Assembly (NCBI GenBank): GCA_022561215.1
Contig: JADFRQ010000007.1
Coordinates: 21,725 to 85,724 of the forward strand
From: Chloroflexota bacterium
GTDB taxonomy: Bacteria; Chloroflexota; Anaerolineae; Anaerolineales; E44-bin32
Reading direction: 5' to 3'
Length of the DNA stretch: 64,000 nt
Shown here: positions 1-64,000 of the stretch, piece by piece
How positions within the stretch are numbered: the stretch's first letter is position 1
Layout of the letters: every line of letters begins with the position of its first letter
Notes under the pieces: generated by a model
Database searches by the model: none
What the model was told of the DNA's origin: nothing
The model's input: only the letters and a program-made list of their open reading frames with translations
Translations under genes and position numbers: made by a program

Positions 1-1
1 T

Positions 2-2461
2 ATTGGTCGCGAGTATGACTTGAGCAAGGGGAAACTTAAATCCAAACCCCATCTTGTATGATCCAGATGACCTGACCACCCACGGCGTCGTCGTGGGTAT
101 GACGGGTTCGGGAAAAACGGGATTATGTATTGACATTCTCGAAGAGGCAGCCCTCAACGGTATTCCCGCCATCGTGATTGATCCCAAGGGTGATATCGCC
201 AACTTGCTCCTGCATTTTCCGGATTTAAAGAGTGAGGATTTTGAACCCTGGGTAGATCCTGATATTGCCCGCCGCGATGGAAAATCGACCACGCAGGCTG
301 CGGCAGAAACTGCCAAGCTTTGGAAGGATGGCCTGGCACAATGGGGAATCGAATCCGAACGTATTACAAAAGTCCTCCAGGCAGTGGAGTACGCCAACTA
401 TACTCCTGGCTCGGATGCCGCCTTGCAAATCAGTATCCTTGCCTCCCTAAACGCCCCTCCAATTCCCTGGGATGAAAATCGCGAATTGATGCGCGAGAAA
501 ATTTCAAGCACGGCCACGGCATTGCTCGGTCTTGTGGGTGTGGAAGGGGACCCCATGCGCTCGAAGGAGCATATCCTACTGGCGAACATATTTGAAGCCG
601 CATGGAAAAAGGGCGATGATCTCGATCTGGCAGGGCTGATTCACCAGGTTCAAAACCCACCATTTGAAAAATTGGGCGCATTGCAGCTGGAGCAATTCAT
701 TCCCGAGGCAGATCGTTTTGAGCTGGCAACGGCGCTCAACAGCTTCCTGGCATCGCCTTCATTTCAAGCCTGGACGGAAGGTGAAGAACTTGATCCGCAG
801 CGCATGTTATGGACCGCGGAAGGAAAACCGCGCCACACCATCTTTTATCTTGCACATTTAAGTGAGTTGGAGCGCATGTTCTTCGTCACGCTGCTTTTAT
901 CATCTGTCGAAACATGGATGCGAACGCAGCCGGGTTCATCTTCCCTTAAAGCGTTGATCTATTTCGATGAGGTGCTTGGATTTTTACCGCCGGTAAAAGA
1001 ACCGCCCTCCAAGGCGCCACTTATTCGACTGCTCAAACAAGCGCGCGCTTTCGGGCTTGGAATTCTGCTCACGACTCAAAATCCGGTTGACCTCGATTAC
1101 AAAGCTCTCAGCAATGCCGGCACCTGGTTTATCGGGAGACTGCAAACGGCTCAGGATAAAGCCAGGCTGCTGGATGGGCTAGAATCTGCGACAGGCCAAA
1201 AGGGTGGTTTTAAACGAAAAGACGCGGACAAGGCCATTTCAAACCTTAAGAAAAGAGTATTTCTGCTGCACAATGTGCATACCAGCAATCCCCAGATCTT
1301 CCACACGCGTTGGGCAATGGCCTATCTCAGGGGCCCGATCACGCGCATTCATCTTAAGATGCTCAACCTCTTGGCCGGAGTCAGACCTCGCAAGCAAAGC
1401 GAAATTCCTCCCACGGCACAGACGCCTTCTGCAGGGCTCGATGACGCGGGTACAACACTTACTCGTCAGGCAGTTTCGCCGGGGATTGGAGAATATTTCG
1501 TTCCCAATAACCTCACTGTGGCAGAATCCTTGAAGCGCATGCAGCGTGAAACTTCCGCAGTGCAGACGCTGGGGTTGGTCTATCAGCCGGTCCTCATTGC
1601 ACAAGCCACGGCGAGGATATTGGATCGCAAAGCTGAGATCGACTTTGATCAGCAAATCAGTGCCCTTATATTGAACCCCGATCGCCGAGGTGTCGTGCGC
1701 TGGAAAAACCATCGTCATGCACCATTCTAATGAAGACTTGATGGATAAAACACCCGTGGCAGACGCACGCTTCGCGGATCTTCAGGCGCCGCTGACGGGA
1801 GCCAAGATCTTGCGAGCTCTTGAAAAAGATTTTCTGGACTATGTCTACCGCGAGGTCGAACTCGTGGTGCAGGTAAATAAGGCTTTGGGTCTTATCGCGC
1901 AGCCGGAGACTACAAAAGCCGAATTCCGAGCTCAGGTTGCGGAAGCCTCCCGTGAGGCGCGCGAGGATGAGGTCGATGAAGCAAAAGAAAAATATCTGAA
2001 GAAAATATAGGCAATTCAAAAAAAACTTACCCGGGAGCACAGGGAATTGGGAGAAGATGAAGCCGAACATTCGGCGCGTAAAATGGAAGAAATGGCCACA
2101 CATTTTGAAAATATACTCGGCATATTTGGAGGATCGCGAAGCAGGAGGCGTATTTCGAGTTCGATGACCAAACGCAGATTAACCGCTAAGGCAAAAGCAG
2201 ATATCGAGGAATCGCGTGATGCGATCGAAGAGTTTGAACGTGATCTCGTGGAATTAGAGATTGAAATGCAAGAAAAAATTAACGATATCGAAACGCGCTG
2301 GGATGATGCAGCGGGCGAGGTGGAGGAGAAGACTTTTAGACCACTCAAGAAAAATATCCTCCTCGATCTATTCGGTGTAGCCTGGCTCCCAAATTGGCGT
2401 TTAAAAAGATGGGGATGATGTTTTCGACGTGCCGGGTTTTGACATGAATGAGAGTAGCTAA
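2..2461 (+). pseudogene. HerA/DUF87-like ATP-binding protein, disrupted (5' end outside window)
   Basis: Walker A GMTGSGKTGL; coding continues across several frames: frame 2 (IGREYDLSKGKLKSKPHL) to the 54..1730 ORF, to the 1690..2010 ORF, an in-frame TAG at 2008-2010, the 2047..2418 ORF, then KDGDDVFDVPGFDMNESS* after an A-run shift at 2403-2407. Confidence 0.8.
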
Positions 2462-2601
2462 CGAGGCAAGAAGCCACTCGCTTGGCTGGATGCCGTCGCC
2501 GACAACAAAAATGTCCAAGCTACTTGATCAACACCCACTATCTTGGATGATCCGAGCTACGCAGGAGCTATTGAGCGATGAATGGCGGATAACGGGAGAT
2601 T

Positions 2602-2966
2602 ATGGAACAACTCAACTACGATCCTAGACGCGCCCTGCGAAGGATTCTGGGGACTTTGTTCATTGCGCAGAGTCTCTACCGCGCGGTCATCATCATAACC
2701 TTCACCGTAGGATCCATATTGGTTGTTCAAATGGGTGATGGGAATAGCCGCTGGACGGGAGTTCCCAGCAACTTGCAGTTATTCGGTGCGGCATTGATTG
2801 CTTATCCCATGCGCCGTCTGATGGATCGCATCGGGCGACGAAATGGGCTTTCTTTGGGTTTTTAGCGATGAGTTGGGGAACTATCCTTATTGCCTCGATC
2901 CCCTTCTTTCTGGCCGTCCGGTGGGGAATAAGGCGTCAAAATTATCCGCTTGGGAAAGCGGTGTAG
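2602..2966 (+). pseudogene. MFS transporter remnant (N-terminal part joined to a short hydrophobic tail)
   Basis: YPMRRLMDRIGRRNGLSLGF resembles the MFS loop 2-3 motif; frame continues after a T-run shift at about 2859-2863 as LAMSWGTILIASIPFFLAVRWGIRRQNYPLGKAV*; far too short for an MFS protein. Confidence 0.55.
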
Positions 2967-3124
2967 TTTTAATAGAATGCACAACGCAAATCCAGAGCAT
3001 AAGGAAGCGGCTCAAACCCTAGTGACTAGCGAAAACAGCAAGCGCAAATAAGATTGAGGCCACACATCCACCTACAATCAGAAAAATTACATCCAAGAGG
3101 GTTTGTCATTCATTGGGAGAACAA

Positions 3125-3565
3125 ATGATTATCACGCGGAAACGTAATCTGCTCAGCCTTTTAATACCCCTGGTAGCCTTCACGATGTTTATAACCGCCT
3201 GTGCAACGAACGAGAACGTTGAGGAGCTTGGGCCCGATGTGCTCGTGGCCGAAGCACAGATCGAAAGTTTGGATATCTTGCTATTGGAAAGCTTTCCGGT
3301 CCAGGTTAAAGCGCTTGTTCGTTGGAGACTGCCGGATGATTGCACCGTGATCTTCAAGATAACGAATGAAAAGATTGAGGATATTTTTCAGATGAGGATT
3401 CTCACGAAACGTCCCGCGGATAAAGATTGCGCCCAGGAGATCTCAATTGTTGAAGAGACGTTCACGCTTGATGTTTATGGGTTGGATCGAGGAACCTACA
3501 CCGTTGACGTCAATGGCATGTTTGGGGAATTTACGTTGGATATCAAAAATGAGCTGCCGGAATAG
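3125..3565 (+). CDS. putative lipoprotein of unknown function
   Basis: Signal peptide with lipobox-like FITAC; 147 aa ORF. Confidence 0.65.
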   Translation: MIITRKRNLLSLLIPLVAFTMFITACATNENVEELGPDVLVAEAQIESLDILLLESFPVQVKALVRWRLPDDCTVIFKITNEKIEDIFQMRILTKRPADKDCAQEISIVEETFTLDVYGLDRGTYTVDVNGMFGEFTLDIKNELPE

Positions 3566-3636
3566 GGGAATAAGCCAAATCCCCGTAAGCTCTCTGTGGG
3601 GATGCATAGAAGATAGGGGTTTTGGTGTTGAAGCTG

Positions 3637-3702
3637 CTCTATTGGCTATTCCGCGGATGGTACCCATCCGATGAGGAACCTCGCTGCAAACTGCGAGGTT
3701 CT
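3637..3702 (+). repeat. Intergenic structured element, copy 1 (conserved block plus hairpin)
   Basis: CTCTATTGGCTATTCCGCGGATGGTACCCATCCGATGA followed by perfect stem GAACCTCGC/GCGAGGTTC; similar block at 13282. Confidence 0.7.
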
Positions 3703-4032
3703 TTACATAAACTCGCTTTTCGTACGTGTTGATGGGGCTGTAATGCGTAGAAAATTACGTCCTCCCGCAATGTTGGGTACGATCCAGACCTCCGCATCTT
3801 TTTCCAATTGAGTACCTGCATTTCCCTGCACGCGTTCCTTTTTGTGGCTGACAAAGATATTGACATAACGGCGTATGCTACCGTCCGGTTCGATTAAGCG
3901 TTCGGCCATCCCCGGGAAGTTTTTATCCAATTCGCGAACCAATTCAGCGATGCTCGCGGCGTTTACTTGCACAACCGAGTCGCTATGAAATAGCCGGCGC
4001 AATAGGGAGGGGATATGGACTTTCGTTGCCAT
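3703..4032 (-). CDS. MoaD/ThiS-family small ubiquitin-like protein with a C-terminal tail after GG
   Basis: Beta-grasp-like sequence ending VWIVPNIAGG followed by RNFLRITAPSTRTKSEFM. Confidence 0.75.
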   Translation of the reverse strand: MATKVHIPSLLRRLFHSDSVVQVNAASIAELVRELDKNFPGMAERLIEPDGSIRRYVNIFVSHKKERVQGNAGTQLEKDAEVWIVPNIAGGRNFLRITAPSTRTKSEFM

Positions 4033-4036
4033 CACG

Positions 4037-5134
4037 CTACGCAATGATTGCGGTTGATACGGAATAAACAGGTGGAAGAAAATCGGCCATTAGTTCCCAA
4101 TTATCTCCTTCATCGGCACTGAAGAATAGCTGCCCGGTTTGTGTGCCCACATAAACCCCACAGGGATGCGCTTCATCGACCGCCAAATTTTCCCTCAGTA
4201 TCGTGAGATAGGCTCCCTTCGGCAGACCACGAGTAAGATGTTCCCATGACTCACCTCGATCTCGGCTGCGCCAAACAGACATATCTCCATCAGCAACATA
4301 ACGCCGATCATCACCAACAAGTGGCACGATATAAACGGTATCTGGATCATGGGCATGAATACTGAGCGGAAAACCAAAGCGCGAGGGAAGTTCGTCTCCG
4401 ATGTCGATCCAATGATCGCCTCGATCGTCGCTACGATACATCCCGCAGTGATTTTGCTGGTAGAGAATATCTGGTTTCGTAGGATGCAGGGTGAATTTAT
4501 GCACGCATTGTCCTACCTCCGGATAAGGATCAGATAAAAAATCAGCACGTACATTCTTGTTCTTCGGCGCCCATGTTTTGCCACCGTCATCCGTCCGAAA
4601 GACTCCCGCCGCCGATATTCCCACATACATGCGCTGGTCATCCCGGGGATCGAGCACGATGGAGTGCAATATCAGGCCGCCACCGCCCGGTTTCCACAGC
4701 TCACTGGTCGCATGGTTATTGAGTGAATCGACACTCTCCCAATGGGTTCCTTTATCATCGCTGACAAAAAGTCCTGCACGTTCGACACCAGCATATATTC
4801 GATTGGGGGCTGATTGTGGGCCTGGTTCAATATGCCATATTTTTCGAACGCGATGTTCGGAATCTGATGAATAATCCAATTTTTCGTTGTGATGCTCCCA
4901 GGTCCCGCCAAAATCGGGAGATCTTTGTACCAAACCCCCGAACACCTCGCCATTCGTCGCGCTATAGATTTCATTATTGCGCCTATCGTAAATCATATGA
5001 TGAACCATCCAGCCCTCATGATGAAAGCTGCGCTTCCACTGCTTCCTCTTTTGATCGCTCCAGAATAAGAACGATCCCTTGCGCGTGCCAACCATTACAA
5101 GCACATCGCCTGATTGTGGATTTGAGTCAGTCAC
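4037..5134 (-). CDS. BNR/sialidase-like beta-propeller protein
   Basis: Repeated SDDKGTHWES, TDDGGKTWAP, SDDRGDHWID, SRDRGESWEH, SADEGDNWEL motifs; GTG start inferred. Confidence 0.85.
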   Translation of the reverse strand: MTDSNPQSGDVLVMVGTRKGSFLFWSDQKRKQWKRSFHHEGWMVHHMIYDRRNNEIYSATNGEVFGGLVQRSPDFGGTWEHHNEKLDYSSDSEHRVRKIWHIEPGPQSAPNRIYAGVERAGLFVSDDKGTHWESVDSLNNHATSELWKPGGGGLILHSIVLDPRDDQRMYVGISAAGVFRTDDGGKTWAPKNKNVRADFLSDPYPEVGQCVHKFTLHPTKPDILYQQNHCGMYRSDDRGDHWIDIGDELPSRFGFPLSIHAHDPDTVYIVPLVGDDRRYVADGDMSVWRSRDRGESWEHLTRGLPKGAYLTILRENLAVDEAHPCGVYVGTQTGQLFFSADEGDNWELMADFLPPVYSVSTAIIA

Positions 5135-5186
5135 TTGGCTACCCTCCAGAACATGCAACGCCTTGCAATATATTAACTGGCGATGA

Positions 5187-6233
5187 CTAGGACAGTGTGC
5201 TGTTGATCGGCCATGTCGGCAGCACGTCGATGTCGAGTGCATCGCGCTGTCCGGAAAGAAAGCGCTGATGGCCGACCGAAGCAATCATTGCAGCATTATC
5301 GGTACAGAGTTCGATTGGTGGAGTATGAACGGGAATTTTTGATTGAGCCAGAAAAGCCTTTCGCAGGTTTCGATTTGCGGAAACACCACCAGCAACCACG
5401 ATATCTTTCGCAGAAAAGTGCTCCGCTGCTGATAATGTTTTTCCAACCAGAACATCATTCACGGCAGCTTGAAATGAAGCTGCTAAATCCGCAATAGGAA
5501 GCCCCGGCCGAGGAGCTTCCACGGCTGCCTTTAAATCCGGCTGATGCTTGCGTACTTCGCGCAGCACGGCCGTCTTAAGGCCGCTGAATGAAAAGTCCCA
5601 GGTGCCCGGCAGCCAGGCGCGCGGGAATTTATAAGCCTGAGGATCACCGCCCTCGGCAGTCTCTTGAATGGCCGGTCCTCCAGGATAAGCAAGCCCAAGC
5701 AAACGCGCGATTTTATCGAAGGCCTCACCGGCGGCGTCATCGAGCGATCCACCCAGTCTTTCATAGGAAAGATGATCTTTCATCAGGATTAATTCCGTAT
5801 GCCCACCTGATACTACCAGGCTGAGGAGGGGAAATTCAGGCTCATCTTGATCTTCAACGAGCCAGATTGAATAAAGATGCGCCTCGATATGGTTGATGCC
5901 TAACAGGGGTAGGCCAGAGGCGATGGCCAATCCCTTGGCCATATTCATACCCACAACCAGGGATCCGCTCAGTCCCGGCCCCCTCGTGACGGCAATGGCA
6001 TCTAAAGAATTCAAACCAACATGCGCAGCGGAAAGGGCTGTTGACACAATAGGATAGATGGTCTCAATGTGAAGTCGAGAAGCCACCTCCGGGAAGACTC
6101 CGCCAAATTTTGCGTGGGTCTTAGCCTGGGATGCGACTTCACTGGAGAGGATGTGATGGCCGTTCTCTACCACCGCGGCGGCGGTTTCATCACAAGATGT
6201 TTCGATGCCCAATATGCGAGTTTCATTCATCAT
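5187..6233 (-). CDS. tsaD: tRNA N6-adenosine threonylcarbamoyltransferase
   Basis: LGIETSCDETAAAVV, HIEAHLYS, VVSGGHTEL, AGGVSANRNLR motifs. Confidence 0.97.
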   Translation of the reverse strand: MMNETRILGIETSCDETAAAVVENGHHILSSEVASQAKTHAKFGGVFPEVASRLHIETIYPIVSTALSAAHVGLNSLDAIAVTRGPGLSGSLVVGMNMAKGLAIASGLPLLGINHIEAHLYSIWLVEDQDEPEFPLLSLVVSGGHTELILMKDHLSYERLGGSLDDAAGEAFDKIARLLGLAYPGGPAIQETAEGGDPQAYKFPRAWLPGTWDFSFSGLKTAVLREVRKHQPDLKAAVEAPRPGLPIADLAASFQAAVNDVLVGKTLSAAEHFSAKDIVVAGGVSANRNLRKAFLAQSKIPVHTPPIELCTDNAAMIASVGHQRFLSGQRDALDIDVLPTWPINSTLS

Positions 6234-6389
6234 TCGTAATGTGTCAATTGGAAAATATGGACACACGTAAAAGTGTGAAAGCGTAAAAACGTTTATGGGC
6301 AATACGAAAATTATTTGTCATGGTTATTGCTTGACAACATAATTGGCGTTTATCACATTAACCCTTTCACTCCTATACACATTTACTTC

Positions 6390-7625
6390 TCAACTTTTTA
6401 TCGGCAGTATGAGATCCATAGCATAATTCGCAAGTGTCTCAAGTTTACCATCCGGCCGAACCCAAACTGTATTTTCAATCCGTACGCCCAATCCTTGCTC
6501 TGGGTAGTAAAGGCCCGGCTCCACAGTGATCACGGAACCCGGCTGCAGAATATCCTCGTTCCCTTCTTCCTGACGAAAGCGGGGAGCCTCATGAATATCC
6601 AATCCCAGACCATGGGCGATGCTGTGAACATACCCTATTTCAGTGCCAGGAGTATTGAGCACTGTAGGATGGTTGCGTGCCTCAAAAAGCTCGCAGGTAA
6701 GTTTTTGAAAGTCCGTACACAGTTTCCCGGGTTCAAGCGCGGCATACACTTTCTGGTATACGTCAAAAACATCCTGATAGATTTGCGAGACATGATCCGG
6801 CGCATAGGCGAGACACCAGGTACGTGTAAGATCGAAAAAGTAACCACCGCCATCTTCACTGGGGAAAATGTCGAAAACAATCGGCTTTCCTATTTCAACA
6901 GGCTGATCGTCGACCCCCGTGCTGTGCGGGACTCCGGCATCGGCCCCAATCGCAAAAATGGTTCCCTCGGTATTTTCTGCGCCCCGCTGAGCAAGCCAAT
7001 AATTAATCTGGCGCTTTACCTCGCCAATAGTGAGCACATCGCCATCGCCATTGACCAGGTGCCCGTGCTTGGCTTTGTGGGAGCTAAGAAATTGGGCTGT
7101 TTCGGCGACAACTTCCGTGGTCACTTCTCCCATCTTTCGAATGCGCGCCACTTCTTCTTCATCCTTGGTAATTCGCGCTCGTGAAAGCACAGATGACGTG
7201 CGTGGCTCAACAACAAGTTCAACCTCTGCGATCAGGTCTTTGGTCGTTTGGAACAAACCATAAAAGGCGCCCACATCACCAATCCCATAGATGGATACGC
7301 GCCCTTTAACCGCAAACTCATCGAATATTTGTTTGAGGCGCATTGCCCGCGCAAGCACTCTGTTGCCTTCAGCTTTCTTCAGGAGCTTCGCAGAATCATA
7401 ATCTTCCAGATTTTTGATCTGCATGTCCGTTCGAGCGGCTTCATCGCGTTCCATGGGAAAATGAAAAAGTATAGGTTCGTGGTTTCTTTTTTTCAAGACA
7501 TAACCATCGGAAACGTGCACAATGCCGGTGAAGTATGTCATCGCTGCGTTATGGCGTGCGGAGCCGACGATTAAGAGAGCATCAATATCGGATTCCTGCA
7601 TAAAACGGTCGATATCTGATTTCAT
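6390..7625 (-). CDS. M24 family Xaa-Pro aminopeptidase-like protein
   Basis: HSTGVDDQPVEIGKPIVFDIFP, HSIAHGLGLDIHEAP, VITVEPGLYYP. Confidence 0.9.
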   Translation of the reverse strand: MKSDIDRFMQESDIDALLIVGSARHNAAMTYFTGIVHVSDGYVLKKRNHEPILFHFPMERDEAARTDMQIKNLEDYDSAKLLKKAEGNRVLARAMRLKQIFDEFAVKGRVSIYGIGDVGAFYGLFQTTKDLIAEVELVVEPRTSSVLSRARITKDEEEVARIRKMGEVTTEVVAETAQFLSSHKAKHGHLVNGDGDVLTIGEVKRQINYWLAQRGAENTEGTIFAIGADAGVPHSTGVDDQPVEIGKPIVFDIFPSEDGGGYFFDLTRTWCLAYAPDHVSQIYQDVFDVYQKVYAALEPGKLCTDFQKLTCELFEARNHPTVLNTPGTEIGYVHSIAHGLGLDIHEAPRFRQEEGNEDILQPGSVITVEPGLYYPEQGLGVRIENTVWVRPDGKLETLANYAMDLILPIKS

Positions 7626-7796
7626 AACGAACCCCTGGTTAATACCTTGCACCCACTGCTATGCGTGATCCGGTTGGACCTTGGTGGAACCCATTCACCA
7701 CGTGCTTCCAAACGCTAAGATGGCGGAAACTGCCGAGATTCTCTTGTGATGCATTCCTAACCCTCGCTAGTGGCTTGTCACGATGAATACGATGGG

Positions 7797-7944
7797 CTGT
7801 CATTCTGAGCCGAAGCGTAGCGGATGCAAAGGCCTTTCAAAGAACGAAAGGATCTCGTTGCTCACGGGCGAGGGACTTTCTCATCGGAAAACGAGATTCT
7901 TCGTCGCTTCGGATTATGAAGCGCCTTCGCTCCTCAGAATCACA
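7797..7944. repeat. Palindromic intergenic repeat (CTGTCATTCTGAG family), full-length copy
   Basis: Ends are imperfect inverted repeats: CTGTCATTCTGAGCCGAAGCG and GCCTTCGCTCCTCAGAATCACA; non-coding; second copy at 32086. Confidence 0.75.
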
Positions 7945-7974
7945 TTAATTTATCAGGATCATCTTGACTGAGTA

Positions 7975-9318
7975 CTAGTCGCTTAATAAGGTAGCGAGCG
8001 CTCGCAGGAGCTCTTCTTCTTGAGACGGAAGGACGGTTCTTGGGTCTAGGAGCACGTGATTATCTTCAATTCTGGCGATGATTGGCACATGCCATTGGCG
8101 CAAACGTTTGGTGAAATGGTCGGGTTTGGGAATCACAATTTTCAGGTGCCATGTCTTTTGAGTCTCTTCCGGCAGGCTCCCTCCGCCAACGGTCGATGCC
8201 CCAGCGGCAACTTCTCCAGCACCAATTGTCTCCACCCAATGTTCGGCGCGCTGTTTGAGCACTTGTTCATCCGCAGCAATCATTTGCCAGATTGGAATTT
8301 CCTGTAGTGCTTCATTTTTCAAATAATGCTGCAAGGTTGCTACGAGTGCGGCGAGTGCGATTTTGTCGGGCCGCACGGCGCGGGCGAGGGGATGTACCCG
8401 CAGTTTATCGATCAGTGATTTTTTCCCAACCAATATTCCCGCTTGTGGTCCGCCCAGCAGTTTATCCCCCGAGAAGGCCACCAATTGGGCGCCGGCAGCA
8501 ATCGATTCCTGAACCGTCGGCTCATGGGCCATTCCGAATTGTGCTGTGTCGAGAAGGGCTCCTGATCCGAGATCGTGCAAGACGGGAATATCAAACCGTT
8601 TCCCTAGGGATACAAGCTCGTCCAGCGAAGGTTCGGTTGTAAAACCAACGATCTTAAAATTGGAGTGGTGGGCGAGCAGGATTAAGGCCGTGCGCGTTTC
8701 AATCGCAGATTCAAAATCATGCAAGTGTGTGCGGTTGGTTGTTCCCACCTCAATTAATTTTGCCCCCGACTGTTTCAATACGTCCGGGATGCGGAAGCCG
8801 CCTCCAATTTCAATCAATTGTGAACGTGAAATCAAGACTGTTTTTCGCTTGGCCAGCGCCGTAAGCGAGAGCAGGATCGCGGCTGCATTGTTGTTCACGA
8901 CAATCCCTGCTTCGGCGTGCGTAATCTGGCGAAGCAATATTTCGCAATGTTGTTCGCGTTTGCCACGTTTGCCGCGATCGAGGTCATATTCAATTGTGCT
9001 GTAGCCCTGGGCGATCTTTCTAATCGCTTCGATGGCTGCTTGGCTGAGCGGGGATCTGCCCAAATTCGTGTGGATCACGACTCCAGTTGCATTAATCACG
9101 GGTTGCAGGGTCGAAGATAGCCAGGATTCGAGCAGCTCTTCGCTCGCGGCAATCAGGCCCTCGTTGGAGATGATCTCGCCTCCATTCTGCAGGGATGCTC
9201 TTGCGGAATCAATACTCTCTCGAACAGCTTCCACAAGAAGCGGCCGGCCATAACGAACAATGAGATCAGCGGCGCTATCGATCTGTAACAATCGATCGAC
9301 CGAGGGAAGAGAACGCAT
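7975..9318 (-). CDS. selA: L-seryl-tRNA(Sec) selenium transferase
   Basis: SLPSVDRLL N-terminus, VINATGVVIHTNLGRSPLS, FSGDKLLGGPQAGILVG PLP-lysine motif. Confidence 0.95.
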   Translation of the reverse strand: MRSLPSVDRLLQIDSAADLIVRYGRPLLVEAVRESIDSARASLQNGGEIISNEGLIAASEELLESWLSSTLQPVINATGVVIHTNLGRSPLSQAAIEAIRKIAQGYSTIEYDLDRGKRGKREQHCEILLRQITHAEAGIVVNNNAAAILLSLTALAKRKTVLISRSQLIEIGGGFRIPDVLKQSGAKLIEVGTTNRTHLHDFESAIETRTALILLAHHSNFKIVGFTTEPSLDELVSLGKRFDIPVLHDLGSGALLDTAQFGMAHEPTVQESIAAGAQLVAFSGDKLLGGPQAGILVGKKSLIDKLRVHPLARAVRPDKIALAALVATLQHYLKNEALQEIPIWQMIAADEQVLKQRAEHWVETIGAGEVAAGASTVGGGSLPEETQKTWHLKIVIPKPDHFTKRLRQWHVPIIARIEDNHVLLDPRTVLPSQEEELLRALATLLSD

Positions 9319-9323
9319 GTTCA

Positions 9324-9716
9324 TCAACCCGTTTTCCATACGTTGCGCTCAAGAAGACGCAAAAGCCATTCAATAACAAAAAGGCCCGCGGCAAGGAGTA
9401 GTGCCAGCGTCAAACTGAGCATGCGGTTCAACTGAAGCCAGAGAGAGGTAGAAGCAAATAATCCGACGAGTAAACTTTCTCGAAGAAGGACGTTGGGAGG
9501 CGCATACGATTCTGACCGAAAGCGACGATTAAGCATCCAGAGGAACGGGATGGAACTTCCAGTAGTTGCCGCGCTCCACAAAAAAAAGAATAACCAGCGT
9601 GGACCAAGGGTTGGAAGCGTGTTGCCTGTCACGAGGAACAGGCCAAACCATCCCCCAAACGCTAGAATAATCGCGGCAAGAATAAGTCCTTTGTAATCAT
9701 GCGGATTCTGCGCCAT
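9324..9716 (-). CDS. small multi-pass membrane protein of unknown function
   Basis: About four hydrophobic segments; directly upstream of selA on the same strand. Confidence 0.6.
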   Translation of the reverse strand: MAQNPHDYKGLILAAIILAFGGWFGLFLVTGNTLPTLGPRWLFFFLWSAATTGSSIPFLWMLNRRFRSESYAPPNVLLRESLLVGLFASTSLWLQLNRMLSLTLALLLAAGLFVIEWLLRLLERNVWKTG

Positions 9717-9824
9717 TCGCTTTGTCCTTGTTGATCGTCTGCCATTATAGCCCAGCGCGTATGCCGCTGAAAATCGTATTAGAATTGATTCACCAGCCTT
9801 GGGGTATAATCCTTCGCTGATTGA

Positions 9825-11717
9825 ATGTCCCTCATCCAAGCAACAGACCTTTCCAGATCATACGGCGCGCAGGATGTTTTTTCTGACGTAACGGTCCGTA
9901 TTGCCAATGCTGCGCGCATTGCCCTCGTTGGGCCAAACGGGATTGGCAAGACAACTCTGCTCAGGCTGCTCACCGGAGACGAACAGCCTGACGAAGGGAA
10001 AATCCATCGCGCGCGTAATACAAAAATCGGCTATCTTGTTCAAGAAACCAGTTATTCGCGATCGCGACAGGAAAACCTCAACCAAACACTTTGGGATACT
10101 TGCCTAACAGCATTCGGGATACTGTTGCAACAGGAAAAAAAATTATTCCAGCTTGAGGCCCAAATGGCTGATGCAAATCGGGGATCTGCGCTCCTGGAAC
10201 GTTATGGAAAGCTGCAAGCAGCCTTTGATGCAGGCGGTGGATACACTTATCCGCATCGCATAAGAAAAGTGCTGAGTGGCTTAGGTTTTTCTCCTGGTGA
10301 TCATAGCAGGACTTTATCCGAATTTTCCGGTGGTGAACAAGCGCGCGCTTTTTTTGCCCGGCTTCTGCTTGAAGAACCGGATCTTCTTATCCTCGACGAG
10401 CCGACGAATCATCTCGATATTCGCGCCATTGAATGGCTGGAAGATTGGATTAATAGTTGGTCTGGAGCCGTGCTTATCGTCTCGCATGATCGCTATTTCC
10501 TTGATCGTACTGTCACGACTGTATGGGAACTTTCCGCCCGCGGTGTTGAAAATTATCGCGGCAATTTCACGGCCTACATACACCAGCGTGAAGAACGCCG
10601 CGAATATCAAAGTGCAATGTATCGCGCCCAGCAGAAATATATCGAAAAAGAGCAAGACTATATTCGCAAGAATATTGCCGGTCAGAACACAAAACAAGCT
10701 CAAGGTCGACAAAAGCGTCTCATGCGGAAACTACATGATCACAAGATTGATCAGCCGTTCGAGCGCAAAAAGGTAAAAATTGATTTCGCCCCCTCCACGC
10801 GCTCCGGCAATATCATTCTTGAAACTCACAATCTTGAAATTGGTCTTCCTGATGATGCCGGCCCCTTATTCAAAGTTCCTGATCTCGTCCTCTTGCGTGG
10901 AGAAAGCGTAGCCATCATCGGGCCCAACGGAGCAGGGAAAACGACACTATTAAAGACGTTGATTAATGAAGTGCCGCCCTACTCCGGCCAATTGCATATG
11001 GGAGCCAATCTTAAGTTGGGCTATTTCGCCCAGACCCATGAAGATCTAGATCCCAATCGAACGCTTCTCGAGGAAGTACAAAGCCTTGATCGGCGAATGG
11101 GTCAGAATGAGGCGCGCAGCATTCTGGGGCGTTTTCTTTTTTTCGGTGATGAGGTCTTCAAGAAGATCGAAATGCTTTCAGGGGGTGAGCGGGGAAGACT
11201 TGCCCTGGCGAAACTGGTCCTCGGCGGCGCAAACTTATTAATTCTTGACGAGCCCACGAACCACCTTGATATCCCTTCCCAGGAAAATCTTCAAGCTGCC
11301 TTGGAGCAATTCCCTGAAACTACTCTGCTCGTATCGCATGACCGCTATCTAATAGATCGCCTGGCCAGCCAAATTTGGTCCATAATTCCCGAGGAGGGAA
11401 TTATGGAGACTCACCGCGGAAGTTATTCGACATACGCTGCGGAAAAAAAACGAAAGGCTCAACCACGGAAATCCATTAAAATAGTCTCCAAGAACCGCGC
11501 GCCAAAAGGTGCAGCGCCAGAAAAGGAAATTTCTATCGAAGATCTAGAGCAGCATATCATGGAGAAAGAGCAGGCATTGGCGCGTGTCGGCGAACGTGTG
11601 GTTGAAGCCGGAAAAGATGTTGAACATGTTAAAATTCTTGGCCAGGAATATGCGCTTCTTGAAGAGGATTTGCGTAAGGCAATAGAAACATGGGAACGAA
11701 TTGTTAACCGCGCATGA
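9825..11717 (+). CDS. ABC-F family ATP-binding protein
   Basis: Two Walker A (GPNGIGKTTLLRLL, GPNGAGKTTLLKTL), two LSGGE-type motifs, no TM domain, C-terminal coiled coil. Confidence 0.95.
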   Translation: MSLIQATDLSRSYGAQDVFSDVTVRIANAARIALVGPNGIGKTTLLRLLTGDEQPDEGKIHRARNTKIGYLVQETSYSRSRQENLNQTLWDTCLTAFGILLQQEKKLFQLEAQMADANRGSALLERYGKLQAAFDAGGGYTYPHRIRKVLSGLGFSPGDHSRTLSEFSGGEQARAFFARLLLEEPDLLILDEPTNHLDIRAIEWLEDWINSWSGAVLIVSHDRYFLDRTVTTVWELSARGVENYRGNFTAYIHQREERREYQSAMYRAQQKYIEKEQDYIRKNIAGQNTKQAQGRQKRLMRKLHDHKIDQPFERKKVKIDFAPSTRSGNIILETHNLEIGLPDDAGPLFKVPDLVLLRGESVAIIGPNGAGKTTLLKTLINEVPPYSGQLHMGANLKLGYFAQTHEDLDPNRTLLEEVQSLDRRMGQNEARSILGRFLFFGDEVFKKIEMLSGGERGRLALAKLVLGGANLLILDEPTNHLDIPSQENLQAALEQFPETTLLVSHDRYLIDRLASQIWSIIPEEGIMETHRGSYSTYAAEKKRKAQPRKSIKIVSKNRAPKGAAPEKEISIEDLEQHIMEKEQALARVGERVVEAGKDVEHVKILGQEYALLEEDLRKAIETWERIVNRA

Positions 11718-11774
11718 TAGGTTGCGCGAGTTTATCTGAGAATTACCATTGCGGATAAGGGGACGGAAGATAAG

Positions 11775-13217
11775 ATGAATCGGAACCCGATGCCAGAGCC
11801 GATTAACCCAAGAGGTGCGCGTAATCCGCGTCTTGTAGGGATTGTGATCGTTGTGCTGGCCATTGGATTTGGCGCTTTCATTTTTAATGTCGTGCGTAAT
11901 CTTGTTTCCGGTTGGTCGACTGGATCGCCGAACCCCTTCGGCTTCAACGGGCAAGAAACCGAGTTGGGTGCAGACAACCCAATTTTTGACATTGAATTAA
12001 TAGAGACACCCATCGCCTGGGACGGAACGGCGAGGGTAACCATCTTGTTTATGGGGTTGGATTTCAAGGATTGGAAATTGGATCAAGGTCCACCACGCAC
12101 GGACACAATGGTTTTATTTACAATTGATCCCATCACCAAGAGCGCTGGGATGCTCTCCATCCCGCGCGATCTGTGGGTAGAAATTCCTGGGTATGAGTAC
12201 AATCGCATAAATACGGCCTATTTCCTGGGCGAGACATACAAGGTCCCTGGAGGTGGGCCAGCGCTTGCCATGCGAACCATTGAGAACCTGCTTGGTGTTC
12301 CCATTCAATATTATGTGATTCTCGAATTTTCCGCATTTGAGCGCATGATCGATGAAATTGGCGGGATCGATGTGCTGGTGAAACAGCGCGTAAAAATCTC
12401 GCCCATTGGACGTCTTAGTCTCTGGCTGGAGGAAAAGCCCTATCACCTCGATGGTCCGGAGACCTTGGCTTACGCAAGAGCCCGGAATACAGAAGGCAGT
12501 GACTTTGATCGCGCGGAACGTCAACAGCAAGTCGCGCTGGCGATCCGCGATCGCCTGGTCGGTTTTGAAATAATCCCCGTATTGATTGCAAAAGCCCCGG
12601 TTTTGTACCAGGAATTTCGCAGCGGGATAAGAACGAACCTCATTGATGTCAATGCGCCTCCGGGCCAACTCCTCGACCAAATTCAGCAATTGATCAGCCT
12701 TGGACTCTTGGCCATGGATATCGATCCAACCACCATCAAGAAAGGCGTGATCGGCCCTCCCGACATGGTCACATTTTCGATTTTGCCGAGCGGGGCCGAT
12801 GTCCTCAAACCAGTTCCCGACCAGATCCGCATCCTGAGGGACGAAATATTTGCCTCTACGAGCGCGCTGGGTCCTTCGATTGATTTAGGTGATCCCCTGG
12901 AGGCGGCCAGGCTTGAAGGGGCGACTCTGGGCATCTACAATGGTGCAGGCATCGAAGGGTTGGCTGGCAGAACAGCTCAATTTTTCGAGGATAATGGACT
13001 TAGCGTCCTCGATGTGGGAAATGCACAGCGCTCAGATTACCTGAGGACTCTGGTTATTGATTACACCGGCAATCCGTACATGCGCCAATTCCTGATGGAA
13101 TTAGGCAATATCTCTGAAAGCCAAATCCTTAGCCAGATTGATCCTGAAAGCGAAGTTGACATCGCACTAATTCTTGGTGCTGATTGGTTTATGGTAAATA
13201 GTCAAAGTACGCAGTAG
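11775..13217 (+). CDS. LytR-CpsA-Psr (LCP) family protein with LytR_C-like tail
   Basis: FKDWKLDQGPPRTDTMVLFTIDPITKSAGMLSIPRDLWVEIPGY, then ERMIDEIGGIDVLV and LAYARARNTEGSDFDRAERQQQV; C-terminal IYNGAGIEGLA. Confidence 0.93.
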   Translation: MNRNPMPEPINPRGARNPRLVGIVIVVLAIGFGAFIFNVVRNLVSGWSTGSPNPFGFNGQETELGADNPIFDIELIETPIAWDGTARVTILFMGLDFKDWKLDQGPPRTDTMVLFTIDPITKSAGMLSIPRDLWVEIPGYEYNRINTAYFLGETYKVPGGGPALAMRTIENLLGVPIQYYVILEFSAFERMIDEIGGIDVLVKQRVKISPIGRLSLWLEEKPYHLDGPETLAYARARNTEGSDFDRAERQQQVALAIRDRLVGFEIIPVLIAKAPVLYQEFRSGIRTNLIDVNAPPGQLLDQIQQLISLGLLAMDIDPTTIKKGVIGPPDMVTFSILPSGADVLKPVPDQIRILRDEIFASTSALGPSIDLGDPLEAARLEGATLGIYNGAGIEGLAGRTAQFFEDNGLSVLDVGNAQRSDYLRTLVIDYTGNPYMRQFLMELGNISESQILSQIDPESEVDIALILGADWFMVNSQSTQ

Positions 13218-13281
13218 CTCACTACGGTGCAGCATGCAGCAGGGATGAATTGATAAGCGGAAGATTGGGGGCGGCGGTCCC

Positions 13282-13344
13282 TCTATTGGCTTTTCCGCCG
13301 ATGGTGCCCATCCGATGAATATTCCCCCGCAACAAGCTGCGGGA
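13282..13344 (+). repeat. Intergenic structured element, copy 2
   Basis: CTCTATTGGCTTTTCCGCCGATGGTGCCCATCCGATGA followed by CCCGCA/TGCGGG hairpin; pairs with the copy at 3637. Confidence 0.7.
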
Positions 13345-13573
13345 GTTGGGATGCTTCACGTATAGACGGTACGCTGCATCATGCCACTCGCCTGGAATTT
13401 ATGCTAAGCATTAGTACATCAAAGTTCTTCTCGCCCTAGATATTTTCACTTTTCGACACGTGGAGATCCCCAATAATCCCATTTGGGAAACCTTTTGGGA
13501 ATGGTCCCCATACGAGAACCAGAACAGCATAAGCCTAATGTCTTTCCAATTTCATTATTAAGGAGGCGTTTGA

Positions 13574-14362
13574 ATGGACCTTGGTTTGAAAGATAAAGTG
13601 GCACTCGTTGCTGCCGCATCGCGCGGATTGGGCAAGGCCGCGGCAATGGCACTAGCTAAAGAAGGCACGAAAGTATCCATTTTTTCACGCACGGAGAAAA
13701 TTCACGATACTGCTCAAGAGATTCAGAAGGAAACTGGAATGGAGACGCTGGCCTTCCAGGCCGATGTCAAAGACTCAAAAGCGATTGAGGAACTCGTGGC
13801 GGCCACCATCGCCCATTTCGGAAAGATTGATATTCTAATTGTGAATGCTGGTGGTCCTCCCTCGGGAAGTTTTATCGACCTAACTCCTAAAGATTGGCAA
13901 TCAGCCATCGACCTGACCATCATGAGTGCAGTTAACCTTTGTTACAGTGTCGTTCCGCATATGATTGAAAACGGGTTTGGAAGCATTGTTGCTACAGAAT
14001 CGTACTCAATCAAACATCCGCTAGAAAATCTAATCCTCTCCAACTCGCTGCGCATGGCAGTGATTGGCATGTTGAAGAGCATGGCAACTGAACTCGGACC
14101 GCAGGGTATCCGAGTAAACTCTATCAATCCGGGCTGGACGATGACGGAGCGGGTTCAAGAGTTGATGGAAGATCGAGCTGCCCGCAACAATAGCACGGTT
14201 GAGGAAGAAGCCGCAAAAGTAGTCGAATCTGTGCCTCTGGGTCGAATGGCGACAGTCGAGGAGTATGGCAAAACCATTGCTTGGCTCGCCTCGCCTGCAG
14301 CCTCTTTCATCCATGGCCATGCATTGATGTTCGACGGGGGTGCAACCAGGGCTGCTCTCTAG
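13574..14362 (+). CDS. SDR family oxidoreductase (3-oxoacyl-ACP reductase-like)
   Basis: Rossmann ASRGLGKA, NAGGPPSG, terminal FIHGHALMFDGGATRAAL; aggaggcg RBS. Confidence 0.88.
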   Translation: MDLGLKDKVALVAAASRGLGKAAAMALAKEGTKVSIFSRTEKIHDTAQEIQKETGMETLAFQADVKDSKAIEELVAATIAHFGKIDILIVNAGGPPSGSFIDLTPKDWQSAIDLTIMSAVNLCYSVVPHMIENGFGSIVATESYSIKHPLENLILSNSLRMAVIGMLKSMATELGPQGIRVNSINPGWTMTERVQELMEDRAARNNSTVEEEAAKVVESVPLGRMATVEEYGKTIAWLASPAASFIHGHALMFDGGATRAAL

Positions 14363-14418
14363 GCTGGGGCGAGTTGATTCTGTGTAAGCAAAAATTCGGA
14401 TTGAATATTCCCCAATCC

Positions 14419-14934
14419 TTATGCGAAGATGATCTGCCAGGCGATTGCTATAGCAAATCCTAAAAGACCACCGGCAAGTACATCGGAAATATAATGCAGG
14501 CCCATGGCGACTCTTGCGAGTGAAACCAGCGGGGCCCATAGGATCAAGGGAGCGATGAGTGCGGAAGGTCCAATAAATGGTACCAAGGTCGCAAGCATGA
14601 GCGCGCGTGCCGCATGACCGGAGGGAAAGGAGTGCGGATCGTTTTTCCGATAGATGGAACCCCACTCGCCTTCCGGGCGCTCTCGACGCACCAGCAGCTT
14701 GATGGCCATTACCGCCAGAGCAGTAACCACAATAGCGGCAAATAAATGCACGGACCAACGCTTGGTGAACTCGTTGCCAAGCAGCCAGGCAATGCCTAAT
14801 CCGATTCCCCAAAACCATGAATCCCCAGAATGGGCAACAATCGCCGCCGCGTTCCGCAAAACCCCAGGATTTTCGGCGATTCTGAACTTTGCCGAAACTC
14901 TGCGATCCACCTCAAGCCAGGCTGCTTCATTCAC
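14419..14934 (-). CDS. PAP2-family phosphatase
   Basis: KLLVRRERPEGEW, SFPSGHAAR, SLARVAMGLHYISDVLAG. Confidence 0.92.
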   Translation of the reverse strand: MNEAAWLEVDRRVSAKFRIAENPGVLRNAAAIVAHSGDSWFWGIGLGIAWLLGNEFTKRWSVHLFAAIVVTALAVMAIKLLVRRERPEGEWGSIYRKNDPHSFPSGHAARALMLATLVPFIGPSALIAPLILWAPLVSLARVAMGLHYISDVLAGGLLGFAIAIAWQIIFA

Positions 14935-15185
14935 CGGTCTGATCTCAGGCCCCGCATTATCATAGCTTTGAGAAAATCTCCATTGAGTAATTATTTTCTA
15001 TTGTTCACTAACCAACGAACCAGTAGAGCATGCACCACAATCAGTAGAGGAAGGATTTTACACCCCAGGATTGATTTTGACTTGCTGACAAGCTAATCAT
15101 CCTGTAGCAATTTCCATGCTTCTTATGGAAGAAAACCAGAATACGCCGCAGCTCGCCGCAGGACGGCTTGCTGCGGGTTGCTTCA

Positions 15186-15554
15186 CTATATCTTATTTAT
15201 CCATCGATACTTTTCGAGGGAGATGCCTCCGTCCCGGTTAAAGATCACACCCTCCTGCTCCAATAGAACACGCTGAACCTGAGGGCCATGCCCTACACGA
15301 TGGCTGATCCGCCCTTTGTTATTCACCACTCGCCACCAAGGGACATCCAGGGGACATTTCTTGAGCGCGTAGCCAATCCAACGAGCACGGATACGTTGAT
15401 AAACGAATGCATCGACCCCTTTTGGAAGAGGGATTTCCCGGGCGACATCCCCGTAGGCCATTACCATCCCCGATGGAATTTGGCGTATCAAGATAAAAGT
15501 TTGTTCACGAAAAAGGTGAAAAGCTGTTTCTTCGTCAGCATGTGCAGCGGGCAT
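15186..15554 (-). CDS. alkyltransferase-like (ATL/MGMT-fold) protein
   Basis: IPSGMVMAYGDVAREI, RARWIGYALKKCP, VPWWRVVNNKGRIS (active-site Cys position is Trp). Confidence 0.85.
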   Translation of the reverse strand: MPAAHADEETAFHLFREQTFILIRQIPSGMVMAYGDVAREIPLPKGVDAFVYQRIRARWIGYALKKCPLDVPWWRVVNNKGRISHRVGHGPQVQRVLLEQEGVIFNRDGGISLEKYRWINKI

Positions 15555-15718
15555 TCGATAACGTCCAGGGGCTTTCTTGAGAGATTTTCGAGTTGCTGGG
15601 CAATTGGGTGCTCCCTATTGCGCTATGAAAAAAGGATTTCATAGGAAAAGCTACTGTACCGCGCGTTTTTTTGCAAAATCCCCCGCGTGGACCGCCGCGG
15701 ACGAAAATGATCCAGCAT

Positions 15719-16984
15719 TCAAGGCAGGCTGGCAAGTATGGGCTCGTCCCCTCGATATTTTCCGAGTTGGGGGAAGCGCTTTGCGATCCACGCCACCGCA
15801 AGCAGCGAACCAACTCCACCACCTACCACAGAAAATGTCACCCCAAAAAGTTGAGCCACGATTCCAGCCTCAACCTCACCCAGCAGCGGACCTCCCATAA
15901 AGAAGATCTGGTTAACGCTGGTCATCCTGCCCCGCAAATGATCGGGTGTCTGAATTTGGCGAATCGTATTGCGGATAATTGCGCTCAGCCCATCCGTCGC
16001 TCCTGTCATCGCCAAAGCAAAAAATGTAAGCCAATAATTGCGTGAAATCCCGAAAAGAATTGTGGCCAAGCCGTAGCCTATCACGGCGCGATAGATCGTT
16101 TTTCCTTGCTTGCCGATTGAAGAGCGAAAGGATAACAAAATAGCAACAAGCCCCGCGCCAACGGCCGGCGCCGCGGAGAGAAGGCCGTAACCTTGTACCC
16201 CCACGAACAGAATATCTTTCGCGAAAATGGGGAGCAGGGTAATGGCATTGGAAAAAAAGGTCACAAAAAAATCAAGCAGCATGCTGGATAAGATAATGGG
16301 TTGATTGAATACAAAGCCCAATCCTTCGCGCACGGAAGAAAGCAGCGACGTTTCGGGTTTGGCGGCCTTGGAACCCTGATCGTCTTTTCTTCGCGTTTGG
16401 TCCACCGGTCCCATGAGCAGGAGCGCAATAATCACCCCAAGAAAGGAGAAGGCATTGAGATAGTAGGCATAGGCAATCCCCCATTTTGCTAAAACCAGTC
16501 CTGCAGCCGCGGGCCCAGCGATAGAACCCACCTGTAGAGATATGGATGTCAGGCTAAACGCATTGGTCAAGATTTCTTTCGGCACCAAGTTTGGAACCAG
16601 CGACTGGCGAGCGGGCAAATCGAAGGAGGATGCCGCCGCACTAAGCGCCAGAACTGCATATATCGCAGGCAATGAATCGCGCCCAGAGTGCGTGAGAATA
16701 CCGAGCAATGCCGCCAGGGCCGCCAGGACGATCTGTGTGAAAAACATTAAATGCCGACGATTGATAACGTCGGCCACAGCCCCCGCAAACAAAGAAAATA
16801 GGACAATCGGGAGAATGCGAACAAGGCCGACACCAGCCAGGGCAAGCGGCAATCCACTGATTTCATTGACATGCCATAACACCGTCGTAGTTTGCATCTG
16901 CGTTCCGGCGATTGAAACCATCATGCCTAGCCAAAGATAACGAAATTTTTTGTGCCGCAACGCAGGCGGAATTTTTGTCAGCAT
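15719..16984 (-). CDS. MFS transporter
   Basis: 12-TM-like hydrophobicity; FRYLWLGMMVSIAGTQMQ, GAVADVINRRHLM. Confidence 0.88.
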   Translation of the reverse strand: MLTKIPPALRHKKFRYLWLGMMVSIAGTQMQTTTVLWHVNEISGLPLALAGVGLVRILPIVLFSLFAGAVADVINRRHLMFFTQIVLAALAALLGILTHSGRDSLPAIYAVLALSAAASSFDLPARQSLVPNLVPKEILTNAFSLTSISLQVGSIAGPAAAGLVLAKWGIAYAYYLNAFSFLGVIIALLLMGPVDQTRRKDDQGSKAAKPETSLLSSVREGLGFVFNQPIILSSMLLDFFVTFFSNAITLLPIFAKDILFVGVQGYGLLSAAPAVGAGLVAILLSFRSSIGKQGKTIYRAVIGYGLATILFGISRNYWLTFFALAMTGATDGLSAIIRNTIRQIQTPDHLRGRMTSVNQIFFMGGPLLGEVEAGIVAQLFGVTFSVVGGGVGSLLAVAWIAKRFPQLGKYRGDEPILASLP

Positions 16985-17253
16985 ATTTGCAGAACAGGCC
17001 TGTTCGGAATATCGATTTCTTTGCCCGCATCAATTAAATGACGGAACATAAACTTGTTCACACTGGGCTGGTGTGCTACCGAAGATGTGAGATCTTGAAT
17101 AATACAGCCCGCGAGTGAGAGACCGGGGAAGATAATCAAATCCGAGCCTTGAGACCGAGCCTGCTTGATGAGGTGGAGATATTTATCAAGGGCCGCGACG
17201 ACTTCCCCAAGTTTTGTGTGAATCGGCGCGAGAGAAAGATCTAATCGTGACAC
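16978..17253 (-). pseudogene. truncated carbon-nitrogen hydrolase (nitrilase-fold) N-terminal remnant
   Basis: LSLAPIHTKLGEVVAALDKYLHLIKQARSQGSDLIIFPGLSLAGCIIQDL matches the nitrilase-fold N-terminus; stops after 91 aa at the start of the MFS gene. Confidence 0.65.
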
Positions 17254-17269
17254 GCATTTTTCTCCGGGA

Positions 17270-17998
17270 TTAGTGGATTTTTGCTCGAGAGATTAAGCCT
17301 CCCAAGCTGAGCACAATAAGGGGTATGGTGGCAATCGCATCCAGCCGGATACCGGCTACAAGTCGTACCGAATCCCCGCGGAAAAAAAGGAGAATGAAAT
17401 TGCTGAGCGAAATTAGTGAAAAGCTAACCCCAGCCAGCACACCCTCGCGAATTTTTCGCTGCCTGAGCACGCCAAGATAAGGCAGAAGCAGCAAGAGGAA
17501 AATTGCCCCCACCCCCTGCACAGGGTAACGCATGGCTTCGGCGCCAAATACATCGGATGATGGGGGAGTTAAAATCCCGAAATCGGCGATCTTTCCGTAA
17601 CCACAACCGTCGAGCAGACAGCCAAACCAACTTGCGAACCCAATCACAACAGCAGGAATAGCGATGGAATCAAGTAAAAACCAAAAGGATTGTTTCTTGG
17701 CAGATGCAAGCGCAAGCATACTTATTACTGCGCCAAGCATTCCTCCAATCCAGGACAATCCACCATCCCACATCCATAAAATCTGAATGGGATTATTCTG
17801 ATAGGCTGCCAGGTTGGGTAAGACATAAGCCAGCCGGGCACCAATTACGGCAAATACCAGGGCGATCATACCGCGATCGATGCGCGCGATCGATTTTTTT
17901 ATGGAAGGATTCTGTGTGGTAGATGCCTTCACGCTGCTGAGCCACAGCAAAGAAGCCAGGATCGCCAACGACATGATGATCGGATAGGCGTTTGACAT
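17270..17998 (-). CDS. Lgt-like (prolipoprotein diacylglyceryl transferase family) membrane protein
   Basis: GARLAYVLPNL, WDGGLSWIGGMLGAV, FGCLLDGCGYG, YPVQGVGAIFLL. Confidence 0.65.
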   Translation of the reverse strand: MSNAYPIIMSLAILASLLWLSSVKASTTQNPSIKKSIARIDRGMIALVFAVIGARLAYVLPNLAAYQNNPIQILWMWDGGLSWIGGMLGAVISMLALASAKKQSFWFLLDSIAIPAVVIGFASWFGCLLDGCGYGKIADFGILTPPSSDVFGAEAMRYPVQGVGAIFLLLLLPYLGVLRQRKIREGVLAGVSFSLISLSNFILLFFRGDSVRLVAGIRLDAIATIPLIVLSLGGLISRAKIH

Positions 17999-18179
17999 AC
18001 CCCTCTCCACGAGCTAAGAAAAATGATACCACCTGTCGAACAGCCCTGAAAATTGTTATTCGAGAGCGCCTCGCAGTTGTATAATCAGTCGAGAAGTCCA
18101 GGATCCGCTACGGTTTCACATTCATCAAAAGCGCACCACCCTATAAATAAATTTTTATTCCCATCCAAGGAGCAAGCAG

Positions 18180-19325
18180 ATGACGGATCTGACAGTGTCG
18201 AGTGTTGAGACCAAGGACGAATTATTGGAATTTATTTCTTTTCCGTGGGAGGTTTACAAAGACAATTCTTTTTGGGTTCCTCCCTTAATTTCCGAACGCA
18301 AAGAATTCCTGGATGCGGAGGAAAACCCTTTTTTTGAACATGCCAGGGCGGAGTACTTTATTGCGCGCCGTGGCGATAAAGTTGTCGGCACGGTGGCGGC
18401 GCTCACGAACGATAAATACAATGAATTTCAGCAAACGAATGTTGGTTTTTTTGGTTTTTTCGAAGTTCTCGAGGATGTTGAAGCAGCAGAGCGCCTGTTA
18501 TCAACGGCGGTTGAATGGGCGAGAAAAGCCGGCCATGACAGCATAATCGGCCCGGTCCAATTTTCGACGAATGATGAAGTTGGGCTGCTGGTGGATGGTT
18601 TTGACGACCGCCCTCGGATTTTGATGACCTACAACCCTCGGCGTTATCTGGAATATTATGAAAGCGCCGGATTGCAGAATGTTATGGATTTGTTGGCATA
18701 CGAGATCAACCTTAAGGACTTCCTTAAGAATGTGACCGAAAAATTGACGCGCGTCCTAGAAAAGGTGCGCGCCCGAAAGAATTTCCACATTCGCACCATT
18801 AGATTAAAGGAGTATGACGCCGAAATTGATCGAATTAAGAAAATCTACAACAAATCTTGGGAGCCCAATTGGGGCTTTGTTCCCATGACAGATCGGGAAT
18901 TTAGCAAATTGGCGAAAAATCTTAAGCCTCTCATCGATCCTAAAATCGCCCTCATTGTTGAAAAGGACGGCGAAGCAGTTGGTTTCGCACTCACAATGCC
19001 GGATTTAAACCAGCCTTTGCATTTGGCTTATCCGAAACCGGGAACCCCGGAACCTGTCACTATGATGAAACTCCTGTGGCACTGGAAGATACGCAAACGA
19101 ATCGATTGGATTCGGGTTTTGGCGCTCGGCATCCTTCCCGAATTTCGGGGCAGTGGGGTGGATGCGCTGATGTATCTAGAGACGGTTAAGGCGGCAGCTA
19201 GGGGCGGCTATAAAATGGCAGAGGGAAGCTGGATCTTGGAAAATAACGTGATGATGAACAGAGGGATCCGATCTATCGGTGGAAAAGTATATAAAACCTA
19301 TCGAATGTTCGAAAAGAAACTCTAA
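18180..19325 (+). CDS. GNAT-superfamily-like hypothetical protein
   Basis: Two acetyltransferase-like regions (ARAEYFIARRGDKVVGTVAAL; LGILPEFRGSGVDALMYLETVKAA). Confidence 0.65.
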   Translation: MTDLTVSSVETKDELLEFISFPWEVYKDNSFWVPPLISERKEFLDAEENPFFEHARAEYFIARRGDKVVGTVAALTNDKYNEFQQTNVGFFGFFEVLEDVEAAERLLSTAVEWARKAGHDSIIGPVQFSTNDEVGLLVDGFDDRPRILMTYNPRRYLEYYESAGLQNVMDLLAYEINLKDFLKNVTEKLTRVLEKVRARKNFHIRTIRLKEYDAEIDRIKKIYNKSWEPNWGFVPMTDREFSKLAKNLKPLIDPKIALIVEKDGEAVGFALTMPDLNQPLHLAYPKPGTPEPVTMMKLLWHWKIRKRIDWIRVLALGILPEFRGSGVDALMYLETVKAAARGGYKMAEGSWILENNVMMNRGIRSIGGKVYKTYRMFEKKL

Positions 19326-19452
19326 ATTATGATCGCGAAAATCAGTGCCCAAAACAGGCGCTGTCAAGTTCAAAGGAAACCGTCGGCTTAATGTCGGCAT
19401 GTTATCAAGCGCATAAACTGGTGGTAACGAACCAACGTAAAGGGTGTGCATT

Positions 19453-20085
19453 ATGTCCACGATCCCTGTAGGCTTGTTGCCAAATTTGTTCTATATCCTA
19501 TTGATAGCCAGTGTCTGGAGCGCAACATTTGCCATTATCACGCCGGGCACGGGTGTGTTCGAGTTGATGGCGCTCTTCGCCCTGGGAGGCACTGGAATAG
19601 GTTTGTTTTATGTTCCCTATAACCTTTGGGCTCTGGTTCCGCTGATTCTTGGTATTAGCGCATTTATTTTCGCATTGTGGAAAAAGGAATTTGCGAATGT
19701 TTCCCTTGGTCTCTCGGTTATTCTGATAAGTCTCGGATCGATACTTCTATTTGGATCGGAGAGCGGACGTGTGGCATTAAACCCCTTGCTGGCGACCGTC
19801 GTTACTTTGTTTACCCTGCTTCTTTATTGGGTTGGAATTCGTCAGATAATTGCCGCCCATCGTCTGCGTACTGCGTACGATCCTTCTCTGATTTTGGAGC
19901 ACGTCGGCGAGGTTCGGACTGCGCTTGATCCCGTCGGCACCGTTTATGTGAAAGGTGAATTGTGGTCGGCAGAAGCTGATGAGAAAATTCTTGAAGGTGA
20001 GCAAATCCAAGTGACAGGCCGGAAAGGATTAATGTTATTTGTGGCTCAACTAGAAAGACGAGCGCGGGTCAAAAGAAGGAGACAC
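19453..20085 (+). CDS. NfeD-like membrane protein (no stop codon before the downstream stomatin frame)
   Basis: Hydrophobic segments then [50 protein letters not shown]-fold-like domain; frame stays open into 20086. Confidence 0.75.
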
Positions 20086-20986
20086 ATGGTGGATGATGTC
20101 ACACTTACTTTTTTAGCCTGCATATTTATTGCTCTGGTACTAGTGGTCCTGTCGGCGCTCGCCAGTGCAATCCGCGTTATTCAGGAGTATGAACGTTTGG
20201 TGGTCTTTCGGCTTGGCCGAAGTGTTGGCGAGAAGGGGCCCGGGCTTATCCTGCTGTGGCCCGTTATTGAGCGCGGGGTGAAGGTGGATTTGCGTGAGCA
20301 TAGTGAGGGAAATTCCGCACCAGACTTCAATCACCCTGGACAATGCACCCATTGACATTGATTTCCTCTGGTACTACAAGGTTGTGAATGCTCAACTAAG
20401 CATCATCGCGGTTGGAAACTTTGAAAAGGCTGCACAAGGTATGGCGGTAACGACCTTACGTTCGGTGATTGGCGGGATCCCCTTGGGCGATGTGCTTTCG
20501 CAGCGTGATCATATCAACCAGGTGCTGCGCACGAAGCTAGATGAGGTGACGGAGCGGTGGGGTGTGAAAGTCACCAACGTGGAAATCAGAGAGATTATTC
20601 CGCCCAAAGATGTTAAGGACGCGATGAATCGTCAAATGACCGCTGAACGCGTGCGACGCGCCGTTGTGACCGAATCGACTGGTCAGCGAGATGCGGAAAT
20701 AAATGTTGCGCAAGGTGAGAAAAAGTCAGCCATTCTTCGTGCGGAAGGGGATCGAGAGTCGAATATGATTCGAGCTGAAGGAGATCGCCAAGCCCAGCTT
20801 CTGCGCGCGGAAGGGTTTGCCTCGGCATTGAAGCGCATCTCATCGGTGGCGCAGGATATCGATCAGAAGACCATGACACTGCAATATTTCGAAACGTTGA
20901 AGGATATGGGAAGCGGAGCATCGACGAAATTAATTTTCCCGATGGAGTTCACCAGCCTTCTCGAAAATTTTCTGAAGAAGGAGTAG
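20086..20986 (+). pseudogene. SPFH/stomatin-like protein with a single-base frameshift
   Basis: ATG 20086 with AAGGAG RBS at 20076-20081; [37 protein letters not shown], frameshift at about 20299, then [28 protein letters not shown]. Confidence 0.8.
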
Positions 20987-20996
20987 TCCGGTAAAT

Positions 20997-21455
20997 TTGG
21001 AAAGTGTTAACACAATAACGCAAGAAGTCTCGCTTCACAAAGCAACCTGGCGCGACTTCCGCGCGATAATGGATCTTGAACGCCGGTGCTTCCTAAAAGA
21101 TGCGTGGCCATGGATGGATGTCCTCGCTTCGTTAACATTTCCGCGCACGGTGCGTATAAAGGCGGAGATAGATGATATTGTGGCGGGATTTGTTATTGGT
21201 GATCAGCGCAGAAAGATTGGATGGATTGCGTCGATTGGCGTCCTGCCCAATGTCCGCCGCCAGGGGATCGGTGCATTATTGTTAGCTGCATGTGAGAGAG
21301 AACTGCGCACACCCATCATCCGGCTAATTTTACGTCCCTCCAATCATAGCGCCAGGAGCCTTTATCTTAAAAGCGGATATGTGGAAGTCGAGATCAAGCG
21401 CCGATATTACGCGGGTGGGGAAGATGGGCTGATAATGGAGAGGGTAATCGGATAG
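20997..21455 (+). CDS. GNAT acetyltransferase (RimI-like)
   Basis: IGVLPNVRRQGIGALLLAACERELR, RPSNHSARSLYLKSGY. Confidence 0.85.
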   Translation: MESVNTITQEVSLHKATWRDFRAIMDLERRCFLKDAWPWMDVLASLTFPRTVRIKAEIDDIVAGFVIGDQRRKIGWIASIGVLPNVRRQGIGALLLAACERELRTPIIRLILRPSNHSARSLYLKSGYVEVEIKRRYYAGGEDGLIMERVIG

Positions 21456-21479
21456 CCGGAATCCTGAACGAAAACCTCT

Positions 21480-21508
21480 TTGACCCCAGCTGCAGGATTT
21501 GGTAGAAT
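21480..21508 (+). promoter_or_regulatory. sigma70-type promoter upstream of rplI
   Basis: TTGACC, 17 nt spacer, TAGAAT; about 80 nt before the rplI start. Confidence 0.6.
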
Positions 21509-21590
21509 TCCGTTTCCAGGGCGTTGTACCCTTCGCCTCGAGCGCTACTTTCCTTGGCACTCAAATTTTATTGAAAGGGCTTGATTCTCC

Positions 21591-22511
21591 ATGAGAGTAA
21601 TGTTATTAAAAGATGTCTATAACCTTGGTCGCGCGGGTGATATTAAAAGGGTGGCCGATGGTTATGGACGAAATTTCTTAATTCCTCAAGGTTTGGCGAC
21701 GTTAGCAACCGTAGGTGCAATGAAACAATCCACGCACATTAGGGAAATTGCGGCGGAACAGCGCGAAGTTCTTAATCAAGAGTTGGGATCCGTCGCGGAG
21801 AAACTCGAGGGATTGGAATTGGTTTTTCCAGTTAAATCTGGTCAGACGGGCAGGCTCTATGGTTCGGTCACCACGGGGATGATCGTAGAATCCATTCATG
21901 AAAAAACAGGAATGGATATCGAACGCCGGCAGATCGACAGCCAACCCATTAAGCTAATTGGTGTGCATAAGGCAAACGTACGGCTTACCATCGATCTCAT
22001 TCCCGAGCTTACGATCGTGGTTCATCCTGAGGGTGAATCGCCGGAGTCTGTTAAATCTGAGGAGACCCTAGCGGAGGAAGAACCCACAGAAGCCTTTGCC
22101 GAATTGCAGGAAGAACTTGACAGTCTGGAAGAGCAAGCGGCTAGAGAAGCAGCAGATGCAAAGGCGGAAGAAGAAGCGCAAGAACTCCTTACACGCTCAG
22201 CAGATGCAAAGGCAGAGGAAGTTGAAGCGAGTATAGAGGAATCGGAAGAAACAACGCCCGCTGAAGAGAATATACTCGAAGAGCAGCTCCAGGAGGGAGA
22301 TGGGGAGATGGAATCTCTCCTCGCCGAGCCCACGGATTTAACCGAAGAGCAAGAAATTTTGGCAGACTCGGCAGAATCCAATAAAGAAGAATCGGGTCCA
22401 GACGGATTGGAAGAAACAGCCCATTTTGAAGACAACATGCTCGAGGAGCAGCTCCAAGAGGAGGGAGAAGAGATGGAATCTCTCCCCGAAGAGCCCGCGG
22501 CAGAGGAATAA
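21591..22511 (+). CDS. rplI: 50S ribosomal protein bL9 with a long acidic C-terminal extension
   Basis: MRVMLLKDVYNLGRAGDIKRVADGYGRNFLIPQGLA; about 145 aa L9 core followed by about 160 aa Glu-rich tail. Confidence 0.96.
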   Translation: MRVMLLKDVYNLGRAGDIKRVADGYGRNFLIPQGLATLATVGAMKQSTHIREIAAEQREVLNQELGSVAEKLEGLELVFPVKSGQTGRLYGSVTTGMIVESIHEKTGMDIERRQIDSQPIKLIGVHKANVRLTIDLIPELTIVVHPEGESPESVKSEETLAEEEPTEAFAELQEELDSLEEQAAREAADAKAEEEAQELLTRSADAKAEEVEASIEESEETTPAEENILEEQLQEGDGEMESLLAEPTDLTEEQEILADSAESNKEESGPDGLEETAHFEDNMLEEQLQEEGEEMESLPEEPAAEE

Positions 22512-22528
22512 ATCGAGGGCAGCCAGAG

Positions 22529-22570
22529 CCACCGGCCGAGCAGGAATATAGTGCAAGCCGGTGGTTTTTT
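22529..22570 (+). terminator. intrinsic terminator after rplI
   Basis: CCACCGGC ... GCCGGTGG followed by TTTTTT. Confidence 0.65.
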
Positions 22571-22587
22571 GTATACCCCGGAAGCCT

Positions 22588-23511
22588 ATGGAATCAATCG
22601 GCAATAGACTGCAAGAAACGCGCGAACGTCTTGGTATATCGCTTGAGGAGGCGGAACGCAGCACGCGTATTCGCAGGCATCATCTGGAAGCAATCGAGAG
22701 AGGGGATTTTGAAATGCTTCCCTCCGCGGTTCAAGCGCGTGGGTTTTTGCGTAATTATGCTGAATTTCTAGGTTTGGAGGCACATGATGTCCTTCTCGAT
22801 TATGCCGATAAAATCCAGTCTAAACATGTTAAGCGGGAAATCACCGCCTATCGCGAACCGCAAACACGACCCTCGGTTCAAGTTCGATCACGAAGATCGA
22901 GATGGCTCTCTGCAGACATCATCGTTGCCGCCGGAATTACCTTGGCGATAGTAACCGTTCTCGTTTGGGGAGGCAGTCGGATCATGAGTTCGCTGCGCGA
23001 AAACTCAGCGGCAGAAAATTTGGCGAATGGGTTTCTCATTGCGACGCTAACCCCTACGCCGGCACAAATTAATAGTAGCCCAGAAGCAAGCCCGCCAATC
23101 GCGCAGATCGAACCAACAATCGCCGAACCTATCCCTACTACGGTTATAATTGTGCCCTCCAGTCAGGTGAACATCCGATTGGTTATTGAAATTCGCACCT
23201 GGCTGCGCGTAACAGTTGATGGTGAAGAGATATTTCTTGGCCGTATGAAAGCGGGAGAGACATTAACACTTATTGCGGAGAACCTAATTGAAATCTCTAC
23301 TGGAAACGCGGCCGGGGTGAGAATATTTTTTAATGAGCAAGATCAAGGAGTTCTCGGTGAACTGGGGCAAGTGGTGACGAGGCTATGGACCTTAGCGGGT
23401 CCCATCACTCCCACGCCGACACAAACGCCCACCTCGACGATTACTCCGACTGTTACGAATACACCCGTCGCTTCCACCACTCCCCTTCCAACATTGGGTG
23501 GCGGAGGGTAA
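22588..23511 (+). CDS. RodZ-like helix-turn-helix/DUF4115 membrane protein
   Basis: LQETRERLGISLEEAERSTRIRRHHLEAIERGDF HTH_25-like, one TM segment, Thr/Pro-rich tail. Confidence 0.88.
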   Translation: MESIGNRLQETRERLGISLEEAERSTRIRRHHLEAIERGDFEMLPSAVQARGFLRNYAEFLGLEAHDVLLDYADKIQSKHVKREITAYREPQTRPSVQVRSRRSRWLSADIIVAAGITLAIVTVLVWGGSRIMSSLRENSAAENLANGFLIATLTPTPAQINSSPEASPPIAQIEPTIAEPIPTTVIIVPSSQVNIRLVIEIRTWLRVTVDGEEIFLGRMKAGETLTLIAENLIEISTGNAAGVRIFFNEQDQGVLGELGQVVTRLWTLAGPITPTPTQTPTSTITPTVTNTPVASTTPLPTLGGGG

Positions 23512-23513
23512 AC

Positions 23514-24887
23514 ATGAGCGCAACCAGTTTTCACCTTATTTCCCTCGGATGCGCCAAAAACACGGTCGATTCTGAGTCTATGGCAACGCTGCTCATGAGG
23601 GAAGGTTATACCTATCGTGATTCTGTGGAAGAGGCGCAGGTGATAATCGTAAATACCTGCGGATTTATCGGCCCGGCAAAACAGGAATCGCTCGATGTAT
23701 TGCGTGATCTTTCAAGTAACAAAAGAGATGATCAGCTATTAATTGCCGCAGGATGCCTTACGCAACGCTACGGTGCGGATATTGCTCTTCAAGTACCTGG
23801 ATTGGATGGAATACTGGGCACGCGACGTTGGATGGATATTGTTCATGTAGTGCGGTCACTACGTGAATCGAAAAATAAGCCGCTCTATCATTTGCCAGAT
23901 GTGAGGACGGTAGGCACCGATGAGCAGGGCGTCCTGCGCAGCGCAATCCATGGGGCAAGCGCTTATTTGAAAATCGCCGATGGCTGCAGAAGACCCTGTG
24001 CATTTTGCGCGATTCCGGGCATCAAAGGAACTGCAGTCAGCCGACCATTGGAAGTCATCAAGCTGGAGGCCCAGCGTTTGCAGGATATGGGTGTCAAGGA
24101 AATAATCCTGATTGCACAAGATACGACCGACTATGGGCATGATCTGGGGATCAAGAACGGATTGGCCGTACTCTTGAAACAAATCGTAGTCGCAGCTCCC
24201 GAAATTGAATGGATGCGAATTTTGTATGCGTTCCCTGGTTATGTCACCGAGGAATTAATGGAAGTGATGGCGGCACACGATCAGATTCTTCCTTACCTCG
24301 ATATGCCTCTGCAGCACGCCCATAGCGACACCTTAAAAAGGATGCGCAGACCAGCCAATATGGAATGGGTACGCAAGACGATCGCAAAAATGCGGGCAAT
24401 GATGCCCGATCTCGCGCTGCGAACAACGTTTATTGTTGGATATCCAGGGGAAACGGAAGAGGAGTTTCAAACGTTGCTGGATTTTGTATCCGAAACAAAG
24501 TTTGATCGCGTGGGCGTATTCACATTTTCATTTGAGCCGGGAACAACGAGCGAAGAGCTGGGTGATCCAATTCCCCTGGAAGTAAAAGAAGAACGTAAAG
24601 ATCGTTTGATGCGTTTGCAGCAGAAAATTTCATTGGTCAAGAATCAATCCTTCATTGGCAGGACTCTTCCAGTGCTTATTGAAGGCCATGCCGATGGGAT
24701 TTCGATTGGACGAAGCTATCGTGATGCGCCAGAGATTGATGGCATGGTCATCGTCGAAGGTGAAGTTGCCGTGGATGATTTTGTACAAGTGCGCATCAAT
24801 GGGGCATTAGAATACGATCTTACCGGCAGCCCAGAGCTGGAACGAACCCCCCTCATTCCTTTGCCGGTGCTGCCTGCCACCGACTGA
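23514..24887 (+). CDS. rimO: ribosomal protein uS12 methylthiotransferase
   Basis: FHLISLGCAKNTVDSE, GCRRPCAFCAIPGIKG radical SAM CxxxCxxC, MRTTFIVGYPGETEEEF-like region, TRAM-like C-terminus. Confidence 0.96.
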   Translation: MSATSFHLISLGCAKNTVDSESMATLLMREGYTYRDSVEEAQVIIVNTCGFIGPAKQESLDVLRDLSSNKRDDQLLIAAGCLTQRYGADIALQVPGLDGILGTRRWMDIVHVVRSLRESKNKPLYHLPDVRTVGTDEQGVLRSAIHGASAYLKIADGCRRPCAFCAIPGIKGTAVSRPLEVIKLEAQRLQDMGVKEIILIAQDTTDYGHDLGIKNGLAVLLKQIVVAAPEIEWMRILYAFPGYVTEELMEVMAAHDQILPYLDMPLQHAHSDTLKRMRRPANMEWVRKTIAKMRAMMPDLALRTTFIVGYPGETEEEFQTLLDFVSETKFDRVGVFTFSFEPGTTSEELGDPIPLEVKEERKDRLMRLQQKISLVKNQSFIGRTLPVLIEGHADGISIGRSYRDAPEIDGMVIVEGEVAVDDFVQVRINGALEYDLTGSPELERTPLIPLPVLPATD

Positions 24888-24922
24888 GATTAAATACGCG
24901 CCCGGCATAAGGCAACCAAAAA

Positions 24923-25450
24923 TTAGGTGTTCGCAAGCAGTTTCCCAAAGATGTGAAAAAGTGCACTGAGGATAATGAAGTATTCAATCCTGACATAGGG
25001 GCTCGCTTCGTATAAACGTTTCCATTGCATGCCACGCGCATTTAGCTTTCCTATCCCGACCATCCTGCGGCTGAACGGCCAGGCAATCATTATTCCATCT
25101 CCACTTCCTACCATATCGAGCAATAGATGAACGATAACGGAAGAAAACGCGGTGATGCCGGCATGCAGGAATGCCGCGGCTGCATTGGCGGGACGCGCAT
25201 GATAGAACAGCAGCGCGGCAAGAAAATAAGGTGGAAAGGTATGCGAGACCCAGTGATGATGGACAAAGTCGTCGTCGAAGATTAACTTTTTCTTGCGCGC
25301 AAAATAATAGAGCACATCAAGATCTGGAAATATCCCTGCGGCGATTCCCAGGATTGTCAGCGCGAGCTGTTCTTCAGCAGGAGCGGCCATAAGCCCGATT
25401 ACGGCTTGCGAGACGAGGTAACCTGCGGCAATATGGCCCTGTGGACGCAT
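24923..25450 (-). CDS. metal-dependent hydrolase-like membrane protein (YdjM/DUF457-like)
   Basis: HIAAGYLVSQAVIGL, FPDLDVLYYF, HHHWVSHTFP, HLLLDMVGSG. Confidence 0.7.
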   Translation of the reverse strand: MRPQGHIAAGYLVSQAVIGLMAAPAEEQLALTILGIAAGIFPDLDVLYYFARKKKLIFDDDFVHHHWVSHTFPPYFLAALLFYHARPANAAAAFLHAGITAFSSVIVHLLLDMVGSGDGIMIAWPFSRRMVGIGKLNARGMQWKRLYEASPYVRIEYFIILSALFHIFGKLLANT

Positions 25451-25513
25451 GTCAAGTTAATATGTTTCAGGTTGGATTAAATAGTCAGAATTGAATACCG
25501 CAGTGGGAAATAC

Positions 25514-25906
25514 TTATTCGTCAAGATCGTGCCATTCACCATCAACGACCTGCGTAAGATCATCCATGTGCTCTTGGACTACGTTTACGGGACATAGTTC
25601 AACGAACATCGAAGTCCCTAGCCAGAAAAGAAAGGCATCATCAATTGGCCCCGGCAGAAAATCCGGAATAATAAAATAGAGCAGCGATCCAATTGGCAGC
25701 AGCTTAAGCAGGGGATGCACACGCGAGTCGCGCATTAATCGCAGGATCAGCTTTGCCCTTAATGTGAACCCACCAAGGAGACCCTTTCGGTTTCGAGAAT
25801 CAAGGTCGTGATCTTGTTCACTCTTCAATTTCCTGCCTCGCCGGAAAGATACAGGCATTATACTCTTGATGGGCATGTGATTCTCGTGCTCGAAGCGCAT
25901 ATTCAC
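25514..25906 (-). CDS. YkvA/DUF1232-like protein
   Basis: LRLMRDSRVHPLLKLLPIGSLLYFIIPDFLPGPIDDAFLFWLG. Confidence 0.75.
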   Translation of the reverse strand: MNMRFEHENHMPIKSIMPVSFRRGRKLKSEQDHDLDSRNRKGLLGGFTLRAKLILRLMRDSRVHPLLKLLPIGSLLYFIIPDFLPGPIDDAFLFWLGTSMFVELCPVNVVQEHMDDLTQVVDGEWHDLDE

Positions 25907-26021
25907 GGATCGTGTTTGCCTTGTGATAGAATGCCGCCTAATGGGTTATTCGCTTATGGGCGGAAGAATTGGTTTGGCTTGAATCTTTGCTCGGTTCCCG
26001 CGCCAAGCTCTGGAGATAATT

Positions 26022-27026
26022 GTGGTTCAGTCGGATAAACTTGGTCGCAATATTCGTGACCTGCGAATCAGTGTTACCGATCGCTGTAATTTTCGCTGTG
26101 TGTACTGTATGCCCAAGGAAATTTTCGGAAGGAAGTATGAGTTTCTTAACCGCTCAGAGCTATTAACCTTTGAGGAAATTAAAAAAGTCGCTAAGATTTT
26201 TACTTTGATGGGGGTGACCAAAGTGAGGATCACTGGGGGAGAGCCGCTTGTCCGCAAGGAGATTGAACGGCTTATCGCAATGTTGTCGCAGATCCCAAAA
26301 ATAGACCTCACAATGACCACCAACGGTGCGCTGTTGCCCGAAAAAGCGCAGATGCTTAAAGACGCCGGTCTGGATCGCATTACGGTAAGTCTTGACTCAC
26401 TCGATGACCGTATTTTCATGGAAATGAATGATGTCGACTATCCTGTGAGTGGAGTGCTTAAAGGAATTGACGCCGCGCATGCTGCCGGGCTTACACCCAT
26501 TAAGATCAATATGGTGGTTAAGCGTGGCGTAAATGAGGAGAGCATCCTTCCCATGGCGCGTCATTTTAGGAATTCGGGATACATCCTGCGTTTTATTGAA
26601 TTTATGGATGTGGGTACCACGAATGGCTGGAGATTGGACCAGGTCGTTCCTGCGGAAGAGATCATCGAGCTAATTGATGCTGAATTCCCGATTGAGCCTG
26701 CAGAAGCGAACTACCCTGGCGAGGTCGCAAAACGCTGGCGCTATAGGGATGGAGCTGGGGAAATCGGGGTGATTGCTTCGGTCACACAACCTTTTTGTGG
26801 TGCCTGTTCCAGAATTCGGCTTTCCGCGGAGGGACTTCTTTATACATGTTTATTTGCCACCCACGGACATAACCTGCGCGCATTGTTGCGCGACAATGCG
26901 AACGATAATGAAATTCTTCAATTTCTTAATGGCTTATGGGGAAAACGTGAAGATCGCTATTCCGAAATTCGCAGCTCAGAAACTGCTGAACTAAAGAAAG
27001 TTGAGATGTCGTATATTGGCGGCTAG
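26022..27026 (+). CDS. moaA: GTP 3',8-cyclase
   Basis: [19 protein letters not shown]-terminal [13 protein letters not shown] and terminal GG. Confidence 0.97.
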
Positions 27027-27125
27027 AGCAGTCTTTCGACCCCCTGGGATTGCATTGAATGCCCTGGTGCGTTTTCCTGCCAAGTGTAAATAACACCTTC
27101 TCTACTCACAATAATCTACTGAGGT

Positions 27126-27863
27126 ATGAACATTCTTTCCCCGCCAATTTCATCTGTCTTTTTCGATTATGACGGGACACTACGCGAGAACGAACCACGC
27201 GGGGCGGATGTCTTTCAAGAATTTGCAATCGAATATGGCCTTGAGATCGGCGACGAACGGCGCTTTGAAGCAGAGCGTTGGCTGCATTACTATTGGGCAC
27301 AATCGGATGAATTGCTGCGTGATTTAGAGCTGTATGGCGGCTCGGATAATGGCGATTTTTGGAGGCAACATGCTCGGCGTCAGCTTACGGTGCTGGGCGC
27401 TTCTCAAGATAAGCTTGATAAACTCTCGGAACAACTTGTCGCGAAAATGCAGGAAGATTATCAGCCGCGAGATAAGATCGCCGATGATGTCCATCCTACC
27501 CTGAAATATCTAGTGAATGCAGGTTATGTGTTGGGCGTTGTATCGAATCGAGAAGGCGGATTAAGCGTCGAACTTGAGAAGTTCGCGCTGGCCCAATATT
27601 TCGAAACCGTCATCGCCGCCGGCGAGGTGGGATGGTGGAAACCCGATCCGCGCTTACTGCGGCACGCGATAAATCTGGCCGGGTTGCAATCATCAGAAAC
27701 GGCATACGTTGGGGATAACTACTATGCTGATGTCCTTGGTGCCGAAGCCGCCGGATTGCAGGCCGTGTTGCTTGACCCGCTCGACCTCTATGCCTCAAAG
27801 CGTACGTTAAGCATCAATGCGCTTGGTGAGCTGCTCGCTTTACTTCCCGAATCTCATAATTGA
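27126..27863 (+). CDS. HAD-superfamily hydrolase
   Basis: VFFDYDGTLRENE, GVVSNREG, KPDPRLLRHAI, YVGDNYYADVLGAEAAG. Confidence 0.9.
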   Translation: MNILSPPISSVFFDYDGTLRENEPRGADVFQEFAIEYGLEIGDERRFEAERWLHYYWAQSDELLRDLELYGGSDNGDFWRQHARRQLTVLGASQDKLDKLSEQLVAKMQEDYQPRDKIADDVHPTLKYLVNAGYVLGVVSNREGGLSVELEKFALAQYFETVIAAGEVGWWKPDPRLLRHAINLAGLQSSETAYVGDNYYADVLGAEAAGLQAVLLDPLDLYASKRTLSINALGELLALLPESHN

Positions 27864-27904
27864 CGCATATGAATTACCCTGAATGAGCGAATAGCGACCG
27901 TAGA

Positions 27905-27933
27905 TTGACTTCCTTTCTCTGCGCGCGTATACT
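27905..27933 (+). promoter_or_regulatory. strong sigma70-type promoter
   Basis: TTGACT, 17 nt spacer, TATACT. Confidence 0.7.
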
Positions 27934-27939
27934 GGAATT

Positions 27940-28028
27940 AGCGGAGAGGAAAAGCCGTTATGCGCGGATTTGGAGAAAATCGAAGGAATCCGAACAAGCA
28001 CGTGGAGATTTAAGCCGCGTGCTTTTTT
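27940..28028 (+). ncRNA. candidate structured leader RNA or sRNA ending in an intrinsic terminator
   Basis: Begins just after the promoter; hairpin AGCACGTGG/CCGCGTGCT followed by T6 lies upstream of the SWIM ORF; internal CGGATT/AATCCG pairing. Confidence 0.5.
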
Positions 28029-28059
28029 GATTCCTCCTTGAGCAACAGGAGCAGAAAAA

Positions 28060-28305
28060 ATGGATTATGGGATGATCGGCAAGATTGAAAAGGCAAAGCG
28101 TTACGCGGAAGAGCGCGAGCGCATTCAGTTTGCAACATTCCATGCAACGTTTGAAGGGACCAATAATCCTCATCGTGTAGAGTTTGAGGAAGGGAACTGG
28201 ATGTGCGATTGCGGTTTCTTCTTAACCAGGGGAGTTTGTAGCCATACGATGGCGTTAGAGCGCATCCTGGAGAAAATGCTTCCCGAACCTGTTAAAGCGA
28301 GTTAA
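28060..28305 (+). CDS. small SWIM zinc-finger protein
   Basis: CDCGFFLTRGVCSHTMALE (CxCx7CxH); upstream caggagc RBS. Confidence 0.8.
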   Translation: MDYGMIGKIEKAKRYAEERERIQFATFHATFEGTNNPHRVEFEEGNWMCDCGFFLTRGVCSHTMALERILEKMLPEPVKAS

Positions 28306-28323
28306 TCCTAAATGCTTTTACCG

Positions 28324-28358
28324 ACCGGGTGCAAAAACTTGCACCCGGTTTTGTTTTT
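28324..28358 (+). terminator. intrinsic terminator after the SWIM gene
   Basis: ACCGGGTGCAA AAAC TTGCACCCGGT followed by a T-rich tail. Confidence 0.9.
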
Positions 28359-28423
28359 CCATGCATGGTAGAATGCGGATTGCGGCGGGGTAAGTATTGC
28401 CCCGCTGTCTCTATGGAGGGTAT

Positions 28424-29437
28424 GTGAAACGCTGGTATTTTTGGCTAGGCCTTTCCATAAGTGTATTGTTTCTGTGGCAAGCACTCCGATCACTGCGTCT
28501 CGCAGAAGTAGGGCAGGTATTACGAGACGCACAATACTTATGGCTAATTCCCGGCATTGCAGTATATTTTCTTGCAGTTTGGGCGCGATCGTGGCGCTGG
28601 CATTATCTTCTACGCCCTCTCAAGCAAATCCCTACGATGACGATGTTTCCTATTGTTGCCATCGGTTACATGGGAAATAATATCTACCCCGCACGCGCCG
28701 GGGAATTGCTCAGGGCTTATATTCTTCGTGATCGTGAGTCTATCCCCATAGCGGCATCGTTGGCAACGATCGTCATTGAGCGCGCCTTTGATGGCATCGT
28801 AATGCTCGCATTCGTCTTTCTCAATATATCCGAATTGATGCGCCAAACGGGAGAATCGGGCTTTCTCGGAAACATCCGTAATTTGGCGATCTTTGGGGCG
28901 GCCTTCTTTCTTATGGCGTTGATAGTTTTTCTTCTAATGGCCCTCTATCCAACCCAAGCTACACGAATAATAGAATCCGTCATAAACATTTTCGTCCCGA
29001 CCAAATTCCGAGATTCGTTGAAAAGCATGAGCGCACGCTTTCTCACCGGCTTATCCGCAATGCGTTCCCCTGCTGACATATTTATGGTGTTGTCAACATC
29101 GGTCGTAATATGGCTCTTCGAAACAGGGAAATATTGGTTTCTAATGCAGGCTTTTCCATTCGAAGTGAGTTTTTATGCGCTGATGCTCATGAATGGAATA
29201 GTTAATTTGGCAACCACTATCCCTTCGGCGCCCGGCTATATCGGCACATTTGATGCCCCCGGGATCGCGGTCTTGGAAGCATATGGCGTGCCGGGCGAGA
29301 TCGCCGCAGGTTATACGCTGGCACTTCACGCGGCACTGCTCCTGCCAATTACACTCTTGGGCGCTTATTTCATGACTCGCGAACAGTTAAGTTGGCAGAA
29401 GATTAAAGTGGAAATTGCGCAGGAGCGAGCGGGGTGA
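28424..29437 (+). CDS. lysylphosphatidylglycerol synthase TM-like (UPF0104) flippase-like protein
   Basis: WRWHYLLRPLK, GYMGNNIYPARAGELLRAY, IPSAPGYIGTFDAP; GTG start with ggaggg RBS. Confidence 0.88.
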   Translation: MKRWYFWLGLSISVLFLWQALRSLRLAEVGQVLRDAQYLWLIPGIAVYFLAVWARSWRWHYLLRPLKQIPTMTMFPIVAIGYMGNNIYPARAGELLRAYILRDRESIPIAASLATIVIERAFDGIVMLAFVFLNISELMRQTGESGFLGNIRNLAIFGAAFFLMALIVFLLMALYPTQATRIIESVINIFVPTKFRDSLKSMSARFLTGLSAMRSPADIFMVLSTSVVIWLFETGKYWFLMQAFPFEVSFYALMLMNGIVNLATTIPSAPGYIGTFDAPGIAVLEAYGVPGEIAAGYTLALHAALLLPITLLGAYFMTREQLSWQKIKVEIAQERAG

Positions 29438-30792
29438 AAATTGCTATTATCGGCGCAGGCGCGGGGGGACTTGCGGCAGCGTTTGACCTCTTGAACTGGG
29501 GCCACGAAGTTACGCTTTACGAAGCGTCAGAACAAGTTGGAGGTCTGGCTGCTGGCTTCAAAGAGCCTCAGTGGGAGTGGTCCGTCGAGCAATATTATCA
29601 CCATTGGTTTGCGTCGGATAAGTACATCCTCTCGTTGATCGAGGAACTTGGGCTATCCGATAAGGTGTTATTTCAATGGCCAACAACTGTGGTATTTCAT
29701 CGAGAGCGCTTCTATCCTCTCGATGGCCCACTCAGCGCAATCTACCCCCGCATGCCATGGTTGGATAAACTTCCTGGCGCCGGCACATTAGCCCGGGGAG
29801 TACACTTGCTCCGCTTTCCCGCCTTGTCCCTGGTGGAAAAAGCGCGCTACGCGTTTGCCGCTCTTTATCTTTTGCTCGTGCCTTCCTGGAAGTCTTTTGA
29901 AAAAGTAACAGCTTATGACTGGCTCGGACGATGGATGGGAAAAAGGGTTCTACAATCGCTCTGGGAACCGCTGCTCGTTGGGAAATTTGGGCCACACTAC
30001 AAGAATGTCAACATGGCCTGGTTTTGGGCGCGCGTTAAAGCTCGAACCCCGCGCCTGGGCACTTTTGAAGGAGGGTTTCAGGCGTTTATGGACGCCTTTG
30101 CAGATCACTTGAAAGAAAATGGTGCCGAGATAAAGCTGGGAACGCCCGTACTGCGTATCGAGGAAACAGGCGATGATCAGTTACGCGTGGAAACCCAAAA
30201 AGGAAGCGAAATCTTCGATCAATGTTTGGTGACCTCGTCGCCAACAATCCTCACACGTATCGTGCCGACTCTGCCTCAGGATTACCTGGGACGTCTGCAG
30301 AACTTGAAGTCGATGGGAGCCGTTGTGCTAGTCCTCGCACTGCGCCATCGACTCTCAGAAGATGGCGTGTATTGGCATAATTTGCCCAAGAGCGCAGGAT
30401 TCCCGTTTCTGGCGATGGTAGAGCATACTAATTTTCTCTCTCCAGAATATTTTGGCGGCGACCATATTATTTACTGCGGGGACTATCTTGAACCCGATCA
30501 TGAATACTTCGAATTTTCGAAAGAGCAACTGCTCGATCTTTATCTGGCGGCTTTGCCGCGTTTCAATCCAGCGTTTAAGCCGGACTGGGTAAGGAAGTCC
30601 TGGTTGTTTCGCACACCATACGCACAACCGGTTCCTCCCTTGAATCATTCCGCATCCATTCCCGATTTGAAAACGCCGATTGCGGGGCTATGGTTTGCAA
30701 GTATGAGCCAGGTTTACCCCTGGGATCGAGGCACAAATTTCGCGGTAGGCATCGGCAGGCGCGCAGCGCGAAGGATGGTTGCCGAGGCGTGA
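29434..30792 (+). CDS. FAD-dependent amine oxidase/protoporphyrinogen oxidase-like protein
   Basis: IAIIGAGAGGLAAAFDLLNWGHEVTLYEA; 4-nt overlap with the upstream gene. Confidence 0.88.
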   Translation: MKIAIIGAGAGGLAAAFDLLNWGHEVTLYEASEQVGGLAAGFKEPQWEWSVEQYYHHWFASDKYILSLIEELGLSDKVLFQWPTTVVFHRERFYPLDGPLSAIYPRMPWLDKLPGAGTLARGVHLLRFPALSLVEKARYAFAALYLLLVPSWKSFEKVTAYDWLGRWMGKRVLQSLWEPLLVGKFGPHYKNVNMAWFWARVKARTPRLGTFEGGFQAFMDAFADHLKENGAEIKLGTPVLRIEETGDDQLRVETQKGSEIFDQCLVTSSPTILTRIVPTLPQDYLGRLQNLKSMGAVVLVLALRHRLSEDGVYWHNLPKSAGFPFLAMVEHTNFLSPEYFGGDHIIYCGDYLEPDHEYFEFSKEQLLDLYLAALPRFNPAFKPDWVRKSWLFRTPYAQPVPPLNHSASIPDLKTPIAGLWFASMSQVYPWDRGTNFAVGIGRRAARRMVAEA

Positions 30793-30866
30793 ATTCGGTA
30801 CGGCCACAGCCATGATTGTGTTGGCATGCAACCATGCTTCCACTAACTACCAACTTTAGGAGGATA

Positions 30867-31991
30867 ATGGACATTCGCATTACACGCATGGCCGAGTTAC
30901 TTACGGGTTATTCGGCACAAATTCGAGAAGGGGATCGTGTCCTTATCGAAGCGGAGACAGCAGCTGAGCCATTGGTGCGCGCGCTTTTCGAATCCGTCCT
31001 TAAACATGGTGCGCATCCCTTCCTGCAGATTAGCTTATCCGGGCAAGTATCAAGCACCGGTCTCGACGATATCTTCTTCGAGCAAGCCAACAGCGACCAA
31101 CTTAATCACCCGGCTACCTTTCGCCAACTTGCATACGATGAATTCGAAGCACGTTTTTTTATCCACTCTTCTTCCAATACGCGCAGTTTGACAAATATTG
31201 ACCCAAAACGAGTCGCTCAAAGACGTAAAGCCTTGAAGCCTATTTTGAGCACACAGCTCGAGAGGGACGATCGGGGCGAATTCTCGTGGGTTTCGACTCT
31301 GTATCCCACTGCGGCGCATGCACAAGAAGCGGATATGAGTCTCGAAGCGTATGAAGATTTTGTCTTCATGGCATGCCACGTTCATACATCCGATAAAAAC
31401 GCGGTGGATTATTGGAAGGACATAGAAAAGAACCAGCAAAAATGGGTGGATGTTTTTGCCGGACATGACATGCTGGCTGTTCGCGGACCGAATTGCGATT
31501 TACGTTTCTCAATCAAGGAGCGTACATTTATAAATGCTTCCGGCCGGAGAAATATGCCTGACGGCGAAATTTTTACCGGACCGGTCGAAGATTCTGTGAA
31601 TGGCTGGATAATGTTCACCCTGCCAATTGTATTTCGAGGCATCGAACTGCAAGATGTAAGAATCACTTTTGAAAATGGAAGAGCGCTTGTAATCGAAGCG
31701 CAAAATAATCAGCAATTTCTTATTGAAACCCTACAGACAGATGCCGGTGCCAGCTTCCTGGGAGAGTTCGGAATTGGCACAAATTATAGGATCGGGCGCC
31801 ACACGAAAAATACGCTCTTCGATGAAAAAATGGGCGGCACCTTCCACGTTGCTTTTGGGGCAGGATACCCAAAAACAGGGAGCAAAAATAAAAGCGCAAT
31901 CCATTGGGATATGGTTTGTGACGTTAGGGAAGAATCGGAAATGATCCTCGACGGTGAAGTTATCTATCGAGATGGGGCATTTTTGGACTGA
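30867..31991 (+). CDS. M29-family aminopeptidase
   Basis: GDRVLIEAETAAEPLVRALFE, NMPDGEIFTGPVEDSVNG, LGEFGIGTNYRIGR, HVAFGAGYP; taggagga RBS. Confidence 0.92.
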   Translation: MDIRITRMAELLTGYSAQIREGDRVLIEAETAAEPLVRALFESVLKHGAHPFLQISLSGQVSSTGLDDIFFEQANSDQLNHPATFRQLAYDEFEARFFIHSSSNTRSLTNIDPKRVAQRRKALKPILSTQLERDDRGEFSWVSTLYPTAAHAQEADMSLEAYEDFVFMACHVHTSDKNAVDYWKDIEKNQQKWVDVFAGHDMLAVRGPNCDLRFSIKERTFINASGRRNMPDGEIFTGPVEDSVNGWIMFTLPIVFRGIELQDVRITFENGRALVIEAQNNQQFLIETLQTDAGASFLGEFGIGTNYRIGRHTKNTLFDEKMGGTFHVAFGAGYPKTGSKNKSAIHWDMVCDVREESEMILDGEVIYRDGAFLD

Positions 31992-32085
31992 TCATCGTTT
32001 TTAGGCAAAAGAAAGGGGGAAAGAATCATAGGTAGGATTCCTCGGTCGGTTTCCATCGGAATGAGATTAATATCTCCCTCTGCTT

Positions 32086-32140
32086 GCCGTCATTCTGAGG
32101 ATAGTGAAATAGAGCGAAGAATCTCGTTGCTCGCAAGCAA
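32086..32140. repeat. CTGTCATTCTGAG-family repeat, partial copy
   Basis: GCCGTCATTCTGAGG...GAGCGAAGAATCTCGTTGCTCGC; matches the element at 7797. Confidence 0.65.
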
Positions 32141-32324
32141 TGAAAATCGCACCCGAGCTACGGATTCCTTCTGCCGCAATCCGAAGAGTGTCGATTTGGG
32201 TTGCAAGGAAGGCGCAAGGTAATAATTTTCCCCACAGCGCTAGAATGAGAACATCTGCGGCGCGGCGAATAATATACATGGGTAACCGTAAAATTCAGGT
32301 AGCGGGAAAAGTGGCGCCTGCTGG

Positions 32325-35300
32325 ATGGCAAGGGAGGATACGATCAATACATCTGCCCCAATAATCCCACTTGCGCTCGACGAATCGATTCAGGAGACGC
32401 TAACCGAGATCGCTTTAAAGCCAGAGGCTACCCCCAGTGGCCTGCTGCGATCACTTGCGGAAATTCTATCAGCAAGCGGAAAAGGCTTCGCAATTCTCGA
32501 ATTCCAGACGAAGGAACAATCGCAGATCGTGCGTACGGTTTTTGCTCCGGACGGCACCAGTTATCTCCAGGGAATGCCTGACTCGACCTCTGAAAATCAC
32601 CCTATTGAATTTGCGATTGAAGTCATCCAAAGGCTTGATCTGGGTGAGGTGCTTTTCTTTGATGCCCTCGATAGCATGCTTTTGGATCAGGCTTCCACGC
32701 ACGAGAACATTCTCCAGCGGGCGTTCAAGGATCTCCCATTATTGGCAATCAAGTTGCGTTGGGGCCGGGAAAATGAAGGTCTTTTCCTCCTGGCAGGAGC
32801 GGGTCTCAACAAGTGGCATGCTGACGACATGCGCAGCACTGCTAATAAACTCTCGCTGGCCATGGAGATCGTGCGTATGAAAGGGAAACTGGAGAGGGTG
32901 GAAGCCAAGCACGATCGAATGTTTCAGGTCTCCGAGGTTGCCCTCCTGCTGATAAGCCCCAATGCGATTGTTGAAGAATTGAACACGAAGGCCATTCAAT
33001 TATTTGGCCTCCCGCGCGATGAGAGTCTCGGGGTTCAAATCACGCAACTTATCCCTGAATTACGTGACTGGTATGAAGTTCAACAACGAAGAGACCACGA
33101 TAGTGAATGCCCATCCTTGGAAATTGAATTTACGACGCAAGATCTGGGGTTAAGACATTTACGACTGGAACTCTTATCGCTCTCTATTGCCGAGGAAGGC
33201 AGCAAGTTGTTGAGGATCACCGACCTCTCAGAAATCTGGCGGCTAGAAGAAATGGTTCGTCGTTTGGACCACATGAAGGACGGAATGGCCGATCACATGT
33301 CCGTAGGTATGTTCTTGCAGGATGCCAAGGGTAATTTTCGCACATGTGAACCAGGCGGTTTCTCAGATGCTGGGTTACGAGGAAGTGGAGCTCTTGGGTG
33401 AACACTGGACAATCGTTTTTCCAGAAGATCAGCACTCGCTGATTCGTAAGGCACTTGGGCGCCGCATACGGGGTGAGAGTAATCGCTATGAAATTCAAAT
33501 GCTTCACAAGTCCGGAAAAAGATTGGATGTACTGGTTAGTGAAAATCCCTATGAAGAGAATGGTCAATTCGCGGGAACCTTCACGTTTGTAACGGATCTA
33601 ACTGATTTACGCGAAGCCGAAGCGAAGGTTTTACAAAAGAATCTCGATCTCGAGCGCGCATTACAACGGATAACTGCGCTCAATCAGGCTGCTTCGGGAG
33701 CACTGCAAACCATTGATGAAGAAAGTATGATGAAAGCTGTAGGGGATGAACTTCATCACTTGACGATGAACTGTTTGATCGCCACCTTGGATTCGCGGCA
33801 TAAGCATTGGCTTGTGCGTCATTAGACAGACCGCGTTGAAGTACTGTCCGTGGGTAGAAGGGTATTCCGCGCGGGGGAGTCCTTCCGTATTCCCGCTGAT
33901 ATGAACAGCGCCTGGGCGGATTTGCTTCAATCCGGCGAGACCCTGTTCCTAGACCCTTCAGGGAATGCATTGGAGGGGCTGATATCTTTCGAAGCTCCAT
34001 TGGAATTTAAAATGAAGGGGTTTGATAGCGGTCCCCGAATTCTTGCACCTCTACGCGCGGGGGAAAGGATGTTCGGCGTCCTAATTGTTTCTGGTGAAGA
34101 TCTAAGTCAGGATGATGTACCCGCGATCACGGCCTTTTCCAATCACTTGTCGATTGCAATGGAAAAAGCACGCTTGCTCGAAAACACAATAACCCAGGCA
34201 AAGCTGGGGCATGTATTGGCAGAAATTGCCGCGGCGGCGAGCAGTGAGTCGGATATGGCCCGGCTTATGGAAGTTACCGGACTCCTTATGTTGCAGGCAC
34301 TCGAGTTTGCTTGCTGTACCTTCTCTGTTTACGATGAATCAACGCGGACTGTCAGTACATTGCTGTCGATTACCAACCCGGAAAACGCAGCGGCCTGGAA
34401 TCTACCGCATCCTGGATCGATCGTAGAATTGCAGTCAAATCCGGCTGTGCGTCGGGTTCTCTCCTCGGGAACACTTCTGTGGCTGCGGGGATCGAACGAA
34501 GTACGGGTTTCTGATGATGGCCCGGCCCCAGCGCCACTACAGGTGATTGTGCCGATGGCTGCATCCGGAAAAATTAGAGGGCTGGGGACGTTTTATCTTG
34601 ACCAACCGGAAAGAAGACTTTCCCCCGACCAGATGATTTTTCTTCAAACCGGAATGGAACAAATCACCATGGCGTTGGATAAAGCTCGGCTCGCGGCAGA
34701 AGCGGAAATTCAAGGTCAAATTGATCGTTCCCTGGCAAAATTAGTGGAACGAACTTTAGCTAGCCGCGATATGAACGAGGTGGTAGCGGCCGCTCTGGAT
34801 GGAATATCTGATCTCATTCCATGCAATTTGACTTTATTAATCAGCTTCGATATTGGGATGAATTCAGCTCAAATTCTCGGAATGCGTGGTGCAAAAAGCC
34901 AGATATTGGATGGAGGACAAGTCATCGCTTTGGGCGATTGGCGCGAAGCTCCCGAATATGCAATGCAGTCTGAAACCGTGTTGTGGGGCAAGGAGCCCAT
35001 TCGTTCAACCGAATCTTTGGGAGGGAAATTATTGCAACATGGAATTGATTCCTGGGCGACTCTTCCCTTAGTTTTCCAGGATGTAGTCATTGGAAATTTG
35101 TTCATTGGAACACGAGCGCCAGAAGGATTCGGTTCTGAACATATTAGCGTGGCAAAACGATTCGCCAATCATCTCGCCGTTGCGCTCGCCAATGCCGCCA
35201 ATTACGAAAGTGCACAACGCAAAGCGAATGAGTTGACGGCACTCTATGACCTGGCTATGGATATCGCCGGAGAGCTGGAACTGCGCCCTCTCTTAAAGAA

Positions 35301-37358
35301 GTCACTCCGCCGAGCAACGGAGCTATTGGGCAGCATGATGGGCGCGATTTTTCTTGTGGACCCTGCCATTGATGAAATCACGCTGATTGCCGACTACCAT
35401 TTGCCTGATCCTCCTTCAATATTAAATCTAAAAAAAGGCAAGGGGTTGGCCGGAAAAGTTTGGGCGGAAGCTCAGGCGACAGCCTTGGCGCAAACGCGCA
35501 TATTTGGAGATCCTCATTGGTTGCAATTGTGCTACGCCTCCGGTGCTGCGCTGGCAGTTCCTCTTCTTTGGGAAGGCGAGGTGCGAGGGGTGTTGGCAGT
35601 ATTCGAACCGAGCACCTCAAGGAAATTCAACCGCGATGAAGCCCTCTTATTGGAACGTATGGCCGCTCAAATTTCGCTGGGCATTGAAAATGTCGAAAAA
35701 CACGAACAAATAAACCGCCGCGTAAACCAACTGCGGGTTGTTAACGACGTTGCAAGGCGCATCAATATTCTTCTTGATCAGGAGCAATTGTTCGATGATG
35801 TCGTGCGAAGAGTAGCACACTCGCTCAATTTGGAGCTGGTCGTTCTTTTCTTGGTTGATGGAGATCTGCTAATTGAGAAGGCATCCTATTACCTGCCCGA
35901 TGATCGCCACGGCGCAGGGGATCCGCTGCAGCTAAGGATCGGTGAGCAGGGAATTTCAGGAGAAGCTGCCCTAAGTGGAAATCCAGTTCTCGTTCCCAAT
36001 GTATCCAAGAATAGGGACTATATCCGTCTTTTGCCCTTCGAACGCAAGGTACGTTCTGCAGTGGCGATACCTTTGAAACTAAAGGGAACAGTGATCGGGG
36101 TACTTCTGGCGGAAAGCGAACGCCTGGCTGCCTTCGATCAGACCGATGTTGATGCCTTGCAGGCACTCGGCGCACACATTTCGACAAGTATTGAAAATGC
36201 ACGCCTGTACGCGGAGACGGTACAGGTTCGCAATAGGATGACAGAATCCGAAAAACTGCGCTCCCTGGGTCTTATGACGAGCGGAATTGCGCATGATTTC
36301 AACAACCTGCTTTCCATAATCCTCGCACACGCCGAATTGGCGCTCGAACAAATCACCGACGAGCAAGTCCGGGCTCATCTTGAGCAGGTCATCGCATCTG
36401 CCAGAGATGGAGGCGAAACGATCCACCGACTTCAAGATTTTGCGCGTACTCGCAAAGAACCATCAGAATTTGTTGGAGTCGATATCAATCAAATCGTCGA
36501 ACAGGCCATCGAGCTAAGCGCGCCAAAGTGGAAGGATCAGGCTCAAAGCCAAGGAATTGATATTGTAGGTCGTAGCCGATTTACAGGCGCAGGAAATGGT
36601 GCAGGGAGCTGCCGTACAGCTCCGCGAGGTCATGGTCAATCTTATTTTTAACGCAGTTGAGGCCATGCAAGAAGGGGGAAGCATTACGATTCGTACTTCA
36701 ACCAACGCGCACGGCGCGGAACTGCAAATTTCGGATACGGGATCGGGAATGACGCAAGAAGTAAAGCGGCAAATTTCTGTTCCGTTCTTTACCACCAAAC
36801 ATTCTGGTACAGGTCTGGGTTTATCGATGGTTTACGGAGTCATGCAAAGGCACGGTGGCCGCGTCGATATTATCAGCTCGCCAGGCGAGGGCACCACGGT
36901 ATCCTTGTTGTTTCCACGTTTCCCCATATCTGGATAATGATCTAGAAACGCTGCAAAATCTTGATGAAATCCGCGCATTGGAACCGGTCTCGATCCTGGT
37001 GGTGGAAGATGAAGAATCTATTCGTGAGGGATTGATTCAGGCGTTCACCGGGGCAGGACATAATGTTCTTGAAGCTTCAAATGGTGCGGAAGGCCTGGAA
37101 TTATTTTTCAATGAAGAAAATCTGGACATCGTCTTCACCGATTTGGGAATGTCTCAATTGAGCGGCTGGGAGATGATTGAACGGCTTCATAATCATGATT
37201 CTTCCATACCCATCGTTGTTCTTTCCGGCTGGGGGGATGACGTGAACCTTGAGATGATGAAGAAATTTGGTGTGGTTAAAGTAATCCAAAAACCCTTTTC
37301 CATAATCGAGTTGCATACGGCCTTATACGAAGTCATCTCCCTCAAAAAAACTGCCTGA
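32325..37358 (+). pseudogene. hybrid sensor histidine kinase (PAS, multiple GAF, HisKA, HATPase, REC), disrupted
   Basis: Coding continuous across the 32325, 33322, 33850, 36596 and 36855 ORFs; frameshifts at about 33338, 36570 and 36920 and in-frame TAG 33823-33825; H-box GIAHDFNNLLSII, G-box GTGLGLSMVYG, REC ILVVEDEE...VFTDLGM. Confidence 0.85.
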
Positions 37359-37536
37359 GATTGGTGCCGCACCCCTTCTGCGGCGATTGACAAATTGACA
37401 AGCGTTTCCCTTCTGATGGATGAAATGTATTTACGCTTGGGACGTAGAGATAATAGATACTCTTAGAAAGGTTCGAGTTCTGCGTCCAACGCACCGTCGC
37501 GAGAACCTTTCGGTAATGGCACTCCTCGATTGCTTA

Positions 37537-37688
37537 GAGGCTGTCCTAAAAGTCATATCAGATCTAACATTGCTGACTTCTTGAAGATGCTCGGCAATTA
37601 CCCCAGATGCAAGGGCGACTGGCCAGTCGCCCTTACGGCCGATTTTCGAAGAGGGAACATCACAAAATAGCGCTTTTGCGACAGCCCC
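37537..37688. mobile_element. MITE-like element A with terminal inverted repeats
   Basis: Left GAGGCTGTCCTAAAAG; right CGCTTTTGCGACAGCCCC; contains 24-bp palindrome AAGGGCGACTGGCCAGTCGCCCTT at 37611-37634. Confidence 0.6.
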
Positions 37689-37852
37689 ATACGACTGGAA
37701 AATGGATGAAGCGAAATGAATAGGATCGCTTTTTCGATACCCCTCCTGATCCTCGGCCTGACAATCCCCAATGCGATGATGAACAAGAGCAGGGCGTTTA
37801 TACTTCAACAATTACGCAATCCGTTGCGGGATCACGCATAAGGAAATCTGCT

Positions 37853-39049
37853 GTGCACAATGATGAAATGCGCGCCTTGACCCATCTTCGCCGCTGGTGG
37901 ATGCTATGCGTATTGCTCTCAGCCAGCATCTTGGTGGGGGCGGCCATCTTGCTCTCGCATATATGGCTTGCAAACAACGTGCTGCGCTGGACGATAATCA
38001 CGGCAAGTGTTTTGCTGCTCATGCTAGGAATTTTATGGAAAAATCTTCAACATAACCGAGACTTGGAAACAGGAAAATTGCGCGCTCATTTCGGCGCCGG
38101 AAACTGGCTCAGCCTGGCCCGCGGGATGTTAATCGCATTGCTCGCCGGATTTCTTTTTTCACCACTTCCCGTTGGTGTTTGGGCCTGGCTGCCGGCAATT
38201 CTCTACACCTTGGCCGCCGTAAGCGACTATTTCGACGGCTTCCTCGCACGCATTTCACATTCCGTGAGCGAGCTGGGAGAGATTTTAGATCTTGAGTGGG
38301 ATGCACTCGGACTGTTAATTGCCGTATCACTATCCATCGGGTATGGGTTTCTATCCGTCTGGTTCTGGCTGTTTGGGTTCGCACGTTATCTGTACATTTT
38401 TACGCTCTGGATCCACCGCAAGGCAGGAGGAAAGGTGCTTGAGCTGCCACAGAGTGTTGCCCGGCGACCGATTGCGGCGTTGACAATGGGATTCATGACC
38501 GTAATGCTTTGGCCCATAATCTCGCAACCCTCGACAACGTTGGCGGCTGGGATCTTCGCCATCCCGTTCACGGCCAGTTTCTTGCGGGATTGGATGGTGG
38601 TAACCGGCAGGCTGGATGTTAATGGTGCGAACTACAAACGCCTGAAGAGCAATCTGGAGCCCTTTTTATTCGATAAAATTCCCGTTGTTTTGCGTATGCT
38701 CGTATTGATCGCTGTGCTTCCGGAATTATTCCGTTTGGGACCTTCGCGCCAGGTACTCACACAATCCTTCACACTGCTTAACGGCGAACTTCTGGATGGC
38801 TTTCTCTGGATTTTGTTGGGTATCAAATGGGTCAGCATAATCATGATCTCTATTGGCGCTGCAGGCAGAACTGCTGCGTTTTCCCTGCTTATACCACTCG
38901 GCCTAACGATAGTGGGCTCGCAGTTAACATTGTCGAGAGCTGTGGGCCTCGCGGCAACACTAGGTATCATGATTGTTGGGAGCGGATCCTGGTCGCTGTG
39001 GAAACCGGAGGAGAAAATTTTCCGGCGACGAGCTGCGGAAAAGGGATGA
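37853..39049 (+). CDS. CDP-alcohol phosphatidyltransferase family membrane protein
   Basis: Full motif DYFDGFLARISHSVSELGEILDLEWD = Dx2DGx2ARx8Gx3Dx3D; multi-TM. Confidence 0.9.
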   Translation: MHNDEMRALTHLRRWWMLCVLLSASILVGAAILLSHIWLANNVLRWTIITASVLLLMLGILWKNLQHNRDLETGKLRAHFGAGNWLSLARGMLIALLAGFLFSPLPVGVWAWLPAILYTLAAVSDYFDGFLARISHSVSELGEILDLEWDALGLLIAVSLSIGYGFLSVWFWLFGFARYLYIFTLWIHRKAGGKVLELPQSVARRPIAALTMGFMTVMLWPIISQPSTTLAAGIFAIPFTASFLRDWMVVTGRLDVNGANYKRLKSNLEPFLFDKIPVVLRMLVLIAVLPELFRLGPSRQVLTQSFTLLNGELLDGFLWILLGIKWVSIIMISIGAAGRTAAFSLLIPLGLTIVGSQLTLSRAVGLAATLGIMIVGSGSWSLWKPEEKIFRRRAAEKG

Positions 39050-39286
39050 TCCTGTTGCTCGATCCGACCAACATTTTTCGCCTTTCAGGCGGTAGGATTT
39101 TCCGCAGTCGATGGTGTAAACGTGGTGCTCCTATTACGATCGCGCGATCTTTTCTTCGGAGGGCTGGGTCAGCGTTTGGTGAGTGCGTTTACCGGGGTCG
39201 AGAGTAGGAAGAGGATGAAGGAGTGAGCGTATTCATGTGTGGAAAGTGGCGAGAATGACGCGTTGAATTTCGTTTTAATCCTACGC

Positions 39287-40237
39287 TTATGCAGGGGTCC
39301 GGCCGACAAAATCCAATTGGTGTGCGATGTACACGAGTTCATGTTGCTCAATTTGTGCGCGCCTCTTGGCGATCCATGTGGCAAAGATATCCTGATCGAG
39401 AGCAGACGAATGTGATAATTGCTTCTCGATGGTGGTGATGGTGAAATGCAGAAAATAGGCTTCTGCATGCACATACTTTCCCTTTTGCGGGTAAATGACC
39501 CAATCTGAAGCGCCCACTTCTGCTATTTCCCCTCCATACGAATGAAGCGTTTCGAATAAATGCCGTCCGGTTTTGCTGTCGCCCGACGGGCTTCCCTTGA
39601 CGATGCGCTGATCCATGCTTTCGTGATAAAGATCGAGTACCAGCGAATCAAAAAGCGGATCGATTGCAGGCTCGAATATGCTGAGGCCATCGAAATTCAG
39701 CGTGAAATAAAAGAGCCCCCCAGGTTTCAGAAGGGAAAATATATGCCCAATGGCTGAGGAAAGATCAACCAGATCGAGAAATGCATGCGCCACAACCAGA
39801 TCCCAAAGCGGGCCAATTTGGTCAGATTGAAAAGCGAAAAAATCGACTGTATTAAGCTGAATATTAAAGTGAGCGCCAGTCTTGGTGAAAATGAGTCGAT
39901 CATTCGTTTCTTGGCCAATTTCGAATCCATGATCATTGGCCCAGCTTCGAAGTCTCCGATTCGCCTGCGCAATATTCGTGTAGGAGCTATCGAGAGCCGT
40001 AATCTTCGCTGCGGGAAGTAGTTCCCACTCCATGATGCGCTCGATCATCGTTCCAATCCCAGTGCCAATTTCCAATACAGACGCTGCTTGATCAGCATGT
40101 TCGTCCGCGAGCATTTGTTTGAGCCGCTCCCAAACCAGGCGATTCAGCGCGCGATCATCAACCGTCTTCTTCGCCGCTAAATATATCTGAAAGGCGTCGT
40201 TTTCACTAGTTGCGCGCATTGCACCAAGTGAATTCAT
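39287..40237 (-). CDS. class I SAM-dependent methyltransferase
   Basis: ASVLEIGTGIGTMIERI, DLVVAHAFLDLVDL, LKPGGLFYFTL. Confidence 0.85.
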   Translation of the reverse strand: MNSLGAMRATSENDAFQIYLAAKKTVDDRALNRLVWERLKQMLADEHADQAASVLEIGTGIGTMIERIMEWELLPAAKITALDSSYTNIAQANRRLRSWANDHGFEIGQETNDRLIFTKTGAHFNIQLNTVDFFAFQSDQIGPLWDLVVAHAFLDLVDLSSAIGHIFSLLKPGGLFYFTLNFDGLSIFEPAIDPLFDSLVLDLYHESMDQRIVKGSPSGDSKTGRHLFETLHSYGGEIAEVGASDWVIYPQKGKYVHAEAYFLHFTITTIEKQLSHSSALDQDIFATWIAKRRAQIEQHELVYIAHQLDFVGRTPA

Positions 40238-40259
40238 AATTTCGCTACGCTCTGATATT

Positions 40260-40607
40260 TTAGCTTGCTTCGGGTTCCTCTGGCAGTCGGTAATGCAGAA
40301 TAAGCGCGATGACGAGCACCAGCTCATCGACTTTCGTGGCATAGCCTTGGAAATCGCGTCCGCCACTCGGGATCCAAGCGATGATAGTAAGGACGGCATA
40401 GGCTGCAAAGGCAAGCGTGACTAGATTTTTTCTCTCTCGAAGGAACGCAAGGTTAAGGAAAAATACAGCCAACAAGCCAAGGTAACCGACCGCGTTCAGC
40501 GTAAACAGAGGGCTGAATTCCCCAATTACGACATTGAGGTAAAGATGGGATAGAGCCGTCACTAAGCCGGTGATGAAGATTAAATTGCGTAAAGTCGATC
40601 GTTTCAT
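40260..40607 (-). CDS. small four-TM membrane protein
   Basis: Hydrophobic 115 aa ORF; LNAVGYLGLLAVFFL; within the same-strand cluster; ggaggaac RBS. Confidence 0.75.
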   Translation of the reverse strand: MKRSTLRNLIFITGLVTALSHLYLNVVIGEFSPLFTLNAVGYLGLLAVFFLNLAFLRERKNLVTLAFAAYAVLTIIAWIPSGGRDFQGYATKVDELVLVIALILHYRLPEEPEAS

Positions 40608-40631
40608 TTTGTTCCTCCGTCTGATTTGTGA

Positions 40632-41753
40632 TTAGTGAATTGCCGGCTCAACCTGAATTTTATTTTTAATTGCTCGCTCGCCGAATTGATGCAAGAAAGC
40701 TCTTGATCTTAGTGTGTTTTCTCGCCATGTAGGATGCTGGTCGAAGGTTTTGCGTGCCGCCAAGCCGATTTGCGCCAGCGCATCGCGGTTGCGGCAGAGA
40801 TCGCGGATGGTTCTGGCAAGCTGCGTGTAGTCGCCTGGCGTGATGAGATAGCCGTTGATCTTGTGTTGAATAAATTCAGATGCACCACCCGCGGAAGAGG
40901 CGATCACGGCTAGCCCAAACCCCATCGCTTCCAAATAGGCGATGCCATAGCCCTCATAAAGTGATGGGATGACAAGTACATGCTGCTCGGCAAGCAAATT
41001 GGCAATGGAACCACTGGATTTGGAACCCAAAAGCTTTACACGCTCTACCAGCCCATAGCGTGCAATCGCTTGCTTGATTTTCTTGGTATATGTTAAGTTC
41101 ACACGATCATCACCGACAATCTGCAGCTGCCAAGGTTCTGCATGCAGCTCCGCCAGAGCTTGCAGGAGGACATGCAATCCTTTGCGCGGAATCAGATTGC
41201 CCAAGAAGAGAAGCTTAAGCTCGCCCTCGCTCTGAGCGCGCTCCAAGATTTGATCTGTGTTATTCCTTGGATTTAAGTGGTCTCCGGCGGGAAGTGAAAC
41301 CAGCGATGGCTTCTGAGAGCCCACCAAGGATTCGACGCTCTCTTTCGTGCTCTGACTATTAAATACGAAGCCATCGACATGTTTAAGATATTGCAGCTCA
41401 ACCAAGCGGTAAAACCAATTCAAGGCAAGCGAATTGGGTTCGCTCGAACGCAGGTGATGAACGATGGAAATAATTGGAAATTCGCCCGCAGCCTTGAGCC
41501 GTTGGTTGAGAATAAAGAGCGAAGGATGGTTTAATTCATCTTGCAGAAGGAGATCGATCGAATGTCGTCGAAGGTCCCAGATTAGCGAGCTTGAAAAGTT
41601 ATGTGCGAGATTGCGCCAATAGCCGTGTGAATTAATGGAGAAAACTGTAACCTGGTCGCCTGAATTTCTCAGATGACGTACCAGCATGCGATCATATAAA
41701 TATCCCCCAGTTTGTATGTCGAGATCGCCATAAATGAGCAGTCCGATCTTCAT
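40632..41753 (-). CDS. glycosyltransferase family 4
   Basis: MKIGLLIYGDLDIQTGGYLYDRML, LLFLGNLIPRKGLHVLLQAL, VIPSLYEGYGIAYLEAMGFGLAVIAS. Confidence 0.92.
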   Translation of the reverse strand: MKIGLLIYGDLDIQTGGYLYDRMLVRHLRNSGDQVTVFSINSHGYWRNLAHNFSSSLIWDLRRHSIDLLLQDELNHPSLFILNQRLKAAGEFPIISIVHHLRSSEPNSLALNWFYRLVELQYLKHVDGFVFNSQSTKESVESLVGSQKPSLVSLPAGDHLNPRNNTDQILERAQSEGELKLLFLGNLIPRKGLHVLLQALAELHAEPWQLQIVGDDRVNLTYTKKIKQAIARYGLVERVKLLGSKSSGSIANLLAEQHVLVIPSLYEGYGIAYLEAMGFGLAVIASSAGGASEFIQHKINGYLITPGDYTQLARTIRDLCRNRDALAQIGLAARKTFDQHPTWRENTLRSRAFLHQFGERAIKNKIQVEPAIH

Positions 41754-42130
41754 TTAAGCTCCTGAATGTACTCAGCCCAGGCGATCTCGTCTTCCCATAA
41801 TCGAAGCGTCAGGGACTTGACATTTGTACTTTCGTAGGGGGCAGCAAAAGTTAAACAAAAGATACGAGCAAAATTTTCGATACTGGGGTTAAGGCCCGCG
41901 AATTCTGCCAAATCATTAAGCGTGAGATCACGGTAGCGTTTGATCAGCGAATTAAGATGATCTTCCAACTTTACAATATCCACGAGATAACCATGCTCAT
42001 TTAATACTTGGCCTTCAAGCCTAATTTCCACCTTATAGCTGTGAGAATGAAGATCGTTTTCAGGCCCCCAATCCTCGCCCACAAGAAAATGCTGGGCGAC
42101 GAAGGATCGCCGCAAACCTAATGCGTACAT
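41750..42130 (-). CDS. 6-pyruvoyl-tetrahydropterin synthase/QueD-family protein, Cys-less variant
   Basis: SFVAQHFL...GPENDLHSHSYKVEIRLEG zinc-His pattern; 4-nt overlap with the GT4 gene. Confidence 0.85.
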   Translation of the reverse strand: MYALGLRRSFVAQHFLVGEDWGPENDLHSHSYKVEIRLEGQVLNEHGYLVDIVKLEDHLNSLIKRYRDLTLNDLAEFAGLNPSIENFARIFCLTFAAPYESTNVKSLTLRLWEDEIAWAEYIQELK

Positions 42131-42237
42131 AGTTTCTGCCCTATCTTCGCAAGAGTGTGGTCGCCAATTCGGTTAGTAAGTAGAAACGCAAAAGACAAGG
42201 AAAAGTTGCGCGCTAAACGCAGCCGGATCACAGGCTT

Positions 42238-43269
42238 TTAGCTCTCATAGCGCAGCAGAACCTGGATTGTTTTCGCGGCTTGTTTATCCAAAAGCGCGAA
42301 AGCTTGCGCAGCCGATTCAAGAGAAAAGCGGTGGGTGATTAATTCTGCCGGCCGAATAGTTTCAATCATCTGCAGCGCAAAATTCAAACGGCGTTTTTTC
42401 TTCCAGCGTCCACTAAGCTCAGGGCGTATTGTGCTTACCTGGCTGCTGATAATGCGAATCCGATTTCGATGGAAAGAGCGGCCTAAATCAAGAGTCGTCT
42501 CTTTTACGCCATACCAAGAACCGATAACGATGCGCGTGTGGAAACCAGATGCAGAAATCGCTTGATCCAAGGCCTTGGGGTTGCCTGAGAGCTCGTAGAT
42601 CAAATCCGCAGACCCATCATTATCCGGCGCTCCAAAATTTTGGCTAAGCGTTGCGGAGAGATCGTTTATTTCGGGATCGAAGCTGTATTCTGCGCCAAAT
42701 TTGCGAGAAGCACTTCTGCGCAGCTCGAATCGATCCAGGGTGATCAGCCTGGCAAGGGGTATCCGTGCGAGCAGCGCAGTGGTCAGCAAACCAACGATGC
42801 CCTGACCAAAGATGGCTATTCGTTCTCCCAATAGCGGATTGCCGTCATGCAGCAAATTGACAGCGGTTTCCATATTGGGAAGAAAGGTGGCTTCTTCATC
42901 GGACAGGCCATCTGGAACGGCGATCACATGATCAACATGCGATTTAAACAGGCTTTGATGAGGATGGAAAGAGAAAACCCTTCGGCCCAACCAATCTTCA
43001 TCTACTCCGTTACCGATGTCCTCAACCTGACCGACGGTGGAGTATCCGTATTGGTGTGGATAATTGAGCTCGCCTGGAAGAGAGGGGATAACACTGTCAA
43101 CCACCATGTCCCGGGGAGTTTGACCGCGATAGAGCAACAGCTCCGTTCCGGAACTAATCGCCGAGAGCCGGGATCGGATGAGTACTTCCCCATCCCCAAG
43201 AGCCTCTACGTCGAGGGTTCGGATTTCCACTTTGTAAGGCTCAACAAAGAAAAGTGCGCTCGCTTTCAT
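42238..43269 (-). CDS. zinc-binding alcohol dehydrogenase (MDR family)
   Basis: LSAISSGTELLLYRG, YPHQYGYSTVGQVEDIGNGV, IAIFGQGIVGLLTTALLARI. Confidence 0.88.
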   Translation of the reverse strand: MKASALFFVEPYKVEIRTLDVEALGDGEVLIRSRLSAISSGTELLLYRGQTPRDMVVDSVIPSLPGELNYPHQYGYSTVGQVEDIGNGVDEDWLGRRVFSFHPHQSLFKSHVDHVIAVPDGLSDEEATFLPNMETAVNLLHDGNPLLGERIAIFGQGIVGLLTTALLARIPLARLITLDRFELRRSASRKFGAEYSFDPEINDLSATLSQNFGAPDNDGSADLIYELSGNPKALDQAISASGFHTRIVIGSWYGVKETTLDLGRSFHRNRIRIISSQVSTIRPELSGRWKKKRRLNFALQMIETIRPAELITHRFSLESAAQAFALLDKQAAKTIQVLLRYES

Positions 43270-43979
43270 GGGTCGCCGTACTTCAGTTCGCCCCAAAGAA
43301 CAAGATCTGAGGCAAACATCTGCCAGTGTGGTTGATCCATTCGAGGAAATGGTGATCGAAACGTGGTATTCCCACTCCCCATGGAGTGCAATCCGTTAAC
43401 AAAAATTGGCGCAATGGTAAGCACAATTAGATCGACGATTCGTTCTTCAAGAAAGCTGCGGATGATCTGCGCCCCACCTTCAACCATTAACCTGCGTAAT
43501 CCTTCTTTGGCGAGCAGCCCAACGAGAGCTTTTAAGTCTATGTGTACATCTTCATTTGTTGGAAGTGTATGGATGGTGGCGCCGGCAGCCTCGAGCATTT
43601 TTCGACGAATTTCTGGGGCTTCCCGCCCAGCGATAATCCAGGGTTTCCGTTCGTTTTGAAATATTCTGCTTTCTAGGGGTGTTCTTAACTGACGATCAAG
43701 AATAATGGGTTGTGGATCCCGTCCTTCTGAGAGTCGCACCGTGAGCTGCGGATCATCGGCTAAAATTGTTCCTATGCCAACAAGGATCGCATCATGATGC
43801 GCCCTCAAATGATGAGTCATACGATTCGAGATTGGGTTGCTTAGAACTAATTGAGCATTATTTTCCAAGGCAATACTGCCATCCAGACTTTGGGCATAAC
43901 TCAAGGTGATCCGGGGACGGTCTGCTGGAAAGTTAAGCTCTTGGAGCCATTGCAGGAGCTGATCAAATGGATCGCTCAT
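43266..43979 (-). CDS. RibD C-terminal-domain reductase (pyrimidine/dihydrofolate reductase-like), no deaminase domain
   Basis: PRITLSYAQSLDGSIA, HHLRAHHDAILVGIGTILADDPQLTVR, LMVEGGAQIIRSFL; ATGA overlap with the MDR gene. Confidence 0.9.
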   Translation of the reverse strand: MSDPFDQLLQWLQELNFPADRPRITLSYAQSLDGSIALENNAQLVLSNPISNRMTHHLRAHHDAILVGIGTILADDPQLTVRLSEGRDPQPIILDRQLRTPLESRIFQNERKPWIIAGREAPEIRRKMLEAAGATIHTLPTNEDVHIDLKALVGLLAKEGLRRLMVEGGAQIIRSFLEERIVDLIVLTIAPIFVNGLHSMGSGNTTFRSPFPRMDQPHWQMFASDLVLWGELKYGDP

Positions 43980-44619
43980 GCCCATTTGGAGGGGGTACTC
44001 GATTTCCATTTTCCCTTGGCGCAAAGGTTATGTGATGGTTCAAGCGCAGGACTTTCGTGCGCAGGTAATTTTCGTTTTCTTTCGTGACTTTGGATGGCAG
44101 TGGAACTCTATGCGTGATTTTCACCCCGAGGGCGCGTAAATCGGAAATTTTCCTGGGATTGTTTGTGAGCAGGCGTACGGATTGAATTTCCAAATCTTCA
44201 AGCATACAGGCTGCCATTGTGTAGTCTCGTTCGTCAGCTTGATGGCCAAGCAAGATATTCGCCTCAACTGTATCGTATCCTTGATCTTGGAGATTGTAGG
44301 CTAGCAGTTTATCCTGAAGCCCAATCCCGCGACCCTCTTGTGGCAAATAAATAATCAAACCTTGTCCCTCCGCAGCGATCGCCTGCAGTGATGAGCGTAA
44401 CTGCTGCCCGCAATCACAACGGCTTGACCTCAACACATCCCCTGTAAAACACTCGGAATGCACGCGGACCAAAACGTTTTTCCGTCCACGAACCTTTCCC
44501 ATTGACAGTACGAGGTACTTATCTGTATCCTGAGAATTAGTGTAAAGACGAAGACGGAATTCACCTTCAGGAGTTGGAATTCGGGCCGGGGCCTGGCTGT
44601 CGATTTTCAGATCGCACAT
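43963..44619 (-). CDS. ribA: GTP cyclohydrolase II (stand-alone)
   Basis: VRVHSECFTGDVLRSSRCDCGQQL zinc motif, LPQEGRGIGLQDKLLAYNLQDQGYDTVEAN, RLLTNNPRK. Confidence 0.93.
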   Translation of the reverse strand: MCDLKIDSQAPARIPTPEGEFRLRLYTNSQDTDKYLVLSMGKVRGRKNVLVRVHSECFTGDVLRSSRCDCGQQLRSSLQAIAAEGQGLIIYLPQEGRGIGLQDKLLAYNLQDQGYDTVEANILLGHQADERDYTMAACMLEDLEIQSVRLLTNNPRKISDLRALGVKITHRVPLPSKVTKENENYLRTKVLRLNHHITFAPRENGNRVPPPNGHERSI

Positions 44620-45221
44620 TACGTAGGCATCTCCTTGAAATCAGGAACAATCTGTGCCCAAATTTTATCACTTCGATCGGTTGGGAAGAATATCCTATAG
44701 CGTTAAAGTAGTTTGCGGATAATTATAAGGGTCAATCACTAACTTCGGAAACTTCTCTAATTTTCCAATCATCTAGGGTTGGAAGAGGCCTTGAAGGCCT
44801 CGGAAAATGGCAAGAATGGGGTAGAGCAACAAAATGCTGAGGTGAGATGGTCAGTACCCATGCAATTGTTTCTCTAACAGTTTACCAGATCACGATGGGG
44901 GCAAGGGATGGACGAATGTCTTCGGATTTCACCAGCTCTTCGTGTTACCACAGTAAACACATATACATTTGCAGCATCCCACAAGAAACCAGCACTACTC
45001 TGCAAACGAATAGGATCTCATGGCATTCCTTGAGATCGTGAATCATAGCGTTTGTATATTGGAAAATCGGTTTGGTATTGGACGGAGTCTACTGCAAGAA
45101 TTTGTAAGCCCTGAGAAAGCTGTAAATACGCGAGTGCATGTTACATTTTCCAGAGCAGGGAACAACTTTTTCCTGGAGTGGACTACTTAAGCGAATAGCG
45201 CTATTTTGAAGTGAGGTTGCG

Positions 45222-46352
45222 TTGAATAATTTGGCTTTTATCGATAAAATGCGAGAGCAAATTCCAGAAGAAGAGCAGAGAGACGCTCTTGCGCAGCTGC
45301 GTGAATTTTCGCAATGGCTGCTCATTGTACCGCTCGTAATAATCCTGCTTTTTGGATGTGGGCAATTAGGATTATTCACCACCTCCAAAGTGGCTTATGC
45401 TGATACGAGTTCGTCCCTGGATGCTGAATATGGCCCGTGGCCTTTTCTGGCAGTGCGTGCCATACGTCCAGAAATCGTCGCAGAGATAAAGCTGGACCAA
45501 GAAGATACTTCCCAATCAGATCAGGTTTTCAATGATCCGCTAGCCTATAATTCCGAGTGGCTTGAGGGCGGACCCGCAGCGGTGATCGTTGTGGCGCTGG
45601 CGCCAACCGATGAACCGATCCCGGCGGCCTCGTTGCCGTTGGACACATCCGAGCCAGCAAGCTCAACGGCACTTCCTGAAAACACAGAAGCGGTTACTTC
45701 AACAAGCGGCCCTTCAACAACCGCCCCGCAAGCATTAAGCACATCGCTTCCAGGTTCGACAAATACTGCAGCCGTAGCGGCGACTGCCGTTGCTACATCC
45801 AGTTCAACCCCTGATCCTACAGCGACACTCGATCCTACAGCCACAACAACCCCGACCACGGCACCTACTGCGACCAGCGCACCCGTCAACTACTGTGCCA
45901 ATATCAATTGGGGCGCGACACAGTTTGAGAATTGGCAGGATAGCGATACAGTCTGGAAATTCGTATTCTACTTCTCCAACAATAACAATATCTCGATGTA
46001 CTTGACGAACTACTCGATATCGTGGAGTCCGGACGCAGAACTGCACCTCAATCGGACCAAAACCAAGCTATTCCCTGGATCGAACCGACCGAAACTAATT
46101 AAAGCGAAACAATCCTCACCAGGAACTTGCTCCAGCTGCTCAGGCACGACATACGAATACCCGGGGCAATCTGGACAAGCTGAAATCTACAACATGTTCT
46201 GCAGGGATCGGCCGTGTGATGAAAGCAATGCCGTTCTGGTAATCCCTGAAGCCAACTACTCGCTTACGGCGAATGCTACCTTCACATTCTACGGCCCGAG
46301 TGGTACGGTCAATTGTTCAAAAACCTGGACAGCTAGCGGAATGGCGAATTGA
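45222..46352 (+). CDS. membrane-anchored surface protein, Ser/Thr/Pro linker, Cys-rich C-terminal domain (paralogue 1)
   Basis: N-terminal FSQWLLIVPLVIILLFGCGQL anchor, TPT-rich linker, then NYCANINWGATQFENWQDSDTVWKF domain. Confidence 0.8.
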   Translation: MNNLAFIDKMREQIPEEEQRDALAQLREFSQWLLIVPLVIILLFGCGQLGLFTTSKVAYADTSSSLDAEYGPWPFLAVRAIRPEIVAEIKLDQEDTSQSDQVFNDPLAYNSEWLEGGPAAVIVVALAPTDEPIPAASLPLDTSEPASSTALPENTEAVTSTSGPSTTAPQALSTSLPGSTNTAAVAATAVATSSSTPDPTATLDPTATTTPTTAPTATSAPVNYCANINWGATQFENWQDSDTVWKFVFYFSNNNNISMYLTNYSISWSPDAELHLNRTKTKLFPGSNRPKLIKAKQSSPGTCSSCSGTTYEYPGQSGQAEIYNMFCRDRPCDESNAVLVIPEANYSLTANATFTFYGPSGTVNCSKTWTASGMAN

Positions 46353-46737
46353 TTTCAGAAACGCGCGTAATCGCCTCCATAAAAAATTTACTCCCGCGCG
46401 CTTCGAGATCGTGCTCGAAGCGCGTTGGCATTTTGGTGATTATGAATTGCGAATAAACTGCAATAAGCGGCACAAATTCAAGCAACCGAACAAGAATTCG
46501 CGCCAAAAAACGAAACAAATGGCGAATTGTAAGCCGCCGGTAAGTCAATACGAGCTCGTATGGTACTGGAGTACCTTGACTTTGATCGCCTGACTTTTCA
46601 GAATATAGCTATCGATAAAGTAAGCCTGATTGGATGAATGCAAGCTGGGCGCTTGTTGGCATAGAACCCACCGTACAAGAATAGACATCGTTATAGAGAG
46701 GTCCGTGGTTGGACAGTTTGTGTTATTGGAATGCTGA

Positions 46738-48393
46738 ATGAAACGTAAGGTACAGTTCGATAGACGTCTTTTCGCCGAGGAGCAGCGTTACAAACCTCCC
46801 CCGCATGAAGAAAATTCGTATGATCAATTGCGCACATTTTCGCAATGGTTATTACTCGTTCCGTTCATCATACTGGTTCTTTTTGGCGCCGGACAATTAG
46901 CGATCTTCGGTAAAACGGCGATCGCCTTTGCAGATACTCCCTCGAGTCTTTCCGCAGGTTATTCACCCTGGTCGTTCCTTCCAGTTCACCCGGTGTTGGC
47001 GAGTATCGTGGAGGAGATTCGCCGCGATTTTGAAAAAGTAGGCGACCCGCGCCTGACATTCAGTGATCCGGTCACAGAACTGGGATACGCATTTATAGAA
47101 AAAGAAACGACGGTACTCGTGGCCGTGCTTCCCGCCTCGCGAGAGCCAGTTCCCACGCCTGCGAACAACCCTGGGGCGGTTGATTCACCACCAGCAGGGC
47201 AACCATCGGCGGAGCCCAGTTCAACCAGCATACCCTTGCCCACAGCAACACAATTGCTGATCCCATCGGAGACTGCACCGCCGCCGACCTCTCCGTCTGA
47301 CACGGAATCGCCGCCACAACCAACTTCACCAAGTGAAGAACAGTCAACTGCAGTTCCGACGGCAGCCACCGATGTACCTTCGACTACTATTCCAACTGCG
47401 ACCACGCCTCCAACAGCGACGGCGGTTGTTGATAACCCCATTGGTTGGTGGGACAGTTGTTATGACTACCGCCAGCCAATAGCCGTGAATACGGCAGGCG
47501 CATCGGTAACAAACGGGCACACAGTCTCTTTCACCTTTAACCATCAAAGTTTGGTCTCAGCTGGAAAATCGAGGAGCGATGGTCGAGATCTGCGCATCGT
47601 CGGAGTTTCGGGATCGAGTTGGACTCAGCTCGATCGTGTGGTCGGTGATGATTCGGCATGGAACCGCTCGAACACCCGTGTCCTCTTCAAGCTGCAATCC
47701 GCCATCGCTGCACAGAGTTCGGACACGAGCTACTATATGTATTACGGGTGTTCAACCGATGGCGATGTCCCTCAAGATCCCGCCAAGGTCTACTGGTATG
47801 CCAACGACTTCAACCAGCAGAGTGATCTCGACGACTGGACCCAGCGCTTCGTTGACGATCAAGGAGAGTGGGACATTGTAGGCGAAACGCTAGGAAACCG
47901 AGGTGGGAGAAATTCAACCGTGATCCCCAATATTAACGACAAGTTGGTGTTAACCGCCCGCCCAACGATAAGAGATCTCTATGTCAAATTTGATTTCATG
48001 GCAATGGACAATGATCTTATCGCCGTGGGCTTGTGCTCCAACGACACCAATCCCAATGGCTTTTATATGGGGATTAGCCAGGACCGTTGGTTTGATGATG
48101 ACGACGGGCCGGATCAAATCGGCTATTGGAATAACGCCTCCGATAACGGGGCTTCGGGAAAGTCATTCAGTCAGGATCAATGGTATGAAGTCACCCATGC
48201 TTGGACCTCAAGCAGCATCCAAAGCACATTTGCGGGCGGAAATTTCCAATGGAATTCTGGCCCCGCATCGGCGAATTATTTCTGCTTCGCCAGCAACGCT
48301 ATGAGCAGAGCGCATTTTGATAACCTGACGATTCGTCTGCATGTCAATCCTGAACCTACAATTGCCATGGGTAGCGAGCAGAGTTTGCCCTAA
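46738..48393 (+). CDS. membrane-anchored surface protein with DUF2341-like/LamG-like C-terminal region (paralogue 2)
   Basis: Same N-terminal module as 45222..46352; WWDSCYDYRQPIAVNTAGASVTNGHTVSFTF and SSDTSYYMYYGCSTDGDVPQDPAKVYWYANDF. Confidence 0.82.
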   Translation: MKRKVQFDRRLFAEEQRYKPPPHEENSYDQLRTFSQWLLLVPFIILVLFGAGQLAIFGKTAIAFADTPSSLSAGYSPWSFLPVHPVLASIVEEIRRDFEKVGDPRLTFSDPVTELGYAFIEKETTVLVAVLPASREPVPTPANNPGAVDSPPAGQPSAEPSSTSIPLPTATQLLIPSETAPPPTSPSDTESPPQPTSPSEEQSTAVPTAATDVPSTTIPTATTPPTATAVVDNPIGWWDSCYDYRQPIAVNTAGASVTNGHTVSFTFNHQSLVSAGKSRSDGRDLRIVGVSGSSWTQLDRVVGDDSAWNRSNTRVLFKLQSAIAAQSSDTSYYMYYGCSTDGDVPQDPAKVYWYANDFNQQSDLDDWTQRFVDDQGEWDIVGETLGNRGGRNSTVIPNINDKLVLTARPTIRDLYVKFDFMAMDNDLIAVGLCSNDTNPNGFYMGISQDRWFDDDDGPDQIGYWNNASDNGASGKSFSQDQWYEVTHAWTSSSIQSTFAGGNFQWNSGPASANYFCFASNAMSRAHFDNLTIRLHVNPEPTIAMGSEQSLP

Positions 48394-48634
48394 TCTTCGC
48401 GAAATCATTCACCGAGTTAATAAAAAAATAGACTACTGTAAAAACCTGTTTGCGGCCGTTTTTTGGTTATGGATGATTGCATTCAGGATCACTAAAAAGG
48501 CTAAAAGATTTGTTGATCGTAGCTCAGACTCAAGGATTTGGGGAATAGGTCGATCTGCGCGAACCTCTCGTAGCAACTCAATCCATTCCCTTAAGTGTGG
48601 GATAGGCTCAATTTCCCGGAGGCTTTTCTCTAAA

Positions 48635-50224
48635 TCAATCTGAGATAATGTTAAAGTCATACGGCGCATCGTACGTTGAAAAATAACTAATATCTTCCAG
48701 AAGCGGATAATTTGCTCCGAAATATTCATTAAGCACGATCCGGAATGTATTCACAGGTGATATCTCTTCATAGATTAGGGTGCTCGATCTGTCGGGCAAA
48801 TAATAGGCATTCAAAATTGCCATTCGGTTGCTTCCGAAATGTCCTGGACCATGATCTGCTTGCAAAATGATGATGGGTGGCTTATCGGAGTTCGCTAGGA
48901 TTGCCCCCAATACGGATTGCATCCTAGTATTGATAAACACAACTTGATTGATATAACCTGTGATGTAGCTCTCGTCATCATTCAATTCTTCTGTTTCAGC
49001 CAGGGTGAAAAATTTCGGTAGTTCAACATCATCATCTGGCGCAAATACAAATGGCTTATGCGGGATAACAAGATGCGCGAAGGTAAATTTCGGGCCTTTA
49101 ATGGTGGGAGCTTCGCTGAGTTTATCGAGCACGAATAAGATACGCTCGCGATGATCTCTAAACGGCGCCTGGACATCTGGAGTGAGAATTTTTGGAACCA
49201 CGATTACCGCGTCCGTCATGATCAGGAATGCGGAGTTCTGGATAAGCAATGCTTCGAAGGCGTTCATCTGCCCAAAAGCATAGAATTCAGCGATCACGCC
49301 TGAATTTCGAGTGATGTAAAAATCAGCGTCTTCAAACTGAGTCCACATGAAACCCGTTTCAAAAGCAACGGTTACGTACCCAAATTCTTCGAGCACTCGG
49401 CGAAATGTGCTTTCTCGGATCAAAGGCCATAACATGGAGCGGTCGGTGTTATCCTCTTGGAAATCGTCCCGCAAGGATTGCAAATAATCCATATTCAAGG
49501 AGGATGCAAGCGACAGCTCGGTTTGTGCGTAGTTGCTTTGGCTCTTTTGGGCAACGACGAAGCCTGCATCCGAGAGCCAGTCCAGGAAAGCTGAATTATC
49601 GTATCCATAGTATTCGGCAAGTACATCCTGGCGCCCGTAGCCGTCAAGAATGATGTAGTAAATATCCGGTAGATAATCTAACTCCTGTGGCTGAAAGGAA
49701 GACGTTTGAAGCTCTGGCGGAGCCTCCAACCAGGCGCGCGATGATCGAATTCCAAAATCCGCCAGTTGAAATGCAGGCACGACAAGAAGAAAAAGCAGCA
49801 GAAAATTCAGACCACGCGTTATCGAACGCGGGTTTTGTACCTTTTTCGCAACAACCCATACCCCCCCCACCAAGATGGCGATCCACAGAGGGATCAGCAC
49901 TCGATGCCTGGCAATTGATAGGCCAAAAGGGAATGAGCTCCTAACAAATTGATACAAGTGCCCATAACTGAAAAACAAGATTACGGTTAGGCTGCTGAGA
50001 ATCCCGGCTCGATGCCAATTGCGGAGAATGAGCCGGTAAAGAATGAGCAGAATTGTAATCGCGGCCAATACAAGCACAAGGGAGCGGTATGCGCTCGTGG
50101 GTCTTAATTGATTGATATTAATCGCGAGAAGGGCTATGGCTGGATAGATAGCTGCGAGGAAGGGGTGGAGGACTAATTCGGTTGCCCTGCGCATGTTCCA
50201 CTTCCTCACTGAGGGGTTCGCCAT
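48635..50224 (-). CDS. membrane sulfatase/alkaline-phosphatase-superfamily protein
   Basis: N-terminal TM segments then LPDIYYIILDGYGRQDVLAEYYGYDN and IILQADHGPGHFG. Confidence 0.8.
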   Translation of the reverse strand: MANPSVRKWNMRRATELVLHPFLAAIYPAIALLAININQLRPTSAYRSLVLVLAAITILLILYRLILRNWHRAGILSSLTVILFFSYGHLYQFVRSSFPFGLSIARHRVLIPLWIAILVGGVWVVAKKVQNPRSITRGLNFLLLFLLVVPAFQLADFGIRSSRAWLEAPPELQTSSFQPQELDYLPDIYYIILDGYGRQDVLAEYYGYDNSAFLDWLSDAGFVVAQKSQSNYAQTELSLASSLNMDYLQSLRDDFQEDNTDRSMLWPLIRESTFRRVLEEFGYVTVAFETGFMWTQFEDADFYITRNSGVIAEFYAFGQMNAFEALLIQNSAFLIMTDAVIVVPKILTPDVQAPFRDHRERILFVLDKLSEAPTIKGPKFTFAHLVIPHKPFVFAPDDDVELPKFFTLAETEELNDDESYITGYINQVVFINTRMQSVLGAILANSDKPPIIILQADHGPGHFGSNRMAILNAYYLPDRSSTLIYEEISPVNTFRIVLNEYFGANYPLLEDISYFSTYDAPYDFNIISD

Positions 50225-50258
50225 CGTTCCGCAAACCCGGATTTCGGCCGGCCGCGGA

Positions 50259-51638
50259 TTATTTTGCGTTCTTTTCCATTAAATAAAGCGTCCTCACCGA
50301 ACCAGCAATGGTTTCTTTGCGACGCGTTTTGAAATAGCGGCCAAATATTTTCTCAAAATGGTCGCGCGTGTAGCCATCGAATATGTCCTCCCGATGGGCA
50401 AGTAGCTTTTGAACTTGCGAGTCTTCTTTGGGAATAAACTCAACAATCAGCCAATGCCCAAGCTTGCTGAAAAAATCTGCCAAATTGTCGAGAGGCACAT
50501 TATGGGATATGGCCAAATGATGAATCAACGCCAGGGCAAAAACCGCATCTGGCTTTCCTCGATCGAGAATGGGTGTTCTTTCTTTATTTGCCCAGCCTAG
50601 CCCTGGTGTGGGATTGGTTAGATCGATCAAGAGCGGAAGAAGGTATGTTTCGTCCTTTGCGCGAGTGTTAAGGTAGTTCACTTCAACCGCGCCAGGATCC
50701 ATGTCGAATGCAATCGTAGGCACGCCGCCCTCGCTTGCAATGCGGCTAAATACGCCAGTGTTGGCCCCTAGATCCCATACGCATGTGGCCTTGGTCTCCA
50801 TGAAAAATTTTTTTACAAGTTCCTTCTTATGCTCGAATGCCTTTTCTGTATAGTTATGCATTGCATAGTAGGTCCCCCATGCCGTACCTCGCGGCTCCCA
50901 CTGCAGCTTTTTGATCGTGCGTTCGAGGTTATCAATAATGCCTGCCAAGCCATACGTGCCCATCGTCGTATTTTTCTTTACAGATTTTCCGGCAAAACGC
51001 TTTTCTGCTGCGGCGTGCAGATGAATATGGGATTGCAGGGAAAAATTAAAGCGTGTGCGCAATGGAAGCAGAGCGCTGGCAAGATCAAGCGGTATGCCAT
51101 CTATATACGTTCGCAGCAGCATGCCGAGCCGAACATCACGCATGGCCATCAATGCCAATGGAGCCAAAAAATGCTGACAAAATTGTCGGTAACCAATCCA
51201 GGGCTTTCCCTGCGCCAGATGCTCAAAGGAAAGCGTATCAATCAGCAGCGGGTGACCCCTATGGAATTGTATGTTGTAGGCGCTGCTATCCTTGAGCGTC
51301 ATGCCAAATTGCATCGCTTTTTTTTGGATGCGTAGGGTTGTTAGCGCAGCGTCCTTTAATTGGCTGAATGACCATTCGAAGGGATAGGAAATAAGGGGGA
51401 TCATTTCCGGTCGGATAATTTTGAATGCACCTTCGGGTAAATCCCAATTCGCGGTTACATCTGAATGCGGGATGATCCATTTATCATCTACCAATGATTG
51501 ATAGAGACCAGAGCCTATGAATTCTTCATAATGGGGGGCGTAGGACGCGTTGATTTGCCGATAGAGACGATCAGCATGTTGAAATAAAAATCCACTGGGA
51601 TCGCGGAATGAGGCCGGTAGCCTCACTCTTTCACTCAT
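50259..51638 (-). CDS. class I SAM methyltransferase-like protein (NoeA-like type)
   Basis: LPASFRDPSGFLFQHADRLYRQINASYAPHYEEF; CVWDLGANTGVFSRIAS SAM motif. Confidence 0.8.
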   Translation of the reverse strand: MSERVRLPASFRDPSGFLFQHADRLYRQINASYAPHYEEFIGSGLYQSLVDDKWIIPHSDVTANWDLPEGAFKIIRPEMIPLISYPFEWSFSQLKDAALTTLRIQKKAMQFGMTLKDSSAYNIQFHRGHPLLIDTLSFEHLAQGKPWIGYRQFCQHFLAPLALMAMRDVRLGMLLRTYIDGIPLDLASALLPLRTRFNFSLQSHIHLHAAAEKRFAGKSVKKNTTMGTYGLAGIIDNLERTIKKLQWEPRGTAWGTYYAMHNYTEKAFEHKKELVKKFFMETKATCVWDLGANTGVFSRIASEGGVPTIAFDMDPGAVEVNYLNTRAKDETYLLPLLIDLTNPTPGLGWANKERTPILDRGKPDAVFALALIHHLAISHNVPLDNLADFFSKLGHWLIVEFIPKEDSQVQKLLAHREDIFDGYTRDHFEKIFGRYFKTRRKETIAGSVRTLYLMEKNAK

Positions 51639-51789
51639 TATCCTCCCCAGGTTTCTGGCGGGAAAAGAGTTTGTTGAAGAAAGACATGATCTTCCCCCAG
51701 TAGGTTCGTAGTGCAAACAAGGTACCGAGAAGGGCTGCAATGAGCAACTGGAGCAGAATGCTTCCCGATCCGGGATCAAGATAGGCCAT
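51631..51789 (-). CDS. small single-TM protein (YLDPGSGS family)
   Basis: MAYLDPGSGSILLQLLIAALLGTLFALRTYWGKIMSFF; overlaps the start of the methyltransferase gene. Confidence 0.75.
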   Translation of the reverse strand: MAYLDPGSGSILLQLLIAALLGTLFALRTYWGKIMSFFNKLFSRQKPGEDNE

Positions 51790-52231
51790 AGTTATCTCCA
51801 CGGATTGTGAGCTACGGATGTACACACTTGCTGGGATCACTGCGAGGGTTTTCTCCTCGCTTACTATGTAAGATAGTAGCCGCTACCATTTCGTCGAGCA
51901 TTATACCGTCAAGATAAACCTATGCTCATCATATTTCGAGCGCAGGGCTGTTATCAGCGCTCGGGGCAATAATATTAACATACCAAAATCGAAGATTACC
52001 ATCCGCTCCATTCGTGAGGCAATTGGAAGCTGGAAAACAAACCTCCTATGCTACGGTATTGATCTAGCGCGCGAGCAATATCTGGGGAAAATGGGGATAG
52101 AACAGATCACATTCCAAACGATAGTACCAATGGTTCTATTGCATGCCGTCTATTTCAGGTTTTAATTAAATCATGATTAATTCAACAGCAAATCGAAACG
52201 CCATTATTTTCGCAAACCTCTTAAAAGTGAT

Positions 52232-54766
52232 ATGAATCGAAGTGCCAAATTCATTCGTCGCCGGGGGGGATCCAAAGTCTTCCGTATGTTCTTGATCAAA
52301 CTGCTATTGCTCTCGATTTTTCTCGGGTTTTTCCCTGTCGAGGCAGGGCGAACAGGTCCCTCGAGCATCGCTATTCCCAACCAGCAAAATCTGGCTGCAG
52401 GAATCGTACGCGTTTGGGTTGTGGATGATGGCGAGAAGGTTTTGCGTTATGACCTTGAGCATCCCCTCGCCGATAGCGCGGATAACAGCGTGTGGGATGG
52501 AACACGCATTCGGCTGCGCGCAGCGCGTAATGAAATCGTCGCTTTTCAGCTAATTCTGCAGTCGGGAGTAGACGGCGTCCAGGATGTTGACGTGACCATT
52601 TCTGATTTAGCGCGTGGCACATACTCCCTGGCAGGTTCGGGTGCTGGTTCCACAGATCCGTTCGATTATGTCGGTAAGAATATCGAACTGTTCACCGAAC
52701 ATTACTTGAACATTACGGAGTCCAGCAGGGGCGGCTTATCCTGGTCTGCAGCGGCTAGCGCCGAGAAAAGCTATGAAGGCTGGGTACCGGACGCCCTCAT
52801 TCCTTTCGCTGCATCTCCCGAGCAAGGTGGCGCGCCGTTTGGTATTCTACCCAATGCCAATCAGGGCGTTTGGGTTGATATTTACGTCCCTAAAGAAACC
52901 CCCCCGGGCTTGTATCGCGGGGAGGCAAAGATACTCGTTGGGGGCGTCGTAATGCAGCGCATTCCCATCGATCTGCAAATCTACACTTTTGTCTTGCCGG
53001 ATGAAACACATTTCCCCAACATGTTTGCCATTGAGCCCGGCGAAATAGCAAGGCGGCATGGCGTTGCATTTGACACAGATGAATACTACGCCATCGAGAC
53101 ACGCTACCATCAGATGGCGCATCGGCACAGGCTTAACTTGGTGCAGGCGGTGAGAAATATATCCCAGATGCGCCGTTACCACAGCCGTTATCTCACCGGG
53201 GTGATGTACACGGAGCGCTACAATTACGCTGGTCCGGGGGAGGGCGTCGGCAATTCTGTATTTTCGATTGGTCTTTACGGTCGCCTGCCAGAGGAATACG
53301 GCAGTTACCCTGCTGAATGGACGAAGGAAAAATGGTGGGAGGGATCGGATGCCTGGGCCACCTGGTTTGCAGAGAACGCGCCCAACGTATCGATTAATAA
53401 ATTTCTCCTGCCGGATGAACCCAGCACCAAATCCGATCTCGCGGCTATTCAAGCCCAGGCAGATTGGTCGCACAGCAATCCTGGCGTTGGCAGTTCGATC
53501 CCCACATTTGTGACCCACTGGATCGACCCCGACTATCAAGGGTATGTCGACAGTTGGTCTACCTCCGCCAACCATACACTTTCATCAGCTTGGCCTTCAA
53601 CAAAAGGAGCCAATGTTCAATCCGAGCAGGAGGCCGGCCGGCAGTGGGGAGTTTACAATGGTTTTCGCCCGGCGACCGGATCCACCTTGATTGATACGGA
53701 TGCGGTGGATTTTCGTGTACTTCCCTGGATCGGCTGGAAATATGAGCTTGATCATTATTTCAATTGGATGACCACCTATTGGAACGCTTTGCCTAATGAT
53801 GGCAAGCGCCGCAACGTTTTTACCAATCCGAGAACCACCCAATTTCAGCGCAATGGAGCGGGCACGTTCTTTTATCCTGGCGAAGATCTTGTATACAAAG
53901 AAGATAATCGCGGCCTGCCGGGGCCCATCTCGTCGATACGGATGAAAAATTGGCGGCGCGGCATGCAGGATTATGAATATTTATGGCTGGCTGCGGAGCT
54001 CGGTCTTCAGAGTGAAATTAACGATATTGTAGATGCTGTGGTCCCGGTGGCATTATGGGAAGCCGATGTTAAGGATGCCGTTGCGTGGCCCGAACGCGGC
54101 TTTGACTTTGAAAAGGCGCGCTTTCGATTGGCTGAGCTCATCAGCTCGCGATGGGCCCTTGTCCAAACCGCGAAGGAAGAGGTCCATTTTGCCGATGTCG
54201 ACCCCGACCATCCCTTTTCTATGGCCATTCAGTCCCTCTTTGATAAGGGGTACATGGGTGGATGCAGCGAATCCCCAGCACTATTCTGTCCTGATCAGGA
54301 ACTGTTGCGCGCGGAGGCAGGCGTACTGTTCGGCAGGATGATTTATGGGCCATTAACCAGGCCACCTATGCCGGGTACGCAAATATTTGGCGATCTTCCC
54401 CTATCCGGCGGGTTCAGCTGGTCGACACCTTGGGCGACGACCCTTTGGCGGGAAAGTTACAATGCCGCATGTTCAGAAAACCCACTGCTTTACTGTCCGG
54501 AAAAAAATATGACGCGTCTCGATGCGGTTGTATTGATGCTCCAGCATCGCTATGGCCAGGATTTTGTTCCTCCGCCTCCGCAAGGCATCTTTAGCGATAT
54601 TTCCATACATTGGTGGGGAACTAGTTGGATCGAATTGGTTTACAATCTCGATATCATCGGCCCTTGTCGCCGCGAACCGCGCATGCGCTTTTGTCCCTAC
54701 GGTACCCTTACCCGAGGTGAGGCAGCAGATCTCGTGGCGCGTTATTTGCGCATTGTGCCTTCCTGA
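52232..54766 (+). CDS. secreted DUF4091-like protein with three SLH-like repeats
   Basis: Signal-like N-terminus; RLRAARNEIVAFQLILQ; DUF4091-like WRRGMQDYEYLWLA; C-terminal HFADVDPDHPFSMAIQSLFDKGYMGGC repeats. Confidence 0.82.
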   Translation: MNRSAKFIRRRGGSKVFRMFLIKLLLLSIFLGFFPVEAGRTGPSSIAIPNQQNLAAGIVRVWVVDDGEKVLRYDLEHPLADSADNSVWDGTRIRLRAARNEIVAFQLILQSGVDGVQDVDVTISDLARGTYSLAGSGAGSTDPFDYVGKNIELFTEHYLNITESSRGGLSWSAAASAEKSYEGWVPDALIPFAASPEQGGAPFGILPNANQGVWVDIYVPKETPPGLYRGEAKILVGGVVMQRIPIDLQIYTFVLPDETHFPNMFAIEPGEIARRHGVAFDTDEYYAIETRYHQMAHRHRLNLVQAVRNISQMRRYHSRYLTGVMYTERYNYAGPGEGVGNSVFSIGLYGRLPEEYGSYPAEWTKEKWWEGSDAWATWFAENAPNVSINKFLLPDEPSTKSDLAAIQAQADWSHSNPGVGSSIPTFVTHWIDPDYQGYVDSWSTSANHTLSSAWPSTKGANVQSEQEAGRQWGVYNGFRPATGSTLIDTDAVDFRVLPWIGWKYELDHYFNWMTTYWNALPNDGKRRNVFTNPRTTQFQRNGAGTFFYPGEDLVYKEDNRGLPGPISSIRMKNWRRGMQDYEYLWLAAELGLQSEINDIVDAVVPVALWEADVKDAVAWPERGFDFEKARFRLAELISSRWALVQTAKEEVHFADVDPDHPFSMAIQSLFDKGYMGGCSESPALFCPDQELLRAEAGVLFGRMIYGPLTRPPMPGTQIFGDLPLSGGFSWSTPWATTLWRESYNAACSENPLLYCPEKNMTRLDAVVLMLQHRYGQDFVPPPPQGIFSDISIHWWGTSWIELVYNLDIIGPCRREPRMRFCPYGTLTRGEAADLVARYLRIVPS

Positions 54767-54839
54767 CACACCAGTCAGAACTATTATCTTTCCATTTAAT
54801 TTCCTCGCATTGCCATCGCTGGAGATTGTTTTATTGTGC

Positions 54840-55030
54840 GGGGCTGTCTAAGAAAAGGTGCGAAACACTCTGCACCTCATTCAGAAACAAGTCGTTTGGG
54901 CAACCGGTAACGAGCTTTAGCTCGCGTGCTTTAGCTTTCCGGGACGCGCACACTTGGAACTCCTTATGTCCCATTAGAAAATGCTAGATGTTCGGCCATA
55001 TGTTGAATAAATAGCGCCCTTTTGGACAGC
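54840..55030. mobile_element. MITE-like element B
   Basis: Left GGGGCTGTCTAAGAAAAGG; right AATAGCGCCCTTTTGGACAGC, shared with the right end of element A. Confidence 0.5.
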
Positions 55031-55111
55031 TACAATTCTTGAGGCGCTATCCAACGGTCGTCGCGCAGAATTGATCATCGCGGCTGTGGATTGGAAGAGA
55101 TCGCGCTTACA

Positions 55112-55975
55112 ATGGATAACAAAAAAATGGATGAAGTGGATTCAAACCTGCTTGAAAACTATCGATTGAGCACCTTCTATTCGCATGCTGGTTCGCCGCT
55201 GCAAAACATCGAACAAGCATTGCAGTACGTCGAAGTGCGGCGATTTGTCTTTCTGTGGCCTGTAAAAGGTATTGACCTGCCTAGCCTCTGGAGCGCCACG
55301 GCTGGAAATCGTCCGGTAGTCTCCGAGCACGACGATCCCGGCCATGTTACCTGGGGTTGGAAAGATTCGATGTTGGACAAAAGGCAATGGTATTACGGGA
55401 AGCTGCTGCGCGGAAAGGCGACCTTTGTAAGTTTAAAAACTATAGCGTATTTTTATGCGCTCTCCGATCGCGTCGGCGATCTCGATGATTACGCACTGGC
55501 CTACGACGATGGAAATCTCACCTGGGAGGAAAAGTCGATCGGCGATGCACTTTTGAAGCATGGCGCGTTGAATACAATCGAACTGCGCCGCCAATCGAAA
55601 TTGGCCGTGCGTGGGGCAAAATCACGCTTCGATAGCGCCATTGCTTCCATGCAGCGTGGCCTGTGGGTTATTCCGATAGGCATTTCTGAAGCAGGAGCAT
55701 GGAAGTACGCTTTCCGGTATGAACTCTTTGATCGCTGGCTTCCAGATGTGGTTAAATTGGCAAGATCCATCAGCATTGCCGATGCAACCAAGGAGTTAAC
55801 CTCGCACTATCTTGACTCCGTCGGCGCGGCCGAAATTAAGGGAATCGCCAAGTTATTTCGCTGGAAGAGCGTACATGTGCAGGGGGCATTAAGCCGCCTG
55901 GCCGACGAAAAGCGAGCTTCTATTCTAAAGGATGGGCGTTGGGTGACGAGTAAATTGGAGGCTATGAAAATTTAA
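55112..55975 (+). CDS. AlkZ/YcaQ-related winged-helix protein (tentative)
   Basis: FLWPVKGIDLPSLWSATAGNRP...HDDPGHVTWGWKDSMLDKRQWYYGKLLRGKATFVSL; start uncertain. Confidence 0.5.
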   Translation: MDNKKMDEVDSNLLENYRLSTFYSHAGSPLQNIEQALQYVEVRRFVFLWPVKGIDLPSLWSATAGNRPVVSEHDDPGHVTWGWKDSMLDKRQWYYGKLLRGKATFVSLKTIAYFYALSDRVGDLDDYALAYDDGNLTWEEKSIGDALLKHGALNTIELRRQSKLAVRGAKSRFDSAIASMQRGLWVIPIGISEAGAWKYAFRYELFDRWLPDVVKLARSISIADATKELTSHYLDSVGAAEIKGIAKLFRWKSVHVQGALSRLADEKRASILKDGRWVTSKLEAMKI

Positions 55976-56021
55976 TGTCCCACAAATATCCCTCGATTTT
56001 CCGTCATGCCTGCCGCCGGCG

Positions 56022-57002
56022 ATGATGAAAAAATCCCGCGATATCACGCTGCGAGATTTATTTTTGGCGAGGTCGGCGATTGCCAATTCTGTCACACGCA
56101 CCCCGCTCATTGCCTCAGCGCCGGGCAATTTTGGGAGCGGGCATGCCGTATTCCTGAAGCTCGAAAACCTGCAAACGACGGGATCCTTCAAAATTCGGGG
56201 AGCGGCCAATAAATTAATAGGGTTGACTCCCGCAGAGCGCCAAAACGGGGTGGTCGCTGTCTCGAGCGGGAATCACGGCCGTGCGATTTCCAAGATCGCA
56301 CGCCAGCTTGAGATCAAAGCCACGGTTTGCATCACGGATAAAGTCCCTGTGCACAAGGTCGAAGCGATGCGCGCCCTGGGTGCAGATGTGATCATCGCTG
56401 GTGATAATGTGGATGAGGCCGAGGCGCATGCCCTTCAATTGGTGGCGAAGAAAGAGATGATCTTCGTCAACCCCTTTGATGATCCCCATGTTATTGCCGG
56501 CCAGGGAACAATCGGCCTGGAGATCCTGGAGGATTTGCCCCGGGTTGATACCGTCATAGTGCCCACCTCTGGCGGAGGATTAATTGCCGGAATTGGCCTG
56601 GCGCTGAAGTCCGCTGACCCTGCGCTGCGTGTGGTGGGTGTTACCATGGAGCAGGGCGCGGCGATGTACCTCAGCCTGCAGGCCGGCCATCAAGTCCCGG
56701 TTAACGAGTACGAGACGCTGGCCGATGCCTTGGTCGGAGGTATTGGTCTAGAAAATCACTACAGCCTGGCCATGTGTCAACGTTATGTGGATGAGATCGT
56801 GCTGGTTTCGGAACAGGAAGTTGGACAAGCGATGGCTTACCTGTTGCGTGAAGAACATCTGGTGGTCGAAGGTGGTGGAGCAGTCGGCATTGCCGCGCTC
56901 TTGCAGGGCAAAGTTGAGCTTGGCGAGCATGTTGCTGTTGTGATCAGCGGAGGGAATGTGGAACTGGAATTGCTGCTGTCGATTGCAAGGAAATATAATT
57001 AA
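56022..57002 (+). CDS. threonine/serine dehydratase-like PLP enzyme (no ACT domain)
   Basis: LENLQTTGSFKIRGAANKL PLP-Lys motif, SSGNHGRAIS, VPTSGGGLIAGIGLAL. Confidence 0.93.
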   Translation: MMKKSRDITLRDLFLARSAIANSVTRTPLIASAPGNFGSGHAVFLKLENLQTTGSFKIRGAANKLIGLTPAERQNGVVAVSSGNHGRAISKIARQLEIKATVCITDKVPVHKVEAMRALGADVIIAGDNVDEAEAHALQLVAKKEMIFVNPFDDPHVIAGQGTIGLEILEDLPRVDTVIVPTSGGGLIAGIGLALKSADPALRVVGVTMEQGAAMYLSLQAGHQVPVNEYETLADALVGGIGLENHYSLAMCQRYVDEIVLVSEQEVGQAMAYLLREEHLVVEGGGAVGIAALLQGKVELGEHVAVVISGGNVELELLLSIARKYN

Positions 57003-57029
57003 CTGCTCTGCTGTCGTTGAAAGGTCAAC

Positions 57030-58022
57030 ATGATGGATGTATTAATCTTAAATGAATCGGAGCTGCGTCAATGTGTTGCGTTGGATCATGCGGCCATCGA
57101 GGCCGTGGAGGGTGGGTTTACGGCTCTCGCGGAGGGAAAGGCCCATATCCCCGCGATCGTACATATCGAGGTGCAGGATTACAACGGGGAAGTGGACATC
57201 AAGGCCGCTTATATTGAAGGGCTGGAGTATTTTGCAATCAAAGTCGCCTCCGGGTTCCTGGACAATCACAAACTTGGCCTGCCGACAGGCAGTGGGCTGA
57301 TGATGTTAATTAAGGCCCAGACCGGCGTGCCGCAGGCATTATTGTTGGATAACGGATACCTGACGGACGTACGCACGGCCGCTGCCGGGGCAATTGCAGC
57401 CAAATATCTTGCCCCAGATAAAACTCAGGTTGCCGCAGTGATTGGTTCGGGTATGCAGGCACGTTACCAGGCCAGGGCATTGAAACTTGTGCGTGATTAC
57501 ACCCAATTAATTGTTTATGGAATTACGGATGCAAGTGTGGGCGCCTATGTCGATGAAATGCAGGAAACCCTCGGGCTGGACGTGCGCCGCGCCGCCACGG
57601 CCGAAGAAGCCGTGCGTGAGTGCGATGTGTTAATCACCACGACCCCTTCGAGAGAGCCCATTGTGTTCAGCGATTGGCTGCATCCCGGGCTGCATATCAC
57701 CAGCATGGGCTCGGATTCGGAGGGCAAGCAAGAGCTGGAAGCACGTGCCCTGCTCGCTGCCGATCGTTTGGTTTGCGATTTGAAAGCACAGTGTTTTCGC
57801 TTCGGTGAGCTGCAGCACGCCCTTCGGGAAGGTCTTTTAGCAGAGGATGCGGAAATTACGGAGCTCGGGGAGTTAACATCGGGGTCGAAAGCCGGGCGCT
57901 CGGGCCCTGAGGAGATTACAATCTGTGATCTTACCGGAGTAGGCGTGCAGGACACTGCGATCGCACTGCTGGCCTACAACAAAGCCGTGGAAAAAGGACT
58001 CGGTTTACGTGTAGGATCCTGA
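57030..58022 (+). CDS. ornithine cyclodeaminase/mu-crystallin family protein
   Basis: YFAIKVASGFLDN, LLLDNGYLTDVRTAAAGAIAAKYLA, AVIGSGMQARYQARAL. Confidence 0.93.
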   Translation: MMDVLILNESELRQCVALDHAAIEAVEGGFTALAEGKAHIPAIVHIEVQDYNGEVDIKAAYIEGLEYFAIKVASGFLDNHKLGLPTGSGLMMLIKAQTGVPQALLLDNGYLTDVRTAAAGAIAAKYLAPDKTQVAAVIGSGMQARYQARALKLVRDYTQLIVYGITDASVGAYVDEMQETLGLDVRRAATAEEAVRECDVLITTTPSREPIVFSDWLHPGLHITSMGSDSEGKQELEARALLAADRLVCDLKAQCFRFGELQHALREGLLAEDAEITELGELTSGSKAGRSGPEEITICDLTGVGVQDTAIALLAYNKAVEKGLGLRVGS

Positions 58023-58044
58023 AGTGTTCGAGGAGGCTTAATCA

Positions 58045-59169
58045 ATGAGTGATAAATTTCAACCGTTTGAATTGGAACGGATGATGTCGAAATGGGAACA
58101 CCGCGTGGAATACAATCTTTCCGAGAGCGGGGTGCACCCGCTTTCCATGCGCGAATTGGTTGAAGATCAAGATGAACTTGAACAGTTGATTTCGACGAGT
58201 CTGAATTACCCGCAAACCAACGGAACACTCGAGCTGCGCCAGCGAATTGCGGCGCTGTACGCCGATGCGAAGCCCGAGAACATTTTGGTGACCAATGGTT
58301 GTGCAGAGGCGAACTTCAACACGGTGCGCACGCTGATGCAGCCCGGCGATGAAATTGTCGTCATGACGCCCAATTATGCACAGATTTGGGGAATCGCCGA
58401 AAACCTGGGCCATCCTCCGCGGGCATTGCCTTTGATTGAAAATGGCGGCTGGTCGCTCGATCTGGAGGCACTGCAGAATGTTGTTTCCGAAAAGACAAAG
58501 TTAATTGCGGTCTGCACCCCGAACAACCCCACCGGATATATCCTTAAACAGGATGAAATTGACGCACTTGTGGCCGCTGCGGATCGCGTCGGTGCGTGGC
58601 TGCTTGCGGATGAAGTTTATGCGGGAACGGAACATGCCAGTGATGAAGTCACGCCTTCCTTATGGGGGCGCTACGATCGTGTTATCGCAATGGGCAGTCT
58701 CTCGAAAGCCTATGCGTTGCCCGGCCTGCGTATCGGATGGGTAGTGGCGCCGGAAGAAATGGTAGACGACATTTGGGCGCGCATGGAATACACTACGATT
58801 TGTGCCACGTTATTGAGCAATAAACTGGCCGCGATCGCACTGCGACCCGAGGTCCGGAGCAAATTGTTAAACCGTACGCGCGAATATGTGCGCGGCGGCT
58901 ATAAAATTCTCGAAGAGTGGGTTGATGAGCAGGACGGAATCTTTCAAGTGATTCCCCCAGAAGCCGCCGCCATCGCTTTTCTGCGTTATAAGTTGGAAAT
59001 TAATTCGACTCAATTGGTTGAACATCTCATTCAGGACACGAGCGTATTCGTCGCCCCTGGCGATCATTTCGGCCTGGACGGCTTTTTACGCGTGAGCTAC
59101 GGATTGCCAACCGATTATTTAAGGGAGGGATTAAGCCGCATCCATGCCGGGGTTCAGTCGTTGGGTTAA
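58045..59169 (+). CDS. class I/II PLP aminotransferase
   Basis: CTPNNPTGYIL, LLADEVYAG, SLSKAYALPGLRIGW; aggaggct RBS. Confidence 0.95.
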   Translation: MSDKFQPFELERMMSKWEHRVEYNLSESGVHPLSMRELVEDQDELEQLISTSLNYPQTNGTLELRQRIAALYADAKPENILVTNGCAEANFNTVRTLMQPGDEIVVMTPNYAQIWGIAENLGHPPRALPLIENGGWSLDLEALQNVVSEKTKLIAVCTPNNPTGYILKQDEIDALVAAADRVGAWLLADEVYAGTEHASDEVTPSLWGRYDRVIAMGSLSKAYALPGLRIGWVVAPEEMVDDIWARMEYTTICATLLSNKLAAIALRPEVRSKLLNRTREYVRGGYKILEEWVDEQDGIFQVIPPEAAAIAFLRYKLEINSTQLVEHLIQDTSVFVAPGDHFGLDGFLRVSYGLPTDYLREGLSRIHAGVQSLG

Positions 59170-59189
59170 GGGACTCCGATGACGACTTG

Positions 59190-60380
59190 TCATCGAAGGG
59201 GATGCTCTTCGATTTCGATTAAAGCAGATTCTCTGGCGGCATGCATCACATCGATCAGGGGAACATTGTTCTCGGCAGCTATCCTTCTACAGTCCTCATA
59301 TTCAGGTGAGGCGCGATTTTTTCCTTTCCAGTGAGTCATCTTTACATGCACCTGCCCAAATGGAGTGTTTACGCTTACCACATGGCGCGGGAGTGATACG
59401 CGTTCGATTTCATGACGCCGAATTCCCAAGGTTGTCGTTTCGGTGAAAATACAGTCGATGAGCACATCGGATTGACTGGATTTGCATAATACGGATAATG
59501 CAATCCCCGGTCGATTCTTTTTCATACTGAGAGGCGTAATCGTGACGTCAAGCGCGTTCAACTCAAAAAGCTGCTTGATAAGGTGATCATAAACTTGAGG
59601 ATTCAAGTCATCTATATTCGTCTCTAAAATTGTGATCCATTCCGTGAGAAGCCCATCGGTCTCAGCAGTGGTCTCACCAATGAGAAGGCGGACTACATTT
59701 GGAAAAGGAAATTGGCGCTGACCCGCGCCATAGCCGATTTGAGATAATGTCATTTTTGGATAAGAGCCGTATTCTGAAGCGAGCGAGGTAAGGAGGACTG
59801 CACCGGTCGGTGTAACAAGCTCCGCCTCAAGTTCCATGGCTTGGATAGGTACGCCCTTAAGCAATGCCAAAGTCGCCGGTGCAGGAAGAGGCAGAGGTCC
59901 GTGGGCGGATTTTATCCACCCTCTTGCCATCGGAAGCGGAGATACTCGTATCGTATCTAGACCGAGATTTTCCACGCCTGCGATAACACCGACAATATCA
60001 ATAAGCGTATCATCCCCACCTAATTCATGCAGATGAACATCCTTGGCTGAAACGCCATGGATCTGCGCCTCGACTTCGATCAGACGTCCTAATATGGTTG
60101 ACACTTGTTTCTTTAGCGAACGATTTAGTGAAGCATTTTCAATAAGTTTGAGCATCTCATTTGCGGGCCGGGCAGTTTGCCTCTTTTCAGCTGTGACTGT
60201 GGCTTTGATCGCCGAGATACCCCCGCGCTGGGTCCGCTTAAAGTCTACTTTCCAGTTTTTGAGGTTTAGCGATGAGATCGCTTTAAGCACCGCATCTTGA
60301 GAAGCACCCGCATCGATCAGTGCTCCCAGCAGCATATCCCCGCTAGCGCCTCCGATGCAATCGAAATAGCCAATTTTCAC
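59190..60380 (-). CDS. larC: nickel insertion protein (LarC family)
   Basis: MKIGYFDCIGGASGDMLLGALIDAG; DVHLHELGGDDTLIDIVG; VTPTGAVLL. Confidence 0.93.
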   Translation of the reverse strand: MKIGYFDCIGGASGDMLLGALIDAGASQDAVLKAISSLNLKNWKVDFKRTQRGGISAIKATVTAEKRQTARPANEMLKLIENASLNRSLKKQVSTILGRLIEVEAQIHGVSAKDVHLHELGGDDTLIDIVGVIAGVENLGLDTIRVSPLPMARGWIKSAHGPLPLPAPATLALLKGVPIQAMELEAELVTPTGAVLLTSLASEYGSYPKMTLSQIGYGAGQRQFPFPNVVRLLIGETTAETDGLLTEWITILETNIDDLNPQVYDHLIKQLFELNALDVTITPLSMKKNRPGIALSVLCKSSQSDVLIDCIFTETTTLGIRRHEIERVSLPRHVVSVNTPFGQVHVKMTHWKGKNRASPEYEDCRRIAAENNVPLIDVMHAARESALIEIEEHPLR

Positions 60381-60610
60381 TATTGCCCTCGCAAGATTAA
60401 TAAAGCGCTATCCAAGTTTGCGAATGTAGTTCGTTCTCTAATTTTAGTCGAGTTGGTATTGTCGCAGTGTTCTACGGCTACATTATACATATGCCACCCA
60501 ATTGCTTCGGCAAGGCGCTAGTCTTTCCCCAGATTAGATGTTAACCTTGAGTGGCTGGTTGTGGCGATTTATATTTTGCCCCCTATAAAGTTTCTCTGGA
60601 GATAAATAAA

Positions 60611-61441
60611 TTGAATTTAGAAGCGCATAATCCTAAGATCACGCCTTTCTTACGCGCATTTACTCTGGTTGAAACTCTGGTGTTAATTGGCGCAGGTTTC
60701 GGATTGTTCCTTTTTCCGGAAATAACTCGTGCGCAATGGCCCTGGGAACTAGCCCCCTTTAATACCCGTTTTCTGGGCGCCGTATATCTTGGGGCAATGG
60801 TGCCGATTGGACTGATGTTCCTTTCAGGACGCTGGTCGCCGACCCGCCCGGTGTTGCGAGCGATCTTTACATTTACATTCATCGTGTTGGTTGTTTCGCT
60901 GTTCAGCAGCAGCCAATTCGATTTCGGCTCTCCATCTGTTTGGGGCTGGTTTGTTATCTATGTTTCTCTTCCACTAAGTGCGGCCTACCATTTGTGGTTG
61001 TATCGTTCGATGCCCACTACCCATTTGCATCGCGTGCCCAGCAATTGGTCTACAATCTTGCGCGTTGCGAGTGCCCTGCTGGTTCTGTATGGGCTTGGAT
61101 TGATTATCTTGCCGAGCATTTTCAGCAGTTTGTTTCCCTGGAAATTGGATATATTTCACAGCCAGCTTTACAGCGCTGCATTCATCACCGGGGGCGTGAT
61201 ATTATTTTCCGTTGCGACAGCGGCGACCTCTGTCGAATTTATTGTCGCCGGATTAAGCGAAGCCACCTTCAGCATATGCGCAATTTTGGGATTAGTAATT
61301 GTAGATGCTAGCGTGAAGAAAATTGACTGGTCGGCTGCAAACACCCTGTCCTGGCTTTTTTTGTTGGCCGTTCTGGCGCTGCTTGGTTTAGCTATGATCG
61401 TGGCCGGTGTCCGTGGAACTCCACGACGGATGGATGGTTGA
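60611..61441 (+). CDS. multi-pass membrane protein of unknown function
   Basis: About eight hydrophobic segments; TTG start inferred. Confidence 0.65.
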   Translation: MNLEAHNPKITPFLRAFTLVETLVLIGAGFGLFLFPEITRAQWPWELAPFNTRFLGAVYLGAMVPIGLMFLSGRWSPTRPVLRAIFTFTFIVLVVSLFSSSQFDFGSPSVWGWFVIYVSLPLSAAYHLWLYRSMPTTHLHRVPSNWSTILRVASALLVLYGLGLIILPSIFSSLFPWKLDIFHSQLYSAAFITGGVILFSVATAATSVEFIVAGLSEATFSICAILGLVIVDASVKKIDWSAANTLSWLFLLAVLALLGLAMIVAGVRGTPRRMDG

Positions 61442-61560
61442 GATGGCATAAGGCATCAGTTTTGGGCGAGGGGGTGCCTACGTATGAGAAGACCTGCAAC
61501 GCGTGGATGAGCTGCTCCTTGATGGTATGTAATCATCCATTTCGATTTAACAATCTTCTT

Positions 61561-61585
61561 GTAGGGGCGGGTTTGCCCCGCCCAA
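61561..61585. repeat. GC-rich perfect hairpin (GGGGCGGG TTTG CCCCGCCC)
   Basis: 8-bp perfect stem, 4-nt loop, in the intergenic gap. Confidence 0.6.
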
Positions 61586-61661
61586 TTATGGGTAAATGGC
61601 TCTGCGCCTTTATTTCTTTTCAGGCGGGCAAATGTAGGCATTCTCTGGGGAGAATTGATCT

Positions 61662-62564
61662 TCAATTATTTTGACCTATGGCGATGACTACATTTCCCTT
61701 TTTGTGCCCTTTGTCGACATACCGGTGGGCCTCGGCAGTTTGCGCTAATGGATAACGTCTATCGATTACCGATTTTATCTTTCCCGCTTCAATAAGCTCT
61801 CTGAGAAAAACTAGATTCTCGGCTTTTTCGCTTGTCGAAGATGCAACGGAAAGATAGGTGCCATTTTTCTTAAGCGCACATTTGCTCTGCGATTTCGAAA
61901 TCTTGCCCACCGCGTCGAAAATAACATCATAGGTCTCACCGCTTTTGGTGAAATCTTCTTGGGTGTAATCAATGACATTATCGGCTCCCAGAGATTTCAC
62001 CATTTCCAAATTCGTGGTGCTGCATACCCCGGTAACTTCTGCCCCAAAGTATTTGGCAAGCTGCACCGCGTAAGTACCTACACTTCCAGAAGCTCCATAG
62101 ATAAGGGCTTTCTGTCCGCTCTGGATATTTCCTTTTCTAAGAAAATGCAATGCTGTATTTCCGCCAACAGGAACGGCAGCGGCTTCCTCATAGGTCATAT
62201 TGGCTGGTTTTATTGCCAGCATTCCGTCTTCAGACAGACATATGTACTCAGCATAAGTTCCCCCTCCAAAACCGGTGCTTGCAAAAACTTGATCGCCTTT
62301 CCTAAAGCGTGTTACATCTTCGCCGACTGCTTCAATTTCCCCGGCTAACTCATGTCCTAGAATTTTATTTCTGCCGAGACCAAAAATGAAATGAACCACT
62401 ATTCTGAAAGGGAATGTGAGACTTCGAGTTAATACGTCCCCAGCTGTTACCGTCGTCGCAACTATTCTTATTAGTACTTCATTGTCCTTGGGAGTAGGTT
62501 TTTCTACCTCTTTAAGCTTAAGAACATCAGGGGGCCCATACTTTTTGTAAACGATCGCTTTCAC
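61662..62564 (-). CDS. zinc-independent MDR (quinone oxidoreductase-like), paralogue 1
   Basis: [58 protein letters not shown]. Confidence 0.92.
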
Positions 62565-62586
62565 GAGGATTCCTCTAGCCTTGAAG

Positions 62587-63609
62587 TTAGGTTTTATTAT
62601 TGTTTTTCATAGTTATGACTACTTTTCCTCGGGCGTGTCCATCTTCAAGATAGCGGAGAGCTTCAGGAACCTCACTTAACGGGTAACGTCTATCGATTAC
62701 TGGTACGACTTTGCCGGATTCAAAAAGCTCTTCCAAAAAGGCCAAATCTTCCTTGTTGTTTGGTTTCCACATCACGCTTCCCATTTTCTTGCTCCCTGTC
62801 ATTGAAATCAATGGTCCAAGAGTAAAAGCTTGGATAACTGCAGCCATGGAACCTCCGACAAAGACATAAATTCCCTTGGGGCTTAAAGCACGCTTGTAAG
62901 CGAAAATCGAACGATAGGCCACAACATCAAGAATGAGGTCATAACGCTGCCCAGATTTGGTGAAATCTTCTTGAGTGTAATCAATGACATGGTCCGCACC
63001 AATCGAGCGCAGCATGTCCAATTTTCTCGCGCTATCCACGCCAGTTACTTCAGCCCCGAACGATTTGGCAATCTGCACCGCAAACGTACCCACACCACCA
63101 CCCGCACCATTAATTAAAACTCTTTGTCCAGGCTGAACCTGTCCATTATCCGATAGCATAAGGCTGGGCGAAGATGGCGCAACAGCTCGAAGATTCTGAA
63201 GGGCCACGACTGCCGATGTAGGTACGGCTGCGGCTTCCTCGAATGACATACTGACCGGTTTCAGCCTTAATGCATTTTCAGGAACACAAACATACTCCGC
63301 AAAAGCTCCAAAACCTAACGGAAAAGATAAGTCCCCCCATACCTCATCACCTGGCTGAAATTGCTTTACGTTTACCCCAACCGCTTCAATCCGTCCGGCA
63401 ATGTCAGATCCGAGTATTTTATGCGCTGGTTTTAGAGGCGCCATCATACGGATCACGAACACACCTCTCAAGGTTTCAAAATCAGGGGCATTTAAGGATG
63501 TCGCATGAATTTTTACCAGTGCTTCATCCTCCTTTGGGATAGGTTTGTTTACCTCTTTTAGCCGAAGAACATTCGGAGATCCGTATTTTGTACATACGAT
63601 CGCTTTCAT
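62587..63609 (-). CDS. zinc-independent MDR (quinone oxidoreductase-like), paralogue 2
   Basis: [58 protein letters not shown]. Confidence 0.92.
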
Positions 63610-63690
63610 GAGTTTCCTCCTTATTTACTTTTATCGGGCCTTGCAATCTCCGTACATTTCTGTTCTGGCAGACTCGGAAAGGATTGCGGA

Positions 63691-64000
63691 TTATGTGAAT
63701 CCCTTAACGATCAGCCATACCCCTAGAACTAGTTCGAATGGAAGGTATAGAAGTCCGACTGCCATTATGGGGTGAGTGAAATCACGATCATAGAGCTGCA
63801 AAAGGACAGGTATTAAGAGCAGGCTGACCGCTACAAGGCCCCAGAGAGATAATGCCTGTGGGATGACCCCCGAATTAAGAAACAGGGAATACCACAATAT
63901 TCCACCCAAGCAGAAGAATAAGACATGTATACGGGTTCCCTGTCTATCAATGCCGTAATACAAGAAGTCACCCAGCGTTTGAAAGTAAGAGGGTTCTGGA
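63691..64000 (-). CDS. DUF4386-like membrane protein, C-terminal part (5' end beyond window)
   Basis: Open to window edge: PEPSYFQTLGDFLYYGIDRQGTRIHVLFFCLGGILWYSLFLNSGVIPQALSLWGL. Confidence 0.65.
   Translation of the reverse strand, partial: PEPSYFQTLGDFLYYGIDRQGTRIHVLFFCLGGILWYSLFLNSGVIPQALSLWGLVAVSLLLIPVLLQLYDRDFTHPIMAVGLLYLPFELVLGVWLIVKGFT

Follow-up and report, generated by a model that had tools for sequence, protein, structure and literature searches.

The question raised by this locus is whether a ribA gene lying among genes for tailoring enzymes serves riboflavin synthesis, or whether the ring opening of GTP is there the entry to something else. The window, i.e., the whole stretch of 64,000 nucleotides analyzed, contains on its minus strand genes for GTP cyclohydrolase II (GCH II; ribA, 43963..44619), a RibD-C type reductase without deaminase domain (43266..43979), a BchC-like dehydrogenase of the MDR family (42238..43269), a PTPS-fold protein (41750..42130), a GT4 glycosyltransferase (40632..41753), a small DUF7475-like membrane protein (40260..40607) and a class I SAM methyltransferase (39287..40237). 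The latter gene is convergent with one on the plus strand, which encodes a CDP-alcohol phosphotransferase that belongs to a cluster-specific subfamily and has a hydrophobic extension at its C terminus (37853..39049). These eight genes had been described in a first-pass annotation, and all of them were open frames at the positions just given. Their proposed families were matched, with seven of the eight proteins exceeding the Pfam cut-offs: GCH II (210 bits), RibD_C (146), GT4 (122), PTPS (90), CDP-OH_P_transf (58), MDR ADH_zinc_N (38) and SAM methyltransferase (38). The exception was the small membrane protein, which scored 30.5 bits against DUF7475, just under the cut-off of 31.3. The overlaps described between genes were borne out by the coordinates: 4 nt for reductase/MDR (43266-43269) and for PTPS/GT4 (41750-41753), and 17 nt for ribA/reductase (43963-43979), given the reductase start at ATG 43979. 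Besides its match to PF00925, the GCH II of the window keeps all the catalytic residues, among them the zinc-binding Cys triad and the equivalents of Tyr105 (E. coli), Asp126 and Arg128.

That the cluster ribA is the only GCH II copy found in the window genome, and the cluster reductase its best RibD_C match, would suit a plain riboflavin locus flanked by genes that have nothing to do with it. This explanation is already contradicted by the search for ribB (PF00926), ribE (PF00677) and ribH (PF00885), which with positive controls gave no match anywhere in the assembly, a MAG about 91% complete. The absence of these genes from the locus had been claimed before, and the deaminase is missing there too, the reductase being composed of RibD_C alone. 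The first-pass annotation had reasoned that a sole ribA would mean a riboflavin locus; the ribA is indeed the sole one, but the riboflavin locus did not hold up, because ribB, ribE and ribH are unmatched in the whole assembly. Among 61 genomes of the order, likewise MAGs, the presence of GCH II tracked that of the PTPS gene (23/24 with PTPS versus 4/37 without; Fisher 1e-11) and did not track that of RibH, which was missing in 20 of the 24 cluster-carrying relatives. So, a riboflavin locus is extremely improbable, and the proposal that the GTP-derived flow runs away from riboflavin is upheld by the recurrence of the cluster and by an assembly with no match to ribB, ribE and ribH. It can be said with high confidence that the locus encodes a dedicated non-riboflavin pathway, with ring-opened GTP as its entry.

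The co-occurrence of these families in other genomes, which the first-pass annotation had made decisive, was found in two domains of life. In the recurrent set, a core of MDR, PTPS, GT4 and methyltransferase genes is joined by those for a GTP ring opener, a RibD-C reductase and a single subfamily of CDP-alcohol phosphotransferases; the set occurs in Chloroflexota, Salinivenus, Proteobacteria, Streptomyces, Rhizobiales and haloarchaea. The ordered set is repeated in dozens of genomes, a recurrence far above chance expectation, and pathway genes are present in 119/201 of the sampled haloarchaeal-class genomes. Two Streptomyces plasmids carry the CDP-alcohol, MDR, PTPS, GT4, methyltransferase, creatininase and ribA genes all together, and the loci of Streptomyces, Rhizobiales and Methylosinus have MDR, GT4 and methyltransferase in common with the window. 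Variations were also seen. The haloarchaeal loci lack RibD_C, and therefore the reductase there must be common to riboflavin synthesis; some loci, those of Salinivenus and several haloarchaea, have no GT4, so that glycosylation is not universal. No relatives of the MDR protein were found in viral contigs.

Since one genome (G052) has the cluster divided over two loci plus ribA, with every part retained, and since the CDP-alcohol gene of the window is on the opposite strand, one could think of two adjacent modules, GCH II and the reductase serving a known purpose beside an unrelated envelope glycolipid module. This seems unlikely, as the MDR and PTPS genes lie between both gene sets in an order conserved across phyla, the family distances are congruent (r 0.83–0.92), and both sets are retained, though differently arranged, in Streptomyces and Rhizobiales. 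Very probably, all the carriers of the gene set make the same molecule.

Concerning the entry intermediate, one conserved core is found beside three alternative ring openers: GCH II carrying Tyr, GCH II carrying Met and accompanied by a creatininase, and archaeal GCH III; one of these core-linked ring openers is a dedicated second copy. According to established biochemistry, all three routes lead to 2,5-diamino-6-ribosylamino-4(3H)-pyrimidinone 5′-phosphate (DARPP). A creatininase-family enzyme of Sinorhizobium deformylates the FAPy intermediate to DARPP (PMC9478397). Interchangeable ring openers beside one core would therefore imply one entry intermediate, and the comparison of sequences and gene contexts points to the diaminopyrimidine nucleotide DARPP. 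This resembles the archaeal entry to riboflavin and F420 (GCH III, ArfB, ArfC), where ring opening of GTP, deformylation and reduction precede any deamination; however, the window genome lacks the later enzymes of riboflavin or F420, and its own tailoring genes follow.

It is also pertinent that F0 synthesis needs a ribitylaminopyrimidine, and that Streptomyces and haloarchaea make F420. The locus could thus be part of coenzyme F420/F0 synthesis, a role suggested for PTPS-IV in an unpublished remark (PMC5041015). For the window genome this is contradicted by the lack of any match to CofH (TIGR03551), and among the 24 PTPS carriers of the order strong CofH-like matches occurred only in G029, all of them under the family cut-off. 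Participation in F420 synthesis is thus very unlikely.

The PTPS-fold protein forms a subfamily of its own by family match, motif and structure comparison. Its predicted model is confident (pLDDT 95.6); among solved structures, SCO6650 of S. coelicolor (3D7J) is nearest to the protein in both sequence and fold. The family has the motif GPExxxHSH, with the three zinc-ligand His and the C-terminal Glu invariant; this active-site frame (three His and Glu112) was unchanged in 17 sequences. The fold and the position of the ring-binding Glu are shared with QueD, PTPS-II and PTPS-III, but these show CxxxHGH, CxxxxxHGH and ExxHGH, respectively, whereas the window protein and its relatives show ExxxHSH. 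The Glu of the motif thus occupies the position of the catalytic Cys of QueD, one residue earlier than in PTPS-III, and HSH replaces HGH. A separate CxxxHGH homologue, QueD-like, is encoded elsewhere in the window genome, which together with the motif rules out a QueD identity. With respect to PTPS-IV (COG0720), a neighbourhood with GCH II and RibD_C, of no established function, is described in the AGeNNT 2017 paper (PMC5445326), and the adjacent PF00925 and PF01872 of the window agree with it. However, PTPS-IV has the signatures FGPAQ and HGA, with loss of the second His of HxH, while the window family has W/x-G-P/A-E-N and keeps all three His. The papers on PTPS-IV, in the portions consulted, mention neither the MDR–GT4–methyltransferase–CDP-alcohol set, nor the variants with GCH III or creatininase, nor the occurrence in haloarchaea. 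Judged by the published motifs, the window protein is not QueD, PTPS-II, PTPS-III or PTPS-IV. The first-pass annotation was unaware of the published PTPS-IV neighbourhood (PMC5445326). It had suggested that a similar one may exist near SCO6655, a GCH II paralogue, in Streptomyces, which receives indirect support from SCO6650 as the nearest structure and from the two plasmids with cluster genes. Literature on SCO6650, phosphohalopterin and combinations of the gene set named no product.

Our main reading, to which we give a probability of about 0.5, is that Chloroflexota have here their own version of a widely shared pathway, in which GTP would be turned into a pyrimidine or pterin that bears a ribityl chain, is glycosylated and methylated, and is probably anchored in the membrane. 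The conversion of GTP to DARPP by GCH II would be its first and well-supported step. Family and context support a second step in which the RibD-C reductase would convert ribosyl to ribityl, with retention of the 2-amino group because the deaminase is absent, just as the steps are ordered in archaea. For the rest, we infer the reactions of the PTPS and MDR proteins, any lipid link and the end product. The zinc protein of PTPS fold may hold the aminopyrimidine or pterin ring and, together with the MDR protein, reshape or close the ring or side chain; glycosylation by GT4 and methylation by the methyltransferase may follow. From the alignment, the MDR protein lacks the canonical catalytic-zinc ligands and has an SSGTE motif. 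PDB searches with GT4 and MDR returned generic matches only, with no hint of substrate. Finally, the CDP-alcohol enzyme would link the polyol-phosphate end through a phosphodiester bond to a lipid or polyol activated by CDP, the small membrane protein, joined in relatives by an LPG_synthase_TM flippase-like protein, possibly acting alongside it at the membrane.

The CDP-alcohol motif DxxDGxxAR...GxxxDxxxD is complete, as had been claimed, and its residues (D125, D128, G129, A132, R133, G142, D146 and D150) are invariant in relatives. One subfamily is found in Chloroflexota, haloarchaea, Streptomyces and Rhizobiales (hhalign E 3e-43), accompanied across loci by the membrane proteins DUF7475 and LPG_synthase_TM. 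A relationship between domains was also seen for the small membrane proteins (E 1e-10), that of the window being akin to the small protein of haloarchaeal clusters. The single-sequence model of the CDP-alcohol protein was poor (pLDDT 54), and a PDB search with it gave no match. Long-frame CDP-alcohol matches in G013 and G023, without PTPS, and in the carriers G035 and G060 fell outside the cluster subfamily.

The CDP-OH family includes makers of soluble phosphodiesters. The same pathway might end in a pterin or pyrimidine that is soluble, glycosylated and methylated and serves as a cofactor, a pigment, a UV screen or an antibiotic-like compound; the CDP-alcohol enzyme would then act on a soluble CDP-polyol or in an adjacent envelope pathway. 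The linkage of the CDP-alcohol gene at only 7/20 Chloroflexota loci, the different lipid donors of bacteria and archaea, and the inositol-monophosphatase- and PfkB-like genes of Palleronia and the ribokinase of SC52 agree with such a product, while the recurrence across domains of one CDP-alcohol subfamily along with both membrane proteins speaks against it. We regard a soluble product as a real possibility, though a doubtful one. Returning to the membrane-anchored product, a more specific version is offered tentatively: a hitherto undescribed lipid-anchored, glycosylated compound of pterin or pyrimidine type, which may serve as a redox cofactor or chromophore in the membrane and would come from one archaeal and bacterial pathway with a new PTPS reaction on a ribityl-diaminopyrimidine. 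Because the lipids of bacteria are unlike those of archaea, a lipid donor common to both should not be taken for granted, and the CDP partner may be a soluble polyol.

A pathway present in Chloroflexota, Salinivenus, Rhizobiales, methanotrophs, Streptomyces and about 59% of the sampled haloarchaeal-class genomes would represent a large gap in cofactor and lipid metabolism, whose start point, ring-opened GTP, emerges from comparison. It would account for the lone ribA of Chloroflexota poor in riboflavin synthesis, and would put both the orphan structure SCO6650 and SCO6655, an odd GCH II, into context. Caution is advised against annotating such PTPS genes as QueD, or such ribA genes as riboflavin synthesis.

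The open reading frame family F05 was an artefact, an antisense frame of the PTPS gene. A sulfatase of the window (48635-50224) had no relative at any other locus and was not counted as a cluster member, although sulfatases of another family were repeatedly seen in Rhizobiales, Methylococcaceae, Thiodictyon and two Chloroflexota.

The gene cluster at window positions 37853–44619 is a real, dedicated, cross-domain pathway, a variant form not described before of the neighbourhood already in print for PTPS-IV with GCH II and RibD_C. The eight genes listed there by the first-pass annotation were all found by gene calls, and family searches placed each in the family stated: ribA (GCH II), a RibD_C reductase without deaminase, an MDR-family dehydrogenase (MDR), a PTPS-fold protein (PTPS), a glycosyltransferase (GT4), a small membrane protein, a methyltransferase (39287–40237, minus strand) and, convergent with the latter, a CDP-alcohol phosphotransferase (37853–39049, plus strand). 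The overlaps proposed at 43266–43269 and 41750–41753 were exact, as was the 17 nt overlap of ribA with the reductase, provided that the reductase starts at 43979; a motif check with relatives bore out the complete motif claimed for the CDP-alcohol protein. The DUF7475 match of the small membrane protein was weak (30.5 bits, cut-off 31.3).

Co-occurrence of these families elsewhere, a question raised with the annotation, was established by mapping the window proteins on relatives, which revealed the same ordered genes in other phyla. Many Chloroflexota share the gene order ribA-reductase-MDR-PTPS-GT4-(small membrane protein)-methyltransferase, as do Methylococcaceae, Salinivenus and two MAGs, one labelled Deltaproteobacteria and one Bathyarchaeota. 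Of 20 loci of the order Anaerolineales, 19 have GT4 linked, 16 MDR, 14 the reductase, 13 ribA and 7 the CDP-alcohol gene, with several contigs stopping within the cluster. Genome G052 retains all parts of the cluster but in separate places: one contig holds MDR, the reductase, the small membrane protein, LPG_synthase_TM and the CDP-alcohol gene, a second PTPS, GT4 and methyltransferase, and a third ribA. In the phylum sample, the PTPS subfamily occurred in 30 of 399 genomes at 47–60% identity, well separated from other PTPS proteins, which reach 37% at most. It was also found in 119 of 201 sampled haloarchaeal genomes when matches of 100 bits or more are counted; in 20 haloarchaeal loci chosen down the match ranking, the linked genes were MDR (19), methyltransferase (16), CDP-alcohol (14), a small DUF7475-like protein (14), GT4 (11) and GCH III (8). 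The pairwise distances of MDR, PTPS, GT4 and methyltransferase were congruent (r 0.83–0.92), part of which species relatedness alone gives, and in a joint MDR and PTPS tree the haloarchaea group as one, with Salinivenus adjacent. A fused GFO/IDH-aldo/keto reductase, a candidate extra pathway enzyme, recurs beside haloarchaeal clusters (L065 3919–5889, L036, L103, L104, L108 and L110).

Concerning riboflavin, the window copy is the single GCH II detected by genome search, yet DHBP synthase, the lumazine-binding riboflavin synthase domain and lumazine synthase each gave 0 matches in the window genome (3.39 Mb, 126 contigs, 90.8% complete), so the earlier view that this is not an ordinary riboflavin locus stands. 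CofH, the F0 marker, also gave 0 matches in this genome. Among 61 genomes of the order, the PTPS subfamily was present in 24, GCH II in 27 and RibH above the cut-off in 6. Of the 24 PTPS genomes, 23 have GCH II, against 4 of the remaining 37 (Fisher p = 1e-11); with the RibH genomes taken out, the figures are 19 of 20 and 2 of 35. In the one PTPS genome without GCH II (G020), the contig breaks off past the reductase. From this co-presence it follows that GCH II in the order is mostly retained for the cluster. A second ribA type, about 46–50% identical to the window's, was observed in Chloroflexota genomes that lack a complete RibH gene (L092, L093, L095, L096 and L097), with a RibD_C gene alongside in three of these loci.

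Three GTP-opening solutions adjoin the same core: GCH II with Tyr, GCH II with Met plus creatininase, and GCH III. The equivalent of E. coli Tyr105 is kept in GCH II of the Chloroflexota, Salinivenus, Methylococcaceae, Bathyarchaeota and Rhizobiales loci, leaving out L047, unreadable at that position. Two Streptomyces loci have Met there and are the sole ones with creatininase among those with readable GCH II, a pairing counted once, as one event in one genus. This Met reportedly makes S. coelicolor SCO6655 halt at the formylamino intermediate. A creatininase-family enzyme of Sinorhizobium deformylates that intermediate to the diaminopyrimidine (PMC9478397), and the same intermediate is the established product of GCH III (restated in PMC9478397), the enzyme of haloarchaeal loci. 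Since all three solutions lead to DARPP, the diaminopyrimidine nucleotide from ring-opened, deformylated GTP, this is the probable starting intermediate, the three-enzyme convergence being the main argument. In Halolamina rubra, the cluster GCH III is one of two in the genome; a single-copy GCH III must serve riboflavin too, because arfA deletion in Haloferax volcanii gives riboflavin auxotrophy (PMC8305020).

The comparisons demonstrate the gene content, its conservation and its independence of riboflavin synthesis, the convergence of the entry enzymes and the active-site residues; past the conversion of ribosyl to ribityl by the reductase (step 2), we infer all the chemistry, and likewise the lipid link. 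In the window PTPS, H13, H27 and H29 (the three zinc-ligand His), E23, D67, N71 and E112 are invariant in 17 relatives, and its fold is predicted with confidence (pLDDT 95.6). QueD has a catalytic Cys and an Asp-His pair, whereas the alignment places Glu at the Cys position of the window PTPS and the pair is not kept. Taken together, these residues and the modelled fold suggest that it is probably an active, zinc-binding, ring-binding enzyme with chemistry unlike that of QueD. In PTPS-IV the final His of HxH is gone, while the window family keeps all three zinc ligands, so metal use may differ between these sister groups. In the alignment, the MDR protein does not show the zinc ligands expected for catalysis, and BchC is one of its nearest families; this would fit a role in oxidising or reducing a side-chain alcohol. 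A second PTPS-family gene of the window genome (L039, G000:C114:11510-11866), of QueD type (CKNLHGH), has an in-frame TGA, to be explained by gene decay to a pseudogene, by stop recoding or by a sequencing error.

Sister clusters occur on plasmids of Streptomyces fungicidicus and S. globisporus (CDP-alcohol, MDR, PTPS, GT4, methyltransferase, LPG_synthase_TM, creatininase and ribA, plus a reductase in S. globisporus) and in Rhizobiales (sulfatase, LPG_synthase_TM, CDP-alcohol, ribA, MDR, PTPS, GT4, methyltransferase, RibD_C and cytochrome b561, joined in two of the three loci by an FkbM methyltransferase); Methylosinus OB3b, Thiodictyon and Microbacterium have similar gene sets. Their PTPS, where checked, carries FGPAQ, given as the PTPS-IV signature in PMC5445326, which also describes GCH II and RibD_C near 561 PTPS-IV sequences by AGeNNT. 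SCO6650 is the nearest solved structure to the window PTPS by both sequence and fold, and the S. fungicidicus PTPS is near-identical to it; that PTPS and its gene order would fit SCO6650 and SCO6655 sitting in such a cluster in S. coelicolor. Zallot et al. (PMC5041015) mention, as unpublished, that PTPS-IV is involved in F420, and give PTPS-V as lacking a clear function; the window family could be PTPS-V or PTPS-VI. No description of the whole cluster or of a product was found in the main texts of the open-access papers searched. Two PTPS-IV genes on Streptomyces plasmids (L123 and L125), without other cluster genes and near MEKHLA and cupin proteins, possibly represent a different use of PTPS-IV.

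As regards the membrane end, one CDP-alcohol subfamily, with conserved stretches outside the catalytic motif too, is common to Chloroflexota, haloarchaea, Streptomyces, Rhizobiales and Thiodictyon (hhalign 100%, E 3e-43), and the small membrane proteins of Chloroflexota are related to those of haloarchaea (E 1e-10). Judged from these sequences, both features support, short of proof, a membrane-linked product. Members of the subfamily also occur, unlinked or on separate contigs, in further PTPS genomes of the order (G014, G020, G030, G034, G047, G052 and G059), whereas the two long-frame candidates from genomes that lack PTPS fell outside this subfamily. A phosphodiester made by the CDP-alcohol enzyme (step 5) is proposed because ribityl 5′-phosphate, on which it would act as acceptor, resembles the polyol-phosphate acceptors of the enzyme family.

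A sulfatase-like family adjoins the CDP-alcohol gene in Rhizobiales, Methylococcaceae, Thiodictyon and two Chloroflexota (L032 14639–16003, L071 1465–3105, L048 3472–4377 and L050 2719–3570). It is distinct from and unrelated to the sulfatase-family membrane protein at window 48635–50224, which resembles LtaS/EptA-like phosphotransferases and has a possible Thr nucleophile context (SNYAQTELS). Two adjoining proteins at 45222–48393, with alike N-termini, Thr/Pro-rich stalks and no Pfam match, are probably secreted paralogues, and the row of PLP enzyme, ornithine cyclodeaminase-like and aminotransferase genes at 56022–59169 is a possible amino-acid-derived pathway.
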